Shown here: piece by piece, positions 1 through 64,000 of the stretch
Layout of the letters: the number at the start of each line of letters is the position of its first letter
Position numbering within the stretch: the first letter of the stretch is position 1
From: Oceanisphaera avium
GTDB lineage: Bacteria > Pseudomonadota > Gammaproteobacteria > Enterobacterales > Aeromonadaceae
Direction: 5' to 3'
DNA length: 64,000 nucleotides
Assembly: GCF_002157875.1 (NCBI RefSeq)
Contig: NZ_CP021376.1
Location: forward strand, 620,001-684,000
Position numbers and translations under genes: made by a program
The notes under the pieces: model-generated
Seen by the model: only the letters and a program-made list of their open reading frames with translations
Told to the model about the DNA's origin: nothing
Database searches by the model: none

Positions 1-510
1 CTGGGAACCTTGTCTTCTTTAATGCCGATTCAGCTTGAGCAGTTGGCGTTAGGAGAGGAAGTGGGTTTATATATGGCTTGGCTTATTTTATGTGGCATGG
101 CTTTTCAGTTACCTAATGGCGTCTTGGCCGATACCTTCGGTAAACGCATTATGATGGTCGTACAAACGGCCATGGTAGCAGTGGGCTGTGTAATATTGTG
201 GGAATATGACAGTAAAAGTGCTCAGTTAATTGCCTTTGCCTTATTAGGTGGCGGGGGGTTTACTTTATATCCCACCACTATGTCTTATGCCTGCGGAAAA
301 ATGCAGGGGCGAGCCTTAGTTAAAATGGCACAAAAGCTTATGTTCACTTATAGCATTGGCTCGCTCACCGGCCCCATGATCGCCGGCATTATGTTAGAGC
401 GCCAGCAAGGTGGCTTGTTTTTATTTGTGATGTTGCTAGTGAGTGGCTGGGCAGTGGGATTACTCATGATGCGCTTGCTCGCCGATAAGCCAGTGGGCAC
501 CACTATTTAA
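1..510 (+). CDS. MFS transporter, YcaD-like (5' end outside window)
   Basis: This is the C-terminal half of a major facilitator superfamily permease; the frame is open from base 1, so the start lies upstream of the window. The visible 169 residues hold about five hydrophobic segments. The stretch LADTFGK, the conserved MFS loop between helices, is followed later by GGGGFTLYPTTMSYAC and YSIGSLTGP, which resemble E. coli YcaD (GAAGFTLYPVAMAWAC and YTVGSLLGP) from memory. The substrate of this family is not established. A TTG at 10 can be read as a start but is almost certainly internal. Confidence 0.85.
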   Translation: MGTLSSLMPIQLEQLALGEEVGLYMAWLILCGMAFQLPNGVLADTFGKRIMMVVQTAMVAVGCVILWEYDSKSAQLIAFALLGGGGFTLYPTTMSYACGKMQGRALVKMAQKLMFTYSIGSLTGPMIAGIMLERQQGGLFLFVMLLVSGWAVGLLMMRLLADKPVGTTI

Positions 511-540
511 TTTATTACTCTTTTATTGTGATTTTTATGA

Positions 541-575
541 ATGAACACCGCGCTTAGCTGTGTTCATTTTTGTTT
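541..575 (+). terminator. Rho-independent terminator after MFS gene
   Basis: An 8-bp inverted repeat, ATGAACAC (541-548) and GTGTTCAT (560-567), is followed by TTTTGTTTG. It sits 30 bp after the MFS stop codon and before slyB. Confidence 0.7.
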
Positions 576-635
576 GTGCGCTATATGTTAGGTAATATGA
601 TCGGTCCTTTCACCTTTGCCTTCTTGGAGGCCAGT

Positions 636-1109
636 ATGAAATATAAAGCTTACTCAGCAGTGGCATTAGCAGGCGCGCTCGCATTGGCTGGCTGTGCCAA
701 CCCCGATGTGTATTCAGGCGATGTGTACGGCAGTCGCGCCGCTAAACAAGCGCAAAGTGTGACCTATGCGACCGTTACTTCTGTGCGCCCCGTACTTATT
801 CAAGCCGGTGATGAAAATCCTAACTTAATTGGTACTGTGGGCGGCGGTGCAGTAGGGGGTATTTTAGGTCACCAAGTGGGTGGCGGAACCGGACAAGCCC
901 TTGCCACCGCAGTAGGTGCGATTGCCGGCTCTATGGTGGGCTCGCGTGCCGAAGATAAATTAAGCCAAGTAAAAGCTTATGAAATTGAAGTGAGAACTGA
1001 TAGCGGTGAAAATTTAATCGTAGTACAAAAAGCGGATCGGACTTGGCAGCCCGGACAACGCGTACGCTTAGTGGGTTCAGGAAGTAATCTTAGCGTTGCC
1101 CCTTATTAA
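636..1109 (+). CDS. slyB: SlyB-like glycine-zipper outer-membrane lipoprotein
   Basis: The product is a 157-aa outer-membrane lipoprotein of the SlyB/PcP family, which in enterobacteria belongs to the PhoPQ-linked envelope-stress response and helps stabilise the outer membrane. The N-terminus is a type II signal peptide with lipobox LAGC at residues 17-20 (lipidated Cys20). A glycine-zipper segment runs from about 65 to 105 with repeated GGGAVGG, GHQVGGG and GAIAG. The C-terminal 50 residues form the small beta-rich domain typical of the family. I chose the ATG at 636 because it has GGAGG five bases upstream and begins the signal peptide; the frame stays open upstream to 570. It is monocistronic, with a terminator immediately downstream. 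Confidence 0.92.
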   Translation: MKYKAYSAVALAGALALAGCANPDVYSGDVYGSRAAKQAQSVTYATVTSVRPVLIQAGDENPNLIGTVGGGAVGGILGHQVGGGTGQALATAVGAIAGSMVGSRAEDKLSQVKAYEIEVRTDSGENLIVVQKADRTWQPGQRVRLVGSGSNLSVAPY

Positions 1110-1126
1110 TAGGCTTATCACTTAAC

Positions 1127-1152
1127 AAAAAGGCGCCCTAGGGCGCCTTTTT
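1127..1152 (+). terminator. Rho-independent terminator after slyB
   Basis: A near-perfect palindrome, AAAAAGGCGCCC then TA then GGGCGCCTTTTT, lies 18 bp after the slyB stop. The A- and T-tracts on both sides let it work in either direction, so it could also serve the minus-strand small ORF. Confidence 0.9.
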
Positions 1153-1236
1153 GTTGTAAAGAGGGTAGTAATTATTTCTAGGGTAGTGCTTTTATTATTG
1201 TTATTGCTTTTTACAGTGCGGACTTCCTGGGCTCAT

Positions 1237-1320
1237 TTACATCTGTGCCAAGGAAGGCGCAGAGATAGCGACTAATGCAGCGCCGACTGTAAAAATGATA
1301 GTAATAATTAACTCTTTCAT
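1237..1320 (-). CDS. Putative 27-aa hydrophobic small protein
   Basis: A 28-codon frame read leftward from an ATG at 1320 encodes a peptide that starts MKELIITIIFTVG and ends SAPSLAQM. Residues 4-19 are almost entirely hydrophobic, so it is either a single membrane helix or a signal-peptide-like sequence (the end ALVAISAPSLAQ looks like a signal-peptidase site). Support is unusually complete for such a short frame: GAGGAAGG sits 7 bases before the ATG, and a promoter with TTGAAA and TATATT 17 bp apart lies just upstream. I do not recognise the peptide. It could be a small membrane protein, a type I toxin-like peptide or a leader. It is too short for ordinary gene callers. Confidence 0.5.
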   Translation of the reverse strand: MKELIITIIFTVGAALVAISAPSLAQM

Positions 1321-1865
1321 TTTTTAACCTTCCTCGTTGATTGACTGTGCATTGAATATACGCCACTTCCGTTGGCTTTTCAAACGCTAAATTGAAAATA
1401 TGAGCGTTATCATCAAAAATAGTGCTCAACGTCTCATTTTTGGTACTAATGCTTTCTGTAGCGGACTTTATAATTCACCTTTCATAGTGATTTTTTCATT
1501 TTTATTAATTACAAGTTATTTAATAACAACGACTTAAGTGATTTTATGGTGCCAAAGAAATACTTGGGGTTGAAAGCATTCCGAGAAAATAGTTTATCAA
1601 TATAGCGCAGCTTAGTAATTTAATTAAGAAGTTACTTATATAAAAAAGACATTTATTGGTTGAAATTCAATCATAGATTTATTTTAAACTGACTTGACTG
1701 TCAAAATCTCGCGAAGCTGGTCTTATAAACAAAATAGATGAGTAAATGAGGTACTTGGGGCTTAGCTACCAGCCGGCGGCTAAATAATGGCGGCAGCCAG
1801 CCATTAAGATCACTCGAACGTCGTTTTCTGCTACACTGCGCGCCAGTTTTAATCTGAGACTTGGA
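1321..1865. other. AT-rich intergenic region upstream of hrpA
   Basis: No convincing long gene lies here. The left part (1321-1383) carries the ribosome-binding site and promoter of the minus-strand small ORF. The middle (1440-1700) is strongly AT-rich with no clear repeats or hairpins. The right part should hold the hrpA promoter; TACACT at 1832-1837 preceded by TG is a possible extended -10 element. Short frames of 60-70 codons on the minus strand have no ribosome-binding site or recognisable content. Confidence 0.6.
1355..1383 (-). promoter_or_regulatory. Sigma-70-type promoter for the 27-aa ORF
   Basis: On the minus strand TTGAAA (1383-1378) and TATATT (1360-1355) are separated by exactly 17 bp. 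Transcription would begin near 1348, giving a leader of about 28 nt that contains the GAGGAAGG ribosome-binding site. Confidence 0.6.
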
Positions 1866-1871
1866 GTGGGC

Positions 1872-4800
1872 GTGACGCAGTCGGTGGAGCAGTGGCAAGC
1901 ACAATTAACAAAATGTCGTGGTAGTGACCGTGCGCGCTTAAGTGCGCGTTTACGGGGAGCGGCAAAACTTGCTCACCCTAAGCAAGCACAAGTACTGCAA
2001 AAGCTAGGGGGCGATATTCAACGCTCTATTATTGAGCGCCAACGCCGCCACGCGTTATTAGCCACCGCCATCCAATATCCGATTGATTTACCGGTGAGTG
2101 AGCAGCGAGAGTTAATTAAAAGCACTATCGCTGAGCATCAGGTGGTGATCATTGCGGGCGAAACAGGCTCTGGTAAAACCACGCAACTGCCAAAAATGTG
2201 CTTAGAGCTAGGCTTAGGAGTCGAGGGCACCATAGCCCATACTCAGCCCAGACGACTGGCTGCTCGAAGTGTGGCGGCGCGCTTAGCACAAGAGTTACAG
2301 TGTGAGCTTGGCCAACGAGTGGGTTATAAAATTCGCTTTAATGACCAAGTGAGTGAGCATACTCAAGTCAAACTGATGACGGATGGCATCTTACTGGCAG
2401 AAATTCAGCAAGACCGACAGTTGCGTCAATATGACTGCATTATTATTGATGAAGCGCATGAGCGCAGTTTAAACATCGATTTTATTATGGGCTACTTAAA
2501 GCAACTGCTGCCTAAGCGCCCCGATCTTAAAGTGATTATTACCTCAGCGACCATAGATCCAGAGCGCTTTGCTGAACACTTTAATCACGCTCCTATTATT
2601 AGTGTCTCAGGGCGCACTTATCCGGTAGAAGTGCGCTATCGCCCCTTTGAGCAAGACCGCGATCAACAACAAGCCATAGTGGAAGCCGTCGCCGAGCTCA
2701 GCCAAGTGGGTAATGGCGATATTTTAATTTTTTTAAGTGGTGAGCGTGATATTCGTGACACCGCTGATACCCTGCGAAAACTACAGCTGCGCCATACCGA
2801 AGTGGTACCCTTGTATTCACGTTTGTCCAATGCCGAGCAAAATAAAATATTTGAACCCCACTCTGGGCGGCGCATTGTACTGGCTACTAACGTCGCCGAA
2901 ACTTCATTGACAGTACCCGGTATTCGCTATGTCATTGACCCAGGCACGGCGCGCATTAGTCGCTACTCTTATCGTACTAAAGTACAACGCTTGCCTATAG
3001 AGCCGATTTCTCAAGCCAGTGCTAATCAACGAATGGGGCGCTGTGGGCGCGTAGCGGCAGGCGTTTGTATTCGTTTGTATAGTGAAGATGACTTTAATAA
3101 CCGACCTGAGTTTACCGATCCTGAGATCTTGCGTACCAATCTTGCTTCAGTAATTGTACAAATGCTGGCTTTAGGCTTGGGTGATATTGCCGCTTTTCCT
3201 TTTGTACAAGCCCCCGAGCGCAAATTTATTAATGATGGCATCCGTCTTTTAGAAGAGTTGGGTGCAGTAAGCGTTTTACAAAACAAACTGGCCTTAACAC
3301 CGCTAGGTAAAGAGTTAGCGAGTCTGCCGGTAGACCCGCGCTTAGCGCGTATGGTGCTGGCGGCGCGTGAGTTAGGTTGCGTGAAAGAAGTAATGATTAT
3401 TGTAGCGGCCCTGAGTATCCAAGACCCTCGGGAGCGTCCGCAAGATAAGCAGCAAGCTGCCGCTGAGCAGCATCAACGTTTTGCTGACACCGACTCAGAT
3501 TTTGCCGCTTATATTAATCTTTGGAATTACGTTAAAGAACAACAAGCCTTGCTGAGTAATAACCAGTTTCGAAAACTGTGTCAGAAAGAGTTTTTAAATT
3601 ATTTACGCCTGCGTGAATGGCAAGATATCTACAGCCAATTACGCCAAGTGCGCGACTTAGGTTTTTCACAAAACCGTGAGCCTGCTATTAGCGATAATTT
3701 ACATGAAGCGCTATTAAGCGGTTTATTAAGCCAAGTGGGCATGCGTGATGGCGATAAAAGAGAGTTATTAGGCGCTCGTAATACGCGCTTTATCCTAGCT
3801 CCCAATTCTAAACTAGCTAAAAAGCCACCGCGCTGGTTAATGGTCGCAGAGTTAATGGAAACCCATCGCTTATATGGGCGCATTGCGGCAAAAATTGAAC
3901 CACAGTGGATAGAGCGCCAAGGTGGCCATTTATTAAAAGCCCATTACAGCGAGCCTCACTGGTCAAAAAAGCAAGGGGCGGTAATGGCCTTTGTGAGCCT
4001 TAATTTGTTCGGACTGCCGGTAGTGGTACGAAGAAGAGTAAATTACAGCCAAGTTGATCCTACGCTTTGTCGTGAGCTTTTTATTCGCCATGCCTTAGTA
4101 GAAGGAGACGTTCATACCCGACATGCTTTTTTTCATCATAACCAAGCATTATTAAGCCAAGCTGAAACATTGGAGCATAAGTCGCGCCGTCGAGATTTGG
4201 TGATTGATGATGAAACGCTGTTTGAGTTTTATGATCAAAAACTACCTGCAGACATCGTCTCGTTACGCCACTTTGATAAATGGTGGAAGTCGCAAGCTAA
4301 AGACCAAGTACAACTGTGGCACTTTAATACTGAAATGTTGCTCAATGACAGCGCTAAACAGGTGAGTGCCACCGATTATCCTGATACTTGGCATTATGAC
4401 GGGGTTGCTTTAGCGCTTGAATATCAATTTGAGCCAGGGCTTAAAGAAGATGGCGTTACGGTCACCATTCCCTTGCCCTTGCTTAATCAAATTCAGCCCC
4501 AAGCGTTTGTGTGGCAAGTGCCAGGGCTGCGCCGCGAGCTAATTATTGGCTTAATAAAGTCGTTGCCTAAGCCAATGCGCAAGCATTTTGTGCCCGCCCC
4601 TAATTTTGCCGATGCACTGTTAGCCGCCATGCCTGCTCAAGAAGGGTCATTATTAGTACAAATGGAAAAGCAGCTGCGCCGTATGACCGGGGTTAGTGTG
4701 CCTGAAGAGCAATGGGATTGGTCGGCGCTAGCGCCTCATTTATTAATGCGCTTTAATATTGTGGATGCTAAAGGAGAAACCTTGGCGGTGGGGCGAGATC

Positions 4801-5735
4801 TTGCGGCGATTAAATTATCTTTGCAAGGGCAGGTGCAAACCGCCCTTAGTGATGCGCTGGATGAAGATCGCCTTGAACAAACTAACCTTCGGGATTTTCC
4901 AGCGCGCACCATTCCCAAAACATATGAAGCTAAACGAGCAGGGTTTGCAGTTAAAGCGTATCCGGCCTTGGTGGATCACCAAGATAGTGTGGCCTTAACT
5001 TTATGTGAAGATGAAGTGACTCAAGCCCAGACCATGTGGCAGGGACAAAGCCGTTTATTGTTATTGCAACTTCCATCCCCTATTAAATACTTACATGAAA
5101 AGCTGCCGAATAAGGCAAAGTTAGGCTTGTACTTTAATCCTTATGGTCGAGTATTGGATTTAGTCGATGATTGTATTCGCGCAGGCGTAGAAGTGTTAAT
5201 GCGCCGTTATCACGCCCCAGCTTGGAGCCCAGATGAGTTTGCAATACTTAAAGACCAAGTAGGGGGTGAGCTAAATCACACCGTAGCCGACATTGCCTTG
5301 CAAGTAGAAACCTTATTAAGCCAAAGCCATGAGATTAAAAAGCGCTTAAAAGGAAAAATTGACCTATCTCAAGCGATGGCCATGACGGATATTCAGGCAC
5401 AGCTTAATAATTTGATTTTTAAGGGCTTTGTTACCGTGACTGGGGGCGAGCGTCTCTTGGAGGTGAGTCGCTATTTAACGGCGATACTGCGCCGCCTTGA
5501 AAAGCTACCCATAGATCCTAACCGCGATCGATTGCAATTATTAAAAATTCAGCAAGTCCAAGACGCTTATCAAGCATTATTAAATAAACAGCCCAAAGGC
5601 CAAGCCTTGCCTGCTGAGATTTTAGAGATCCGTTGGATGATTGAAGAGTTGCGCGTGTCCTTTTTTGCTCAAACTCTGGGTACGGCTTATCCCATTTCAG
5701 AAAAGCGTATTTTGCAGCAAATAAATAATAGTTAA
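1872..5735 (+). CDS. hrpA: ATP-dependent RNA helicase HrpA
   Basis: HrpA is a large DEAH-box RNA helicase of SF2 that in E. coli acts on translating ribosomes and on processing of some mRNAs. The protein is 1287 aa, close to the E. coli size of about 1300. Walker [10 protein letters not shown] lies near residues 96-104, the DEAH box ([10 protein letters not shown]) near 193, SAT near 225 and the motif VI region [12 protein letters not shown] near 385. The helicase core is followed by the ratchet and OB-like domains and the long HrpA-specific C-terminal half. I prefer GTG at 1872 because GGAG sits five bases upstream; another GTG two codons earlier (1866) is possible. It is monocistronic. Confidence 0.96.
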
Positions 5736-5773
5736 TTGCTCATCTCATAAGCGCGAGAGTAGGTGGCTTTATG

Positions 5774-5802
5774 TTGTGGGCAGGGAGGGAGCGTGCTATG
5801 AT
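5774..5802 (+). promoter_or_regulatory. Sigma-70 promoter of rplY
   Basis: TTGTGG (5774-5779) and TATGAT (5797-5802) are separated by 17 bp. The expected start is near 5809, leaving a leader of about 58 nt that contains the hairpin described next. Confidence 0.65.
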
Positions 5803-5818
5803 TTGCGCGCATTTTATC

Positions 5819-5844
5819 GGTGAGTGTCGGTCGCAGCACTCACC
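5819..5844 (+). promoter_or_regulatory. rplY leader hairpin, probable L25 autoregulatory element
   Basis: A perfect 8-bp stem, GGTGAGTG (5819-5826) and CACTCACC (5837-5844), closes a 10-nt loop TCGGTCGCAG in the rplY 5' leader, 22 bases before the start codon. In E. coli and relatives L25 represses its own mRNA through 5' leader hairpins that resemble its binding site on 5S rRNA. The position and stem here fit that scheme; the detailed mimicry is inference. Confidence 0.55.
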
Positions 5845-5866
5845 ACCTACTTATAGAGAGAAAATT

Positions 5867-6154
5867 ATGTCATTCGTATTTGAAGCTGAAGTTCGTTCAG
5901 ACTTGGGGAAAGGTGCGAGCCGCCGCCTACGTCATGAAGACAAAGTACCTGCCATCGTTTATGGCGCAGGCCAAGAGCCAGTAGCTGTTGCACTGGATCA
6001 TAAAAAAGCCATTATCGCTCAAGCCGAAGATAGCTTCTACTCAGAAGTCTTGACTTTGGTTATCGATGGTAAAGAAGTGAAAGTACAGGTTAAGGACGTA
6101 CAACGTCATCCTTTCAAACCTAAACTGACTCACTTAGATTTCATCCGCGCTTAA
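5867..6154 (+). CDS. rplY: 50S ribosomal protein L25
   Basis: L25 binds loop E of 5S rRNA in the large ribosomal subunit. The product is 95 aa, the short single-domain form seen in gammaproteobacteria such as E. coli, without the C-terminal CTC extension found in many other bacteria. Recognisable blocks are [13 protein letters not shown] at the N-terminus, VPAIVYGAG near 31-39 and the ending [18 protein letters not shown]. The ATG at 5867 follows AGAGAG and matches the family N-terminus ([10 protein letters not shown]); the frame is open further upstream but that part is leader. It is flanked by its own promoter and terminator. Confidence 0.96.
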
Positions 6155-6171
6155 TACGAATGAAACGAAAA

Positions 6172-6196
6172 AAGCCGCCTACAAGGCGGCTTTTTT
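6172..6196. terminator. Terminator between rplY and the NYN gene
   Basis: AAGCCGCCT and AGGCGGCTT flank a 3-nt loop, followed by T6; an A-run precedes the stem. The two genes converge here, so it probably terminates both. Confidence 0.9.
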
Positions 6197-6200
6197 GTGC

Positions 6201-6716
6201 TTAGTTTCTTTGGCGTTTAGTGGGCGCTAGTAGTAAGCTTTGCTCAATGGCAATAAACTTATCTGCTGCCTCCATCAAGGCTTTAGCGCTAAGCGCCGCC
6301 ACGCCATACACTTCGACCCGCTTAGCGTAATGTTGTCTTAAATGCTGTGCTAATATGGCAAAGTCGCCATCCCCAGAGAGTAATACTAGCGTATCGGCTA
6401 AGGCCACTGACTCCAACATATCAATCGTAATCCCCACATCCCAATCGCCTTTAGCGCTGCCATCGGTGCGTTGAATAAAAGGTTTTAGTCGTAACGTAAA
6501 TCCTAATTCCTGTAGCTTATGTTGAAACTGGCGCTGCTTAGCATCGTCTCTGTCTATGGCGTAGGCATAAGCGACGACAAGGTGGCGATTAGCGCTAGCC
6601 TGCGCTAAAAAAGCGCTGTAATCAAACTGCTGAGCAAAGGTATGACGACAGGTGTAATAGATATTTTGTACATCCACAAATAGCGCGACTTTTTCCATAG
6701 ACATAGCTTTACTCAT
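6201..6716 (-). CDS. NYN (LabA/DUF88) domain protein
   Basis: This is a PIN-like NYN-domain protein of the LabA/DUF88 group, whose members are predicted or shown metal-dependent ribonucleases. The N-terminal strand VALFVDVQNIYY carries the first acidic residue, KGDWDVGITIDML the middle acidic cluster, and VLLSGDGDFAILAQHLRQ the conserved SGDGDF motif. That gives the expected set of catalytic aspartates. The length of about 171 aa suits a single-domain member. The start is uncertain: ATGs at 6716, 6704 and 6698 are all in frame and none has a good ribosome-binding site. It is divergent from the DUF3087 gene and converges on rplY. The RNA target is unknown. Confidence 0.8.
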   Translation of the reverse strand: MSKAMSMEKVALFVDVQNIYYTCRHTFAQQFDYSAFLAQASANRHLVVAYAYAIDRDDAKQRQFQHKLQELGFTLRLKPFIQRTDGSAKGDWDVGITIDMLESVALADTLVLLSGDGDFAILAQHLRQHYAKRVEVYGVAALSAKALMEAADKFIAIEQSLLLAPTKRQRN

Positions 6717-6794
6717 GTAGTGTGGGGCGGGGCCATAGTGCAACTGAAGTCATTAAGGTACAATGAGCTTTATTTTATTAAGCAAAAGCCACTC

Positions 6795-7301
6795 ATGACC
6801 CTTATAGACATAGACAAAGTACGTTATCGCCGCCATTTAAATCACGTTTTCATTGGCAGTGGTGTGGCGCTGGCCGTGTTAAGCTTATCTTTGTCCCAGC
6901 TGTTAATTTTCTTATTTCCCGATGACAGTGGGAGTCATTTTCACTGGAACGCCCTAGGGGTGGTGATTGCCGCAGCCATTGTCGGCTTTTGCCTTAGTCA
7001 CTATCGCCATCATACTTATTTACGAGAAGTCTTGTATGTTTGGGAGTTAAAGCGGGCGCTAAACAAAATTACGCGTAAGATGCGCAAAGTTGAAGCCGCC
7101 GCTCAACAAGGCAATGAGCAAGCTATGCAAACCTTACAGTTTAGTTACGCCGGCTCACGCCAGCTTTGGCAACTGGATGATAATATAATAATCATGGAAG
7201 AGTTAGCCATTAAACAGGCGGAACTGGATGCGCTAGCCGAGCGGTATAAGATCACACTGGACGCTGAGCGCTATCAAGAGCACTTTTTAACTGAGTTTTA
7301 A
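6795..7301 (+). CDS. DUF3087 family inner-membrane protein
   Basis: A 168-aa protein I recognise as a DUF3087 member of gammaproteobacteria, with no established function. Two membrane helices lie near 19-44 and 51-70, with a short loop between them. A cytoplasmic C-terminal part holds the family-like VYVWELKRALNKITRKMRKVEAAAQQG and QLWQLDDN segments and is rich in charged helices. I chose the ATG at 6795 (MTLIDIDKVRYRRHLN) because family members begin this way; the frame extends 25 codons upstream without a better start. The next gene follows 6 bp later and may be cotranscribed. Confidence 0.75.
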   Translation: MTLIDIDKVRYRRHLNHVFIGSGVALAVLSLSLSQLLIFLFPDDSGSHFHWNALGVVIAAAIVGFCLSHYRHHTYLREVLYVWELKRALNKITRKMRKVEAAAQQGNEQAMQTLQFSYAGSRQLWQLDDNIIIMEELAIKQAELDALAERYKITLDAERYQEHFLTEF

Positions 7302-7307
7302 GTTGTA

Positions 7308-7535
7308 ATGCATACTTTGTTTGCTCGCCAACGAGCACTGCGCAATAAACGCTTAACTAAACAGCCCATCTTAGCTTTTTACTCTAGTAAAGGTGAGCAA
7401 TGGCGCGTTGAATTGCGCTGTGGTCACCACCAGCTTCTTACTCATCAGCCACCTTTTCACCAACGACCTTGGTTGCTAAGTCCTGCCCTTCGCCACGCCA
7501 TGGTAGGCTGCTGGCTGCCTTGTAAAGAATGCTAA
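7308..7535 (+). CDS. DUF3565 family small protein
   Basis: A 75-aa protein whose central block WRVELRCGHHQLLTHQPPF, followed by RPW, matches the DUF3565 signature (W-V-ELxCGHxQ-H-PPF-RPW). The Cys-Gly-His near 43-45 plus a C-terminal CKEC could bind metal, but that is inference and the function is unknown. The start at ATG 7308 gives an N-terminal extension of about 20 basic residues before the domain. Confidence 0.65.
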   Translation: MHTLFARQRALRNKRLTKQPILAFYSSKGEQWRVELRCGHHQLLTHQPPFHQRPWLLSPALRHAMVGCWLPCKEC

Positions 7536-7606
7536 ACACGGCGTAATGGCAAGTTTTTTCTCAAAAACACACTTTTATTTTTACTCATACTTAAGCTACG
7601 TCAAAG

Positions 7607-7638
7607 AACAGCCATAAAATAAATATTTTATGGCTGTT
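7607..7638. terminator. Strong hairpin, probable terminator
   Basis: A 14-bp perfect inverted repeat, AACAGCCATAAAAT (7607-7620) and ATTTTATGGCTGTT (7625-7638), with a 4-nt loop lies between the DUF3565 gene and the TraF-like gene. The following sequence is T-rich but not a clean T-run, so termination efficiency is uncertain. Confidence 0.6.
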
Positions 7639-7714
7639 TAAGTTTATTTTGCTTTGAAAGTGGCACTTTGTGGATATTATGTTGCGACAATTATTGACTG
7701 AGAATAATGTGGCG

Positions 7715-8935
7715 ATGATAAAAAATAAATTAGCGTGTTCTGTGAGCGTAGCGCTCAGCTCTCTAGTGTTAAGTACGTCTGCTTTTGCTACTAATACTTA
7801 TTTTGATGCTCGTAATAATGCCATGGGCGGCGTAGGCGTTGCCAGCTCTCACTATGGCATAGCAGCGTTAGTAAACCCTGCATTAGTCGCAAAAGATGAT
7901 AAAAAAACCGATGACTTTTCTTTAGTGCTACCCAGTGTGGGCATTCAAGTGTCTGATAAAGATGACTTGATCGATGGTATTGATAATGTGTCAGACATAT
8001 ATGACCGTTTTGATGCCGCAATTAAAAACAGTGATAACCTTACGGCGCAAATTGAAGCTAAAAATTTAGCCAGTGAGCTGCGCTCAATAGATGCTAAATA
8101 CGTAGATGGTAATGTAGGCGTAAATATTGTGGCTACTTTGCCCGCTCGTTGGGGCTCAGCCAGTCTATTTGCTAATGGTTATGGCTCAGTGGCCGTAGCT
8201 ACTAATGTGGCACAAAGCGATTTGGCCTTGTTAGATGCAGCCGCTGCTGATGCTACTGTTGCTGGTGCTCTACCTAATGATCTTAAATTAGACTCTGAAG
8301 GCCGTGCCGTGGCCGCCCTGGTTCAAGATTATGGTCTTGCGCTAGCAAAAGTGGTTGAGATACAAGGCTTACCCGTGCATGTGGGTGTGACGCCTAAGCT
8401 ACAAAAAGTAGATACCTTTAACTATGCCACTCGTGTTGACGACTTTGAGACCAGTGATGTTAATGACAGCCGTTATCGCGACAGTGAAACGGGCTTTAAC
8501 GCCGACTTAGGTCTGGCCCTTGATTATAGCCAGCTCACTTTTGGCTTAAGTGCGCGCAACTTAATTGCTCGAGATGTGGATACTAAAGTGATTGAGGGCA
8601 AGAAGTTTACTTATCAAATTGCGCCGTTAGTGACCACTGGGGTGGCGTATCGTACTGACTTAGGAACCCTAGCCGCAGATCTGGACTTAACCGAAACTAA
8701 AGGTTTTAGTCATATTAAGAGCTCTCAGTATGCCAGTGTCGGCGGTGAGCTTGATGCGTGGGGCTGGGCACAACTTCGTGCAGGCTATCGCACCGATCTA
8801 AAAGGCGATATGCCTAATATGGTCACCGCAGGGCTTGGATTATCTCCGTTTAAAGTGGTGCATTTAGACTTAGCAGGTATGGTGGGCTCAGATAAAGCGA
8901 TGGGCGCAGCCGTTACCATGAGTTATACTTTTTAA
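7715..8935 (+). CDS. TraF-like outer-membrane beta-barrel protein
   Basis: A 406-aa exported protein that I assign to the plasmid_TraF (TraF_2) family. Despite the name, chromosomal members are not conjugation proteins and resemble FadL/OmpP1-type barrels. A signal peptide spans residues 1-25 with likely cleavage after SAFA. The mature start TNTYFDARNNAMGGVGVASS is the typical opening of this family. The C-terminus ends in alternating strands and a final VTMSYTF, the terminal aromatic expected for outer-membrane insertion. I prefer ATG 7715, which begins the signal peptide, although the ribosome-binding site is weak; an upstream ATG at 7679 would spoil the signal peptide. It is monocistronic with a terminator downstream. 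Confidence 0.75.
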   Translation: MIKNKLACSVSVALSSLVLSTSAFATNTYFDARNNAMGGVGVASSHYGIAALVNPALVAKDDKKTDDFSLVLPSVGIQVSDKDDLIDGIDNVSDIYDRFDAAIKNSDNLTAQIEAKNLASELRSIDAKYVDGNVGVNIVATLPARWGSASLFANGYGSVAVATNVAQSDLALLDAAAADATVAGALPNDLKLDSEGRAVAALVQDYGLALAKVVEIQGLPVHVGVTPKLQKVDTFNYATRVDDFETSDVNDSRYRDSETGFNADLGLALDYSQLTFGLSARNLIARDVDTKVIEGKKFTYQIAPLVTTGVAYRTDLGTLAADLDLTETKGFSHIKSSQYASVGGELDAWGWAQLRAGYRTDLKGDMPNMVTAGLGLSPFKVVHLDLAGMVGSDKAMGAAVTMSYTF

Positions 8936-8963
8936 ATAAGATACACTTTGGTTAATAGTTTAT

Positions 8964-8996
8964 AACCCCAGCTCACACCCGTGGCTGGGGTTTTTT
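8964..8996 (+). terminator. Rho-independent terminator after the TraF-like gene
   Basis: AACCCCAGC (8964-8972) pairs with GCTGGGGTT (8984-8992) and runs into T6. Confidence 0.92.
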
Positions 8997-9024
8997 ACTT
9001 ATGGCCACTTATTAAGGAGCTAAA

Positions 9025-9411
9025 ATGAAGCTCAGCCAATATTTTGCAATAAGCTATTTTTTGGCCGTAGCCTTGCTAGCGCTCGGCTATTTATTAGAAA
9101 ATAATGCGCTATGTTTTAAAGTGAGTGTGGCTTATTTATTGGCTTTATTACTGATAAGCGCGCTTACTTTTTTGGTTTATGCTAAAGATAAGCGCGCGGC
9201 GCGGTTAGCACTGCGCCGTACGCCTGAGTGCACCTTACATGGCTTAGCTGTGATTGGTGGCTGGCCGGGTGTCTTAATAGCCCAAGCGCGGCTGCGTCAC
9301 AAAACACAAAAAACTTCTTTCAAAATAAGGCTGTGGCTAAGCATAATCGGCCATCTGGCAGCAGTGGGGCTGATTATTTTTATTAGTGATGGGCTAGGTC
9401 CACATAGTTAG
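9025..9411 (+). CDS. DUF1294 membrane protein
   Basis: A 128-aa inner-membrane protein with about four hydrophobic segments. The central VYAKDKRAARLALRRTPE followed by LHGLAVIGGWPGVLIAQARLRHKTQKTSF is the diagnostic block of the DUF1294 family. Many relatives carry an N-terminal cold-shock domain fused to this membrane part; here the membrane domain stands alone. Function is unknown. AAGGAGC precedes the ATG. Confidence 0.85.
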   Translation: MKLSQYFAISYFLAVALLALGYLLENNALCFKVSVAYLLALLLISALTFLVYAKDKRAARLALRRTPECTLHGLAVIGGWPGVLIAQARLRHKTQKTSFKIRLWLSIIGHLAAVGLIIFISDGLGPHS

Positions 9412-9469
9412 CAATAACCGCCCTCATGTAGCCTTGCAGCTTTTAACTCGCCCATTGTTTGGAGAGCTT

Positions 9470-10495
9470 ATGACTGAGCATCACCATTGGCAGTTGATCT
9501 CCACTGACGATTATCAATGTCCATCGGCCCCGCTTATCGTGCGGTTACAACGCCAGCGGCGGCGCGTATTACGCACCCTAAAGCTGGTTAAGTCAGATAG
9601 CTATGCGCTTGGCGATGTGCAATCTGGCACTGAAGAAGCGAATTTTTCCACAGATAAATTACCCATCGCGCTTAGTACCTATATAAGCGAGACGCCTTGG
9701 TCTAGTGCGCTGTGTGTGCTGTTAGATCCGCCTTTTAGTGGCACCAGTGCGATGGCAAAAACTTGGGCTAAGCACCAAGCGCGAAGCACACTGACACCTC
9801 CTACTCTTAGTCACATAAAGTATGTCGATATTGACGGCTGGTGGCAGCAGCAATCGGCACACGTACACGCCCAAACCTCACAATTTGAACCAGATAATGC
9901 TTGGTTGATCCCAGATCTGACGGCTTATTTTTTACGGTGTACGGGTCACATGGCGTTTATTAACGCTTGGTTACCGCGAGCGTTAGCGGGCGAATTTGGT
10001 GCGGGTATTGTGGTATGTAATAGCTGGGCGTTTGCTTTTTTAAGTCATAACTGGCCTGCAGAAGTCGTTAATAGCCATTGTTTAGCACCGGCTACACCGC
10101 AACTACTACGCCAACTTGGCTTTAGTGGTAAACACCATCAGCTAGCGCGTTTGCTGGGTGAGGCCAGAGGCAACTTAGGAGTCGCGTGGGAAATCTGGCA
10201 ACATCATTATAAGCAGCAACAAGCGCTGCCCGAATTGCCGCTAAACACTAATGATAACACCTGCTTTATCTTATATAGCTTGCTTATCCATAACAGCTTG
10301 TCCTTTGAGGAGCTGGGACAAGTAATTGCCAATTTAAGTGAACATGAACTGGCGCTACAGTTGTTAAGCTTAAAAGAAACCGGCGTTATCGAACAAAGCA
10401 GCGAACGTGAGCCGCAATGGCAGGTTAGGGCGTTAGCCTATATGCGGGTGCGGGAGTTTTTAGGGGGTCGTGACTATTTGTTGGATAAATTCTAA
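9470..10495 (+). CDS. Uncharacterised protein, ATPase-like plus winged helix, paired with MscS
   Basis: A 341-aa soluble protein that I do not recognise by name. Residues 84-99 read LDPPFSGTSAMAKTWA, placed like a P-loop after a hydrophobic strand but lacking the GK[ST] core. A later strand reads GIVVCNSWAFAFL. The C-terminal 80 residues (LLIHNSLSFEELGQVIANL then LLSLKETGVIEQ) look like a winged helix, ending in YMRVREFLGGRDYLLDKF. The whole resembles a degenerate STAND/AAA-type regulator, which is inference from order and hydrophobic pattern. ATG 9470 has GGAG upstream; a TTG at 9434 also reads through. The MscS channel gene starts 8 bp after its stop, so the two are probably cotranslated. 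Confidence 0.6.
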   Translation: MTEHHHWQLISTDDYQCPSAPLIVRLQRQRRRVLRTLKLVKSDSYALGDVQSGTEEANFSTDKLPIALSTYISETPWSSALCVLLDPPFSGTSAMAKTWAKHQARSTLTPPTLSHIKYVDIDGWWQQQSAHVHAQTSQFEPDNAWLIPDLTAYFLRCTGHMAFINAWLPRALAGEFGAGIVVCNSWAFAFLSHNWPAEVVNSHCLAPATPQLLRQLGFSGKHHQLARLLGEARGNLGVAWEIWQHHYKQQQALPELPLNTNDNTCFILYSLLIHNSLSFEELGQVIANLSEHELALQLLSLKETGVIEQSSEREPQWQVRALAYMRVREFLGGRDYLLDKF

Positions 10496-10503
10496 GGGAG
10501 CTT

Positions 10504-11343
10504 ATGGATGCGAAGCGGTTTTTAAAATTATTTAGAGATATCTCCTCTGAAGATGTCATTGAAGCAAGCATAGTGGTGGTGGGTGCGCTGTTAATAATAT
10601 GGCTTATCCAAAAAACACTCCCTTGGGTTGCGAGTCGTTTACACAGTCACCGCCGACTATGGGTATTAGCCTTAGTGCCGACTTTACGCCTAGTCGTGAT
10701 AGTGGCCACCATTAGTTGGTTGGTGCCATTATTTTTTGAACTGACCGTACAAAACACCATCGCTATCTTAAGTGTGACTGGCCTAGCCATTGGCTTTGCT
10801 CTTAAAGATTACGTAAGTAGTATTATTGCCGGTATTGTGGCGGCTTATGAAGTGCCTTATCGCCCTGGAGATTGGATTGAGGTGGAAGGACAATACGGAG
10901 AGGTAAAGCGTATCGGTATGCGGGTAGTCGAAATTGTCACCCCTAATGATACGGTTATTTTTATCCCTCACCTTAAGCTATGGGATGGCCTTATTCATAA
11001 TGCCAACAATGGGGGAGCGAGCCTAATGTGTGTAGTGAGTTTTTACCTCGCCCCCGATCATGACGCCAGTGTGGTGTGCGAGGCACTTGAGGAAGTGGCC
11101 TTATCCAGCGCCTATCTTAAGCTCACTAAGCCTGTGGTAGTGCTAGCCCAAGAACAACCTTGGGGTACGCATTATCGAATTAAAGCCTACCCACTCGATC
11201 CGCGCCAGCAATTTCAATTTATGTCTGATCTCACTGTTCGCGGTAAAGACAGCTTAAGAAAGCTGCCAGTGAGCTTTGCCCGTATTCCACCAGAGCAGGC
11301 CATGGACTTATCGACAAAGAGTGAGTCAAGCGCGCGTTTTTAA
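10504..11343 (+). CDS. MscS-family mechanosensitive channel
   Basis: A 279-aa small-conductance mechanosensitive channel homolog that would release solutes on membrane tension. Three membrane segments lie near 18-37, 50-78 and 83-110. The pore-lining third helix and start of the beta domain are seen as GLAIGFALKDYVSSIIAGIVAAYEVPYRPGDW, with the beta domain IEVEGQYGEVKRIGMR next. The rest is the vestibule region with an alpha/beta C-terminal domain. The size matches E. coli MscS (286 aa). It directly follows the ATPase-like gene, which suggests regulation or a partnership. Confidence 0.88.
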   Translation: MDAKRFLKLFRDISSEDVIEASIVVVGALLIIWLIQKTLPWVASRLHSHRRLWVLALVPTLRLVVIVATISWLVPLFFELTVQNTIAILSVTGLAIGFALKDYVSSIIAGIVAAYEVPYRPGDWIEVEGQYGEVKRIGMRVVEIVTPNDTVIFIPHLKLWDGLIHNANNGGASLMCVVSFYLAPDHDASVVCEALEEVALSSAYLKLTKPVVVLAQEQPWGTHYRIKAYPLDPRQQFQFMSDLTVRGKDSLRKLPVSFARIPPEQAMDLSTKSESSARF

Positions 11344-11497
11344 CTGCTATGATACCCAAAAAGCCACTCTGCCCACCTGCCAAGGGTGAGAGGGCGAGCA
11401 ACACACCAGCCAAATAGGTAAGCTTAAAAATGTTAAAATTTACGCTTATTTTACCGACTTTCTCTTTAAGCACACCTCGACACTAGGCTTATAAACC

Positions 11498-14400
11498 ATG
11501 CAAAATAATAATGACTTAGCACCCGGTCTCATGGTGGTGCATGCCAATCAATTAGAGTCACTTAAAGAATTAGCCGTAGCTTGGATGCGCCGCCACCCTC
11601 TAGCCCCTTTAGAAAACGAAGTGATTTTGGTACAAAGCAACGGCATTGCCCAATGGCTGAAACAATCGTTAGCCGAGCAGCGCAATGGGGGGATTGCCGC
11701 GGCGATGCAGGTGGAGTTACCGGCGCGTTTTATATGGCAAACCTATCGCAGTGTCTTAGGCAGTGACACCATAGCGCGGCGCTCGCCGTTGGATAAAGCC
11801 CCCCTGACTTGGCGCTTAATGCGCTTATTACCCTGCTTAGTCAACGAGGATGTTTTTGAGCCGTTGCAGCGATTTTTACAACAAGATGAAGACGGGCGTA
11901 AGCGCTTTCAGTTAGCAGAGCGATTAGCCGACTTATTCGACCAATATCAGGTATATCGTGCCGACTGGCTGAATGAGTGGGAGCAGGGGCGAGATCATAT
12001 TATAAACGCTCGTCATAAAGCGACGCCCTTAGAAGAGCAAAATAAATGGCAAGCAGCGCTATGGCGCGCGTTATTAGATGATGTGGGTCATGAGCAAGTA
12101 GCGGGCAGTCGAGCTGGGGTGCATCCGCGTTTTTTAGCGGAGCTGCAACACGCCAACCAGGCCCCAGCAGGCTTAGTGCGGCGGGTGATTGTGTTTGGTA
12201 TTTCTTCTTTGCCCGCTCAAACGGTAGAAGCCTTAGCCGCCATAGCCAAGTTTAGCCAAGTGTTATTATGTGTCCATAATCCATGCCAATACCATTGGGG
12301 AGATATAGTGGCGGATCAGGACTTGTTGCGCCATCAATTTCGCCGCCATGCTCGAAAAGCCGGCCAACCCGCCTTAATCGCCGAGCATGACTTGCATCAA
12401 CATGCTCATCCGCTATTGGCAGCTTGGGGTAAGCAGGGGCGAGATTATATTAATTTGCTCGATAGCATGGACGAGCCTGAAAGTTATCGCCAACGCTTTG
12501 CGGCAATGGGCACGCGTATTGATATTTTTAATGAAACTAGCCCTGAGCATTTACTCGCGCAATTACAAGATGATATTTTGCACTTACGCCCGCTGAGTGA
12601 GACTCGCGAGTGCTGGCCGCCAGTGGCTAGCGAGCAGGCTAGCATTCGTTTTCATATTGCGCATAGCGCCCAGCGTGAAGTAGAAATATTACACGACCAA
12701 CTGCTGGCTTATTTTAGTGAACACCCCAGTCTGCGCCCACGAGACATCATCGTTATGGTGCCGGATATCAATCTATATGCACCGCACATTGAAGCGGTAT
12801 TTGGCCAATATCAGCGTGATGATCACCGTTATATTCCCTTTACCTTGGCCGACCAAGGTAGTCGAGGGACAGAGCCGCTCATGATTGCCTTAGAGCAATT
12901 ATTACGTTTACCTGAAAACCGACAAACAGTCAGTGAAGTTTTAGACTTATTGGAAGTGCCCGCGCTGCGCCAGCGTTTTGGTATTAAAGAGCAAGATGTG
13001 CCTATCTTGCATCGCTGGATAGAAGGCGCCGGTATTCGTTGGGGGCTAGATGCTAAGCGCAGAGCCAGCTTAGGACTGCCAAATGACATGGAGCAAAATA
13101 CTTGGCGCTTTGGGCTGCGTCGCATGTTGCTCGGTTATGCGATGGGCAGTGGGGATGCGTGCTTTGATATTGAGCCCTATGATGAAATAGGCGGCTTAGA
13201 TGCTGCCTTAATTGGCCCTCTCATGGCCTTGTTATCCATGCTAGATAACTGGCACCAGCAGTTGTCACACTCTCATTTGCCTCAAGCGTGGGGTGAGGCC
13301 TTACAGCAATTATTAACTGACTTTTTCTTAAGTGAGACCGAGCGCGAGCACACGCTGTTGAGCCAGCTCAGCCTGACCTTAGAAGATTGGCAACAGCTGT
13401 GTGAAAGTGTGGACTTAAAAGAGCCACTGCCCTTAAACGTGGTACGCGAAGCTTGGCTAAGCGCACTTGATCAAGGCCGCCTAAGCCAGCGGTTTATGGC
13501 GGGTGCTGTTAATTTTTGTACCTTGATGCCGATGCGCGCCATTCCTTTTCGTATGGTGTGTTTACTGGGCATGAATGATGGGGATTATCCGCGCAATGTG
13601 AATGCGCTGGGGTTTGATTTAATGGCGAATGATTATCGCCCAGGCGATCGTTCACGCCGCGAAGACGATCGCTACTTATTACTCGAGGCTTTGCTCTCGG
13701 CTCGAGACTTACTCTATATCAGCTGGGTAGGGCGCAGTATTCGCGATAATACAGTGCGCCCGCCCTCGGTGCTGGTTGGGCAACTGCAAGATCATATTGT
13801 AGCGGGATGGCAGGCGGCCACGCGTGAGAATAGCTCATCGTCTTGCTTACTGAGTATGCTCACCACAGAGCATCCCTTGCAGCCCTTTAGTGCGCAATAC
13901 TTTAATCAGCATCCCAGATTATTTAGTTATGCTCATGAATGGGCGGGGTTATATCACGCTAAAGCTACGTCCTCAGCCGAGCCCCTAACGCCATTAATTA
14001 CCGCCCAAGACCCACCGTTAATTCGCGAGCTGGGGCAGCTCCAGCATTTTTTGCGCGATCCTGTGGGGCATTTTTTTAGTCAACGGCTTAACGTGCACTT
14101 AAACGAGCATACGTTAGCAACCAGCGATGATGAACCTTTTGCACTTGATGGCTTAAGCCTGTATCTGCTTAAGCAACAACTCTTAGACGATGCCTGTGAG
14201 GCGAAAGATCTTGAACAAGCTCTACTCGCAGGCGCCCAGCGCCTGCGAGGACAAGGCCAGTTGCCTTTAGCGGGTTTTGGCCGTGAGCTACAAGCTCAGA
14301 TTTTACCGCCGCTACTTAGCCAATTACAGCGCTATCAAGCCTTACAAAAATGCTGGCCAGACACTCTCGGCTCACCGCTGGCGCTGTCGGCCAGCCATGC

Positions 14401-14935
14401 CAATATGGTAGTGGAGGGCTGGTTAGGGGCGTTGGTTAAACATCAACAAGGTGTCGGGCGGCTGGTATTACAACCGGGGACCTTAGTGCATAAAAAAGAG
14501 CCTAAATGGCACCGAGTGTTACCTACCTTTGTTAGCCAAGTGCTGGCCAGTGCTTGTCATATATCACTGACCACTTGGCTGATAGGGGAAGATGAAACCT
14601 TGGTGTTTACGCCGCTTGATGCAGAGCTTGCTCATTCCATATTAAACCAATGGTTGTCCAGTTGGCGAGCGGGGCTTGAAACGCCGCTACCTGTCGCCTT
14701 ACACACCGCTATGGTGTGGCTAAGCCAACAAGATGAAGATAAAGCGCGTAAAAAATATGAAGGCGATGGTTTTTTTGCTCGCGGTGAAGTACGAGATAAC
14801 GCGGCATTAGCGCGCCATTATCCAAGCTTTAATGCCCTAAATGCCAGTGGAGAGTTTGCACTCTGGAGTGAGCGCTTATATCGCCCTTTACTTGAGCATC
14901 CCCCTCAATCGTTAAGTGCGGAGAAGTCATCATGA
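11498..14935 (+). CDS. recC: Exodeoxyribonuclease V subunit gamma (RecC)
   Basis: RecC is the scaffold and Chi-scanning subunit of the RecBCD helicase-nuclease that processes double-strand breaks and degrades linear foreign DNA. The 1145-aa product (E. coli 1122) begins with the inactivated helicase fold: NEVILVQSNGIAQWLK near 40-56. It includes the family blocks ALPARFIWQTYR-like near 66-80 and RMVCLLGMNDGDYPRNVNALGFDLM near 684. As in other RecC proteins there is no Walker A motif. Its stop overlaps the recB start by 4 bp (ATGA), so recC, recB and recD form a translationally coupled operon. ptrA, found between recC and recB in E. coli, is absent. Confidence 0.96.
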   Translation: MQNNNDLAPGLMVVHANQLESLKELAVAWMRRHPLAPLENEVILVQSNGIAQWLKQSLAEQRNGGIAAAMQVELPARFIWQTYRSVLGSDTIARRSPLDKAPLTWRLMRLLPCLVNEDVFEPLQRFLQQDEDGRKRFQLAERLADLFDQYQVYRADWLNEWEQGRDHIINARHKATPLEEQNKWQAALWRALLDDVGHEQVAGSRAGVHPRFLAELQHANQAPAGLVRRVIVFGISSLPAQTVEALAAIAKFSQVLLCVHNPCQYHWGDIVADQDLLRHQFRRHARKAGQPALIAEHDLHQHAHPLLAAWGKQGRDYINLLDSMDEPESYRQRFAAMGTRIDIFNETSPEHLLAQLQDDILHLRPLSETRECWPPVASEQASIRFHIAHSAQREVEILHDQLLAYFSEHPSLRPRDIIVMVPDINLYAPHIEAVFGQYQRDDHRYIPFTLADQGSRGTEPLMIALEQLLRLPENRQTVSEVLDLLEVPALRQRFGIKEQDVPILHRWIEGAGIRWGLDAKRRASLGLPNDMEQNTWRFGLRRMLLGYAMGSGDACFDIEPYDEIGGLDAALIGPLMALLSMLDNWHQQLSHSHLPQAWGEALQQLLTDFFLSETEREHTLLSQLSLTLEDWQQLCESVDLKEPLPLNVVREAWLSALDQGRLSQRFMAGAVNFCTLMPMRAIPFRMVCLLGMNDGDYPRNVNALGFDLMANDYRPGDRSRREDDRYLLLEALLSARDLLYISWVGRSIRDNTVRPPSVLVGQLQDHIVAGWQAATRENSSSSCLLSMLTTEHPLQPFSAQYFNQHPRLFSYAHEWAGLYHAKATSSAEPLTPLITAQDPPLIRELGQLQHFLRDPVGHFFSQRLNVHLNEHTLATSDDEPFALDGLSLYLLKQQLLDDACEAKDLEQALLAGAQRLRGQGQLPLAGFGRELQAQILPPLLSQLQRYQALQKCWPDTLGSPLALSASHANMVVEGWLGALVKHQQGVGRLVLQPGTLVHKKEPKWHRVLPTFVSQVLASACHISLTTWLIGEDETLVFTPLDAELAHSILNQWLSSWRAGLETPLPVALHTAMVWLSQQDEDKARKKYEGDGFFARGEVRDNAALARHYPSFNALNASGEFALWSERLYRPLLEHPPQSLSAEKSS

Positions 14936-17900
14936 CCGATCTTTTATCTCGCCCGCTGGCACTGCGCTTTCCTTTATATGGCAGTCGATTAATTGAAGCC
15001 AGTGCAGGCACGGGCAAAACCTTTACTATTTCTGCTCTTTATTTACGCTTAATTTTAGGTCATGGCAACCAGGCGGCCTTTGGGCGTGAGCTATTACCGC
15101 CAGAGATTTTAGTGGTGACTTTTACTGACGCCGCTACCCGAGAATTACGGGATCGGATCCGTGCTCGCCTAGTTGAAGCCGCACGGGTATTTCGTGATGA
15201 ATTAGTCGGGGATGCGTTATTAGCCGCATTTAAAGCCGACTTTGAGCCAGCCCGTTGGTTAGCCTGTGCACAACGCTTAGACATTGCAGCTCAATGGATG
15301 GATGAAGCCGCGGTATCGACCATTCATAGCTGGTGTCAGCGTATGCTGCGTGAGCATGCTTTTGACAGCGGGAGTTTATTTACTCAAACCTTACAAACGG
15401 ATCACAGCGAGCTTAAGGCGCAAGTTGTGCGCGATTATTGGCGACTGCATTGTTATCCGCTTACAGGCAGCGCGCTGGAGTGGGTTATTAGCCACTGGCA
15501 AAGTCCTTCGCAATTACTAAGCGCCATACAGCCGTTGTTACGCCAGCCTAGCGCTCAGGCTCAACCTAAAGAGCCCTTAGTGCCACTGAGTGAGTTGCTT
15601 GAGCAGTTATTGCAACAAAGAGCACAAAAGCTGGCTAAGCTAAAAGCCCCTTGGTCAGTGTGGCTAGATGAAATAGCCCGTTTATTGCACAGTGGTATCG
15701 CGAATAAACAAGTGCATGGTAAATGGCTACAAGCAAAGCGCACCGATACTTGGCTGGCCGGTATTAAAGATTGGCGAGACAGTGAGGCGATTATCTTGGA
15801 GCTAACTGATGCTGCTTGGCAAAGATTAACGCCTGCTGGCCTGAGTGAGGCGTGGAAAGTGGGAGAGGCGCCTGCTCACCCTGCATTTGAGGCACTAGAA
15901 ACGCTTCGTGAGCAGCTCGCTTGCTTAAATGCACCGCTGGATCCCGCCAGACTTCATGCCGCCACTTGGGTAAGCCAGCGTTTTCAAGAAGAAAAACGCC
16001 GTAGAGCAGAAATGGGCTTTGACGATATGCTAACGCGCTTGGATCAAGCTCTACACGGCGAAAACGGTGAGCGCTTAAGTGCCGTTATTCGTAATCAGTT
16101 TCCGGTGGCCATGATTGATGAATTTCAAGACACAGATCCTCAGCAATATCGTATTTTTGACCGAATTTATGGACTAAGTGCAGCGAGCAACACCGGTGCG
16201 AGTGAACGCTCAGATCGCGGTTTATTTTTAATTGGTGACCCTAAACAAGCGATTTATGCCTTTAGAGGTGCTGATATCCATACGTATTTGGCGGCGCGCT
16301 TAGCTACCAAAGGGCGCCATGACAGTCTTGATACCAACTTTCGCTCCTCACAAGATATGGTAAATAGTGTTAATCGATTATTTTTAGCAGCAGAGCAACG
16401 CCCAGCACCTGCGCCTTATGGGGCCTTTTTATTTGGCTCTGAAGAAGATAATCCGCTGCCCTTTACGCCGGTTAAAGCAAAAGGGCGAGCCGAGCAATGG
16501 TGCCTAAAAAGTGCACCCGATAGCCCTTGGCAAAGACAACCGGCGCTTACCTTGTGGCATGCCGAGCAAAGTGAACCTTTGACGGCAAGCGCATACCGCC
16601 AACAGATGGCACTGAGCTGTGCAAGTCACATCACCCATTTGCTTAATTTAGGCCAAAAAAACTGTGCTGGTTTTATTAAAGACGAGACGGTGCTGGCACT
16701 AAAGCCCAGTGATATAGCGGTGTTGGTGCGCAACGTCACCGAGGCCCAAGCCATACGGCTAGCCTTGAGCGAGCGGGGCGTACAAAGTGTTTATTTATCA
16801 GATAAAGACTCTATTTTTGATAGCCAAGAAGCCCGAGATTTAGTGTTATGGTTGCGCGCCTGTGCTGAGCCCGAGCAAGACCGCTTACTGCGCAGCGCCC
16901 TCGCCAGTCGCACCCTTGGGCAAAGTCTCTATGAACTGGAATTGCTTAATCAAGATGAATGGCACTGGGAGCGCTGTGTATTGCAATTTCGTGATTATCA
17001 ATATCAGTGGCGTCGCCAAGGCGTACTGCCGATGTTGCGCCAATTATTGCACGACTTTGATTTGCCAAGCCGCTTAGTACAGCATAGCGAGGGAGAGCGG
17101 GCGCTGACCAATATTTTGCACTTGGCCGAGCTATTGCAGCAAGCGGCAACAAATTTAGATGGCGAGCAAGCGCTGATCCGCTATTTAAGTGAACGCGTCC
17201 AAGGCGACGAGCCCGCCGGCGATGAACAAGTATTACGCCTTGAAAGTGATGCCGCCTTAGTGCGGGTGGTCACCATTCATAAGTCTAAGGGCTTGGAATA
17301 TCCCTTGGTGTTTTTACCCTTTATTTGCGCTCATCGGGAGACTAAAAGCAATGAAGCGGTGAATGTACACGATGGTAAGCAAACCCAGCTTATTCTCACT
17401 CCCAATGACCAACAGTTACAACTGGCCGAGCAAGCACGCTTAAGAGAAGACTTACGCTTATTATATGTGGCACTGACTCGCTCTCGCCATGGCTGCTGGT
17501 TAGGGCTGGCTGATATTAAAAATCGCGCTAAGGGCTCGGTATTACATAAGTCTGCGATTGGCCAATTACTGGGTGGAGGAGAGGTGTTACACCATAGCGC
17601 TGAACTTGCACAGTGGCTAGCACCTTTACTCACTGATAACCCTAGCGAAATTGCCATTACAGCTCTGCCTCAGCCTTGTGAGCAGAGATTACTTAATCTT
17701 GCCTCTGGCAAGGCTCTACCTCATTGGCGCGAGCCGCGCCGGCGCGCCGCCGAGCACTGGTGGATTTCTTCTTACAGTGCACTGCGCACCGGTGCCCTAA
17801 CGACGCCAAAGACGCGCTTTGAAGATATGAGCCCCGAAGATGCGATGGCGGCGAGTGGGATTGATGATGATCAAGAAACCACACAGCCGATAGTGAGCCA

Positions 17901-18675
17901 ACCTTGGACCGGAGCTTCGTTACATGACTTTCCACGAGGACCTAACCCAGGGACGTTTTTACATGGCTTATTAGAGCTGGCAGCAGCAGAGGGTTTTGCT
18001 TATGAGGCAGGCGGGTTAAGTGAGCAAATAGCGCGGCGCTGTGCACTAAGAAAGTTAGAGCAGTGGACGCCACACTTACAAGCTTGGCTGAGTGCATTAC
18101 TACTGACGCCACTGGCGGGGGTTAAGCTTAACGGGGTAGAACTGTGTTTAGGTGAGCTCACGACCTTTCAAGCGGAAATGGAATTTTGGTTAGAGGCCAG
18201 TCATGTCGATGTACAACAAATGGATCGCTTAGTACAGCAACACGTTTTGCCGGGCTATACCGGAGCGCCATTATTATCCGATACCTTAAATGGCATGTTT
18301 AAGGGATTTATCGATTTAGTGTTGGAAGTGGATGGGCGCTATTTTGTTGTGGATTATAAGTCGAACTGGCTAGGCGCCGACCATGAGTCCTATACCGAGT
18401 CAGCGATGAAAGAGCAGCTAATCAAACACAGATACGACTTACAATATGTGCTCTATATTTTAGCGCTGCACCGCCAACTTAAGTTACGCTTAGCGCACTA
18501 CGATTACGACCAGCACGTAGGCGGCGCTATTTATTGGTTTATTCGCCATCCCCAAGCCCAATACGTGAGCTGCCCACCAAAAGAGTTGATTGAGTCCTTA
18601 GATGCCTTATTTAATAATCAATATCAGCCCTTGCCAGCGCCTTATCTAGCAGCCGAGGACAATATCAATGAATAG
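14932..18675 (+). CDS. recB: Exodeoxyribonuclease V subunit beta (RecB)
   Basis: RecB is the 3'-5' SF1 helicase and the only nuclease subunit of RecBCD. The 1247-aa product has Walker A ASAGTGKTF near 23-31, the RVVTIHKSKGLEYPLVFLP helicase motif near 770, and MIDEFQDTDPQQYRIF near 394-409. The C-terminal nuclease domain carries the catalytic pattern HGLLELA near 1010, GFIDLVLEVDGRYFVVDYKSNW near 1125-1146 and a downstream QLxxY helix, all intact. It is slightly longer than E. coli RecB (1180). It overlaps recC by 4 bp and recD by 8 bp. Confidence 0.96.
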   Translation: MTDLLSRPLALRFPLYGSRLIEASAGTGKTFTISALYLRLILGHGNQAAFGRELLPPEILVVTFTDAATRELRDRIRARLVEAARVFRDELVGDALLAAFKADFEPARWLACAQRLDIAAQWMDEAAVSTIHSWCQRMLREHAFDSGSLFTQTLQTDHSELKAQVVRDYWRLHCYPLTGSALEWVISHWQSPSQLLSAIQPLLRQPSAQAQPKEPLVPLSELLEQLLQQRAQKLAKLKAPWSVWLDEIARLLHSGIANKQVHGKWLQAKRTDTWLAGIKDWRDSEAIILELTDAAWQRLTPAGLSEAWKVGEAPAHPAFEALETLREQLACLNAPLDPARLHAATWVSQRFQEEKRRRAEMGFDDMLTRLDQALHGENGERLSAVIRNQFPVAMIDEFQDTDPQQYRIFDRIYGLSAASNTGASERSDRGLFLIGDPKQAIYAFRGADIHTYLAARLATKGRHDSLDTNFRSSQDMVNSVNRLFLAAEQRPAPAPYGAFLFGSEEDNPLPFTPVKAKGRAEQWCLKSAPDSPWQRQPALTLWHAEQSEPLTASAYRQQMALSCASHITHLLNLGQKNCAGFIKDETVLALKPSDIAVLVRNVTEAQAIRLALSERGVQSVYLSDKDSIFDSQEARDLVLWLRACAEPEQDRLLRSALASRTLGQSLYELELLNQDEWHWERCVLQFRDYQYQWRRQGVLPMLRQLLHDFDLPSRLVQHSEGERALTNILHLAELLQQAATNLDGEQALIRYLSERVQGDEPAGDEQVLRLESDAALVRVVTIHKSKGLEYPLVFLPFICAHRETKSNEAVNVHDGKQTQLILTPNDQQLQLAEQARLREDLRLLYVALTRSRHGCWLGLADIKNRAKGSVLHKSAIGQLLGGGEVLHHSAELAQWLAPLLTDNPSEIAITALPQPCEQRLLNLASGKALPHWREPRRRAAEHWWISSYSALRTGALTTPKTRFEDMSPEDAMAASGIDDDQETTQPIVSQPWTGASLHDFPRGPNPGTFLHGLLELAAAEGFAYEAGGLSEQIARRCALRKLEQWTPHLQAWLSALLLTPLAGVKLNGVELCLGELTTFQAEMEFWLEASHVDVQQMDRLVQQHVLPGYTGAPLLSDTLNGMFKGFIDLVLEVDGRYFVVDYKSNWLGADHESYTESAMKEQLIKHRYDLQYVLYILALHRQLKLRLAHYDYDQHVGGAIYWFIRHPQAQYVSCPPKELIESLDALFNNQYQPLPAPYLAAEDNINE

Positions 18676-20737
18676 TTTAGAAGCTCCAGTGGCAGACGAT
18701 GCTTTAGACGTGGCCGCGCTACAACATAGTGCCGCTTTGTTTAGAGTATTAGGGTATTGGCAAGAAAAAGGCTGGCTACGCGCGCTCGATGTGGCCCTAG
18801 CGCACTTTTTTTATGAGTTAGAGCCAAGCTCTTCGCCATTATTATTATTAGCCAGCGCCCTTACTAGTCATCAACTAGGTCATGGTCATGTGTGTTTAGA
18901 TCTTAACGCAACCTTGACCAATGCCGATTTTGTGCTGGCACTGCCGCCAGAGGGAGAAGCAAAAGCGCAAAGTTTATTGCCTTCACAATTACTCGCTACA
19001 GTAAGCTTAAACGAGTGGCGCCAGGCTCTAGCACTGCCAAGCTTAGTTGCTAAAGGCTCTAAGCTGGCACGCCAACACACGGCTACCCCTTTAGTATTAG
19101 TGGGTCAGCGACTGTATTTACGCCGCTACTGGCGCTATGAACAAACAGTTGCCAGCCATTTAGCTAAGCGCTTAACACTAGAGCCCACATTGCCTGCTCA
19201 GTTACCTTTATTACTTGAGCAGTTATTTCCAGAGCCCTTGTGGCTTGCGGGGCTGCGTCAAACAGATTGGCAAAAGCTTGCTTGTGCCTTAGCGGTGCGC
19301 GGCAATTTTTGTATGATCACCGGCGGTCCAGGGACTGGAAAAACCACCACTGTGGTACGACTCTTGGCTTTATTACAACAGTCTCACCTTGAACAACCGC
19401 TGCGTATTCGCTTAAGTGCACCCACGGGTAAAGCGGCGGCGCGCTTAAGTGAGTCTATTGCGGCGCAGGTGGCTAACTTAGCGGTGAGTGAAGCGGTGCG
19501 CGCTGTGATCCCCAGTGAAGTGACCACTTTGCACCGCTTGCTAGGAAGTGTCCCTAACAGCCGCCATTTTCGCCACCACAGTCGCCACTTATTGCCGCTA
19601 GATGTCTTAGTCGTAGATGAAGCCTCTATGATTGACTTAGAGATGATGGCTGCACTGTTGAGTGCTTTACCTGAGACGGCACGCTTAATTTTGCTTGGGG
19701 ATAAAGACCAGCTCGCCTCGGTAGAGGCAGGGGCGGTGTTGGGTGACTTGTGCAGTGATGCAACAGCAGGGCGCTACGATCCTGCTCTTAGCACTTGGTT
19801 AGAGAACGTCAGTGGCGAGTCCTTAGCGCATCCTGATTTAGAAGCGGGAAATCCACAAGATAATCCGCTAGCCCAACGTACCTTAATGCTGCGCCATTCT
19901 CGCCGCTTTGGTATTCACTCAGGCATTGGTGAGTTAGCCCAAGCAGTGAATAATCAAGATAGTGCGAGCGCCACGGCATTGTTAAATAAAACGCCAGAAG
20001 ATGTGCATCATATAGTGCTAAAGGCGGAGCAGGATAAGCAGTTAAATAAACTATTGCTCAAAGGCTGGGGGACGGCACAGGGCTATGGCCATTATTTAAC
20101 GTGCTTAACACAGACTCGCCCCCTTTTATTGCAAGCCAAAACAGCAAGCGAACAAAAAACGTGGCAGCGCTGGGCGGCTGGTGTTTTAACGGCATTTGAT
20201 GATTTTCGCCTTTTGTGCGCGCTACGCAAGGGGCCCTGGGGCGTCGCGGGCTTAAATGAGCGTATTGCAGGCTTGCTACATAAACGCGGCTTATTAGAGT
20301 CAGATCAAGGATGGTATGAAGGGCGCCCGGTACTAGTCAGCCAAAATGATTATAGTTTAGGCCTAATGAATGGCGATATTGGCATCGCTTTACGTGTGCC
20401 CGACGAGACTGGGCGGGTAAGTTTGCGCGTGGCTTTTGCCCAGCATAGCGATGAACAAGCGGTAAAATTTATACTGCCGAGTCGCCTTACGGCGCTGGAA
20501 ACTGTGTTTGCGATGACCGTTCATAAGTCACAAGGCTCGGAGTTTGCTCATACGGCATTAATCTTGCCCGATAGTTTAAATCCGGTACTGACAAAAGAGC
20601 TGTTATATACCGGCATTACACGAGCGAGAAAACATTTTAGTTTAATTGAAAGCCGAGCGGGCATCTTTACTCAAGCGTTACAAAAGCGAGTAGGGCGGCG
20701 CAGTGGCTTATTGGAAGAGTTAACTGCTCAAGAATAA
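18668..20737 (+). CDS. recD: Exodeoxyribonuclease V subunit alpha (RecD)
   Basis: RecD is the fast 5'-3' SF1 helicase of RecBCD and is needed for its nuclease activity. The 689-aa product (E. coli 608) has Walker A GGPGTGKTTT near 219-228, VVDEASMIDLEMM near 314 and LLGDKDQLASVEAGAVLGDL near 345. The C-terminal motif FAMTVHKSQGSEF near 615 and LYTGITRAR complete the helicase set. The extra length lies mainly in the N-terminal domain and an insert near 365-400. Its ATG lies within the end of recB, and a terminator follows directly. Confidence 0.95.
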   Translation: MNSLEAPVADDALDVAALQHSAALFRVLGYWQEKGWLRALDVALAHFFYELEPSSSPLLLLASALTSHQLGHGHVCLDLNATLTNADFVLALPPEGEAKAQSLLPSQLLATVSLNEWRQALALPSLVAKGSKLARQHTATPLVLVGQRLYLRRYWRYEQTVASHLAKRLTLEPTLPAQLPLLLEQLFPEPLWLAGLRQTDWQKLACALAVRGNFCMITGGPGTGKTTTVVRLLALLQQSHLEQPLRIRLSAPTGKAAARLSESIAAQVANLAVSEAVRAVIPSEVTTLHRLLGSVPNSRHFRHHSRHLLPLDVLVVDEASMIDLEMMAALLSALPETARLILLGDKDQLASVEAGAVLGDLCSDATAGRYDPALSTWLENVSGESLAHPDLEAGNPQDNPLAQRTLMLRHSRRFGIHSGIGELAQAVNNQDSASATALLNKTPEDVHHIVLKAEQDKQLNKLLLKGWGTAQGYGHYLTCLTQTRPLLLQAKTASEQKTWQRWAAGVLTAFDDFRLLCALRKGPWGVAGLNERIAGLLHKRGLLESDQGWYEGRPVLVSQNDYSLGLMNGDIGIALRVPDETGRVSLRVAFAQHSDEQAVKFILPSRLTALETVFAMTVHKSQGSEFAHTALILPDSLNPVLTKELLYTGITRARKHFSLIESRAGIFTQALQKRVGRRSGLLEELTAQE

Positions 20738-20767
20738 AAAGACGGCTCTTAGATGAGCCGTCTTTTT
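20736..20767. terminator. Bidirectional terminator recD / c-di-GMP gene
   Basis: AAAAAGACGGCTC pairs with GAGCCGTCTTTTT around a 6-nt loop. It overlaps the recD stop codon and serves two converging genes. Confidence 0.9.
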
Positions 20768-20801
20768 AGCTACGCTTAACTAAAATGTGTATCGCTATTC
20801 G

Positions 20802-23312
20802 CTAGCGCAGATATTGGTGGCTAAATGCCGGCGCCGGTTGAGGGCTACAAATTAAATAGCCTTGTATTAAGTCTACCTGATGATGAGTTAATGCCTCGCG
20901 CTGGGCGTTTGTTTCTACTCCCTCGGCCACTACCTTTAACTTTAATCCCTTGGCCATGCCGGTAATGGCAGCAAGTATAGTTTCGCTGCCTAAGTTGTCA
21001 CCCAATTGTTGAATAAAGCTTTGATCAATTTTTAAGGTCGTAATAGGTAATTCATGTAGATAACTCAAAGAGGAATAACCGGTGCCAAAGTCATCCATGG
21101 CAATGTCACAGCCAAGGGCGCGTAGCTCTTTTAATAGCGCGATGGCTTGTGATTGTTTATTCAGTAATACGCTTTCCGTGAGTTCAAAGTTTAATATGCC
21201 TTTAGGCAAGGCAAATTCTTGATATAGCGCCTTAATATCTGACACTAAGCTTTGCTGCCAAAACTGTTGAACCGATAAATTAATGGCAACCGGTGGCGGC
21301 TGTAGACCCTCATCTAACCATTGGCGTAATTGGCGCGCTAAGCTTCGCATCAATAACTGACTTAATGGCTGAATAAGTCCAGAGCGCTCGGCTAAAGGAA
21401 TAAAATCGCTGGGTTGAATATCGCCTAATTGGGGGTCGTGCCAGCGGGCGAGAGCTTCTATGCTAACCACTTGATTGCTCGAAAGCTCAACTAGCGGTTG
21501 ATAATATAAGCTTAAGCCGTGACCGGAGTCGATGGCATTGCGCAGTGCAGTTTCCATAGTTAGCCACAGATGCTCTTGTGCATCTAGGGTGACACTATAA
21601 AGGCGATAGCTATTGCGCCCTTCTAATTTAGCGCGATACATAGCGGCATCGGCATGTTGTATCAGCTGATGAGCATCACTGGCATCATCGGGATAAAAGC
21701 TAATGCCTAAGCTACAACCCACCCTAAAAGAGCGCTGATTTAAAATAATCGGTTGGCCTACGGCTTCTATTAAACGCCGGGCAATGGCGGTGACTTCTTC
21801 TATACCGCTGATATTTGGCAATAACACAATAAATTCATCTCCGCCAAAGCGGGCCAAAATATCGCTTTCTCGTAATCGAGCCGTCATCCGCTTAGACACT
21901 TCGAGTAGTAATTCATCGCCTGCGCTGTGGCCTAAGCTGTCATTAACTTGTTTAAAGTGGTCTAGATCAATAAATAAAACGGCCAGTAATTGCTGATGAC
22001 GATGGGCATGGCGAAGCGCTTGCTCGAGTCTGTCTTCCAATAATCGCCGATTAGGTAATTGGGTCAGCGTATCGTAATAAGCCAGTTTTCGAACCCGCTC
22101 TTCATTTTCTCGAATATGAGTAATATCGCTAAAAATAGCGGCAAAGTGACTAATATTGCCCACTTCGTTTTCAATGCTGGTGATGGTTAATAATTCTAAA
22201 TAAAGCTGTCCCGATTTTCGTCTATTCCAGATCTCGCCTCGCCAATACCCTCTTTCCGCCAATACTTTCCACATGTTTTTATAAAAATTATCATCATGAC
22301 GACCAGAAGACAAAATAGCAGGGGTTTTGCCGACCACTTCTTCCGCCGTATAGCCGGTGGTATAAGTAAAAGCGGGATTAACAAATTCAATATTGCCCCG
22401 AGCATTAGTGATGATTACCCCCTCTAAAGAGGCGGCGATAACACGCTCGGCTAATTGTAAATTTAGTTGGGGGTGGCGCAGTGCTTGATCGCGAAGGTTC
22501 ATAGCGTGGGTTAAATCGCTAGTATGATGGCTGCGGGCGCCGTCTAAAATATGACGAAATCCTACTAAGCCAATAATACCTCTACCTTCAGGCCCTTTAA
22601 CGGCTAAATGGCGCAACCTGTTATCAATCAGTAAGTCGCGAGCCCGTAATAAGGTATCTTCTGCAGTTAAGCTTAATAAAGGACGACTGGCTAACTGGCT
22701 TAATGGCGTATTCCCTGGATGCTCGGCCACAAAGCGCACCATATCGCGCTCAGTAATAATACCGTATCCGTGTTTGCTACACTCAATAACGGCAGCATCT
22801 TGGCGCTTTGCGAGCATAAGCGGCGCGAGATCACCTAAAGTGAGACGACCGGGTAATACTAACGGATTTTTATCCATGGCCTGCGCTATGGTACGCAAAC
22901 TTAAATACAGCTCTAATCCTTGCTTAAAGAGAATGTCGGTTTGTGACACTATTCCCTGTGGGCTACCCTCATCATCGACCACTAATAAATGGCGCAAGCC
23001 TTGTTGGTTAAAGCGCTCAGCGACCTCTGAGATAGGCATAGTTAGGCCTATAGTACTGACCGGACAGCTCATGACCTCTTTAATCGGTCTTAGCATGGCA
23101 TCAGGATCGCTAAAGTCCAGCCGTAGGCTGTCATGCTCAGTCCAAATTCCAATCGCTTGGCCTTTTTCCACCACTAACATTGAGCTAAAACGCATGTCAG
23201 CCATGCGCTCGGCGGCCTGTTTAATCGAGGTCTCTGGGCTGCAGCTTAATAAGCTGCGATGCATAATGCGCTCTACCGCAAGTTGCGCGGTATTGGTCTC
23301 TAAGTCTAACAC
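20802..23312 (-). CDS. CBS-CBS-PAS-GGDEF-EAL c-di-GMP signalling protein
   Basis: An 836-aa cytoplasmic protein predicted to make and/or degrade cyclic di-GMP. Two CBS pairs (about 10-130 and 155-265) may bind adenosine nucleotides. A PAS domain (about 295-410) follows, with the VVGKTPAILSSGRHDDNFY region common to aquatic sensor proteins. The GGDEF domain keeps GGDEF at 490-494 and an RESD allosteric I-site five residues before it. The EAL domain keeps EAL at 619-621, FELTES, DDFGTGYSSL, LKIDQSF and VVAEGVET, so both catalytic domains look intact. The start is a GTG at 23312 with a weak ribosome-binding site. There is no membrane segment. It is monocistronic. Confidence 0.92.
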   Translation of the reverse strand: MLDLETNTAQLAVERIMHRSLLSCSPETSIKQAAERMADMRFSSMLVVEKGQAIGIWTEHDSLRLDFSDPDAMLRPIKEVMSCPVSTIGLTMPISEVAERFNQQGLRHLLVVDDEGSPQGIVSQTDILFKQGLELYLSLRTIAQAMDKNPLVLPGRLTLGDLAPLMLAKRQDAAVIECSKHGYGIITERDMVRFVAEHPGNTPLSQLASRPLLSLTAEDTLLRARDLLIDNRLRHLAVKGPEGRGIIGLVGFRHILDGARSHHTSDLTHAMNLRDQALRHPQLNLQLAERVIAASLEGVIITNARGNIEFVNPAFTYTTGYTAEEVVGKTPAILSSGRHDDNFYKNMWKVLAERGYWRGEIWNRRKSGQLYLELLTITSIENEVGNISHFAAIFSDITHIRENEERVRKLAYYDTLTQLPNRRLLEDRLEQALRHAHRHQQLLAVLFIDLDHFKQVNDSLGHSAGDELLLEVSKRMTARLRESDILARFGGDEFIVLLPNISGIEEVTAIARRLIEAVGQPIILNQRSFRVGCSLGISFYPDDASDAHQLIQHADAAMYRAKLEGRNSYRLYSVTLDAQEHLWLTMETALRNAIDSGHGLSLYYQPLVELSSNQVVSIEALARWHDPQLGDIQPSDFIPLAERSGLIQPLSQLLMRSLARQLRQWLDEGLQPPPVAINLSVQQFWQQSLVSDIKALYQEFALPKGILNFELTESVLLNKQSQAIALLKELRALGCDIAMDDFGTGYSSLSYLHELPITTLKIDQSFIQQLGDNLGSETILAAITGMAKGLKLKVVAEGVETNAQREALTHHQVDLIQGYLICSPQPAPAFSHQYLR

Positions 23313-23482
23313 GCCACACCATTAAAAAAATTTAGGCAAAGATTAGCACGTTGCTCTAAAAACGTAGAATAAATTAATTACCAAAATGCGAAAAATAACT
23401 TTTGGGTTAAATTTTGGCTAAATAGCAAGTAAACTCAGATTGTTTTATCGCTGTTATAAATATAAAAAATCAACGTCTTATG

Positions 23483-24121
23483 CTATAAGCACAAGCTTGG
23501 CGCAATCGGATCATCAATTCGAAACCAGCCGGCAATGCTTAAGCGATCACGGTGGGCGGGCAGGACTTCATGAGGAAACTCATCGGCTAAAAAGCACACC
23601 AAGGTGCCTGCGCTAGGAAGAATGCGATGCACCGGCTCGGTCCCGTTAGCAGCATAGACCACCAGCTCACCGCCATGCTCGACTTGCCAGTCATCATTTA
23701 AATACAAGACGGTGGTAATTCGTCGGTTACTACGGCCACGAAACGCATCGAGGTGTTTTTTATAAAAATCCCCTGTTTGGTAGAGCGCATAATGGCATTC
23801 GTAATCTTTAAGACCTAGAAATAATTCACGATTAAGAGTGTGCTTTAAGCGACTCATTAACGCTAAATAATACTGCTGGATAGGGCGATCACCCTCAAGC
23901 CAACGGGTTTTATCACTGCGAATGTTGCCATTAGTTTGCAGAGCGTGCGCTCTACCGATGCCGGCGGGGGAGAGTTCATGTTCGCCTAAGCTTAATACAT
24001 CGTGGCGAAGACTGGCCACAATTTGACTATCAATAAAATTGGGAAAGACGCCAATTCCAGGACCGGCTAAAGCCGCTATAATATCGCTAAAATCTACTTC
24101 AAACTTTGCCACTGCATTCAC
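23483..24121 (-). CDS. 2OG-Fe(II) oxygenase (SM-20/prolyl-hydroxylase-like)
   Basis: A 212-aa non-haem iron, 2-oxoglutarate-dependent dioxygenase related to the SM-20/prolyl 4-hydroxylase group. The iron ligands are visible as HLD near 125-127 and FPHEV near 183, with the 2-oxoglutarate-binding Arg in RLSIAGWFR near 195. The strand LYLNDDW after HxD is typical of this family. I place the start at GTG 24121 because GGAGGG lies 6-8 bases upstream; the frame is open 14 codons further but without a ribosome-binding site. The substrate, perhaps a protein prolyl residue, is unknown. It is followed by a 170-bp AT-rich gap before the c-di-GMP gene. Confidence 0.82.
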   Translation of the reverse strand: MNAVAKFEVDFSDIIAALAGPGIGVFPNFIDSQIVASLRHDVLSLGEHELSPAGIGRAHALQTNGNIRSDKTRWLEGDRPIQQYYLALMSRLKHTLNRELFLGLKDYECHYALYQTGDFYKKHLDAFRGRSNRRITTVLYLNDDWQVEHGGELVVYAANGTEPVHRILPSAGTLVCFLADEFPHEVLPAHRDRLSIAGWFRIDDPIAPSLCL

Positions 24122-24480
24122 GATACACCCTCCATTAGGAGCGCTTATTAACACAGATTGCAACCCGTCTAGCCAGAAAGAAAAATTGCACGTGACACCC
24201 TATAATAATGGGCCTTTCTTTCAAAATAGTGGGGCTGCCGCTTGATTGCCTCTCGGCATTCACAAGATAGCGGCTATTGATAACTAATACAAAAAACTAT
24301 TATTTTACAAAGGCTTGACCTTTTAAATAAGGCCAAAATTAACGAATGCTGCCATTCGCTAGATGAGATAGAGCGGCTTGGGTAAGGGCAGGGGGCCCGA
24401 TAACAGGAACCTAACATCTTAGCGCAGAATGCTCACCCACCCGAGCATTCTTAAAAGCGTAAGACAAATCAGCAGAAAGC
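24122..24480. other. Intergenic region with inverted repeat
   Basis: No coding frame is convincing here. The right end holds an inverted repeat, AGAATGCTC (24426-24434) and GAGCATTCT (24443-24451), that lacks a T-run on either strand. It is downstream of ybjN and could be a weak terminator, an RNA-processing hairpin or a protein-binding site. The left end should hold the promoter of the oxygenase gene. I see no RNA family in between. Confidence 0.5.
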
Positions 24481-24930
24481 TTAGTGGACGGCGAGAGGAG
24501 TCTTAAGAGGCTCATCGTCTTGCATTAAAAAGCCAAGCTCTTCAATTTCTAACAGTAATTGCTGGGTCGCCATCATGGTTTGTTGCATTATCCAAATAAA
24601 TTGCTGCTCACTCATGCCTACTTGCGTATGCAAGTAATGAGCAACGATTAAACGTGGCAAGTTATCGTCTACAATATCCACAAACACCTTAAGGCTTGGG
24701 TAATTCATATTTAAACGCCCCAACTCGGCCATTAATACCAATAGGGCTGTGGGTCTAATTTCAATTTCACTGGTAAGTAGCGCGCCTTCTTGCTCTACAA
24801 ATAACCGACTTTCTAACACCCCTTCTAAGGCTTGCAGCTCAGAAAAATGAATGCCGTGGCAGTTTTCACACACATAATGTTCAATGTAGCTGGCACTTAG
24901 CCAACGCATGGCAGTTTCTGCAGTTAACAC
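24481..24930 (-). CDS. ybjN: YbjN-family protein
   Basis: A 149-aa YbjN (sensory transduction regulator) homolog. The E. coli protein affects motility, biofilm and stress phenotypes, but its molecular function is unsettled. Blocks shared with E. coli YbjN, from memory, are CENCHGIHF near 23-31 (E. coli CDNCQALHL), EIEIRPTALL near 56-65, and KVFVDIVDDNLPRLIVAHYL near 80-99. The fold is type III secretion chaperone-like. I place the start at GTG 24930, with AGGAG five bases upstream; the frame is open seven codons further. It is divergent from the Usp gene at 25088. Confidence 0.85.
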   Translation of the reverse strand: MLTAETAMRWLSASYIEHYVCENCHGIHFSELQALEGVLESRLFVEQEGALLTSEIEIRPTALLVLMAELGRLNMNYPSLKVFVDIVDDNLPRLIVAHYLHTQVGMSEQQFIWIMQQTMMATQQLLLEIEELGFLMQDDEPLKTPLAVH

Positions 24931-25087
24931 GCAAACTCCTAACGGGTACAAAGAGCGTTAGTGTAAACCAAAGGCAAGAGCAGGAGAATCACTGGCTTAA
25001 GTTATTAGCCATACTCGGGTCTCAGTTGCTTTTAAAACCAAAACGAGGAATGCTGAGCAAACATCGTTAAGATAAGGAACCCTTAAT

Positions 25088-25947
25088 GTGAAAACTCTGC
25101 TAGCTGCAATTGATTTGGAGCCAGGCTCCGCTTTAGTCGTTAAAAGAGCGGCGAAACTTGCCGAGCGGCTCAAGGCAAAGCTGCATTTAGTGCACGTGGT
25201 AGATGATGCACTCACCTTATATGAGCCTATGGTGGAGATATCGGTTCGCCATCGTCTTACCCAAGCGGCGCAAACGGCGTTGCACTCTTTTTATAGCTTG
25301 TTACCTGAGACATTAATTGCCCATACCAGCTATCAAGTCTTGTTAGGGAAACCTCATCAAGCGCTGGCTAAGTATATTAGTCAATCACAGGCAGACTTAT
25401 TAATTGTGGGGCGCCATCATATAGAGCCGTTGCGCGATCTGTTTGTGGGTACTACCGCCGAGCGATTATTGCGCCACTGCGATATCCCTTTACTAATGGT
25501 CAGCGTTGACTCAGTAGAGCCCTACTTACGGGTGATGGCGGCTACCGATTTTTCTCGTAGCTCCCACCATGCTCTACAAGCGGGATTGTGGTTAGCGCCT
25601 GATGCGAATATTCATTTAGTGCATGTTTGCGACCCCCCTTTATGGGCTTTGTACGCTACGACAAAGACGATCTAGAGCGATTATTAGCAGATAAAAAAGC
25701 GCGTTTAGCACAAGAAGTGGCCAGTGAAATGGCCTATTTTTTAGCGGATGATGATCAAAGTCGTATTACCAGCCAAGTGCTTACCGGCAATGCGCAACAA
25801 TGCTTAACGGATACTGTCAACCTAACCCAGCCGCAGTTATTAGTCTTAGGTACGCATGGTCGACAAGGCATCAGTCGCTTATTGATTGGCAGTGTGGCCA
25901 CTACTTTTTTAAGTACCCTACCTTGTGATGTGTTAGTGGCCAGATAA
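25088..25947 (+). pseudogene. Tandem universal stress protein, UspE-like, interrupted by a 1-nt frameshift
   Basis: Two overlapping frames together make one protein of about 286 aa with two universal-stress domains. The first frame (25088-25675) carries all of domain 1, ending with LLIVGRHH and GTTAERLLRHCDIPLLMV, and the first strands of domain 2 (LRVMAATDFSRSS, IHLVHVCD). It then runs out of family sequence. The rest of domain 2 continues in the -1 frame up to 25947, with LLVLGTHGRQGISRLLIGSVATTFL. The switch lies at a run of six C at 25633-25638; adding one C restores a single frame. This may be a true mutation, a phase-variable tract, a ribosomal slip or a read error. The start is GTG at 25088. 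Confidence 0.8.
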
Positions 25948-25959
25948 TAAGTGACGGTG

Positions 25960-25991
25960 TTAATAGGCCCTATTCACTGGTGGCCTATTAA
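25960..25991. terminator. Inverted repeat between convergent usp and cysQ
   Basis: TTAATAGGCC (25960-25969) and GGCCTATTAA (25982-25991) form a 10-bp stem with a 12-nt loop. The T-run is missing on the plus strand and precedes the stem on the minus strand, so it may be a weak terminator only. Confidence 0.4.
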
Positions 25992-25998
25992 AAAGAGG

Positions 25999-26808
25999 TT
26001 ACGCAAACTTAAAGAGCGCAGGCCAGTCTTGGTCGCTATGTCCTACCACCAAAAAATACGGATTGAGTAACTGTTGGGTATTGGCGTAGCTTAGAGGCTG
26101 CCCTGCGAGAGTTAACACCTGACCGCCCGCTTGTTCGACCACACATTGCGCCGCTGCCGTGTCCCACAGTGAAGTGGGGCCAAGGCGGGGATAAACATCG
26201 GCACTGCCCTCAGCGACTAAACATAGTTTTAACGAGCTGCCCATGGCAATGCATTGATGCTCTCCTAATTTTTCAAGAGAAGCCGGCATGGCGTCACCGG
26301 CGTGAGAGCGACTGCCCACTACTTGCCAAGGTCGCTGGCCTTCATAGTGCGCCACTTTTAGGGTATGGCTGTGGCCATGCTCATCAATTTTTTGTGCCCC
26401 CAGTCCGCAAGCAGCGCGATAGCAAATATTTAAATCGGGGGCATATACCACGCCTAAAGTAGCTCGACCTTGTTCAATAAGCGCAATATTGACACTAAAT
26501 TCTCCATTACGTTTTATAAACTCTTTAGTGCCATCGAGTGGATCAATTAACCAATAACGACCTTGTGCATCTGCGCCACTGAACGCGGCAGTATCTTCTT
26601 CAGACAGAATAGGTAAAGCAGGGCTGAGGCGGGTTAAGTGTTGCACAATAAGGTGGTGCGCTTGCTGGTCGGCCAGCGTTAATGGTGAGTGATCCGCTTT
26701 TTCACTGACGACTATGGGTTGGCGATAAACTTCCATAATGGCAGCGCCGGCATGGCGAGCCAGCTGTTCAATTTCATCGAGTAATTCAGGGCTAATAAGC
26801 GTTGGCAC
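25999..26808 (-). CDS. cysQ: 3'(2'),5'-bisphosphate nucleotidase CysQ
   Basis: CysQ hydrolyses 3'-phosphoadenosine 5'-phosphate, the by-product of sulfate assimilation, to AMP and phosphate. The 269-aa protein belongs to the lithium-sensitive inositol-phosphatase family. Metal-binding motifs are visible: ILSEED near 69-74, WLIDPLDGTKEFI near 88-100 and LWDTAAAQCVVEQAGG near 218-233, so the enzyme appears complete. The start is GTG at 26808 with GGAG upstream. It converges on the Usp gene, and an inverted repeat at 25960-25991 lies between the two stops. Confidence 0.93.
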   Translation of the reverse strand: MPTLISPELLDEIEQLARHAGAAIMEVYRQPIVVSEKADHSPLTLADQQAHHLIVQHLTRLSPALPILSEEDTAAFSGADAQGRYWLIDPLDGTKEFIKRNGEFSVNIALIEQGRATLGVVYAPDLNICYRAACGLGAQKIDEHGHSHTLKVAHYEGQRPWQVVGSRSHAGDAMPASLEKLGEHQCIAMGSSLKLCLVAEGSADVYPRLGPTSLWDTAAAQCVVEQAGGQVLTLAGQPLSYANTQQLLNPYFLVVGHSDQDWPALFKFA

Positions 26809-27067
26809 AAGGCACTCCCTAAGGGTGGTGTATCTAGGTTATATGCATTTATGATATAAAAAGTTAAAGCTTATGCCTATTTAAACCTTATACCTTTGTG
26901 TTCCAAGGGGGGGCTATTTTTATTACGCCGTCATGCAAGCTTTAAGTAGCACAATAATAGAGCAATAAATTCGTCCATACTTTGAAGTTTTCGCCCACAG
27001 TCGGTATCCTATTGCACCTTCGGCGTTCGCGCCTATCTTCTTCGTTTGTTAACTGTGAGTTTGCTTC

Positions 27068-28660
27068 TTGATTTCCTCCAATAATATCACTATGCAATTT
27101 GGCGCTAAGCCGCTGTTTGAAAACATTTCTGTTAAATTTGGCGACGGTAATCGCTATGGCTTAATTGGCGCTAATGGTTGCGGCAAATCTACCTTTATGA
27201 AAATTTTGGGTGGTGATCTCGAACCCAGCTCCGGCCATGTAAGCCTAGATGTAAATGAGCGCTTGGGTAAATTGCGCCAAGACCAATTTGCCTATGAAGA
27301 CTTTCGCGTCTTAGATGTCGTTATGATGGGTCACACCGAATTATGGGCGGCCATCCATGAGCGGGATGCTATCTATGCGAATTTAGAAGCGACAGACGAT
27401 GAATATATGCGCGCCGCTGAATTAGAAGGGTTAGTTGCTGAATATGATGGTTACACGGCAGAGGCACGTGCCGGTGAGCTGTTGTTAGGCGTCGGCATTA
27501 GTGCTGAGCAACATAATGGCCCTATGAGCGAAGTGGCCCCTGGTTTAAAGCTGCGCGTATTATTAGCACAAGCGCTTTTTTCCGACCCCGAAGTATTGCT
27601 CCTTGATGAGCCCACTAACAACTTGGATATTGACACCATTCGTTGGCTAGAAGGGGCGCTAAACGACCGTAACAGCACCATGATCATTATTTCTCACGAC
27701 CGTCACTTTTTAAACAGTGTGTGTACGCACATGGCGGATTTGGATTATGGGGAGTTGCGCGTTTATCCGGGTAATTACGACAGCTATATGTTGGCGTCTA
27801 CTCAAGCGAGAGAGCGCTTAATGTCAGATAATGCGAAAAAGAAATCGCAAATTGCTGACTTACAATCTTTTGTGGCCCGCTTTAGTGCGAACGCGTCTAA
27901 AGCACGCCAAGCCACGTCTCGGGCTAAGCAAATTGATAAAATTGTGCTTGAAGAGGTAAAAGTCTCCAGTCGCCAGCATCCTTTTATGCGCTTTGAGCAA
28001 GAGAAAAAGCTCTATCGTAATGTACTTGAGCTTGAGGATCTCAGCCAAGGTTACGATGGTAATGTATTGTTAAAAGATATTAATGCATTGGTAGAAGTGG
28101 GCGAGCGCGTCGCTATTTTAGGGGCCAACGGCATTGGTAAAACCACACTCGTAAAAACGCTGGTGGGAGAGCTAAAACCCTTAAGCGGGCGCTGTAAATG
28201 GTCTGAGAACGTAAAAATTGGCTATTATGCCCAAGATCACGCTACCGACTTTTCTATTGATATGACAGTGTTTGACTGGATGAGCCAGTGGCAGCAAGCC
28301 GATGACGATGAGCAAAGTGTACGCAGCGTCTTAGGGCGGTTATTGTTTAGCCAAGATGACATTAAGAAAAAAGTAAAAGTGTTATCTGGTGGTGAGCAAG
28401 GGCGTATGCTGTTTGGTAAGTTAATGATGCAAAAGCCCAATATTTTGGTCATGGATGAGCCGACTAACCACTTAGACATGGAATCTATTGAGTCGCTTAA
28501 TATGGCTTTAGAGCTGTATCCTGGTACCTTAATTTTTGTATCTCATGACCGCGAGTTTGTGTCTTCACTGGCCACCCGTATTTTAGAGCTCAGCGAAGCA
28601 GGTCTTAAAAACTTTAGCGGTACCTATGAAGAGTACTTGCGCGAGAAAGGCGTGGTGTAA
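27068..28660 (+). CDS. ybiT: ABC-F family ATPase YbiT
   Basis: YbiT is a soluble ABC-F protein with two fused ATPase domains that acts on ribosomes rather than in transport. The 530-aa product opens with [30 protein letters not shown], closely like E. coli YbiT. Walker A motifs are GANGCGKST near 37-45 and GANGIGKTT near 354-362. The Walker B/Q-loop blocks are [15 protein letters not shown] and [15 protein letters not shown]. The second signature is [11 protein letters not shown], while the first is replaced by [11 protein letters not shown], as in other YbiT proteins. The linker between domains is present. The start is TTG at 27068, weakly supported by GTGAG upstream. A strong terminator follows. 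Confidence 0.94.
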
Positions 28661-28679
28661 CTTATAATGTGCTAAAAAA

Positions 28680-28713
28680 AGCCCCGCAAGCTGATGGTTG
28701 CGGGGCTTTTTTA
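28680..28713 (+). terminator. Terminator after ybiT
   Basis: AGCCCCGCAA pairs with TTGCGGGGCT across an 8-nt loop and is followed by T6, with a preceding A7 run. It may also terminate the minus-strand usp operon that ends at 28740. Confidence 0.93.
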
Positions 28714-28739
28714 ATGTGCTATCTAAAAGTCAAGCTTTA

Positions 28740-29594
28740 TTATTTTAATATTAATAAGGTGCAGCTGGACTCTTGTAACATGAGGTCGGTAATACTGCCT
28801 AGCAACCACTGGCGGATCCGCGAATGCCCATAAGCGCCCATGATCACTATGTCTATGTCATGTTGTTGCTGATAATTTAACAAATGTTTTTTTACTTCAC
28901 CTTGTAACAAAGCCGAGACGGCTTTTAAGCCGGCGACTTCGAGTTGCAAGCGAGCGACTTCTAATTGCTCTAAATTCTGTGGATCAGGATCTGCCACCAT
29001 CACTAAATGACATTCTATGCCTTTAAATAGCGTGGAGCTGGCCAACATATCCACGCCTTTACGGCAGGTTTCACTGGCATCAAAAGCCAGCATCACTTTT
29101 TTCGGATCCTTAAAGCGCTCCCATGTTAATAACAACGGCTTATCTGTGGTGCGGATCACATGCTCCACATGACTGCCTAAGCGGCTGGCATCTTCGTCGT
29201 CGTTAGCGCCTTGGCGACCTAATACCAATAATTGGCAATAGTCATCATATTGTTCAATTTCATCCACTAAGCGACCCACCCGCTGTACGGTGCGCGGCAC
29301 CGGATAGCCGCTATCGCTTATATGTAGACTGGCTTGGTCAAGAATTTGGCGGCTGTGCGCTTTTGCTAGCGCTTCGCGCTTTTTATCTAAGTCGGCTAAT
29401 TCTTGCGTCACATTATCTTGTAGCGTTAAGCTGGCAGCCCCACTGATATTAAATAGCAGAGTCGGCTCAGACTTAGGGATGATATTGAGTAAGACGAGAG
29501 AAGCACCCAGTCGGCTACTGGCCCACGCGGCGTAATCGCACACAGTAGCGGTATGCAATGAGCCATCAATACAGGCTAATACGTTTGTCTTCAT
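28740..29594 (-). CDS. Tandem universal stress protein (two Usp domains)
   Basis: A 284-aa protein with two UspA-type domains. Domain 1 (about 3-155) keeps the opening strand VLACIDGS and LLVLGRQGAN. Domain 2 (about 165-284) has KKVMLAFDASETC and ends with VIMGAYGHSRIRQWLLGSITDLML, whose G-x2-G-x9-GS-type element is the usual ATP-binding loop. Members of the family aid survival under stress or ion imbalance. It is the last gene of a run with a paralog (29734-30618), a SulP transporter and a CPA2 antiporter, with a 139-bp gap before it. A role with those transporters is inference. Confidence 0.88.
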   Translation of the reverse strand: MKTNVLACIDGSLHTATVCDYAAWASSRLGASLVLLNIIPKSEPTLLFNISGAASLTLQDNVTQELADLDKKREALAKAHSRQILDQASLHISDSGYPVPRTVQRVGRLVDEIEQYDDYCQLLVLGRQGANDDEDASRLGSHVEHVIRTTDKPLLLTWERFKDPKKVMLAFDASETCRKGVDMLASSTLFKGIECHLVMVADPDPQNLEQLEVARLQLEVAGLKAVSALLQGEVKKHLLNYQQQHDIDIVIMGAYGHSRIRQWLLGSITDLMLQESSCTLLILK

Positions 29595-29733
29595 AGTCTT
29601 TATCCCGTTGATTATATAATTGGCGTTAATAGCACGAATCGCGGGGGCGTCGATTCAGATTTAATGTAGCATATATTTAACAATTATTGGCTTTCTCACG
29701 TTATTTTTAACAAGCGTGTTTTTAGCCAGCGCA

Positions 29734-30618
29734 TTAGCGCAAAATAAGTAAGGGCACTTTGGCTTGTTTAATCATCGACAAAGTAATGCTGCCCAGTAAT
29801 AACTGGCGAATTCGGGAGTGGCCGTAAGCGCCCATCACCATCATCTCTAGCTCAAACTCACTTTGATATTCGCTTAATGTGGTCTCTACATTGCCGGATA
29901 AGATGCGCGTTAAAACGGTCATATCTGCTTGTTGCAACATGACCTGTGCCCAATTCATTTGCTCTTGATGCTCTGTATTGTCCTCACCCACTAAGACTAA
30001 ATGGACCTCTAAGCCACTTAAAAGCGGACTATTGGCTAATTGCGTAATGGCTTCGCGAGTGCGCGAGCCACCATCAAAGGCAAATAGTACTTTTTTAGGC
30101 GCTTTAAAATAGTCTTTCGTCAGTAAGATGGGGCAGGGCAGCGCGCGGGTAATGGCCTCCACGTGGCGCCCTAAATTGGGTGAGTCCACAGAAGAGTTAG
30201 CGCCGTGGCGGCCCAGCACTAATAACCGCGAGCTAGGAGCAAATTCAACTAAGGTCTCTAAAAGATCGCCGTGACGTTGAATGGGACTGGCTAATACGCC
30301 ACTTTTTAATACATGAGCTTGGGCGGCCTCTAATAATAAGCGACCTCGTTCACTGGATTGCTTGTTTTGCTTAGCATCTAAGTCGCTCAAATAAGCTAAA
30401 AGTTGCTCTTGGCTACCTAGCCCTATACTGCCACTGAGATCTGGCGGTATCGGTGCGGGAATTTTATTAGGCACATGCAACAATTGTAATGGCGCCCCAA
30501 GTCGCAAACTGGCCCAAGTGGCGGCATCGGCTACCGCATTGGCATAACGCGAGCCATCAATACAGGCCACTACATTGGCTTTATTATTGATAATATTGGT
30601 TGATAACGTATTTGGCAT
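29734..30618 (-). CDS. Tandem universal stress protein (two Usp domains)
   Basis: A 294-aa paralog of the neighbouring Usp gene with the same two-domain layout. Domain 1 contains VVACIDGSRYA and LLVLGRHGANSS; domain 2 contains KKVLFAFDGGSRTRE and MVMGAYGHSRIRQLLLGSITLSMI. The final domain keeps the ATP-loop pattern. Its start lies 11 bp after the SulP transporter stop, which argues for cotranscription and a functional link. AGGGA precedes the ATG. Confidence 0.88.
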   Translation of the reverse strand: MPNTLSTNIINNKANVVACIDGSRYANAVADAATWASLRLGAPLQLLHVPNKIPAPIPPDLSGSIGLGSQEQLLAYLSDLDAKQNKQSSERGRLLLEAAQAHVLKSGVLASPIQRHGDLLETLVEFAPSSRLLVLGRHGANSSVDSPNLGRHVEAITRALPCPILLTKDYFKAPKKVLFAFDGGSRTREAITQLANSPLLSGLEVHLVLVGEDNTEHQEQMNWAQVMLQQADMTVLTRILSGNVETTLSEYQSEFELEMMVMGAYGHSRIRQLLLGSITLSMIKQAKVPLLILR

Positions 30619-30629
30619 ACCAGAGTCCC

Positions 30630-32111
30630 TTATGATTGGGTGAGCTTTATTGTTGCTGCCTCTTGATGAGTACCAAAGCGATCCACTAAGGTTTTACTCG
30701 CTTCATTTAAGCCTATAATTTCCACCTCAGCGCCTTCTCGTTTAAAGCTTAATACCACCTTATCCAAGGCAGCGATGGCACTAATGTCCCAAAAGTGAGC
30801 GCGACTCACATCGATGCGTACCCGAGTGAGCACTTCTTTAAAGTCAAATGCGGCAATAAATTGCTCAGTAGATGAGAAAAACACTTGGCCAACCACCTGA
30901 TAGTCTCGCGTGTGCTTTTGCGCTTGATGATGGGTGATACTTAGCAAGCGACTGATCTTATGAGCAAAAAATAGAGCACTTAACAACACACCTACTAATA
31001 CGCCATACGCCAAATTATGGCTATAAACGACGGTAGCGACTGTGGCTAACATCACGATATTTGAGCTAAGAGGGGTGCTTTTTAAGCTAGTGACCGAACT
31101 CCAGCTAAAAGTACCGATGGATACCATTATCATCACAGCGACTAAGGCCGCCATGGGGATCAGCGACACCCAAGGTCCAAGAAAGACCACCATTAATAAT
31201 AATACGACGCCGGCGGTGAGGGTGGATAAGCGACCGCGTCCGCCTGATTTAATATTAATCACCGACTGGCCAATCATGGCACATCCCGCCATACCGCCAA
31301 ATAAACCGGTTACCAAATTAGCGACGCCTTGCCCTTTACACTCACGGTTTTTATCACTGTGACTATCGGTTAAGTCATCAAGAATAGTGGCGGTCATCAT
31401 CGACTCTAATAAACCGACAATGGCTAATGACAAGGAATAAGGGAAAATAATAGCGAGGGTGGCAAAATTAACAGGCACATCGGGTAATAAAAACATAGGT
31501 AAACTATTAGGAAGCTCTCCCTTACTGCCCACATTGGGGATGTCGAGTCCTAAATACACGGTGACCAGCGTTAAGCTCACAATGCACACTAAAGACGAGG
31601 GTAATACTTTGCCTACCTGTGGGATCAGGGGCAGTAAATAAACAATGGCCAACCCTGCTAGTGCCATGGCATACACATGCCAAGTCCCACCGAGCAGCTC
31701 TTCTATTTGCACGATAAAAATTAAAATAGCCAGCGCATTAACAAACCCCGTTACTACCGAGCGGGATACAAAGCGCATTAACTGCGCTAAGCGAAAATAG
31801 CCGACTAATAATTGCAGCACGCCACATAATAAAGTGGCGGCAAGTAAATACTGTAAACCGTGGTCTTTAACTAAAGTCACCATTAATAACGCCATAGCGC
31901 CGGTGGCGGCTGAAATCATCCCTGGGCGCCCTCCGGCAAAGGCGATCACCACTGCCATGCTAAATGAGGCATATAAACTGACTTTAGGATCGACCCCTGC
32001 GATAACGGCAAAGGCTAAGGCCTCTGGGATCAAGGCTAAGGCCACCACTATGCCCGCCAGTACATCGGCACGAATATTAAAAAACCACGTTTGTTTTAGC
32101 TGGGCTAACAT
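30630..32111 (-). CDS. SulP family anion transporter with STAS domain
   Basis: A 493-aa SLC26/SulP permease, a family that carries sulfate, bicarbonate or other anions, often with Na+ or H+. About 10-12 hydrophobic segments span residues 15-385, including the opening [21 protein letters not shown] and the family stretch [25 protein letters not shown]. The cytoplasmic STAS domain follows, near 405-490 ([40 protein letters not shown]). I prefer ATG 32111, which has AGGA upstream; ATG 32135 lacks a ribosome-binding site. The following Usp genes suggest a bicarbonate or ion-stress role, but the substrate cannot be told from sequence. Confidence 0.87.
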
Positions 32112-32176
32112 ATTGCTGATTCCTAAAGTACCCATTATTAATTAAATATGTTCACTTAACAGTTAGCCAAGGCTAA

Positions 32177-33781
32177 TTAGCTGCTAAGGTTTGATAGCTT
32201 TGATAATTTTTGGGGATTAGACTCAATGACATGGCGAGCAAAGCCACTGCCGGCTTCTTCATAAATATTAAAAATATCATCCGCCCCTAAGTTGCGTAAC
32301 TGTGCGCCCTCATCGGGATAGCAAATAATGGCCGCGACTCGGCCTTTAAAGTGGTTATAGCGAATTTGCTCTAAGGCGTATAAGTTACCGGCGTGATTTG
32401 GCATGGCGAGAAAAATATATTGTAACTGCTCACTGATGCTGGTTTTGTCCCAAAAATCCGAGTCCGAGGCATCGCCCTCAATGGCGTTAATATGCAAATT
32501 ATTTAATAACGCCACTTTTTTTGAGTCGCTATCTATGCCCAATAACTGGCTTGGATAACGAGACTCGAGCTCCATATAAGCACCTTGGCCGATGCGGCCC
32601 ATGCCCACAATTAACACCCGCGCATCACCTAAAACAATGGGTCTATCATCTTTATGTAAGTGAGGATGCTCGCTGGGATTAAAGCGTGCCATTAAGCGTC
32701 GATATAAGGCTTCATTGTGGCTATTAATAGGCGCTGATACCACAAAAGAAGTGGCCAAGGCTAAAGAGACTACAATTGCCCAGTCATTACTTAATAAGCC
32801 TTGTTGGGCGGCAAGAGCGGCCACAATTAAGCCAAATTCGGAGTAATTAGAAAGAGTAAATGTGGCGAGTAACGAGCTACGAATACGCAGTCGTGAGCGG
32901 CTATATAACCAGTAATATAAGAGGCTTTTTATCGGCAGTGCCAGCAATAACAGCGCGGCAATCCACACCGCATCCCAAGTGGGGAGTCCCTTTAAACCGA
33001 TACTCAGAAAAAAAGCGATTAAAAATAACTCTTTCATATTAAAAAATGACTTAGCCAGCGCCGAGGCGCTGTAATGAGAAGCCAGCATCATGCCAACAAT
33101 TAATGCACCTAAGTCGCCTTTTAAGCCGACTAGCTCAAAGCCGCCCGCCCCAATGACTAAGGCTAAAAACATAGCAAATAAGGTTTGTAGCTCACCATGG
33201 CCAATGTGCGCTAAAATTTTAACAGCCAGCCAACGTACCAGCGGCAAAAACACCAATAACCCTAGCGCCCATGGGCTGGGAACTTGTCCTTTAGAGATGG
33301 TTAAAAATGCCACGGCAAATAAGTCTTGCATAACCAGCACACCAATAGCGATACGACCATAAAAGGTATTCATATCACTGCGCTCTTCCAGTACCTTGAC
33401 GGCAAACACAGTACTGGAAAAACTTAATGCAAAGCCCATTAACAGCGCTTGGCGCCACTCCAGCTGCGCGGCTAGGCTAAAGCCCACACTTTTAATGAGC
33501 AATAATACCAGCGCAAAAAACAAGGTTGAAAGAATAATATGGCCACTGGCCGTGCCCCATACTTCTTTTCTAAAGAGCACTTTCAGGTCAAGCTTAAGCC
33601 CAATACTAAATAGCAATAAGGTCACACCTAAACTCGCCAGTGTCTCTAGGCCTTCATTACTGTGATAACCCATGGCGTTTAAAATAAAGCCGGCAATTAA
33701 AAAGCCAATTAAGGGCGGCAGTTTAATTAAATAAACCGCCAAGCCACAGCCAAAAGCCACGGTAATGAAGGTTGCGTCCAT
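32177..33781 (-). CDS. CPA2 cation:proton antiporter with TrkA-N domain (YbaL/Kef-like)
   Basis: A 534-aa monovalent cation:proton antiporter of the CPA2/Kef group. About 12 membrane helices occupy residues 1-360, beginning AFGCGLAVYLIKLPPLIGFLIAGF. The soluble C-terminus holds a Rossmann TrkA-N domain, VLIVGMGRIGQGAYMELESR near 385-404, which binds NAD(H) or a nucleotide to gate transport; LLGIDSDSKKV carries the acidic strand end. No TrkA-C is visible. It likely exports K+ or Na+ in exchange for H+. It lies 23 bp after nagD and 41-65 bp before the SulP gene in the same direction. Confidence 0.9.
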   Translation of the reverse strand: MDATFITVAFGCGLAVYLIKLPPLIGFLIAGFILNAMGYHSNEGLETLASLGVTLLLFSIGLKLDLKVLFRKEVWGTASGHIILSTLFFALVLLLIKSVGFSLAAQLEWRQALLMGFALSFSSTVFAVKVLEERSDMNTFYGRIAIGVLVMQDLFAVAFLTISKGQVPSPWALGLLVFLPLVRWLAVKILAHIGHGELQTLFAMFLALVIGAGGFELVGLKGDLGALIVGMMLASHYSASALAKSFFNMKELFLIAFFLSIGLKGLPTWDAVWIAALLLLALPIKSLLYYWLYSRSRLRIRSSLLATFTLSNYSEFGLIVAALAAQQGLLSNDWAIVVSLALATSFVVSAPINSHNEALYRRLMARFNPSEHPHLHKDDRPIVLGDARVLIVGMGRIGQGAYMELESRYPSQLLGIDSDSKKVALLNNLHINAIEGDASDSDFWDKTSISEQLQYIFLAMPNHAGNLYALEQIRYNHFKGRVAAIICYPDEGAQLRNLGADDIFNIYEEAGSGFARHVIESNPQKLSKLSNLSS

Positions 33782-33804
33782 AAGCGTATTGCCTTTTTAA
33801 AAAA

Positions 33805-34557
33805 CTAAAAAATATCTATTTCAGCCACTGAGCCATACACATGCTGCGGGCGAAAAGGCATGGTGTCGATATCACTCATTTGACTCACGCCACTGAGCAC
33901 TAAGACGGTTTCCAGACCGGCTTGAAAGCCCGCTAAAATATCGGTGTTTAAATTGTCACCAATGATGAGCGTATCGTCGGAGTGCGCGTCCATGTGATTA
34001 AGCGCGGCGCGAATAATCCAAGCACTGGGCTTACCCACATAAAAGGGTTTTTTGCCCGTCATGCGCTCAATGGGCGCGCATAATGCGCCACAGGCAGGGT
34101 GCATATGCGGGCCGTGGGTGTCGGGGTTAGTAGCAATAAAACGCGCGCCCTCAGAGACAAAACGAGCGGCCATTTGCATCATGGACCAATTATAATTTCG
34201 AGTTTCGCCGACCACTACAAAGTCTGGGTCAATATCGGTAATAGTAAAGCCGGCTTTATATAGCTCATGGATCAAGGCGCCCTCGCCAATCACATAAGCT
34301 TTTACACCACTTTGGCGTTGTAAAAAATCTGCCGTCGCCATGGCTGAGGTATAAAAGGATGACTCAGACAGTGTAATTCCCACCGATGCAAAGCGATTTT
34401 GCAGATCCTTAGGCGTTTGTGCAGGGTAATTGGTTAAAAATAATAAATTGGTGTTTTGTTCTAGCAGACGTTCTACAAAGGCATCGGCACCGGTGATGAG
34501 ATCATTGTTGTGTAAAATAACGCCATCAATATCGCAAATTACATTTTTCTTTTTCAC
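33805..34557 (-). CDS. nagD: NagD-like HAD phosphatase (nucleotide monophosphatase)
   Basis: A 250-aa haloacid-dehalogenase phosphatase of the NagD type; the E. coli enzyme dephosphorylates nucleoside monophosphates with a preference for UMP/GMP. The catalytic aspartates are in ICDIDGV (D9, D11), motif II is FLTNYPAQ near 40-47, and motif IV is IIGDNLNTDILAG near 197-209. The cap domain lies between residues 60 and 180. The start is GTG at 34557 with GGAGGAGC upstream. It sits away from nagABC here and lies 21 bp after mtgA, so it probably belongs to the envelope/ion operon. Confidence 0.9.
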   Translation of the reverse strand: MKKKNVICDIDGVILHNNDLITGADAFVERLLEQNTNLLFLTNYPAQTPKDLQNRFASVGITLSESSFYTSAMATADFLQRQSGVKAYVIGEGALIHELYKAGFTITDIDPDFVVVGETRNYNWSMMQMAARFVSEGARFIATNPDTHGPHMHPACGALCAPIERMTGKKPFYVGKPSAWIIRAALNHMDAHSDDTLIIGDNLNTDILAGFQAGLETVLVLSGVSQMSDIDTMPFRPQHVYGSVAEIDIF

Positions 34558-34578
34558 TTACTGCTCCTCCCTACTTTA

Positions 34579-35253
34579 TTAATGGCGCACACACTGTAGT
34601 AATGAGCCCATTTGATTGGCTCGTACTCGTATGGTGGCGGCGCGACCACTGATATAACCTGAGGGTCGATCGGCATGGTATTGGCGAGGGTTGGGTAACA
34701 CCGCAGCTAATAGCGCGGACTGATGGGCGCTTAATGCGGATGCTGAAGTATTAAAAAAAGCCTGAGCGGCGGCTTCAGCACCGTAAATACCTGGGCCAAA
34801 CTCGGCAATATTTAAATAAATGGTCATGATCCTATCTTTAGGGATAATCAGCTCCACCATAGGCGTGTAAGCGGCTTCTAAGCCTTTACGTAGCCAGTTT
34901 CGCCCGGGCCAGAGATACAGGTTTTTAGCCGTTTGCATGCTAATGGTACTGCCGCCGCGTAATTTTCCTTGGTTTTTAAATTCTTCTGCTACATCGGCAA
35001 AGGCTTGCCAATCAAAGCCATTATGTTGGCAAAACTTATTGTCTTCACTGGCAATCACTGCTGCTTTTAAACTTTGAGCAATTTGCGCACTGGGGCGCCA
35101 TGTTTTGTGAAGGGCTTCACCTTCAAACAAGCGGATCACCATCAGTGGCGTAATAGGAACCGGTAAAAATCGATACACTAGAGTGAGCAGTAACGGCACT
35201 ATAATCAGTAGTACCAGTAGCCAACGCACCAGGCGCTTAATAAGTGAAAACAT
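34579..35253 (-). CDS. mtgA: Monofunctional peptidoglycan transglycosylase MtgA
   Basis: MtgA polymerises lipid II into glycan strands at the inner membrane without making crosslinks. The 224-aa protein has one N-terminal membrane helix (about 8-28) followed by a GT51 domain. Motif 1, AAVIASEDNKFCQHNGFDW near 65-83, carries the catalytic glutamate. GGSTISMQTAKNLYLWPGRNWLRKGLEA near 99-126 and IPKDRIMTIYLNIAEFGPGIYG near 135-156 complete the signature. It is the first gene of the minus-strand run that continues with nagD. Confidence 0.95.
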   Translation of the reverse strand: MFSLIKRLVRWLLVLLIIVPLLLTLVYRFLPVPITPLMVIRLFEGEALHKTWRPSAQIAQSLKAAVIASEDNKFCQHNGFDWQAFADVAEEFKNQGKLRGGSTISMQTAKNLYLWPGRNWLRKGLEAAYTPMVELIIPKDRIMTIYLNIAEFGPGIYGAEAAAQAFFNTSASALSAHQSALLAAVLPNPRQYHADRPSGYISGRAATIRVRANQMGSLLQCVRH

Positions 35254-35412
35254 GAATAAAGAGTCCTTTCGAAGAAGCTTGTGCTATTAGCTCACACTTC
35301 TCACAGTTAGCCCAGCCTTGTGCTGGCCTAAAATGGTGAATACTTGTTATGTTTAGCTCAACTTTTATAGGTTGAGCCTGCGATTGACGCGGCCTATCAC
35401 TTGGAGTCATTC

Positions 35413-36429
35413 ATGCCTGATTTTATTGCCGACTTACCAAAAGTAGAGCTTCATTTACATATAGAGGGCACGCTTGAGCCCGAGCTAGTATTTTCGCTTG
35501 CCAAACGTAATGGTATCACTCTCAATTACTTAGATGAAAGTGCGCTGCGTGCCGCCTATGAATTTGACGACTTACAATCTTTTTTAAATATTTATTATTT
35601 AGGAATGCAAGTCTTGCTGACTGAACAAGACTTTTATGACTTAACCTGGTCGTATCTCAGCCGCTGCCACGCGGAAAATGTGCGCCACGTGGAAATATTT
35701 TTTGATCCCCAAGCTCACCTAGAAAGAAAGGTGGCGATGAAGTGCATGGTACTGGGCATTCACCGCGCCTTAGAGCAAGCGCAAAAACAATGGGGGATCA
35801 GCAGCTGTTTAATTTTGTCTTTTTTACGCCACCTCAGCGAAGCCTCTGCCTTTGACACGCTGCGCTTAGCCGAGCCTTTTCGCCATTACTTTAGTGGCGT
35901 AGGGTTAGACTCTGCAGAAAAAGATAATCCACCCAGTAAATTTTCGCGCGTCTTTAAGGCGGCAAAAGAACAAGGCTATCGATTAGTGGCTCATGCTGGG
36001 GAAGAAGGGCCGGCCGAGTATATTTGGCAGGCACTGGACGTATTAAATGTGGAGCGCATTGATCATGGCGTGGCCGCTATTAACGATGCTCCTTTAATGG
36101 CGCGCTTAGCGAAAGAGCGGATCCCGCTAACTGTGTGTCCGTTATCTAATTTAAAGCTTAAAGTTATTCAACAAATGAGTGAGCTGCCTATTGCACAGTT
36201 TTTAGATGCTGGGGTCTGTGTCACCATAAATTCTGATGATCCTGCCTATTTTGGTGGGTATATGAACGCTAATTATCAAGCGCTACAAGAGGCCATTAAT
36301 TTAAGCAAAGCGGATATCTTGCGCTTAGCGCTCAATGGCGTAGAGGCGTGCTGGTTAGATGAAGCAGAAAAAATGGTATTAACAACGGAAATCTTAGTTC
36401 ATGGACGGCGCTTTGGTGTTGAGTTATAA
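35413..36429 (+). CDS. Adenine deaminase, type 2 (annotated often as adenosine deaminase)
   Basis: A 338-aa zinc-dependent amidohydrolase that most likely converts adenine to hypoxanthine and ammonia in purine salvage. Zinc ligands appear in ELHLHIEGT (H14, H16), VAHAGEEG near 195-202 and SDDPAY near 274; DHGVAA near 220 carries the further active-site His. The blocks LILSFLRHLSE and GLDSAEKDNPPSKF match the adenine-deaminase subgroup typified by P. aeruginosa PA0148, as I recall it, more than true adenosine deaminases. ATG 35413 has GGAG upstream; a TTG four codons earlier is less likely. It is divergent from mtgA. Confidence 0.85.
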   Translation: MPDFIADLPKVELHLHIEGTLEPELVFSLAKRNGITLNYLDESALRAAYEFDDLQSFLNIYYLGMQVLLTEQDFYDLTWSYLSRCHAENVRHVEIFFDPQAHLERKVAMKCMVLGIHRALEQAQKQWGISSCLILSFLRHLSEASAFDTLRLAEPFRHYFSGVGLDSAEKDNPPSKFSRVFKAAKEQGYRLVAHAGEEGPAEYIWQALDVLNVERIDHGVAAINDAPLMARLAKERIPLTVCPLSNLKLKVIQQMSELPIAQFLDAGVCVTINSDDPAYFGGYMNANYQALQEAINLSKADILRLALNGVEACWLDEAEKMVLTTEILVHGRRFGVEL

Positions 36430-36517
36430 AGCCTATTAACACTATTTTTGTCCTGGCTATCGCGCGCCTTGTTATGCGCTGTGCACCTTGAAAAGGGGGA
36501 GGGTCACGATAAAAGTC

Positions 36518-36544
36518 TAAAGAAAGGGTGCGTGCCGCCGATAG
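36518..36544 (+). promoter_or_regulatory. Sigma-28 (FliA) promoter of motY
   Basis: TAAAGAAA (36518-36525) and GCCGATAG (36537-36544) are separated by exactly 11 bp, against the flagellar sigma-28 consensus TAAAGTTT-N11-GCCGATAA. The -10 box matches 7 of 8. The start site would be near 36551, about 23 bases before the motY GTG. Confidence 0.8.
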
Positions 36545-36573
36545 CAATATCAGTGAGCTAGGGGAGAGTGGGC

Positions 36574-37446
36574 GTGCGCATTTTATTATTAATAGCAGGG
36601 TTGGCGCTAAGTAGTGTGACTTGGGCACAACCTCGCGCCTATATTGCTAATTTAGATCAGTCGTTGTGGCGACTGACACAAGACTCAGCGATTGAATGTC
36701 GTCTAGAGCATCCCATCCCAAGTTTTGGCACGGGTGCTTTTATTAGCCATGCTGGAAAGTCGGTCAATTTAGTCTTTGCCCTCAGTCCGTTGCGTGCTCA
36801 AGCACGTACCCAACAGGCCTCGTTAGTGAGTCAACCACCGCAGTGGCAGCCAGGGCGCGGGGCACATAATTTAGCGAAAGTGACCTTTTATCAACAATTT
36901 GATGCCATGGTGGAGCAACAAGCGGCTTGGGTCATGCTTGATGAACTTAGCCAAGGTCGCTGGCCGACCTTTTATTTTGAAGATTGGTATCGCCAAGGCC
37001 AAATGACCAGTGTTGGTTTATCTTCTGTTAATTTTCGTGCTCGCTATGCCGCTTTTCTCGATTGTCAGGCTAACTTATTACCATACAGTTTTGAAGATAT
37101 CGCCTTTAGTGTGCTGAATTATGTGAATAATGCCGATGTGTTAACCGAGCACTCTAACCAGCGCTTAGCGATGATTGCGCAATATATTAAAGCCGATCCT
37201 AATATCAAAAAAGTAGATATTAATACCTACACCGACAGTTTTGGCACCGCTTATCATAATAAGCAATTGTCTGAAAAAAGAGCTAACGCCATTAAAAATT
37301 ACTTCTTAGAATTAGGCTTACCAGAAGAGAGTATTCACTTAGAAGGCCATGGCGAGCGCCGACCTATTGCCGATAATAGAGATGAGCAAGGGCGCGATAC
37401 TAACCGTCGACTGGTTATCAGTTTAGGCACCAAGTTAGCCATTTAG
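36574..37446 (+). CDS. motY: Sodium-type flagellar stator-ring protein MotY
   Basis: MotY forms the periplasmic T-ring that anchors PomAB-type stators around the flagellar basal body. The 290-aa protein has a signal peptide (residues 1-19, cleavage after TWA). A MotY-specific N-terminal domain follows (about 20-160), then an OmpA-like peptidoglycan-binding domain (about 170-285) with INTYTDSFGTAYHNKQLSEKRANAIKNYF. I prefer GTG 36574, with GGGGAGA six bases upstream, over GTG 36568, which would place the ribosome-binding site against the start. The promoter looks sigma-28 dependent, so expression should follow late flagellar genes. No other flagellar gene is nearby, as is common for motY. Confidence 0.93.
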   Translation: MRILLLIAGLALSSVTWAQPRAYIANLDQSLWRLTQDSAIECRLEHPIPSFGTGAFISHAGKSVNLVFALSPLRAQARTQQASLVSQPPQWQPGRGAHNLAKVTFYQQFDAMVEQQAAWVMLDELSQGRWPTFYFEDWYRQGQMTSVGLSSVNFRARYAAFLDCQANLLPYSFEDIAFSVLNYVNNADVLTEHSNQRLAMIAQYIKADPNIKKVDINTYTDSFGTAYHNKQLSEKRANAIKNYFLELGLPEESIHLEGHGERRPIADNRDEQGRDTNRRLVISLGTKLAI

Positions 37447-37476
37447 AGGCTTTTTAGGGGCAGTGACTCCTCCAAT

Positions 37477-37503
37477 AAACCGAGCGTATGCTCGGTTTTT
37501 TTA
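37477..37503 (+). terminator. Terminator after motY
   Basis: AAACCGAGC and GCTCGGTTT flank a GTAT loop, followed by a T-run. Confidence 0.93.
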
Positions 37504-37608
37504 TGCTAAGTATTCTCTAAGGTGAGTTTTTATCGTTTGTTAATGCAGGCATAATAGCGCTCTTAAATTTTGTAGCAAACTTGCGACCTTTTCAGTTAGG
37601 AAGAAATA

Positions 37609-38400
37609 ATGACGTGGTTAATGTATATCGCCTTAGGCGCTTTTGCTGGCACCTTAGCCGGTTTATTTGGCGTAGGTGGCGGTTTAATTATTGTGCCGGT
37701 GCTAATAATTAGCTTTAAATTACAAGGAATTGGCGGTGATTTAGTCACGCATATGGCGGTCGGTACCTCATTGGCCACTATTGTCTTTACCTCCATGAGT
37801 GCCATTCATACTCATCATGGACGCAAAGCCATTGATTGGCGCTTAGCGGCTATGATGTCGGTGGGGATTGTGGTTGGAGTGTGGTTAGGGGGATATACCG
37901 CCGACAAATTATCTGGCCCATTACTGCAACGCTTAATTGGCTTGTTTGCTTGGGTCATGGCGGCGCAAATGCTATTTGGCTTAGCACCTAAAGGGGGCGC
38001 GAGTTTACCAGGTAAGCCCATGCAGGCCGCCGCTGGCGGAGTTATTGGTTGGGCATCGGGGATTTTTGGTATAGGCGGGGGCTCGCTAACGGTTCCTTAT
38101 TTAACTTGGTGCTCCGTGCCTATGCAACGTGCGGTCGCGGTGTCTGCGGTGTGTGGTTTTCCCATCGCTTTAGTTGGGGCGCTTAGCTATGTGGTGCACG
38201 GCATGGGCCATGAAGCACTTCCGCCGCGTTCTTGGGGATATGTTTATTTACCGGCGTTAATCGGTGTAAGTGTAGCCAGTATGCCGTTTGCTCGGTTGGG
38301 GGCGACCTGGGCGCATAAGCTATCGGCAGTTGCACTTAAACGCGCATTTGCTGCTTTTTTAGTGATAGTCGGCGCTAAGTTTTTACTTTTTCCAGGCTAA
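37609..38400 (+). CDS. TauE/SafE family sulfite/anion exporter
   Basis: A 263-aa inner-membrane protein of the TauE/SafE (UPF0721) family with about eight hydrophobic segments. The duplicated family motif is clear: LAGLFGVGGGLIIVPVL near 18-34 and GIFGIGGGSLTVPYLTWC near 154-171. Family members move sulfite, sulfoacetate or related sulfur and organic anions; the substrate here is unknown. AGGAAG precedes the ATG. It is monocistronic with a terminator at the end. Confidence 0.88.
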   Translation: MTWLMYIALGAFAGTLAGLFGVGGGLIIVPVLIISFKLQGIGGDLVTHMAVGTSLATIVFTSMSAIHTHHGRKAIDWRLAAMMSVGIVVGVWLGGYTADKLSGPLLQRLIGLFAWVMAAQMLFGLAPKGGASLPGKPMQAAAGGVIGWASGIFGIGGGSLTVPYLTWCSVPMQRAVAVSAVCGFPIALVGALSYVVHGMGHEALPPRSWGYVYLPALIGVSVASMPFARLGATWAHKLSAVALKRAFAAFLVIVGAKFLLFPG

Positions 38401-38424
38401 TATTAAGAATAAGTCTAGCGAATT

Positions 38425-38455
38425 ACGCCCTAGCGCTTAGCGTTAGGGCGTTTTT
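38425..38455 (+). terminator. Terminator after the TauE/SafE gene
   Basis: ACGCCCTA (38425-38432) and TAGGGCGT (38444-38451) form the stem, followed by TTTTC. The hairpin overlaps the last seven codons of the minus-strand small ORF. Confidence 0.85.
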
Positions 38456-38546
38456 CTTTGGCTTGTAACCAATCATCAAGATAAGAAACTAACCACAAGA
38501 CGCCTAAGCCTAAGGCCATGCCCAGTAGATAACGAAGGGCGTCCAT
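38430..38546 (-). CDS. Putative 38-aa single-helix membrane protein downstream of lpxM
   Basis: A 38-aa frame starts at ATG 38546 with AGGAGA seven bases upstream, 19 bp after the lpxM stop and in the same direction. After MDALRY, residues 7-24 (LLGMALGLGVLWLVSYL) form one membrane helix, followed by the charged tail DDWLQAKEKRPNAKR. This hydrophobic-then-basic layout, the ribosome-binding site and the position next to lpxM suggest a real small protein cotranscribed with it. I do not recognise the family. Its final codons lie inside the terminator hairpin of the convergent permease gene. Confidence 0.6.
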   Translation of the reverse strand: MDALRYLLGMALGLGVLWLVSYLDDWLQAKEKRPNAKR

Positions 38547-38565
38547 TGTCTTCTCCTTAGTCCAA

Positions 38566-39534
38566 TTATTGCTTTCTAATCGCTCGAATACCGGCTTCGT
38601 AGCGGCCTTCATCGGTATCCACTTGAGTTTGGAAGTACTTTAAAAACCACATGTATTGCTCAGGCCACAGGCTTAATAATGCTTCTATTTCAGCGTTCAT
38701 GGCGCGCGTGTCAGCCATAAGATCGCCACTTGGATAAGGTGCCATGGCAGGGCGCATAATTAGCTCATAACGATGGCGCTCAGTATTGTAAACACTTAAT
38801 ACGGGGATCACCTTAGCTTGCGTTAATTTTACCAGTTTAGGTAACGCCGGAAGCGTCGCTTTGAGCTCGCCAAAGAAGGGCACAAATAAACTGGCTTCGC
38901 GACCATGGTCTTGGTCGGGGAGATAAAAGAAATGTTTGCCACTTTTAATGGTTTTAATCACGGCTTTAATACCGGCATCTCTTTCGTAGACAATGCCATT
39001 AAAGCGGGCGCGCTGGCGATTGATAAACCAATCAAAAACGGGGTTTTTGGCGCTATGCATCATGGTACACATAGGTAAACCGAGCGAGGTTAAATATAAG
39101 CCACCGGCATCTATCGCCCAGGTATGAGGGATCATAAAAATGATTTTATCGCCATTATTCACACAAGCATCTAAGTGCTCTTGGCCTTGTACCACAAACC
39201 GAGCTTGCAGATACTCTTTACTGCGCGCGCTCCATTCCCCATAACTGATAAAGGTCATTAAGCCCGCGCGAATTGACTGAGCTAATAACTTATTCACCTC
39301 TGATGGGCTAAGAGCGGGAAAACACAATTCAATATTGGTGCGAGCAATGTAGCAGGGCTTTTTCGCCAAGCGGATCACCAGTGGCACAAAGAGATTAGCA
39401 AAGCCATCTCGCAGGCGCACCGGAACCCAAGCTAGTAGCCATAAGGCGGCAATGGCTACCCAAGTGGGCCAAAACTTTGGGTGTAAATAATGGCGTTTAA
39501 AAGTGAGATCGTAAACGGGGTCAGACACAGCCAC
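38566..39534 (-). CDS. lpxM: Lipid A biosynthesis acyltransferase LpxM
   Basis: A 322-aa late acyltransferase that adds a secondary acyl chain to lipid A at the inner membrane. The family HX4D catalytic motif is HTWAID near 136-141 in IIFMIPHTWAID. Blocks NPVFDWFINRQRARFNG, YLPDQDHG and PEQYMWFLKYFQT resemble E. coli LpxM (NPVFDYVWNTVRRRFGG, YLPDQDHG, PEQYTWILKLLKT, from memory) more than LpxL. A hydrophobic N-terminal segment lies near 25-45. The start is GTG at 39534 with AAGGAA upstream. A small membrane ORF follows in the same direction. Confidence 0.9.
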   Translation of the reverse strand: MAVSDPVYDLTFKRHYLHPKFWPTWVAIAALWLLAWVPVRLRDGFANLFVPLVIRLAKKPCYIARTNIELCFPALSPSEVNKLLAQSIRAGLMTFISYGEWSARSKEYLQARFVVQGQEHLDACVNNGDKIIFMIPHTWAIDAGGLYLTSLGLPMCTMMHSAKNPVFDWFINRQRARFNGIVYERDAGIKAVIKTIKSGKHFFYLPDQDHGREASLFVPFFGELKATLPALPKLVKLTQAKVIPVLSVYNTERHRYELIMRPAMAPYPSGDLMADTRAMNAEIEALLSLWPEQYMWFLKYFQTQVDTDEGRYEAGIRAIRKQ

Positions 39535-39588
39535 AGTGGGTTCCTTTTAATACATCAGCGAGCAGTGTAAGAAAAAATCGCTCATAAA

Positions 39589-40389
39589 TCATCTGTTACG
39601 CGCAGGGCGAAAATAATCTTGGTTGTCATAAAAAGTGGCATCTTCATTAGCCGGCCACCAACCTGGGATCCCTAATAGAGGGAGCGGTAGTAAGGGTCTT
39701 GGCGTATCAAATAGCGCACTATGGTCAATGTTATCTGCTAATAGAGGATCAAGCTGAGCATATTGCTCGGTACGAGAGAGTAGGAAAAAGTCAGCTTCCA
39801 CTTCAATAACTATGCATTTTGCCGTTAAGCCAATAAAAGGCGTGAGCGCTTGTTCATACAGCGCATGGCCAAAAATAAAAGGCTGCCAGTCTTGACCAAA
39901 TCGAGCGCGCTGTTCAATAAACAAACTATGCCACTGATGGTGTTGTAGCAGTGTTTGTGCTTCTTCTTTATTTACTACTGCTAATACTAAGCCACACTCA
40001 TCGAAATGAGTGATACGATCACGACGCGGCGTACGTTTAAGCCCGTGCGCGTTAATATCTTCCATATGTAAGCGAGTAAGTAATGACTTAGTTTGGGGGA
40101 ATAAAAACCAAATAATGGCGCCAAAAAAGTCATGCCAGTTAGCATAGCGGGTGGGCACTTTGGCTTGGGCGACGGCTTGTTCATAATAGCAATTGAGTGC
40201 CAAAAATTCGGCATCATCAATAAAACGTACCGTAAGCTCAGCACCTGAAATCGCCGGATTAAAGCGCTCATTTAATTGGCTAATGCTTGGCCACTGTGAC
40301 CAGCTCAGGTTCATAAGCCCTGCTAGCTGGGCTAAGATAGGGTTGCGCGAGCTTATGTTTGCATCCCACTGTAAACTCTCTTTTGTCAT
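39589..40389 (-). CDS. DUF3025 family protein
   Basis: A 266-aa soluble protein I assign to DUF3025, a family of unknown function in beta- and gammaproteobacteria. Recognisable features are YANWHDFFGAIIWFLFPQTK near 90-109, a motif characteristic of the family, TPRRDRITHFDECGLVLA near 128-145 and FGHALYEQAL near 180. No catalytic motif stands out. I place the start at ATG 40389 (MTKESLQWD), with GAGGA five bases upstream; the frame continues eight codons further. It lies just upstream of lpxM with a 54-bp gap. Confidence 0.82.
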   Translation of the reverse strand: MTKESLQWDANISSRNPILAQLAGLMNLSWSQWPSISQLNERFNPAISGAELTVRFIDDAEFLALNCYYEQAVAQAKVPTRYANWHDFFGAIIWFLFPQTKSLLTRLHMEDINAHGLKRTPRRDRITHFDECGLVLAVVNKEEAQTLLQHHQWHSLFIEQRARFGQDWQPFIFGHALYEQALTPFIGLTAKCIVIEVEADFFLLSRTEQYAQLDPLLADNIDHSALFDTPRPLLPLPLLGIPGWWPANEDATFYDNQDYFRPARNR

Positions 40390-40484
40390 CAAGTCCTCTT
40401 GGTCTGGGGCCACAGTAAAAAGCGGCTAAGCATACCCAATATGACAGACAACGAGAAGTACTAGCCTATTTACAGAGATATCCG

Positions 40485-43124
40485 ATGGTAGACATACACT
40501 ACAAACCTCCTCAAAAAGCGCGCTCACTGTTGCTTGGCTATGTGGTGATAATGTCATTATTACTGCTTGGCTACAGTGTTAACCAATATTGGCAATATCA
40601 GCATTATCAATTTATGGCTCAAGAGTTGGAGCCCATTATTGATAAGTTAGAAGAGCTGAAATTAAAAGTGGTGAGCAACACTAATAATAACTTAGTACTG
40701 CATGATAACACCCATGAGTTATCCTACATTATTCATCAGTTTATAGATAAGGTGGATAATAAGCGTCTTAGCGCTCCTGGCTTAGACAGGCTACTGAATG
40801 AACTAGATAGGTATCAGCTTCAACTGCAATTATTACAAGATGCGGATAGGCACAGTCGTTATGCACTTAAAGCCTTTAGTGAACAAGTGCGCGCCAGTCT
40901 TGATCAAGACATGACTTATTACACGCTATTATTGCGCCGCAGTCAGTTATATCTTAATGCCCCTAATACTCAATATTTATCTGCGCTTGATGATGATGTT
41001 AAGCGCTGGCAAGCGCAGCAAGCGAGCGGTTATGATGAGTTGTTTCATTATTATCAGTTATACCGTAAAAGCTTAACGCCGCTTGTTACCCAGCGCTACG
41101 CGCTGATTGCGGATGATAAAAAGGTACTATTGGCACGGCATCAGTTGTGGTTAGACGCCTCTGGCCAGCACTGGCAAGATATGCAAATTGCTATTTTTAT
41201 TTGGCTGGTGTTTGGCTTTAGCTTAGGGCTGGTTTTATTATTTTCTCATAATCTAGAGCTTAAAAAAGTCAGTCAAGCTTCCATTGAGCTGGCCAACGCT
41301 AAAACAGATTTTTTAGCCAATATGAGCCATGAGATACGCACCCCCATGAATGGCGTAATTGGTTTTGCTGCATTATTACAACAAACGCCCTTGTCGCTTA
41401 TTCAACAGCAATATTTAAAAAAGATCAGTCAATCTTCCGATAATTTATTGTTATTAATTAATGACATTCTTGATTTAACTAAGGTTGAGGCGGGTAAGTT
41501 AGAGCTAGAAGATATTGCCTTTGACTTAAATGAGCAGTTAGAACGGCTATCGGCATTATTTGCTGAGTTATCTGAGCATAAACAATTAGAAGTGATTATA
41601 GATAAAGCCGCAGATGTTCCTACTTGGTTACAAGGCGATCCGCTGCGCTTAGGGCAAATACTAATTAACTTAGTCAATAACGCGATTAAATTTACCGAGC
41701 GCGGTGAGGTGATATTAAAAATAACCATTGAGTCCGCCTGCGCGCCACGCCTGTGCTTCTCGGTAATCGATACCGGTATTGGTATTCTCCCCGAGCAGTT
41801 AGCTCGCTTGTTTCATGCCTTTACACAAGGGGATGCCAGCATTACTCGCAAATATGGCGGTACAGGTTTAGGGTTAAGCATTAGTCATCATCTTGTACAA
41901 CTGATGCAAGGCAGTATAGAAGTGATGAGTCGTCCAGGACTCGGCTCTACGTTTACCGTTAACTTACCCCTAAGAGAAGCTGAGCAAGAAACAGAGGCCG
42001 ACACAACAGCGTTTATTAATAAAAAAGTGCTGTTAGTGGATGATAATAAATTGGTTTTAGAGGTGGCCCAAAACCAGCTGCATCAATTAGGGTGTGTGGT
42101 CTATAGCGCCAGTAATATAGAAGCGGCGAAAAATATTCTTAAAAAACAGGGTGATACTTTAGACTTAGCATTATTGGATTGCTGTTTAATTCAAGATGAT
42201 GGGCTGGACTTAGCTCGTTTTATTGTCAGCCAAGGCGCATTTTCACACATTAAGGTGGTGATCATGAGCGCCTTTGGCCAAGAGCAAGTCAGTGAAAAAA
42301 TGCGGCTATTAGGCCTAATTCACTACTTAGCCAAGCCGATGACTGAGCCAAGTTTAGTTGCTTGTCTCAGTCGGGCTTTATTAGCACCAAACGTAAGCCC
42401 TATCTTAGCGACGGATAGTAATCAGCAGCAGTTATCTGACTATCACCGCCAGTTAGTGGGCAAGCAAATTTTATTAGCAGAAGATAATCGCATGAATCAA
42501 CAGCTGATTATCGAGTTTTTAAACCAAGTAGGCGTCAGCGTTACCGTGGCCGATAATGGTCGCCAAGCCGTAGCGCTAATGACTAAACAGCGATTTGATG
42601 GCGTATTAATGGACTTACAAATGCCGATTTTAGATGGCATTGAAGCCACCCGCCAAATTCGAAAGCTCCCCAGCCAACACGATATCGCTATTATTGCGCT
42701 CACTGCCAGCGCCATGCGCGGTGATCGCGAAATCAGCTTGCAAGCGGGCATGAACAGTTATGTCACTAAACCAGTAGATAGATTTGCTCTGTATCAGGCG
42801 CTAGTTACAGAGCTGAGTCAGCCCACTGAGGGGACACCTGTGCTTCAAGGGGATGCGCCGTCTCGCCATCAGCTCTCTGGCACGCAATCTGACTTCTTAG
42901 CGCAATACCAAGATATGTATTGGCACTTAACAGCCTTAATACATAATGAACGCTGGGCAGAGGCAACCCTATTCCTCTCTGATTTCATTGCCCAAGCTCA
43001 CCCACTTGCGCTGGTTGAGTTAGTGGAATTGGCGAAAAAAATGCTGCTTGATATTGAGCGCCACACTCGTCCCTCAGCCCACACGTTAAGCCAGTTAAAA
43101 CAGGCACTCTATGATGCAACCTAA
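40485..43124 (+). CDS. Hybrid sensor histidine kinase with two receiver domains
   Basis: An 879-aa membrane histidine kinase. Two membrane helices (about 14-35 and 232-255) bracket a roughly 200-residue periplasmic helical sensor domain. The HisKA box FLANMSHEIRTPMNGVIGF carries the phospho-accepting His near 281. The ATPase domain has QILINLVNNAIKFT, DTGIGI and GGTGLGLSI. Receiver 1 (about 511-630) has VLLVDDN and the aspartate in LALLDC. Receiver 2 (about 660-780) has ILLAEDN, VLMDLQMP and TKPVD. The C-terminal 100 residues lack a recognisable Hpt histidine, so a separate phosphotransfer protein is expected. The ligand is unknown and no response regulator is adjacent. Confidence 0.92.
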   Translation: MVDIHYKPPQKARSLLLGYVVIMSLLLLGYSVNQYWQYQHYQFMAQELEPIIDKLEELKLKVVSNTNNNLVLHDNTHELSYIIHQFIDKVDNKRLSAPGLDRLLNELDRYQLQLQLLQDADRHSRYALKAFSEQVRASLDQDMTYYTLLLRRSQLYLNAPNTQYLSALDDDVKRWQAQQASGYDELFHYYQLYRKSLTPLVTQRYALIADDKKVLLARHQLWLDASGQHWQDMQIAIFIWLVFGFSLGLVLLFSHNLELKKVSQASIELANAKTDFLANMSHEIRTPMNGVIGFAALLQQTPLSLIQQQYLKKISQSSDNLLLLINDILDLTKVEAGKLELEDIAFDLNEQLERLSALFAELSEHKQLEVIIDKAADVPTWLQGDPLRLGQILINLVNNAIKFTERGEVILKITIESACAPRLCFSVIDTGIGILPEQLARLFHAFTQGDASITRKYGGTGLGLSISHHLVQLMQGSIEVMSRPGLGSTFTVNLPLREAEQETEADTTAFINKKVLLVDDNKLVLEVAQNQLHQLGCVVYSASNIEAAKNILKKQGDTLDLALLDCCLIQDDGLDLARFIVSQGAFSHIKVVIMSAFGQEQVSEKMRLLGLIHYLAKPMTEPSLVACLSRALLAPNVSPILATDSNQQQLSDYHRQLVGKQILLAEDNRMNQQLIIEFLNQVGVSVTVADNGRQAVALMTKQRFDGVLMDLQMPILDGIEATRQIRKLPSQHDIAIIALTASAMRGDREISLQAGMNSYVTKPVDRFALYQALVTELSQPTEGTPVLQGDAPSRHQLSGTQSDFLAQYQDMYWHLTALIHNERWAEATLFLSDFIAQAHPLALVELVELAKKMLLDIERHTRPSAHTLSQLKQALYDAT

Positions 43125-43378
43125 AGTCGTAGTAGGGCTGGAACAAGGCGCGAAAATAAGTGAGCTTATTAGCTAAAGTTGTTAGGTTTTAATGTTTTTA
43201 TTTAAGTTTTTTGCGGTTTAATATATCGCTGGATTAGCTAAGCTTTGGTGAGGTAGCGAGTCAAAGTTTAGATGCGCTATAAGGAGAAAGTGACCTTCGA
43301 CTATAAAGTGTGATTAGTTCTGGATATTGTCATAATTTTAGATGATAGTATTGCCATTAGGTGTGAGTGGGGCTTGTC

Positions 43379-44632
43379 ATGAAAATACTAGTGTTAGGCA
43401 GTGGCATAGTGGGCGTAACCAGCGCCTGGTATTTAGCACAACAAGGTCATGAAGTGGTGGTGTTAGATCGCCAAAGCGAAGCCGGCGTGGAAACAAGTTT
43501 TGCCAACGCTGGCCAGCTATCTTTTGGCATGAGCTCGCCTTGGGCCGCACCTGGTATTCCTAAAAAAGCCATAAAGTGGCTTTTTCAAGCCCATGCGCCC
43601 CTTAAAATTCGCCCCAGCTTAAATCCTGCTCAGTGGCAGTTTATGATGGCCATGCTGGCAAATTGCACTCATAACGCCTACGTCATTAATAAGTCGCGTA
43701 TGGTGCGTATTTCTGAATACAGTCGCCACTGTATTAATCAATTACAAGATGAGCTACAGCTCCCCTTTGAAGCGCGACAACAAGGCCTGTTACAAGTATT
43801 TAAAAGCCAACAGCAAATTGATGATGCTGCTAAAGATATTAAGGTGTTACAAGAATTTAATGTGCGCCATCAACTGCTTAATGTGCAAGAGTGCATTGCT
43901 CAAGAGCCCGCCTTAGCGCAAGTAAAGCATACGCTGGCGGGCGGCTTATATTTTCCCGACGATCAAACCGGCGATTGTCATTTATTTACCCAAGCCCTGA
44001 GCCAGCGCTGCCAAGCCTTGGGCGTTAGCTTTAAATTTAATACCGATATTCAAGCACTATTAAGTGAAGGGGATCGTATTAAGGCCGTTCAAACCAGTCA
44101 CGGCTTAGAAGTAGCCGATCAGGTATTGGTGTGCTTAGGCAGCTACTCACCTTTGTTACTGAGTCCTTTAGGAATTCGCTTGCCGGTTTATCCCATTAAA
44201 GGCTATTCATTAACCATGGCAGTGCAAAATGACGCCGCAGCGCCTCAATCCACCGTGATGGATGAGACTTATAAAGTTGCCATTACACGTTTTGATAATC
44301 GGGTGCGCGCGGCGGGCACGGCTGAACTTGCGGATTTTAATGCCGACTTACCTCGCGCTAGGCGCGCAACCATTGCCGAGTCGGTAGCCAGTTTATTTCC
44401 TGAGGCAGGGGAGTTAAGCCGTGCCGAGTTTTGGACAGGCTTTAGACCCATGACCCCAGATGGCACGCCTATTATTGGTGGCACTCGCTATCAAAACTTA
44501 TGGCTCAATACCGGCCATGGTACCCTAGGTTGGACCATGGGGGCCGGCTCAGCTAAGTTGATTGCCGATTTAATAACGGGCAACCCACCAGAAATAGACC
44601 CCAGCGGCTTAGCGATTAATCGCTATCGTTAA
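43379..44632 (+). CDS. dadA: D-amino acid dehydrogenase small subunit (DadA-like)
   Basis: A 417-aa FAD-dependent oxidoreductase that oxidises D-amino acids such as D-alanine to the keto acid plus ammonia and passes electrons to the respiratory chain. The N-terminal Rossmann motif VLGSGIVGVTSAWYLAQQG is followed by the acidic strand end VVVLDRQ. ETSFANAGQLSFGMSSPWAAPGIP near 39-62 and the C-terminal FRPMTPDGTPIIGGTRYQNLWLNTGHGTLGWTMG are typical of DadA. ATG 43379 matches the family start; a GTG four codons upstream is less likely. No alr/dadX racemase gene adjoins. A terminator follows. Confidence 0.92.
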   Translation: MKILVLGSGIVGVTSAWYLAQQGHEVVVLDRQSEAGVETSFANAGQLSFGMSSPWAAPGIPKKAIKWLFQAHAPLKIRPSLNPAQWQFMMAMLANCTHNAYVINKSRMVRISEYSRHCINQLQDELQLPFEARQQGLLQVFKSQQQIDDAAKDIKVLQEFNVRHQLLNVQECIAQEPALAQVKHTLAGGLYFPDDQTGDCHLFTQALSQRCQALGVSFKFNTDIQALLSEGDRIKAVQTSHGLEVADQVLVCLGSYSPLLLSPLGIRLPVYPIKGYSLTMAVQNDAAAPQSTVMDETYKVAITRFDNRVRAAGTAELADFNADLPRARRATIAESVASLFPEAGELSRAEFWTGFRPMTPDGTPIIGGTRYQNLWLNTGHGTLGWTMGAGSAKLIADLITGNPPEIDPSGLAINRYR

Positions 44633-44669
44633 ATCCTGTATAGCGTCTGTTTCTAGACAGGCCAACAGC

Positions 44670-44695
44670 AAGGCGCCATAATGGCGCCTTTTTTG
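44670..44695 (+). terminator. Terminator after dadA
   Basis: AAGGCGCCAT and its complement ATGGCGCCTT are almost directly adjacent (2-nt or smaller loop) and run into TTTTTG. Confidence 0.88.
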
Positions 44696-44747
44696 TTTTA
44701 GATGGTGAGCTCACTTAATTACGGTCATAATTACAGATAAGGACGCT

Positions 44748-45626
44748 ATGTTTGTCACATTAATTAATATTGTAGTGCCGGTATTTGCCGTGGTGGCATT
44801 GGGTTGGTGGTTTGGGCGGCGCCAAATTGGCGATATGAATTTTGTAAATGCAGCGAATGTGCTTATTTTTTGTCCAGCTCTCGTTTTTTCGGCGCTATTA
44901 GATAATCCCGTACATCTTAGAGAGAGTGGGCTATTAATTTTAGCCGGTTTATTACTGATCCTTATACCGGGCGCTATTTTATATGCCTTGCCAATCTTAG
45001 GCCTAGAGCGGCGCACCATGGCCATGGGCGGGATGTTTCGTAATACCGGCAATATTGGCATTCCATTAATGATGCTTGCTTATGGCGAAGATAAACTGGG
45101 CGCCATTATTATTTTGTTTGTCTTATCTAACATTGTGCATTTTTCACTGGGCTTATTTATGTTAAGTCACAGCGCAGGACGCTGGCAATGGCTTAAAAAC
45201 CCGTTAGTGTGGGCCGCCTTATTGGGTATTATGCTCGCAGATCAGCCAGCCATGGTGCCCGACTTTATCTTAACCAGTAGCCGTTTATTAGGCCAAATTT
45301 CCGTACCACTGATGTTGTTTGCTCTAGGCGTGCGCTTGTCGCAAGGTGCAATTGATAAGCTTGGGTTTGCCTTGCGGGTAAATCTTATTTATTTGGCGGT
45401 GGGCGCGGTGAGCTTTATGCTAGTGGCAATGAGTTTGCCATTAAGTAAAGACTGGCTGCAATTATTAGCTTTATCGGCCTTGTTACCGCCGGCAGTATTA
45501 AATTACTTATTATGTGAGCAATACCAGTGTCAGCCCAAGCAAATGGCCAGCATTGTATTATTAGGTAATGTATTGTCTGTTTTTATTATTCCTGTGGTTA
45601 TTTATCTAACACTTACCTTTATTTAA
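44748..45626 (+). CDS. AEC family permease (auxin-efflux-carrier-like)
   Basis: A 292-aa inner-membrane permease of the auxin efflux carrier family with about 9-10 hydrophobic segments. Features are the N-terminal VALGWWFGRR, the central MFRNTGNIGIPLMMLAYGED near 98-117 and the re-entrant-like LSALLPPAVLNYLLCEQYQC near 244-263, all typical. Bacterial members often export malate or similar anions; the substrate here is unknown. AAGGA precedes the ATG. It occupies the place next to mshI where mshH/csrD is often found in other genomes. Confidence 0.87.
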   Translation: MFVTLINIVVPVFAVVALGWWFGRRQIGDMNFVNAANVLIFCPALVFSALLDNPVHLRESGLLILAGLLLILIPGAILYALPILGLERRTMAMGGMFRNTGNIGIPLMMLAYGEDKLGAIIILFVLSNIVHFSLGLFMLSHSAGRWQWLKNPLVWAALLGIMLADQPAMVPDFILTSSRLLGQISVPLMLFALGVRLSQGAIDKLGFALRVNLIYLAVGAVSFMLVAMSLPLSKDWLQLLALSALLPPAVLNYLLCEQYQCQPKQMASIVLLGNVLSVFIIPVVIYLTLTFI

Positions 45627-45778
45627 ACTATTAAATTATTTATTTAAAACGCTAATTAAGTAGTGAGTTTTTTAGTGGTGTTTAATGTGAACGTTGTAGT
45701 TAAATTTTAATAAAATCCATTCGCTACTTTATTAAAATCTGCCTATTCTCGGGCTTAAAAGTAATGCTACCGACTGAT

Positions 45779-45806
45779 TTGTAAAAGCGCTTTATGTGTT
45801 TATACT
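45779..45806 (+). promoter_or_regulatory. Sigma-70 promoter of the msh biogenesis operon
   Basis: TTGTAA (45779-45784) and TATACT (45801-45806) are 16 bp apart. Transcription would start near 45813, about 24 bases before the mshI ATG. The preceding 130 bp are very AT-rich. Confidence 0.65.
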
Positions 45807-45836
45807 GGCTCTTTCACTCTTAACGATGCGGTAGCA

Positions 45837-46709
45837 ATGGCATTTTTACCTACTTGGCTAAAGCCCAAACGCAGTGGCACTGCGATCAGTATTTATCTTA
45901 CTTCCAATCGCTTGGTCGCCATTGATGCGCAAGAGTTAACTCGCGCGCTTGAGCAAGAAATTGACGAGCGTGAGAGTGCTGCTCAGGCACTGCGCGCTTT
46001 TATTGACGCTCAGCAATGGCAAGGGCGAGCCATCCACTTAGTATTAAATCGCCACTGGTACCAGCAAACCTTAATTGAAAAACCTGCCATGCCAGAGGCT
46101 GAACTAAGCCAAGCACTACCTTGGTGTATGCGCGAGTTGGTCAGTCAGCCAATAGAGAATTTGTTGTTTGATTACATCGACTTGCCGCCTGGCCCTGTGG
46201 GGCAGTCGCGAATTGCGGTCTATAGTAGCGAACGGGATCAATTGGCACACTTAGTGCAAGCCATCAACTTTAAGGGTGAGGTGGCCAGTATTGGCGTAGA
46301 TGAACTGGTTATCGCCAATTTATTGTCACCTGAGGAGCGGGGGCTCTTGTTACATAAAATGCCGGGACAAGAGTTAACAGTGACTTTTATTCATCATCAG
46401 CAGTGGCATTTTTCCCGTACTATTCGCGGCTTTCAAGCGCTAGATGATGAACAAATGCCAGTGGATCAATTTGTGTTTGATAACTTATTACTCGAATTAC
46501 AACGCAGCATTGACTATGCGGTGGGACAACTAAAATTGAATCCGCCCGAGAATTGGTATTTAGCGCTGCCACAGCGAGTCACGCCTGTCATACAAGAAGC
46601 CATTCGCCAAGTATTTGACATAGCGCCGCTTTCGCTGACTACCGCCACCTTAAGCCCGTTAAGCTTACCCGCGCTTGGCATGCTTAAAGAAGGGCCACGG
46701 CCAACATGA
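45837..46709 (+). CDS. mshI: MSHA biogenesis protein MshI (PilM-like)
   Basis: A 290-aa cytoplasmic protein with the actin-like PilM fold that heads the inner-membrane platform of the MSHA type IV pilus. It opens FLPTWLKPKRSGTAISIYLTSNRLVAID, and contains AMPEAELSQALPWCMRELVSQPIENLLFDYIDLP near 81-114, the usual PilM-type helical segment before the core. The C-terminal third includes LLLELQRSIDYAVGQL near 220-235, the helix preceding the nucleotide-binding strands. It is the first gene of the pilus operon; its stop overlaps the next start by 4 bp. Confidence 0.88.
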   Translation: MAFLPTWLKPKRSGTAISIYLTSNRLVAIDAQELTRALEQEIDERESAAQALRAFIDAQQWQGRAIHLVLNRHWYQQTLIEKPAMPEAELSQALPWCMRELVSQPIENLLFDYIDLPPGPVGQSRIAVYSSERDQLAHLVQAINFKGEVASIGVDELVIANLLSPEERGLLLHKMPGQELTVTFIHHQQWHFSRTIRGFQALDDEQMPVDQFVFDNLLLELQRSIDYAVGQLKLNPPENWYLALPQRVTPVIQEAIRQVFDIAPLSLTTATLSPLSLPALGMLKEGPRPT

Positions 46710-47287
46710 AATCGCGCATTGAGTTCTACCAAGCTGCCCTAAAGCCCGCCACCGACTTTGCCACGCTACACACGGCACTAAAAGTGGCGGGCATTATTAT
46801 ATTGGTGTGGGGCTTAGTATTTGCCAAAGGCTGGCTTAGTCATTTCCATCTGCAACAGCAAAACACTGAGTTAGAAGCTAGGCTTAATCTCGAACGCCAA
46901 GAAGTAGATGACTTAAGTGGCGCGCTCAGTGCCCTAAATGCCCAATTGCAAGAAGACGATACGCCGCATCGGCTCGAAGAACATATTCGTGCTCGCCAGC
47001 AATTATTACGGTTATTAAATCAACAAAATCTAGTTTCTTATGCCAAAACACTGCAAGATTTGGCGCATATTCCATGGCAAGGTGTGGCTCTTCAAGGCTT
47101 AACCTTACACGGCAAGCAAATGGTGTTACGTGGCGAAGCCAGCTCACCCAGTGCAGTGCCGGCTTGGATTTTAGGCTTTGAACAGAGTGACAGTTTGCGC
47201 GGTCACAGTTTTGGTCAGTTGGCGATCAGTCAAAATGATGACGGGCGCTTAAGCTTTAGTCTTTATAGCTCAGAGGTGGCGCCATGA
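46706..47287 (+). CDS. MSHA biogenesis protein, PilN-like (MshI2)
   Basis: A 193-aa inner-membrane protein of the PilN type. A short cytoplasmic N-terminus is followed by one membrane helix (about 27-46, AGIIILVWGLVFAKGWL) and a coiled-coil stretch (about 48-85), then a small globular periplasmic domain. In T4P machines the PilN tail binds PilM, which matches the adjacent mshI. It overlaps mshI and mshJ by 4 bp on each side, indicating tight translational coupling. The gene is often called mshI2. Confidence 0.8.
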   Translation: MKSRIEFYQAALKPATDFATLHTALKVAGIIILVWGLVFAKGWLSHFHLQQQNTELEARLNLERQEVDDLSGALSALNAQLQEDDTPHRLEEHIRARQQLLRLLNQQNLVSYAKTLQDLAHIPWQGVALQGLTLHGKQMVLRGEASSPSAVPAWILGFEQSDSLRGHSFGQLAISQNDDGRLSFSLYSSEVAP

Positions 47288-47934
47288 CATCTTTAAACCC
47301 CACCTTAGCGAAAGGGCAGCAGTGGTTTATTGCACTTTCTCAGCGAGAACGTTGGTTAGTCTTAGCTGCAGGCTGGGCGTTATTAGTGTGGTTTGGCCTA
47401 TTACTGTATGACGCCACCTTAGGCGCTAAGGTTGAAGCACAACAGGCTCACCAGCAACAGCTAAATAGCCAATTAAATGAGCAAGCTCAGTTGCGTGCTG
47501 AGTTAAATGAAGGCTTGTTACAGGCTAAAAACGACAGTCAGCATGCCAAGTTGGCCCAGTTAAACCAACAGCTTCAAGAGTTAAATGCCCACGTTGACGA
47601 TAAAATGCGCACCCTTGTAGAGCCTGAGCAAATGTCTAGCTTATTACTGTCGATGCTGGAGCAAAACCAAGGCTTAGAGCTATTAGAGCTCAGCAATGAA
47701 GCGCCGGTATTACTGACTGCAGAAGAAGAGTCGGAGCATTTATATCAGCATAATTTAAGCTTGGTGCTCAGCGGCAGTTATTTATCTTTATTGGAGTATG
47801 TGGCCCGCTTAGAAAAATTGTCGGGGCGCATTTTTTGGCGCGGCTTAGAGTTTGAGTTAGAAACTCACCCTAACGCTACCATACGGCTGGACTTTTTTAC
47901 TATTAGTCAGCACCGGGAGTTATTACGTGGTTAG
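47284..47934 (+). CDS. mshJ: MSHA biogenesis protein MshJ (PilO-like)
   Basis: A 216-aa inner-membrane protein with the PilO-like plan: one membrane helix near 28-48 (WLVLAAGWALLVWFGLLLYD), a long coiled coil to about 110, and a C-terminal alpha/beta domain ending in ATIRLDFFTISQHRELL. It would pair with the PilN-like product to form the alignment complex between platform and secretin. It starts inside the previous gene and overlaps mshK by 8 bp. Confidence 0.85.
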   Translation: MTSLNPTLAKGQQWFIALSQRERWLVLAAGWALLVWFGLLLYDATLGAKVEAQQAHQQQLNSQLNEQAQLRAELNEGLLQAKNDSQHAKLAQLNQQLQELNAHVDDKMRTLVEPEQMSSLLLSMLEQNQGLELLELSNEAPVLLTAEEESEHLYQHNLSLVLSGSYLSLLEYVARLEKLSGRIFWRGLEFELETHPNATIRLDFFTISQHRELLRG

Positions 47935-48229
47935 TGCTCTATTATTGCTGTTGGCCAGCAGTGGTCCTTTACATGATCCCACCGAGCCCTTAGCGCCGCC
48001 GACCCTTAACACCGAGCCGGTTAGCATTCATGCGCCTGCGTCTGCTGTGCCAGATTTTACTTTACACGCCATTTTTAGTGGTGGGCACACCAGCGCCATT
48101 ATTAATAACCAGCGCTTGGTGGTGGGTGACACAATACAACATTATAACGTGCTGCGTATTACCGCGAGCGATGTGGTGCTACAAGGCCCTAAGCAAACGT
48201 TGACCTTGACGTTATTTCCCTCTTTATAA
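47927..48229 (+). CDS. mshK: MSHA biogenesis protein MshK (PilP-like)
   Basis: A 100-aa protein with a signal-like N-terminus, a proline-rich linker (HDPTEPLAPP) and a C-terminal beta domain containing LHAIFSGGHTSAIINNQRLVVGD, typical of MshK and general secretion protein C/PilP-type homology regions. It probably docks the inner-membrane complex to the MshL secretin. The start is GTG at 47927, within mshJ. Confidence 0.83.
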   Translation: MVSALLLLLASSGPLHDPTEPLAPPTLNTEPVSIHAPASAVPDFTLHAIFSGGHTSAIINNQRLVVGDTIQHYNVLRITASDVVLQGPKQTLTLTLFPSL

Positions 48230-48243
48230 ACGCCGAGTAACCG

Positions 48244-49932
48244 ATGAACTTGAGACTAAAACCGTTAGCGATTGCCTTATTAAGTACCACACTGGTGGCC
48301 TGTGTGAGCCCCCCCGATGGCAGCCTACCTAAAGCGGCGCTCGATGATGCGCTTAATGTGCGCGCCGATGCACTGCCTCAAGATGTTGAGCAAGAGTTAT
48401 TAAATGTCTCCTCACAGACCCGCAGCCCAGCCTTAGCGCCGCGCCAGCGCCGTTTTAATATTGCCGCTAATAATGTAGAAGCAAAAAGCTTTTTTAATGC
48501 GCTGGCCAGTCAACACGGTATTAGTATTGCGGTACACCCCGATGTAGCGGGCACCATTAGTCTTAATTTACGCCAAGCTACTTTAAGTGACACCCTAGCG
48601 GCGTTATCGCAACTTTATGGCTATGGCATTGAGCATAAAAACGGTGTCTATCAGGTGTTTCCTAATGGCGTGCGCACCCAAACTTTTAATGTTAACTACT
48701 TAATGCTTACCCGCACCGGTCAGTCACAAACCGCCATTAGTGGCAGTAGTCTCAATAACTCAGAGAGCAACAACAGTAATAGTCGCTCAAGCACCACTAA
48801 TACTAATCATAATAACGACGCCACACGTATTACTACTGAGTCCACCAATGACTTTTGGCAAGACTTAGAGACGGCACTTACTCGTCTGATTGGCGAAAAT
48901 GAACAGCGAGTGGTGATCACTAATCCACAAGCGGGCTTAGTCACGGTGCGCGCTACCCCCGATGAATTAGCCATGGTAAAAGATTTTTTAAGCCAAGCTG
49001 AGCGCCAGCTTAAACGCCAAGTGGTGTTAGAGGCTCGCATTATTGAAGTAGAGCTTAATGATGGCTACGAACAAGGCATTGACTGGAATAATCTACAAGC
49101 CGGCACTGGCGCCAACATTTCGCCTCCTCACCGCGTAACCGGCACCACAGTCAAACCGTATCCAGGATTTTTAAGCCCCATTGGCGATATGCTAGGCGGC
49201 GGTGTGGTCTTTAATTTTACCGATGGTAATTTTTCGACCATGATCAATTTGTTACAAACCCAAGGCGAGGTTAATACCTTATCCAACCCGCGCATTGCCA
49301 CAAGTAACAATCAAAAGGCAGTAATTAAAGTCGGCACCGATGAATATTTTGTTACTAACTTTACGCTAGAAAGCACCACCAGCAGTAATGGCAATGTGCA
49401 GCAATCGCCGGATATTGAGCTTAAGCCCTTTTTCTCTGGTATTTCATTAGATGTCACGCCCCAAATCTCTGATGACAATCGGGTGTTATTGCATATTCAT
49501 CCGACTGTTAGTGAAGTGACCGATGGCGATAAGCGCATTGATTTTGGCTCAGGCGCCATTACTTTGCCACTGGCACGCAGCACGGTACGGGAGTCTGACA
49601 CCATAGTGGAAGCGCGCTCTGGCGAGATGATCGTCATTGGTGGCTTAATGCAAGAAAAGCAAAGAGAAACTACCAGTGGCGTGCCGGTATTAAGCAGTAT
49701 TCCGCTGCTAGGTAATTTATTTAAAAACCGCAGTGTGGGTAATTTAAAAAGTGAATTAGTAATTTTACTGCGCCCGATTGTGGTAGCGGATAATACCTGG
49801 GGCAATGAGTTACAGCGCTCACGAGATTTATTGGAAAAGTGGTATCCCGAGCCACAAGGCGTAGGCAGTATAGAAAATGGCCAAGTGCACGTTAGTGCAC
49901 CGGTTCGAAAAATGGACACGGGAGCGTTTTAA
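48244..49932 (+). CDS. mshL: MSHA pilus secretin MshL
   Basis: A 562-aa outer-membrane secretin that forms the pilus exit channel. The N-terminus is a lipoprotein signal with lipobox LVAC (Cys20). An N0/STN-like domain spans about 75-145 (FFNALASQHGISIAVHPDVAGTISLNLRQATLSDTLAAL). A Ser/Asn-rich linker (about 160-195) of low complexity follows, then N1 and the secretin core with VLEARIIEVELNDGYEQGIDW, LSNPRIATSNNQKAVIKVG and SGEMIVIGGLMQEKQ, and the final LFKNRSVG and ELVILLRPIVV. The stop TAA overlaps the mshN ATG by one base, so mshM, usually located here, is missing. Confidence 0.94.
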   Translation: MNLRLKPLAIALLSTTLVACVSPPDGSLPKAALDDALNVRADALPQDVEQELLNVSSQTRSPALAPRQRRFNIAANNVEAKSFFNALASQHGISIAVHPDVAGTISLNLRQATLSDTLAALSQLYGYGIEHKNGVYQVFPNGVRTQTFNVNYLMLTRTGQSQTAISGSSLNNSESNNSNSRSSTTNTNHNNDATRITTESTNDFWQDLETALTRLIGENEQRVVITNPQAGLVTVRATPDELAMVKDFLSQAERQLKRQVVLEARIIEVELNDGYEQGIDWNNLQAGTGANISPPHRVTGTTVKPYPGFLSPIGDMLGGGVVFNFTDGNFSTMINLLQTQGEVNTLSNPRIATSNNQKAVIKVGTDEYFVTNFTLESTTSSNGNVQQSPDIELKPFFSGISLDVTPQISDDNRVLLHIHPTVSEVTDGDKRIDFGSGAITLPLARSTVRESDTIVEARSGEMIVIGGLMQEKQRETTSGVPVLSSIPLLGNLFKNRSVGNLKSELVILLRPIVVADNTWGNELQRSRDLLEKWYPEPQGVGSIENGQVHVSAPVRKMDTGAF

Positions 49933-50744
49933 TGGCAAAAGCGAGGGTTTGGCAGCGGGTAAGTTTAGGTATGGTCTTTAGCGTATTAGCGCAGGGCGCT
50001 ATTATACAAGGCGTGATGGCGCAAGATAATGTGCCTTGGGCCGATTTAATGGTCAACTTGCCCGAAGCCGACATGGACGCCTATGCCCAACAATACCTTG
50101 AACAAAGTATTGCGCCTGCCAAGCAGCCAACCACCGCCTCCAGCCCCAGTCATCTTGATATTAATGAAGTGGTGCTCCACAAAGAGCAGTGGATAGATGA
50201 GCTCAATCGTCAAGCCGACTTAGCATTGTCGCACAATAACTGGCCGTTAGCCGAGCTTAGACTGGCACAAGTATTGGCCGAATTTAGCGATGCTCATGAT
50301 ACTCGGCTGCGCTTAGCCTCTCTTTTATATGGCCGAGGGGCCCTTGGCCAAACTCGCGCTTTATTACAAGAGGGCATTGAGCTGTCGCCCACTAACCCTG
50401 AGCTAAGATTGATATTGGCGCGCTTATTAGCTGAGCAACAGCGCTACTTAGCCGCGTATGAGCAGCTCACTCACCTGCAACCTGCCATGGCCAGTCATCT
50501 GGATTATTACAGTTTAAAAGCCGAACTAGAGCGGCGCAGTGCGCAGTGCGAGCAAGCCAGCCAAACCTATCAGCAATTATTAAGTCATGCCTCAGTGGGC
50601 GCGTGGTGGCTAGGCTTAGGCTTGTGCCAGCGGGAGCTGGGTCAAGATTTTAGTTATGCATTTGAACAAGCGCGCGCCAGTGCCGATTTAGGGGTGGCTT
50701 CGCAGCGCTTTGTTGAGCTACAACTGCAACAAGTCGCTAAGTGA
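49932..50744 (+). CDS. mshN: MSHA biogenesis protein MshN (TPR)
   Basis: A 270-aa protein with one N-terminal membrane or signal segment (about 8-29) and a TPR superhelix over about 90-265: repeated ALSHNNWPLAELRLAQVL, LLYGRGALGQTRALLQEGIELSPTNPELRLILARLL and the following helices. MshN-type proteins are periplasmic assembly factors. It starts at TAATG overlapping mshL and ends 7 bp before mshE. It takes the mshN place even though mshM is absent. Confidence 0.85.
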   Translation: MAKARVWQRVSLGMVFSVLAQGAIIQGVMAQDNVPWADLMVNLPEADMDAYAQQYLEQSIAPAKQPTTASSPSHLDINEVVLHKEQWIDELNRQADLALSHNNWPLAELRLAQVLAEFSDAHDTRLRLASLLYGRGALGQTRALLQEGIELSPTNPELRLILARLLAEQQRYLAAYEQLTHLQPAMASHLDYYSLKAELERRSAQCEQASQTYQQLLSHASVGAWWLGLGLCQRELGQDFSYAFEQARASADLGVASQRFVELQLQQVAK

Positions 50745-50751
50745 GGTAGTC

Positions 50752-52452
50752 ATGGCTAAACACAGATTAACCAAGCGCCTTGGTGAGCTATTAATTGAGC
50801 ATAATGTCATTACTAGCGAGCAGTTAGAGTCGGTATTACAAAAGCAGCAACGCGAAGGCGGGCGCATTGGTGCCGTTATGGTACAAATGGGCATTTTAAG
50901 TGAGCTAGAACTGCTTGGCTTTGTTGCCGAACAACTAGACTTGCCACTACTAGATCTCAATAAAATAGACATTAACCCGCAAGCGGTGAAGCTCCTCTCT
51001 GAAGTTTATGCCCGGCGCCACCGCGCCTTAGTCATTGATGCCGATGATGAGCATGCTACCGTGGTGTTATCGGATCCCGCCGACTTAGATACCCAAGATG
51101 CCATTGCCAATTTATTGGCACCGCGCCAAGTCACGCTGGCGGTGGCGCCCCAAAGTCAGCTTTTTAATCTCTACGATCAGCTGTATCGGCGCACCGATGA
51201 CATTGCGCATTTAGCCGAGCAGCTACAAGGGGAAAACGCGCCGCGCCGCGTTGTCGCAGAAAGCTTAGGCCTAGATGATAACGATGCCACGGTGGCTAAG
51301 TTATTATTGTCGTTATTTGAAGATGCACTGCAAGTGGGTGCTTCAGATATTCATATTGAGCCCGATAAAGCCTTACTGCGCTTTCGCATGCGCATCGATG
51401 GCCTGCTACAAGAAACCGTATTAAAAGAGCTCAACATTGCGCCGGCACTGGTCTCGCGGCTTAAAATTATGGCCGGGCTAGATATTGCCGAGCGCCGCTT
51501 ACCTCAAGATGGCCGCTTTGCGCTCACCATTAAAGACAGTGCGCTAGATGTGCGTATCGCCACTATGCCCGTACAATACGGTGAAGCAGTAGTGATGCGC
51601 TTACTGGATCAATCTCAAGGCATTCGTACCCTAGATGATGCTGGCATGCCGCCAGCGTTATTAACCGTATTTCGGCGAAAGCTGGCCAGCCCCAATGGCA
51701 TTATTTTGGTAACCGGCCCCACAGGAAGCGGTAAAACCACGACTTTGTATGGCGCGCTTACTGAGCTTAATACGCCAGAGCGCAAGATTATTACCGCCGA
51801 AGATCCGGTGGAATACCAAATGTCACGGGTGAATCAGGTACAGGTTAATGTCAAGGCGGGCTTAACTTTTGCGTCAATTTTGCGCACCAGTTTGCGCCAA
51901 GATCCCGACGTATTATTAATTGGCGAAATGCGCGACCAAGAAACGGCCGAAATTGCCATGCGCGGTGCGCTAACCGGTCACTTAGTGTTATCGACCCTGC
52001 ACACCAACGATGCGCCAAGCTCAGCAGTGCGCCTGATGAACATGGGCGTGCCCGGCTATTTAGTGGCCAGCACCCTAAAGGGCGTATTAGCCCAGCGCCT
52101 AGTGCGCCGCTTATGTGAATACTGCAAGCAGCCTCATCAACTTAGCCAAAGTGAAGAGCAGTTTTTACGGTATTTAGCGCCCGACATCCAAGTACAACCG
52201 CAATTTTATCACGGCGTGGGCTGTGCCAGTTGTAACCATACCGGCGCTAAGGGGCGAAAGGGCGTGTATGAATGGCTAGAAATAAATCGTGCCATGGCCG
52301 ACACCTTACGTGAGCAAGATATTGAAGGCTTTAATCGCTTAGTAGCCGCCGATCAACGCTATATTACCTTGGCGCACGCCGCTCTTAAGCTGGCACAAGC
52401 GGGCGAGATTGCCTTAAGTGAAGTGTTGCGCCTAAGTGAGTGGCTAGACTAA
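50752..52452 (+). CDS. mshE: MSHA pilus extension ATPase MshE, c-di-GMP-binding
   Basis: A 566-aa hexameric PilB/GspE-type ATPase that powers pilus extension. The N-terminal MshEN domain has the tandem motif RLGELLIEHNVITSEQLESVLQKQ near 9-32 followed by GRIGAVMVQMGILSELELLGFVAEQL. That is the known cyclic di-GMP-binding site in V. cholerae MshE. Walker A TGPTGSGKTTT lies near 321-331, the Asp box/Walker B and His box LLIGEMRD and LVLSTLHTND near 385-420, and the tetracysteine zinc site CEYC and CASC near 460-490. All catalytic parts are present. Start at ATG 50752 matches family length. It overlaps mshG by one base. Confidence 0.95.
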   Translation: MAKHRLTKRLGELLIEHNVITSEQLESVLQKQQREGGRIGAVMVQMGILSELELLGFVAEQLDLPLLDLNKIDINPQAVKLLSEVYARRHRALVIDADDEHATVVLSDPADLDTQDAIANLLAPRQVTLAVAPQSQLFNLYDQLYRRTDDIAHLAEQLQGENAPRRVVAESLGLDDNDATVAKLLLSLFEDALQVGASDIHIEPDKALLRFRMRIDGLLQETVLKELNIAPALVSRLKIMAGLDIAERRLPQDGRFALTIKDSALDVRIATMPVQYGEAVVMRLLDQSQGIRTLDDAGMPPALLTVFRRKLASPNGIILVTGPTGSGKTTTLYGALTELNTPERKIITAEDPVEYQMSRVNQVQVNVKAGLTFASILRTSLRQDPDVLLIGEMRDQETAEIAMRGALTGHLVLSTLHTNDAPSSAVRLMNMGVPGYLVASTLKGVLAQRLVRRLCEYCKQPHQLSQSEEQFLRYLAPDIQVQPQFYHGVGCASCNHTGAKGRKGVYEWLEINRAMADTLREQDIEGFNRLVAADQRYITLAHAALKLAQAGEIALSEVLRLSEWLD

Positions 52453-53672
52453 TGGCCTTATATCACTACCGCGCCCGTAATAGCCGCGGCCAACTTAATG
52501 AGGGCAAGCTAGAGGCGGCCTCTCCCCAAGCGGTGGCGGATAACTTGCTTAGCGCCGGCCTTATTCCGGTAGAAATTAAGCTCGCCAAAGCCAAGGCCAG
52601 CAGTGCCATTCATTGGCAGCAATTTGTCCATGGCCGCGTTAAGTTAGAAGCCTTGCTGATTTTATGTCGCCAATTTTCTTCACTTACTCGCGCCGGCATT
52701 CCCATTTTGCACATTGTGGAGGGGTTGCGTGACACCACCGAGCAAAAGCTGTTAAAAGCCGCCCTTAATGAGGTGGCCAGTGCCCTTAATCAGGGCCAAA
52801 CGCTGGCTAACGCGCTGGGCGCCCACCCGCATATTTTTAATAGTTTATTTATCTCGCTAGTAGATGTGGGCGAGAGCACCGGTCAGTTAGAGCAAGCCTT
52901 TAATCAGCTGTCGCATTATTATCAGCTAGAGCTGGATACTCGTCGGCGCGTTAAGGCGGCTACTCGCTATCCCATGTTTGTGATTATCGCCATGGTGATT
53001 GCACTGGTTATTTTAAATATCTATGTGATACCCGCCTTTAGTGGCATTTTTGCCGGCCTGGGTGCCGACTTACCGTGGACCACGCGTTTTTTAATTAGCT
53101 CTTCAGAATTTTTTAGCCATTATATTTTACATATTTTAGTGTTGCTGTTATTAGCAGGCTTTTTACTGTGGCGCTACGTACACACGCCAAAAGGCCAACT
53201 GCGCTGGCACACCTTAGTGCTGCGTATTCCTATTCTTGGCCCGTTAATTAATCGGATCTTGCTGGCACGTTTTTGCCGCAGCTTTGCCATGATGCTCAGC
53301 GCCGGTGTGCCCATAGTGCGGGTATTAACGCTGGCCGGCACCGCCACCGGTAATGCCTACTTAACGCGCGCTATTCTTAATATGGGGGAAGAGCTGGCCT
53401 CCGGCAGCAGTTTGTCGCGCGTGGCCAGTGACAGCGGCGTATTTACGCCGCTTATCTTACAAATGTTTAAAGTAGGCGAAGAAACGGGGCGCGTGGATCA
53501 CATGGTGATGGAAGCGGGGCGCTTTTATGAAGAAGAAGTCGACTATGACATTACCAACCTCACCGCCAAAATTGAGCCGATCTTAATTGTGGTAATTGCC
53601 GCCATGGTACTAGTACTGGCGCTGGGTATCTTTACGCCTATGTGGGACATGCTGGATCTTATTCAACAATAA
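52452..53672 (+). CDS. mshG: MSHA pilus inner-membrane platform protein MshG
   Basis: A 406-aa polytopic PilC/GspF-family protein that forms the inner-membrane base turned by MshE. Three membrane helices lie near 175-200, 215-240 and 378-402. Two cytoplasmic T2SSF domains each carry the typical FCRQFSSLTRAGIPI-type (residue ~65) and FCRSFAMMLSAGVPI-type (~275) repeats. Start at ATG 52452, which overlaps the mshE stop TAA by one base; a GTG four codons earlier is possible. It ends the first transcription unit, and mshF, normally next, is absent. Confidence 0.93.
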   Translation: MALYHYRARNSRGQLNEGKLEAASPQAVADNLLSAGLIPVEIKLAKAKASSAIHWQQFVHGRVKLEALLILCRQFSSLTRAGIPILHIVEGLRDTTEQKLLKAALNEVASALNQGQTLANALGAHPHIFNSLFISLVDVGESTGQLEQAFNQLSHYYQLELDTRRRVKAATRYPMFVIIAMVIALVILNIYVIPAFSGIFAGLGADLPWTTRFLISSSEFFSHYILHILVLLLLAGFLLWRYVHTPKGQLRWHTLVLRIPILGPLINRILLARFCRSFAMMLSAGVPIVRVLTLAGTATGNAYLTRAILNMGEELASGSSLSRVASDSGVFTPLILQMFKVGEETGRVDHMVMEAGRFYEEEVDYDITNLTAKIEPILIVVIAAMVLVLALGIFTPMWDMLDLIQQ

Positions 53673-53809
53673 ATAGCTTTTTCTTTTCTTATTTTCTTCA
53701 TCATTTAGCGCCACGATCGCGACAAGTTTTTGACCTTGTGCCGAAAAGTTGGCGCGCAACTCCGTTACCCTGACGCAGATGCGCCACCTTCGTCATCCGG
53801 ACCCTCCCT

Positions 53810-54308
53810 CGTCATCCTGACGAAAGTCAGCATACACCCGTCATGCTGACGAACGTCAGGATCTGGTTTAAAAGCCAGAGCGAGATACCGGGTCAAGCCC
53901 GGTATGACGGGGCTGTGGTTTTTGTCGGCAGGCCCGGTATGACGAGGGAAGGGGAGTCGTCGTCCTGAGGAAGGTCAGCATACACCCGTCATCCTGAGGA
54001 AGGTCAGCATACACCCGTCATCCTGATGAAAATCAGGATCTGTTTTTAAAGCCAAAGCGAGATACCGGGTCAAGCCCGGTATGACGGGGCTGTGGTTTTT
54101 CGGCAAGCCCGGTATGACGAGGGAAGGGGAGTCGTCATCCTGAGGAAGTTCAGCATACACCCGTCATCCTGATGAAAATCAGGATCTGTTTTTAAAGCCA
54201 AAGCGAGATACCGGGGCAGGCCCGGTATGACGGGGCTGTGGTTGTTGTCGGCAGGCTCGGTATGACGGACTTACTGCCGTCATGCTGACGAAAGTCAGCA
54301 TCTGTTTT
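53810..54308. repeat. REP-like palindromic repeat array (three composite units)
   Basis: Two short palindromes alternate: a CATCCTGA/TCAGGATC-type hairpin with variable middle, and ATACCGGG-TCAAG-CCCGGTAT. The second occurs at 53885-53905, 54062-54082 and, in altered form with GCAGG loop, 54208-54228. Each composite unit also holds a shared GACGGGGCTGTGG tail and an AAAGCCAAAGCGAG lead-in. Spacing of units is 177 and 146 bp; the 31-bp difference is an extra copy of a CGTCATCCTGAGGAAGGTC-type element. The pattern is that of the bacterial interspersed REP-like families associated with transposases acting in trans, not of CRISPR. No transposase is nearby. Confidence 0.85.
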
Positions 54309-54332
54309 GGGATGTCGCGTGCTTAGTTAAAC

Positions 54333-54351
54333 TTGGCATGAAAAGTGCTTT
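54333..54351 (+). promoter_or_regulatory. Candidate sigma-54 promoter upstream of the first pilin gene
   Basis: TTGGCATG-AAAA-GTGCTTT has the invariant GG and GC in exact RpoN spacing, compared with TTGGCACG-N4-TTGCTT. It differs at one position in each half. The predicted start near 54360 gives a leader of about 150 nt to the pilin ATG. Sigma-54 control is typical for major type IV pilins in pseudomonads, but I cannot exclude chance. Confidence 0.5.
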
Positions 54352-54508
54352 ATAAAAATTAGCTAGAGCAGTAGTAATAAGTAAAGGAACGGGCGAACAC
54401 ACTTAAAAAATAAGGCACGGCCTTATTAAGCTAACACATTAACACTAAAGAAAAAGGCGTGGCAGCACAGCAACCGCTGTTTAACGTTTAAATACACCAG
54501 GAGCAAGT

Positions 54509-55009
54509 ATGAAAAAAGCAGCGGGTTTTACCCTAATTGAATTAGTTATCGTGATCGTGATTTTAGGTATTTTAGGTGCAGTTGCCGCACCTAAGTTCCT
54601 AAATCTGCAAGGTGATGCGTATGGCGCGAACTTACAAGCAGTAAAAAGCTCTTTGGAGTCGGCTTCTACGTTAGTAAATGCAAAAGCTATTTTGGCTGGT
54701 AAAGATAAAACCGGCGAAGAGCTTGCAGAGGGTGAGTCTGGTGTTAACAAGGTAGTTAAAATTACTCATGGTTATCCTGCAGCTGATGTTGAAAGCATTA
54801 AAAATATTCTAGATATAAAAGCAGATGCTGGTCAGGATTATGTTGTTGAGAATAACACCGATAACAGTGCTGTATATATATATCCTAGTGCTAGAGCTGC
54901 AGCAGATGATGCAGAGGAAAATGTAATAGAAAACTGTTCAGTTAAATATGAAGCTCCTGAAAATTTTGGTGACCGCCCAACAATTACAATTAACAAAACT
55001 GGTTGTTAA
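54509..55009 (+). CDS. mshA: MSHA-type major pilin (first copy)
   Basis: A 166-aa type IV prepilin with cleavage site KKAAG then FTLIEL (mature residue F7, E5 conserved), followed by the hydrophobic helix and LGAVAAPKFLNLQ. The C-terminus has a disulfide pair (C near 142 and the final Cys). It is highly acidic and lysine-poor in its globular half. ACCAGGAG lies close upstream. An own promoter candidate, a long leader, and the strong hairpin after its stop suggest high expression, so I take it as the main pilin. By gene order it could instead be mshB. It is paralogous to the next gene. Confidence 0.85.
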   Translation: MKKAAGFTLIELVIVIVILGILGAVAAPKFLNLQGDAYGANLQAVKSSLESASTLVNAKAILAGKDKTGEELAEGESGVNKVVKITHGYPAADVESIKNILDIKADAGQDYVVENNTDNSAVYIYPSARAAADDAEENVIENCSVKYEAPENFGDRPTITINKTGC

Positions 55010-55016
55010 GCTCCCT

Positions 55017-55038
55017 AAGGCGGCTTCGGCCGCCTTTT
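55017..55038 (+). terminator. UUCG-loop terminator or attenuator between pilins
   Basis: AAGGCGGC (55017-55024) and GCCGCCTT (55029-55036) enclose a TTCG tetraloop, followed by TT then GC. The short T-tract suggests partial termination that leaves the first pilin more abundant than downstream genes. Confidence 0.7.
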
Positions 55039-55041
55039 GCT

Positions 55042-55098
55042 GCTGTTTTGGTTAGGAGTTAAATACTCTTCTCTTAAGTAAATCTTAACCAAAACAGC
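55042..55098 (+). repeat. 13-bp perfect inverted repeat between pilins
   Basis: GCTGTTTTGGTTA (55042-55054) and TAACCAAAACAGC (55086-55098) are exact complements separated by 31 bp. They lie directly after the UUCG hairpin and could form a second large stem in the mRNA or act as an operator. No T-run follows. Confidence 0.7.
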
Positions 55099-55165
55099 CC
55101 GCAGTAACGATAACCGTTAATTGTGTAGGTTCGTCAATTTTTTGTGCTTAATGTAAAGGTGGTGT

Positions 55166-55705
55166 ATGCGCAAATTGTCGGGTTTTACCTTAATTGAATT
55201 GGTTATCGTATTAGTGATAATTGGCATTTTAGGCGCGGTGGCTGCGCCTAAGTTTTTAAATATGCAAGGTAGTGCATACACAACTAATTTAAAGGCGCTG
55301 CATCACTCTTTGCAAACTGCGAGCATGTTAGCCCATGCTAAAGCCATATCTCGTGGGGTGGATAACGCCCAAGGCGAAGTAAAGCTAGATATGACTAATA
55401 ACTTTATGCTAACAGACTTGCCCTATGACCACCCAAACGTGGTAACCATGAAGTGGGGGTATCCCAGCGCCACTGGCAACGGCATTATTAAGCTATTAAC
55501 TAACCCTAGCCAATTTACGTCTGATCCTAATGCTAAGGGTGAGTATCTTTATACTCATAGAACAAGTGATTATACGCGCTTATCTATCGCCATGCGCCAG
55601 CGCCATAAGCTGGGTAGTGATGCGGGTAATTGCGAATTAATCTACCAAGCGCCCACCACCTTGGGCCAAGCGCCGGTTATTACCTTATACACTAATGGCT
55701 GTTAG
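55166..55705 (+). CDS. mshB: MSHA-type pilin (second copy)
   Basis: A 179-aa type IV prepilin paralogous to the previous gene: site MRKLSG then FTLIEL, and LGILGAVAAPKFLNMQGSAY in the helix end. The C-terminus has the expected disulfide pair (C near 156 and the final C), but the globular half differs strongly (KLDMTNNFMLTDLPYDHPN, MKWGYPSATG). AGGTGG precedes the ATG. It begins after a UUCG hairpin and an inverted repeat, which implies separate or reduced expression. It may be the minor pilin mshB or, by order, mshA; I cannot decide from sequence. Confidence 0.8.
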   Translation: MRKLSGFTLIELVIVLVIIGILGAVAAPKFLNMQGSAYTTNLKALHHSLQTASMLAHAKAISRGVDNAQGEVKLDMTNNFMLTDLPYDHPNVVTMKWGYPSATGNGIIKLLTNPSQFTSDPNAKGEYLYTHRTSDYTRLSIAMRQRHKLGSDAGNCELIYQAPTTLGQAPVITLYTNGC

Positions 55706-55744
55706 CTCAGAGTAGTAGTACCCCTAACATTAAGAGACCGAGCA

Positions 55745-56308
55745 TTGCGCCTAACTCATTACCACATAGCGAATACCCGCTTTAATAACGGCTTTACCTT
55801 ATTAGAGCTGGTATTAGTGATGGTATTAATGGGCGTAGTAGGGGCGGTGGTGGCACCACGGTTAATGGTGGGGCAGCAATTTTCTGATAATTTAGCCGCC
55901 GATAAGCTAATAGGCCTATTGCGCCAAGCGCAATTAAGAGCCATGAACGACCCGCAAGCGGTGACTGAAAATGCGAATTTAGCCCGCTGTGCCACAGTCA
56001 TTATTAATAGCGTGGGTTTTTCTATTGCCCAAAACTGCGCCCGTGCCTTATTAGATAACAGCGTAATAGACCAAGCGGCCAGGGCGGGTAATTTTGTTGG
56101 CTTGCGCTATCCAGCTAAAACCGTGTATAGGGGCGCAGCACTTAGGGTGCAGTTTGGCCAGCCAAGCCCGGAGGCTAACTACTTAAGTGAAGCCAGCTTA
56201 TTAGGCCGACCTTTTATTAATGGTGAGCCAATAACAAACACTGTTACTATTACGCTGGGTAATAAGCAAGTGAAAATAGAGCCTGAGGGATATATTCATG
56301 GCTCTTAA
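55745..56308 (+). CDS. mshC: MSHA minor pilin MshC
   Basis: A 187-aa GspH/FimT-type minor prepilin with site FNNG then FTLLEL and a hydrophobic helix to about residue 38. NLAADKLIGLLRQAQLRAM follows the helix as in MshC. Minor pilins of this group prime pilus assembly at the tip. The start is TTG at 55745 with GAGACCGAG upstream. It begins 39 bp after the second pilin and overlaps mshD by 11 bp. Confidence 0.87.
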   Translation: MRLTHYHIANTRFNNGFTLLELVLVMVLMGVVGAVVAPRLMVGQQFSDNLAADKLIGLLRQAQLRAMNDPQAVTENANLARCATVIINSVGFSIAQNCARALLDNSVIDQAARAGNFVGLRYPAKTVYRGAALRVQFGQPSPEANYLSEASLLGRPFINGEPITNTVTITLGNKQVKIEPEGYIHGS

Positions 56309-56834
56309 TCGCGGTAAGTTAATTACTTACCAAGCAGGCGTCAGCTTAATTGAATTTATTATTGGCTTGGTGCTGTTGGCCATTATTTTATTAGGTAGTA
56401 CGCTATTTTTTGCCAGTCAACAGCAGCAACTGGATCCGGTGTTTCAATTTAGAGCCGTGGCCTTAGCCGAAGCTCTGGCCGAGCAAATGTTGGCAGTAAA
56501 ATATGACGCTAATAACAACCCCTTTGAACAAATTCGCTGTGGCATTAAGGATGCTCCGGCTTGTAGTTATGAACGCGAGCCAAGCCATCTCTCATTAGCC
56601 GATTTTACTCAGCTGGACGACTTTAATTTATGGTGTGCAGATGCCATGAATGGCGCTAGCCTAGCCGAGCAATTAGGCCTAGATAAATCTGAGCTTTATC
56701 AGCGTTTTACCGTAGAAACTTGTATTACTGCCAGTGAGACCAGCACGCCTGTATATAAAAAGGTGGCGATAAAAATAGCCATGGCGGGCGGTGCGGATCT
56801 TACTCTTACCATGCGCCGGTATAATATTCGATGA
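56298..56834 (+). CDS. mshD: MSHA minor pilin MshD
   Basis: A 178-aa PilV-like minor prepilin. The processing site reads QAG then VSLIEF; the conserved Glu at +5 is present but the usual Phe at +1 is replaced by Val, a less common yet accepted variant. The helix (about 16-37) is followed by a globular domain with several Cys. It overlaps mshC by 11 bp and mshO by 4 bp. Confidence 0.85.
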   Translation: MALNRGKLITYQAGVSLIEFIIGLVLLAIILLGSTLFFASQQQQLDPVFQFRAVALAEALAEQMLAVKYDANNNPFEQIRCGIKDAPACSYEREPSHLSLADFTQLDDFNLWCADAMNGASLAEQLGLDKSELYQRFTVETCITASETSTPVYKKVAIKIAMAGGADLTLTMRRYNIR

Positions 56835-57583
56835 CTAAAGAGCGCGGTTTTACCTTAATTGAGCTGGTCATTGTACTGGCGCTAATCGGCATTAGCTCGG
56901 TGATTGGCCTGCGCTTTATCTCTGATATGGCACACAGCCAAGTGGCCAGCGCTGAGCGTGCTCAAGCTCTGGCTGGGGCGCGTTTTGCCCTAGAGCGGCT
57001 GCGCCGCGAGCTAAGCCAAGCTTATAGCTCCAGTGTACAAATAAGTGCGGCGCAAGACTGTGTTAGCTTTGTGCCGGTGCTGGGTGCTGGCGCTTATACT
57101 GGCGTGGTGACTAGCGGTGCGGCGCATTTTATTTTACCGCAAGGGGTGGCGCACTCCTCCTTGCTAAGTGCCTATATGGCCATTAGTGCCCCCTCTGAGA
57201 GTGCTTGGCAATATTATCCTGGCGAGTTGCCAAATAATGTAATGAAAATAGATAAAGCGCCCCTTGAACTTAGCTTGGCAAAGGTGGCCTTTAGTGAGTT
57301 ATTTAACGGTAGCAGTGAATTTAGCGCCGATAATGCGCGCGGTCGTTATACGCTACTGAGCGCTCACACTGTGCGCTATTGTGTGCATGGCCAACAATTA
57401 AGGCGCTCGGTTAATGCGCAGTTTTCTTCTGCAACAGAGATATTAATGCTCGATAAACTGAGCCACCAGCAAGTATTTAACTATCAGCAAGACTCGCGCT
57501 TATTAAGGGTGGACTTGCGCCTTACTACCGCTGATGGCGAGCTAGTATTAGTTAGCCAGTTACAGGTGAATTATGAACCTTAA
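56831..57583 (+). CDS. mshO: MSHA minor pilin MshO
   Basis: A 250-aa PilW-like minor prepilin with site KERG then FTLIEL and helix VIVLALIGISSVIGL. The helix is followed by RFALERLRRELSQAYS, a frequent motif in MshO/PilW. It overlaps mshD by 4 bp and mshP by 11 bp. It probably joins MshP and MshQ at the pilus tip. Confidence 0.87.
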   Translation: MTKERGFTLIELVIVLALIGISSVIGLRFISDMAHSQVASAERAQALAGARFALERLRRELSQAYSSSVQISAAQDCVSFVPVLGAGAYTGVVTSGAAHFILPQGVAHSSLLSAYMAISAPSESAWQYYPGELPNNVMKIDKAPLELSLAKVAFSELFNGSSEFSADNARGRYTLLSAHTVRYCVHGQQLRRSVNAQFSSATEILMLDKLSHQQVFNYQQDSRLLRVDLRLTTADGELVLVSQLQVNYEP

Positions 57584-57959
57584 CAGAGATAGCCAGCAGG
57601 GCAGCATGCTAATAAGCGTGTTATTTATTATGGTGGTATTAGCGCTATTAATGGCGGCCATGGTGACAGTTTCTAATCAAAGCAGCCAGCAGTTAGTCTA
57701 TGAAGTACAAGCGCTAAAAGCGCGCTTGGCCGCTGAGTCTGTGTTAGAGCAACAAATATATGCGCAGCTAGATGATATTAAAGCCGATGAAGTTTATAGC
57801 AGTAATAATAAATTTGAAAACCACGGGTGTGACGCTTATATCCAAGCGCTTGAGAAAAGTGCAAGCCAAGTGAAAATAATTGCTACCGGCGAGTGCGCCA
57901 CTCATCAGTTAACTGTAATCCGAAACATTGAAGTTGAGGTACTGAGTAATGAGAATTAA
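57573..57959 (+). CDS. mshP: MSHA biogenesis protein MshP (PilX-like)
   Basis: A 128-aa protein with the PilX/GspK-like start QQGSMLISVLFIMVVLALLMAAM, a prepilin-like hydrophobic helix whose processing context is QQG then SMLISV. It has a single conserved Cys pair near 87 and 108. Such proteins promote assembly and adhesion at the pilus tip. It overlaps both neighbours by 11 bp. Confidence 0.83.
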   Translation: MNLNRDSQQGSMLISVLFIMVVLALLMAAMVTVSNQSSQQLVYEVQALKARLAAESVLEQQIYAQLDDIKADEVYSSNNKFENHGCDAYIQALEKSASQVKIIATGECATHQLTVIRNIEVEVLSNEN

Positions 57960-60939
57960 ATTAGCGACCTTGTTATTGTTACTGAGCGGCTCACTCTCTG
58001 CGCAGACGGTGGTGGACTTAAATAAAATTCATGCTTCTTTTGTGGATGCCGCTCAAGGGCATTTATCTGACAGTAAACTCGAACTGGATAATGGCGCGGT
58101 TATGGTGGGCACTAAAACATTTAATAACCCTAAGGGGCAACAGCACCTGGATTTTGCAAAAGAAGACAGCAGCAATAAGAGCGGTTCTAAATGCTATGTG
58201 GGTCTTGATGATAAAGGTAATAAAATAGGTAAAGGTGAGGCTTGTACTATTACCGGCAACGTCGCTAATGATTATATATTAGGTGAGTATGCTGCGCCGC
58301 CTTGGCCTTATAGCAAAAATGACAGTAAAAATTTACCTGAATTTAAAATAAAAGAGGATGGGAAATACACCATTAAACCCGGTAGTTACCGAATGAAAGA
58401 GCTAAAGCTGAATAATAACAGCCAGTTGACGGTTGATGGTATTGGCGAAGTTAACCTCTATGTGGAGGGTGAGGTACACATTAATGGGCACACCAAGGTA
58501 GGCAGCTTAGGTAAGCCTATTAATATTTTTAGCTATGATGCTCACCATGGTATTGAAGTTGAAAATGACAGTATTTTATACGGGAATATCAAGACGCTAG
58601 GCGAAATCTCTATTAATAGTGAGTCCAAGGTACAGTTACTTGGTGAGATAGAGGCCAAGAGTTTAAAATTAAATAGCTCGCCTTTAGTCATCGGTACCGG
58701 CGCCCACTGGTTTGAAAAGCTAAACATTAACAATCAAGCCAATATTAGTATCGCAGGTGAAGGCGATACGGTATTTAATGTTAAAGATGATATGGAAGTG
58801 AATGATGCCACTATTAATTATAATAAAAATGATATTAATGAGCCAAGTCATTCTTTACTGATATTGATGTATAAGAAAGAAAGCAGACATAGGAAAAATG
58901 TAGATATTAATAATAACGCCAAGGTAAGCGCTTATATTTACACCCGTAATGAAGTTAAGATTGAAGATGCGACTGTGTATGGCAGCGTGAATGTAGGCCA
59001 GTTAGAAATGAACAAAGGCCTAATACAGTTTCAGCGTCATTTCTTTAATAGCTCCACGGGCGTGCACCATTATCGCTTAGATTATCAGCCTAGCACTCAC
59101 CAGTTAACGGCTAAAGCTTGTCAAGATAACATGTGTAGTACGCTTTTTGAGCAAGCCGTTAAGAAGCTGGTGATTGATGATGCCATTAATAAAAAACAGT
59201 TAGCGAGTTTTAAAGATTTTACTGGCCGCTCGGCGCCACAGCGTGTTAGCAGTGATGAAAGCTGCATGCAATTTTCGCTTAAAGATAATAGCCAAGCCTC
59301 GCCTTTTCCTACCAGCGAGCCGCCACTGCAGTGCTTTATTGCTAATACTCGCCTAGCGGATTGTCGATTATGTGATGAGCCTATTCCACTATTTGGTTAT
59401 GTAGAGGGGGAAGCTATTATTGCGCCGGTGTCTAGCAATAGCACCGAGCGCTTTATTATCACTGACTATAAAGGACCGGCGGGATTAAAAACCTTTGCTA
59501 CTAACGCTACCCCTCTAAAGGTGGGTAGCTCTGTGACTTTGCCCTTAAGTGTGAGCCACTCTCAGGCCACCAAAGTGGAGCTAATATTACAAGGCGAAGA
59601 TGATCGTCGCTACGCACTCACGTTAGGTTTTGTGCCTAAACAATTGGTGTTAGTGCCCAAATTTGATGACAACGACTGTGGTAGTGAGCGCTTTGAGTAC
59701 CAGCGCCATAGCACCACTTGCGCCGTGTTAGGTGCACCAGGTCAGCGTGTTAATTTTCAAGTACAGGCTAATGATATAAAAGGTAATAAAATTGCCCACT
59801 ACCAGGCCTCTTTAGGCGATATTGCCTCTTTTAGTGAGCAAGACAGCAACTTTAGTCGCTATTTAGTCGCGCCTGAGCTTTTACAGGCCGTCACCTTTGA
59901 TGGCGGCGATTTTGCGCCGCTTTCTTATACGCCGAGCTTGGTTGGAATAGTAACCGCAACCCTTGAGGCACATTGCTCGCCTTATGCTATAACAGCGGAT
60001 GGCAGCTGTGCGTTAACCACAGATAAAAGCCAAGTGGTATTAGGGCGCACCGCACCCGCTTATTTAGCCATTGAGGGCATAGCGGGGGCAATTAAGCGCG
60101 GTATAGCGTATCGCGGCAAAGCCATTGAGTTTGAGCAAGTACCCCGTTTTAAAGTTAGTGCTTGTGCGGCCGATAGCACACAGGGATGTAAAGCACTGCC
60201 TAGCTTTAGTGGTGAGTTTGCGAAGGGCTTAACTACCTTAGATAATTTAGCCTTTGCTACTGATGGTCAAGATAATGACTTGCGCTTAACTGCGGTTAGG
60301 GGGGTGAGCGTGCAATTAGACGATGAACCAGGCACGCACTTAATTACACCAGATCCTTCTTTAGCACTCATATTTTCGAAAGATACGCCGGTGGCGGAAC
60401 ACCCTATTACGCATGCTTTAGCGCTTACGGTCACTTTAAATCAAGATGCCGTTGCTGCGCAGTTACCCCCTACCGGTGCGGGCTCAGCGGCGCTAGATGA
60501 TATGTCGGCCACGGTGCGCTTTGGTTTTCTTAAACTATTGGACTTAGATCTTAATACGCAAGAAATGGGATTATTGCCGCTGCATCTTAAGTATTTCGCT
60601 AAGGATATAGAAACGGTAAAGCAAGACAGCCAAACGGATTTTGCGCCTGGCTTATCTTCCCCCCTCTTTGTTATTGAGCCGGCGGGCGGGGGACTTAAAG
60701 TAGAAGATCTTAGTTTAGAAACAGACACTAATCAGGTGATAGGCGTGAGTGTCAGTGCCCAAGAAAGCGCGTGGGAGGGGGATATTAAATTAAAAGTGGA
60801 GTCTTGGTTACAAGATATTGTTGATAAAGACTGTACTCAGAATTGTTTAATTCCACCACGAGCGCATTTAGTGATTAAGGAAAATGCGCCAAAGCGCGAT
60901 TATGATCGCATTTTTAATCGTCGTGAAGTAGTGCGCTAA
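57949..60939 (+). CDS. mshQ: MSHA biogenesis protein MshQ, large exported protein
   Basis: A 996-aa exported protein with a signal peptide (residues 1-19, cleavage after SLSA). The N-terminal 380 residues form lysine- and asparagine-rich repeats of short beta strands (INNQANIS, INNNAKVSAYIYTRNEVKIEDATVYGSVNVGQLE), resembling a right-handed or bactofilin-like beta solenoid. The rest matches the DUF6701-type C-terminal region of MshQ, with many paired cysteines (CPHACSP, CTQNCLIPPR). MshQ is thought to be the tip or surface protein of the MSHA system. It is the last gene of the pilus operon and starts 11 bp inside mshP. Confidence 0.85.
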   Translation: MRIKLATLLLLLSGSLSAQTVVDLNKIHASFVDAAQGHLSDSKLELDNGAVMVGTKTFNNPKGQQHLDFAKEDSSNKSGSKCYVGLDDKGNKIGKGEACTITGNVANDYILGEYAAPPWPYSKNDSKNLPEFKIKEDGKYTIKPGSYRMKELKLNNNSQLTVDGIGEVNLYVEGEVHINGHTKVGSLGKPINIFSYDAHHGIEVENDSILYGNIKTLGEISINSESKVQLLGEIEAKSLKLNSSPLVIGTGAHWFEKLNINNQANISIAGEGDTVFNVKDDMEVNDATINYNKNDINEPSHSLLILMYKKESRHRKNVDINNNAKVSAYIYTRNEVKIEDATVYGSVNVGQLEMNKGLIQFQRHFFNSSTGVHHYRLDYQPSTHQLTAKACQDNMCSTLFEQAVKKLVIDDAINKKQLASFKDFTGRSAPQRVSSDESCMQFSLKDNSQASPFPTSEPPLQCFIANTRLADCRLCDEPIPLFGYVEGEAIIAPVSSNSTERFIITDYKGPAGLKTFATNATPLKVGSSVTLPLSVSHSQATKVELILQGEDDRRYALTLGFVPKQLVLVPKFDDNDCGSERFEYQRHSTTCAVLGAPGQRVNFQVQANDIKGNKIAHYQASLGDIASFSEQDSNFSRYLVAPELLQAVTFDGGDFAPLSYTPSLVGIVTATLEAHCSPYAITADGSCALTTDKSQVVLGRTAPAYLAIEGIAGAIKRGIAYRGKAIEFEQVPRFKVSACAADSTQGCKALPSFSGEFAKGLTTLDNLAFATDGQDNDLRLTAVRGVSVQLDDEPGTHLITPDPSLALIFSKDTPVAEHPITHALALTVTLNQDAVAAQLPPTGAGSAALDDMSATVRFGFLKLLDLDLNTQEMGLLPLHLKYFAKDIETVKQDSQTDFAPGLSSPLFVIEPAGGGLKVEDLSLETDTNQVIGVSVSAQESAWEGDIKLKVESWLQDIVDKDCTQNCLIPPRAHLVIKENAPKRDYDRIFNRREVVR

Positions 60940-61086
60940 ATGCGCCTAAGCTGCTAAATTAAAAGAGTAACTTTAAAAGTATGAGCGTGGATAAAGGATG
61001 GGTAACACCGCACAGGATGGGTGCAGTTTCACTGTTTGTTAGCAATCACACGCGATGGCTAACCTGTAAATTAAGGACCCAAAAGC

Positions 61087-62865
61087 GTGAAATATCCAAC
61101 CTCTAAACAAGGCATGGCGGATGAGCCCGCAGAGGACAATGGGCTGGCGCTATTGACCTGCTCTGAGCAAAGCCGCCATTTATTGAAGCTGTTATTAGAT
61201 AATATGTTGGAGTCAGTGGTGATAACGGATCACCAAGGCATCATTGTGAGTGTGAACTGTGCATTTAGCCATATGACGGGCTATAGCAGCCAAGAAGCGC
61301 GGGGACAGTCGGCGCGCTTTATGCAATCAGATCACCACGATGAGCTGTTTCATCAGCAAATGTGGCAGCAAATTTCTGAAACCGGTGCTTGGTATGGCCA
61401 AGTATGGAATCAGCGTAAAAATGGCGAAGTCTATTTACAGCACCTCAATATTTTTAGCATCACTAATGAGCAAGGTGAGGTTACCTCCATGATTGGCTTA
61501 GGTAAAGACTTAAGCCAAGGGCAATCGTCACATCATATTATGCCGTTTTTCGGCTTAGAGGACTCGCTAACGGGGTTAGGTAATCGACAATTATTATCCA
61601 CTCGCCTCGATCAAGCCCTTGCGCAAGCCAAGCAAGATAACAGCCAAGTAAGCTTAATTGTGTTAGATGTTGGGCGGCTGCGTTCAATTAATGAAGACCT
61701 AGGGCTCGCTTGGGGTGACGCTACCTTGCGCATGCAAGCAGATATTTTAAAGCAAGCGGTGGATAAAAAAGACACGCTAGTTCGCTTACATGGCGATATG
61801 TTTGCCATTATTCGCCATGAACAAGAGCAAGAAGTGCCACTGGCACAATTTGCTAATCATTTGCTAGAGCGATTAGCACAACCCACTTTTATTAAGGGTA
61901 AACACCTGCAATATTTACAGCCGAGTTTAGGCATTGCGGTGTATCCAAGAGATGCCCAAGATAATGCCGGCTTATTGCAGGCGGCAGAATATGCACATAG
62001 TCTTGCTAAGTTTAATGGGCGCCATCGTTTTCAGTTTGTCGACTTAGAGCTGCATGAGTTACATCATAGAGAGTTAGCGATTCAGCATAGTTTGCAAGAG
62101 ATATTAACCTCTGCTCATCACGACAGTGGTGAGATGATGTTGTATTACCAACCCCAAGTGTGCCCAAAAACTCAACAAATATTTTCCCTAGAGGCCTTGT
62201 TGCGCTGGCATCACCCAAAACTTGGGCAAATTTCGCCAGCCGAGTTTATTCCTATTGCCGAGCAAACGGGGCAGTCGGTGGCGTTGGATCGTTGGGTTAT
62301 CACTCAAGTGTGTTTACAAAAAGCAACATGGCGCCAGCAATTTACTCATTTACCGGCCGTGTCTATTAATCTAGGGGCCAAGCAGTTAGTACAAGAAGAC
62401 TTTGCTATCTGGATGCAAGAATGTGCTCTGCAAGCAGGAGTGCGCCCCAGTAATATAAAACTGGAAGTGACTGAAAACACCATGATCCAGTCAGAGTGTG
62501 CCCAGATGCTAGAAACGCTGCGCGACTTAGGCTTTAGAATTTCACTTGATGATTTTGGCACCGGTTATTCGGCATTGGCGAGCCTGCATAAATTTTCTTT
62601 TGATGAGCTAAAAATTGATCGCAGCTTTGTCTTAGAAGCCAGTACCAGTGCTCGCGCCTTTGTTTTACTGGAAACAGTGGCGCAATTAGCGCACCAATTT
62701 TCGCTCGACTTAGTCGTCGAAGGAGTAGAAACCCAAGCCCAACTGGATATGTTAGCCAGCTTAGGGCCCTTAACGGTGCAGGGCTATTATTACTACAAAC
62801 CCATGCCGGTGGCAGAAATTACTCATTTATTAGCCAAAGACTATCAGGCGCCCACTCACTCCTAA
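61087..62865 (+). CDS. PAS-GGDEF(degenerate)-EAL c-di-GMP phosphodiesterase
   Basis: A 592-aa cytoplasmic protein. A PAS domain (about 35-155) contains VITDHQGIIVSVNCAFSHMTGYS. The GGDEF domain (about 160-320) has the signature altered to HGDMF in VRLHGDMFAII, so it cannot be a cyclase; it may bind GTP to regulate. The EAL domain (about 335-585) is complete: SLEALLRWHHP, KLEVTEN, SLDDFGTGYSALASL, LKIDRSF and VVEGVET. It should hydrolyse c-di-GMP. It lies just downstream of mshQ and has a close paralog 210 bp further on, so control of MSHA pilus activity via MshE is likely but inferred. Confidence 0.93.
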   Translation: MKYPTSKQGMADEPAEDNGLALLTCSEQSRHLLKLLLDNMLESVVITDHQGIIVSVNCAFSHMTGYSSQEARGQSARFMQSDHHDELFHQQMWQQISETGAWYGQVWNQRKNGEVYLQHLNIFSITNEQGEVTSMIGLGKDLSQGQSSHHIMPFFGLEDSLTGLGNRQLLSTRLDQALAQAKQDNSQVSLIVLDVGRLRSINEDLGLAWGDATLRMQADILKQAVDKKDTLVRLHGDMFAIIRHEQEQEVPLAQFANHLLERLAQPTFIKGKHLQYLQPSLGIAVYPRDAQDNAGLLQAAEYAHSLAKFNGRHRFQFVDLELHELHHRELAIQHSLQEILTSAHHDSGEMMLYYQPQVCPKTQQIFSLEALLRWHHPKLGQISPAEFIPIAEQTGQSVALDRWVITQVCLQKATWRQQFTHLPAVSINLGAKQLVQEDFAIWMQECALQAGVRPSNIKLEVTENTMIQSECAQMLETLRDLGFRISLDDFGTGYSALASLHKFSFDELKIDRSFVLEASTSARAFVLLETVAQLAHQFSLDLVVEGVETQAQLDMLASLGPLTVQGYYYYKPMPVAEITHLLAKDYQAPTHS

Positions 62866-63075
62866 TCCCTAGTGCTCATCCCTCATTCCCTCATAAAGCG
62901 TCATATAGTTAATGGCGCTGCTTTTCTATTTTCATTTCAAGCTAATCTTAGCGCGTATATGTGATCTGGCTTATATAGCTGCAACAAGATTGGATACAAT
63001 TTGTTTACTAAATAAATCCTTTTGCTGTAAGATTTGTGTAATGTTTACGCACCGCCAAGTAAGGATACTTGAGTC

Positions 63076-64000
63076 ATGAAGAGTGTAATATCACTGGATG
63101 AACACCAAGCGCCCCGCGCATTGGCACTCGATGATCCCCCACTGAGTGCTGTTACAGAGTTATCATTTAACACCCAGCTGCTTGAACATCTACTGCGCCA
63201 CTCCGTTGAGTCAGTGATGATAACGAATGCGAGCACCAATAAAATTGAGCGTGTCAACCAAGCCTTTACGGATATTACCGGCTATTTGGCTGAAGAAGTG
63301 ATGGGTGAGACGCCAAGTATTGTGCAATCATCGCGCCATGGCCGTGAGTTTTACGAGCAAATGTGGCACCAGCTTGCACAAACTGGCAGTTGGAGTGGCC
63401 AAGTTTGGAATCGTCGTAAGTCTGGTGCCGTCTATTTGCAGTGGCTCACTATTAACACCCTCACTAACCCCCAAGGTGAGGTAACCCACAGAGTTGCCAT
63501 TGGCCATGATCTAACGGGCTCTAGCATAGATCGTAACGGCCATAATCTCTTTACTTTTAACGATGCGCTCACCCAACTGGGTAATCGCCAGCTATTAACT
63601 AGCCGCCTTGATCAAGCATTAGCAGAAGCTGAGCGTACCGGTATCGATATTGGGCTTATGGTATTAGATATTGGCCGCTTTAGACGAATTAATGAACAAT
63701 TGGGCTTAACTTGGGGCGATGATATTTTGCGCCAGCAAGCCCGCACTCTACAGGCGGTGGTGGATCAAGCGGACACCTTAGTGCGCCTACAAGGGGACAT
63801 GTTTGCTATTTTGCGCCATAACCGCGCCCAAGATAGTTCATTGGCACATTTAGCCGATAAGCTTATTAGTATTATGGCTAAACCCATAGTGCTAGCCGAC
63901 CAAAGTGTGGTGAGTTTACAACCTAGCATTGGCATTGCCGTGTATCCGCGAGATGCCCTTGATAATGCCGGTTTATTACAAGCTGCTGAGCATGCGCATG
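63076..64000 (+). CDS. PAS-GGDEF(degenerate) paralog, 3' end outside window
   Basis: The frame starts at ATG 63076 (GAGTC and AAGGA upstream) and is open to the window edge, 308 codons. It has a PAS domain (about 40-165) with VMITNASTNKIERVNQAFTDITGY and a GGDEF domain whose signature reads QGDMF (VRLQGDMFAIL). The remaining part, likely an EAL domain, is outside the window. Its order and the sequence WGDDILRQQA, PSIGIAVYPRDALDNAGLLQAAEHAH follow the 61087-62865 gene closely, so the pair arose by tandem duplication. Confidence 0.9.
   Translation, partial: MKSVISLDEHQAPRALALDDPPLSAVTELSFNTQLLEHLLRHSVESVMITNASTNKIERVNQAFTDITGYLAEEVMGETPSIVQSSRHGREFYEQMWHQLAQTGSWSGQVWNRRKSGAVYLQWLTINTLTNPQGEVTHRVAIGHDLTGSSIDRNGHNLFTFNDALTQLGNRQLLTSRLDQALAEAERTGIDIGLMVLDIGRFRRINEQLGLTWGDDILRQQARTLQAVVDQADTLVRLQGDMFAILRHNRAQDSSLAHLADKLISIMAKPIVLADQSVVSLQPSIGIAVYPRDALDNAGLLQAAEHAH

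What the first reader, a model, noticed from the sequence alone, without database searches (positions are those of the whole stretch)
1237..1320. Unannotated 27-aa hydrophobic ORF with complete expression signals
The minus-strand frame has a promoter (TTGAAA, 17 bp, TATATT), an eight-base GAGGAAGG ribosome-binding site at correct spacing and a peptide that is mainly one hydrophobic helix. All three elements agreeing in 150 bp is unlikely by chance. The family is not known to me; options include a small membrane protein, a type I toxin-like peptide or a leader peptide.
Basis: partly seen in the sequence, partly recalled or inferred. Interest (0 to 1): 0.7.

Follow-up and report, generated by a model that had tools for sequence, protein, structure and literature searches.

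The report
Overlooked membrane peptide gene in Aeromonadaceae
A tiny gene for a 27-amino-acid, probably membrane-bound peptide, unknown to the protein-family models we searched, is kept by natural selection in many bacteria of the Aeromonas family, and in the branch containing this genome its messenger RNA is predicted to fold so as to hide or expose the start signal for making the peptide.

Summary
The ORF (1237-1320, minus strand, MKELIITIIFTVGAALVAISAPSLAQM) and its signals are real. A full-length or near full-length copy occurs in 23 of 23 genomes of the window's genus group (Oceanisphaera, Zobellella, Oceanimonas; same slyB-hrpA gap), in 35 of 37 Aeromonas (other neighbours) and in 1 genome of a third genus: 59 of 75 family genomes. 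A 394-genome sample of the order gave no such match outside the family. Substitutions are codon-shaped (variable sites at codon positions 1/2/3: 10/2/17 and 10/1/24). Promoter, ribosome site and terminator are kept in 23 of 23. NCBIfam, Pfam, PDB and, at gathering scores, Rfam have no match. I read it as a monocistronic small membrane-protein gene, not a leader peptide; a type I toxin is not excluded, but no conserved antisense promoter was found. In the window's group the mRNA is predicted to switch: codons 21-25 cover the Shine-Dalgarno site and a conserved 3'-UTR element partly frees it. That rests on invariance, rare codons and folding controls; there are no compensatory changes. Function is inferred; nothing was measured.

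The parts
1237..1320 (-). 27-codon ORF, predicted single-helix membrane peptide MKELIITIIFTVGAALVAISAPSLAQM
1378..1383 (-). -35 box TTGAAA
   Evidence: TTGA.. with 17-base spacing in 23 of 23 genus-group genomes
1355..1360 (-). -10 box TATATT
   Evidence: TATA.T in 23 of 23; TATCTT or TATGAT at about the same distance from the ATG in 25 of 25 Aeromonas loci
1426..1442 (-). upstream A-tract element (CAAAAATGAGACGTTGA), A-run about 120 bases before the ATG; possible regulator site
   Evidence: A-run at -119 to -122 in 16 of 23 genus-group and 21 of 25 Aeromonas loci, picked by best fit to a hand-written consensus, no shuffled control; regulator unknown
1328..1335 (-). Shine-Dalgarno sequence GAGGAAGG
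   Evidence: GGA[AG]GG in 23 of 23
1247..1257 (-). anti-SD segment inside codons 22-25 (CCTTCCTTGGC)
   Evidence: predicted pairing
1223..1232 (-). 3'-UTR element GCCCAGGAAG, predicted to pair with the anti-SD segment and free the SD
   Evidence: predicted pairing, no compensatory changes
1286..1295 (-). 5' arm of outer stem (TTTTTACAGT, codons 9-12)
1208..1217 (-). 3' arm of outer stem (ACTGTAAAAA)
1125..1156 (.). symmetric terminator hairpin with A- and T-runs, probably shared by slyB (+) and the peptide gene (-)
   Evidence: sequence; terminal hairpin; an inverted repeat followed by T in 23 of 23. The simple terminator scan did not list it

Best explanation
This is a monocistronic gene for a 27-aa protein that inserts in the inner membrane as one helix and probably acts by binding a membrane partner. 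Shown by sequence comparison: the frame, start, length, promoter and ribosome site are conserved and the gene evolves like a coding gene. Inferred: membrane insertion, partner binding, and expression. In the window's genus group the mRNA carries a second layer, predicted only: once the ORF is transcribed, codons 21-25 (ACCUUCCUUGGC-like) pair with the Shine-Dalgarno site and close it; when RNA polymerase has also made the 3'-UTR element (GCCCGGGAAG-like), that element takes the anti-SD segment away and partly reopens the site. Only messages with an intact 3' UTR would then be translated well.
For: Full-length or near full-length matches in 23 of 23 genus-group, 35 of 37 Aeromonas and 1 of 1 genus-g2 genomes. 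pN/pS 0.28 within the genus group and 0.11 within Aeromonas; variable sites by codon position 10/2/17 and 10/1/24. Promoter, SD and terminator in 23 of 23. In Aeromonas the gene sits in a different neighbourhood yet keeps the peptide, an SD-like site (25 of 25, permissive pattern), a -10-like hexamer at -39 to -41 (25 of 25) and an A-run about 120 bases upstream (21 of 25), so the whole unit seems to be under selection. RNA layer: SD unpaired probability 0.001 for RNA ending at the stop against 0.437 for synonymous recodings (4 of 920 as low), and 0.473 with 32 nt of real 3' UTR against 0.096 with shuffled UTR (41 of 920 as high). In the paired segments T11 ACA, S20 TCT, P22 CCT, L24 TTG and A25 GCA are used in 23 of 23 genomes although they make up on average 0.11, 0.09, 0.13, 0.15 and 0.16 of their amino acid in each locus's own long ORF; ATT (0.32) and TTT (0.54), also invariant, are not rare.
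Against: No transcript, ribosome-profiling or protein evidence exists here. No base pair of either predicted helix shows a change on both sides; shuffling partners among sequences reaches the observed values (450 to 500 of 500, 120 to 500 of 500), and one slid control has more two-sided changes than the helix itself. So the RNA structure has no covariation support, and the 23 related genomes are not 23 independent tests. Opening is partial: 0.374 on average (0.07 to 0.61) in the full transcript, no more than recoded ORFs with the same UTR (0.515); L020 stays closed (0.07). The whole 3' fold against synonymous recodings was weak (mean z -0.98), the ORF:3'UTR duplex too (-1.32). Aeromonas lacks the switch (0.098 to 0.146), and the sigma-70 consensus scan found a sense promoter in only 3 of 25 Aeromonas. 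The gene was not found in 11 of 11 g3 and 3 of 3 g5 genomes (some incomplete) nor in one Aeromonas listed as 100% complete, so it is not essential across the family.
Confidence: 0.7

Rival explanations
1. The peptide is a type I toxin: a hydrophobic peptide that damages the membrane, kept silent by mRNA folding and by an antisense RNA.
For: Length, hydrophobicity and a Shine-Dalgarno site predicted to be covered by a downstream anti-SD. PMC6733600 (abstract and passages seen) describes SD-sequestering structures, one inside the ORF, in the H. pylori toxin mRNA aapA3.
Against: No antisense -10 position (5-base bins, sigma-70 consensus, -120 to +200) recurs in more than 2 of 23 genus-group genomes. 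One strong copy per genome, one gap, 23 of 23 kept, no phage match, and a single plasmid-collection match in a 4.9 Mb Aeromonas record. The predicted 3'-UTR effect opens the SD, whereas in aapA3 the 3' end closes it.
Confidence: 0.13
2. A dual-function transcript: the peptide plus a base-pairing small RNA in the conserved 3' UTR, in the manner of VcdRP or SgrS/SgrT.
For: A stretch after the stop is conserved in the genus group, and the transcript is short (196-260 nt by promoter and terminator). VcdRP in Vibrio cholerae encodes a 29-aa protein and a base-pairing segment (PMC8672173, abstract and passages).
Against: Rfam finds no family at its gathering score; of 12 weak matches below it the best has E 0.0049 with 24.6 bits against a gathering score of 80 (IS128). 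Aeromonas keeps the peptide but not this 3' UTR.
Confidence: 0.12
3. A free-standing signal peptide: the product is cut by signal peptidase after position 25 and the fragment is degraded or acts as a signal.
For: Residues 23-26 read S-L-[A/S/G]-Q in most copies, a permissible -3/-1 signal peptidase pattern with Pro at 22 (the cleavage rule is recalled, not tested).
Against: The n-region MKE has little net positive charge, and F10-T11-V12, A18 and S20 are invariant in the 22 aligned peptides, stricter than a signal peptide needs.
Confidence: 0.08
4. Only the RNA matters; the ORF is incidental.
For: Two segments of the ORF are invariant or nearly so at the nucleotide level in the genus group.
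Against: Codon-position pattern in both groups, and the peptide kept in Aeromonas where the nucleotide constraint on those segments is gone.
Confidence: 0.03

Closest known systems
Small single-helix inner-membrane proteins of Enterobacteria (E. coli MgtS, KdpF, CydX, AcrZ, YohP; names recalled)
   Same: Under about 50 aa, one hydrophobic segment, easily missed by annotation (recalled)
   Different: No NCBIfam or Pfam match for the window peptide and no PDB match for the profile; partner unknown; found only in Aeromonadaceae in our samples
Type I toxin mRNAs (hok, aapA3/IsoA3)
   Same: Short hydrophobic peptide; SD predicted to pair with a distant anti-SD inside the ORF (PMC6733600 passages)
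   Different: No recurring antisense promoter; the 3' UTR is predicted to open rather than close the SD
VcdRP of Vibrio cholerae
   Same: Short transcript with a 29-aa protein gene and a conserved segment after it (PMC8672173 passages)
   Different: VcdR uses a run of four cytosines for target pairing; here the conserved 3' segment is predicted to pair inside the same RNA. VcdP was not aligned to this peptide, as its sequence was not in the passages seen

Membership tests
Protein-coding small gene | Frame, start and stop kept in relatives, with codon-shaped substitution | tested here: met
Protein-coding small gene | Translation detected | not testable with these tools
   no ribosome profiling or proteomics held
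Single-helix membrane protein | One long hydrophobic segment without charges | tested here: met
   By reading: residues 4-22 carry no charged residue in the 22 peptides (sequences); L028 has a Gln at 16. No transmembrane predictor was run; the structure tool refuses chains under 30 aa
Single-helix membrane protein | Located in the membrane | not testable with these tools
   needs fractionation
Known small-protein family | Match to a curated NCBIfam or Pfam model | tested here: not met
   0 families for the window peptide; best among 15 members E = 0.052 (one member, NCBIfam)
Type I toxin-antitoxin | Antisense RNA promoter opposite the toxin gene | tested here: not met
   sigma-70 consensus only; other promoter types not covered
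Type I toxin-antitoxin | SD covered in the primary transcript | tested here: inconclusive
   covered when RNA ends at the stop, partly open (mean 0.374) in the full transcript
Type I toxin-antitoxin | Toxic on induction | not testable with these tools
   needs experiment
Leader peptide | Regulated gene downstream on the same strand, close by | tested here: not met
   terminator and convergent slyB downstream in the window; where the M20-type gene follows in Aeromonas it starts about 210-280 bases after the stop, so a leader role is not excluded there
Dual-function sRNA | Conserved base-pairing region with trans targets | not tested
   no target search done

The most novel reading that the evidence does not exclude
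A new small membrane-protein family of Aeromonadaceae whose mRNA in the Oceanisphaera/Zobellella/Oceanimonas branch checks its own 3' end: an anti-SD inside the last codons closes the ribosome site, and a 3'-UTR anti-anti-SD must be present to open it, so that only complete messages are translated and 3' loss turns translation off, the reverse of what is described for aapA3-type toxin mRNAs.
Probability: 0.3. Interest if true: 0.7.

Novelty: new variant of a known kind. Interest (0 to 1): 0.5.

Why it matters
It adds a conserved gene of under 30 codons to genera that include common aquatic Aeromonas, a gene that none of the protein-family models searched here recognises. If the predicted RNA switch holds, it is a clear, testable case of a 3' UTR that licenses translation by competing for an anti-SD inside the coding region, encoded in codons that must serve peptide and fold at once.

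Tried and rejected
Leader peptide: rejected for lack of a downstream gene in the window. Overlapping frame: frame +2 is also open in 23 of 23, but its implied codon positions would vary 17/10/2, which is not coding-like. Regulon search with the upstream motif in the own genome: 32 matches against 23 for the reversed control with one mismatch allowed; the two exact matches, the only ones looked at, gave no lead. Weak matches outside the family (G318, G422, G148) are partial; only G318 was looked at: it lies antisense to the start of a folD-like gene (my reading) and I judge it chance. Small hydrophobic ORFs were sought in about 1.5 kb upstream of hrpA in 9 loci (8 g3, 1 g5): one locus (L100) gave candidates, none resembling the peptide. 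Two Aeromonas misses: G067 has a contig end where the gene would be; G086 has the M20-type gene and pfkA on different contigs and no such peptide seen at either. An earlier query with the 601-base Aeromonas region gave only chance-level matches in both. In some searches the transcripts of L015, L017, L019 and L020 were cut inside the terminator (three of the four as printed also end there), so their 'full' values are artefacts; one search repeats the calculation with whole terminators. Literature: six searches, listings only except PMC8672173 and PMC6733600 (abstract and passages), showed no paper on this family; this is not proof of absence. The M20, pfkA, CBS and lon names rest on my reading of translations, not on a family search. 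PHROGs and PADLOC were not searched.

Full report
Observation. The minus-strand ORF at 1237-1320 encodes MKELIITIIFTVGAALVAISAPSLAQM. Its promoter-like hexamers, 17-base spacer and GAGGAAGG site are as described. Promoter-like sites as such are no more frequent than chance in that region (2 found, mean 5.1 in shuffles), so the single sequence could not settle the matter.

Conservation. In the own genome the peptide occurs once. Among 61 genomes (own included), 33 matched at E up to 10, with matches over at least residues 1-26 in all 23 genomes of the window's genus group. A profile search of 75 family genomes gave 69 with something at E up to 1, of which 59 are full-length or nearly so with E below 1e-12: 23 of 23 genus-group, 35 of 37 Aeromonas, 1 of 1 g2, 0 of 11 g3 and 0 of 3 g5. 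One Aeromonas miss is a contig end; the other looks like a real absence. In 394 genomes drawn from the order, 36 matched at E up to 0.02: 33 full-length or nearly so, all in the family, and 3 weak partial ones outside it. Named records came from one scan of genome contigs: 42 loci from Oceanisphaera, Zobellella, Oceanimonas, Aeromonas and a few MAGs.

Neighbourhood. In the genus group slyB was found on the 3' side in 23 of 23 loci and hrpA within 1.5 kb on the 5' side in 19 of 23. For the other four (L013-L016, all Zobellella) the longer named loci of the same contigs (L057, L058, L059, L086) show hrpA there too, about 1.4 kb away. In 25 Aeromonas loci, pfkA was found 5' in 21 and the M20-type gene 3' in 15 (L080 and the short L089 had neither, L064 and L065 lacked pfkA). 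In the g2 genome the gene lies between a CBS-domain gene (hrpA beyond it) and a lon-like gene (names are my reading of translations). The gene thus keeps its signals in different settings: a -10-like hexamer at -39 to -41 in 25 of 25 Aeromonas loci (TATCTT in 23, TATGAT in 2), although the strict sigma-70 scan passes only 3 of 25, and an A-run at -119 to -122 (16 of 23 and 21 of 25 loci, chosen by fit to a hand-written consensus, no shuffled control). The regulator is unknown. The motif search of the own genome was near chance.

Coding signal. Variable alignment positions by codon position are 10/2/17 in the genus group and 10/1/24 in 25 Aeromonas; pN/pS is 0.28 and 0.11 (21 distinct sequences each); between the groups pS is 0.69 and pN 0.25. 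Length changes are whole codons. Invariant residues in 22 aligned peptides of three genera are M1, E3, F10, T11, V12, A18 and S20, with K2, T7, P22, S23 and Q26 nearly so. The window peptide matches no NCBIfam or Pfam model, and the peptide profile no PDB chain. There is no phage match. The only plasmid-collection match is a 4.9 Mb Aeromonas caviae record with 18 annotated features in all, whose size suggests a mislabelled chromosome; its lack of an annotation there says nothing.

RNA layer. In the genus group two ORF segments resist synonymous change: TTTTTACAGT (codons 9-12) and CCTTCCTTGGCACA (codons 22-26, one exception in L016). Both are largely complementary to conserved stretches after the stop. 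For the structure I wrote down, 97.3% of 551 cells form standard pairs and slid versions reach 28.9-50.8%, but no pair has changes on both sides and shuffles among sequences do as well; the alignment fold gives 25 pairs with 0 compensated. For the window alone the fold is moderately better than shuffles (z -2.26, 4 of 200 as good). The CCTTCC segment is also complementary to the Shine-Dalgarno site. Against synonymous recodings the SD:ORF duplex has mean z -2.66 in the genus group and -1.30 in Aeromonas; for codons 16-27 alone -3.51 and -1.14, with +0.35 and +0.78 for codons 2-15 as control. The ORF:3'UTR duplex is weaker (mean z -1.32 against recodings, -1.96 against shuffled UTRs), and the whole 3' fold weaker still (-0.98). 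The partition-function test is the clearest: with RNA ending at the stop the SD is unpaired with probability 0.001 (mean of 23), against 0.437 for recoded ORFs (4 of 920 as low); with 32 nt of 3' UTR added it rises to 0.473, against 0.096 for shuffled UTRs (41 of 920 as high); recoded ORFs with the same UTR give 0.515, so the switch restores ordinary openness rather than extra openness. In the full transcript, terminator included, the mean is 0.374 with a range of 0.07 to 0.61. L020 is an exception at 0.07 in both. Aeromonas shows no such switch (0.098 to 0.146). The SD:anti-SD helix has 91.9% of 273 cells paired against 46.5-54.9% when slid, no compensatory change, and one slid version (+3) has two pairs with one. 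The genomes share ancestry, so these are not 23 independent trials.

Mechanism. I take the product to be a one-helix membrane protein, most likely a modulator of a membrane partner. In this branch its mRNA may be translated well only when its 3' UTR is intact. Expression, location, partner and switch are inferred.

Rivals. A type I toxin shares the size and SD-covering logic described for aapA3 (PMC6733600, abstract and passages), but no antisense promoter recurs and the predicted 3' effect has the opposite sign. A dual-function RNA as in VcdRP (PMC8672173, abstract and passages) is possible. Rfam has no match at its gathering scores in the window and only weak ones below them here. A free-standing signal peptide fits residues 23-26 but not the strict conservation of the helix.

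Check. 

Verdict. A real, overlooked, family-restricted small gene, with an interesting but unproven RNA switch.

Noticed in passing
1426-1442 (-): An A-run followed by a YARRCGYTA-like stretch sits about 120 bases before the start codon in both the genus group and Aeromonas, although the gene's neighbourhoods differ; looks like a regulator site.
   Followed up: partly
1125-1156: A GGCGCC-type hairpin flanked by an A-run and a T-run appears to end both slyB and the convergent peptide gene.
   Followed up: partly
L105, L107 (G023:C1:2402021-2405877): hrpA is read as two overlapping frames in this genome, a split or frameshifted gene; not examined further.
   Followed up: no
L057, L058, L059, L086: In four Zobellella loci hrpA starts about 1.4 kb from the peptide gene, farther than in the other genus-group loci; what lies between was not examined.
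   Followed up: no
L164 (NZ_AP026896.1): A 4.9 Mb Aeromonas caviae record is filed as a plasmid with 18 annotated features; its size suggests a chromosome.
   Followed up: no
L079-L085, L088, L089, just after the stop: Several Aeromonas carry a different hairpin-like repeat (CCGGAT...ATCCGG) right after the stop codon.
   Followed up: no
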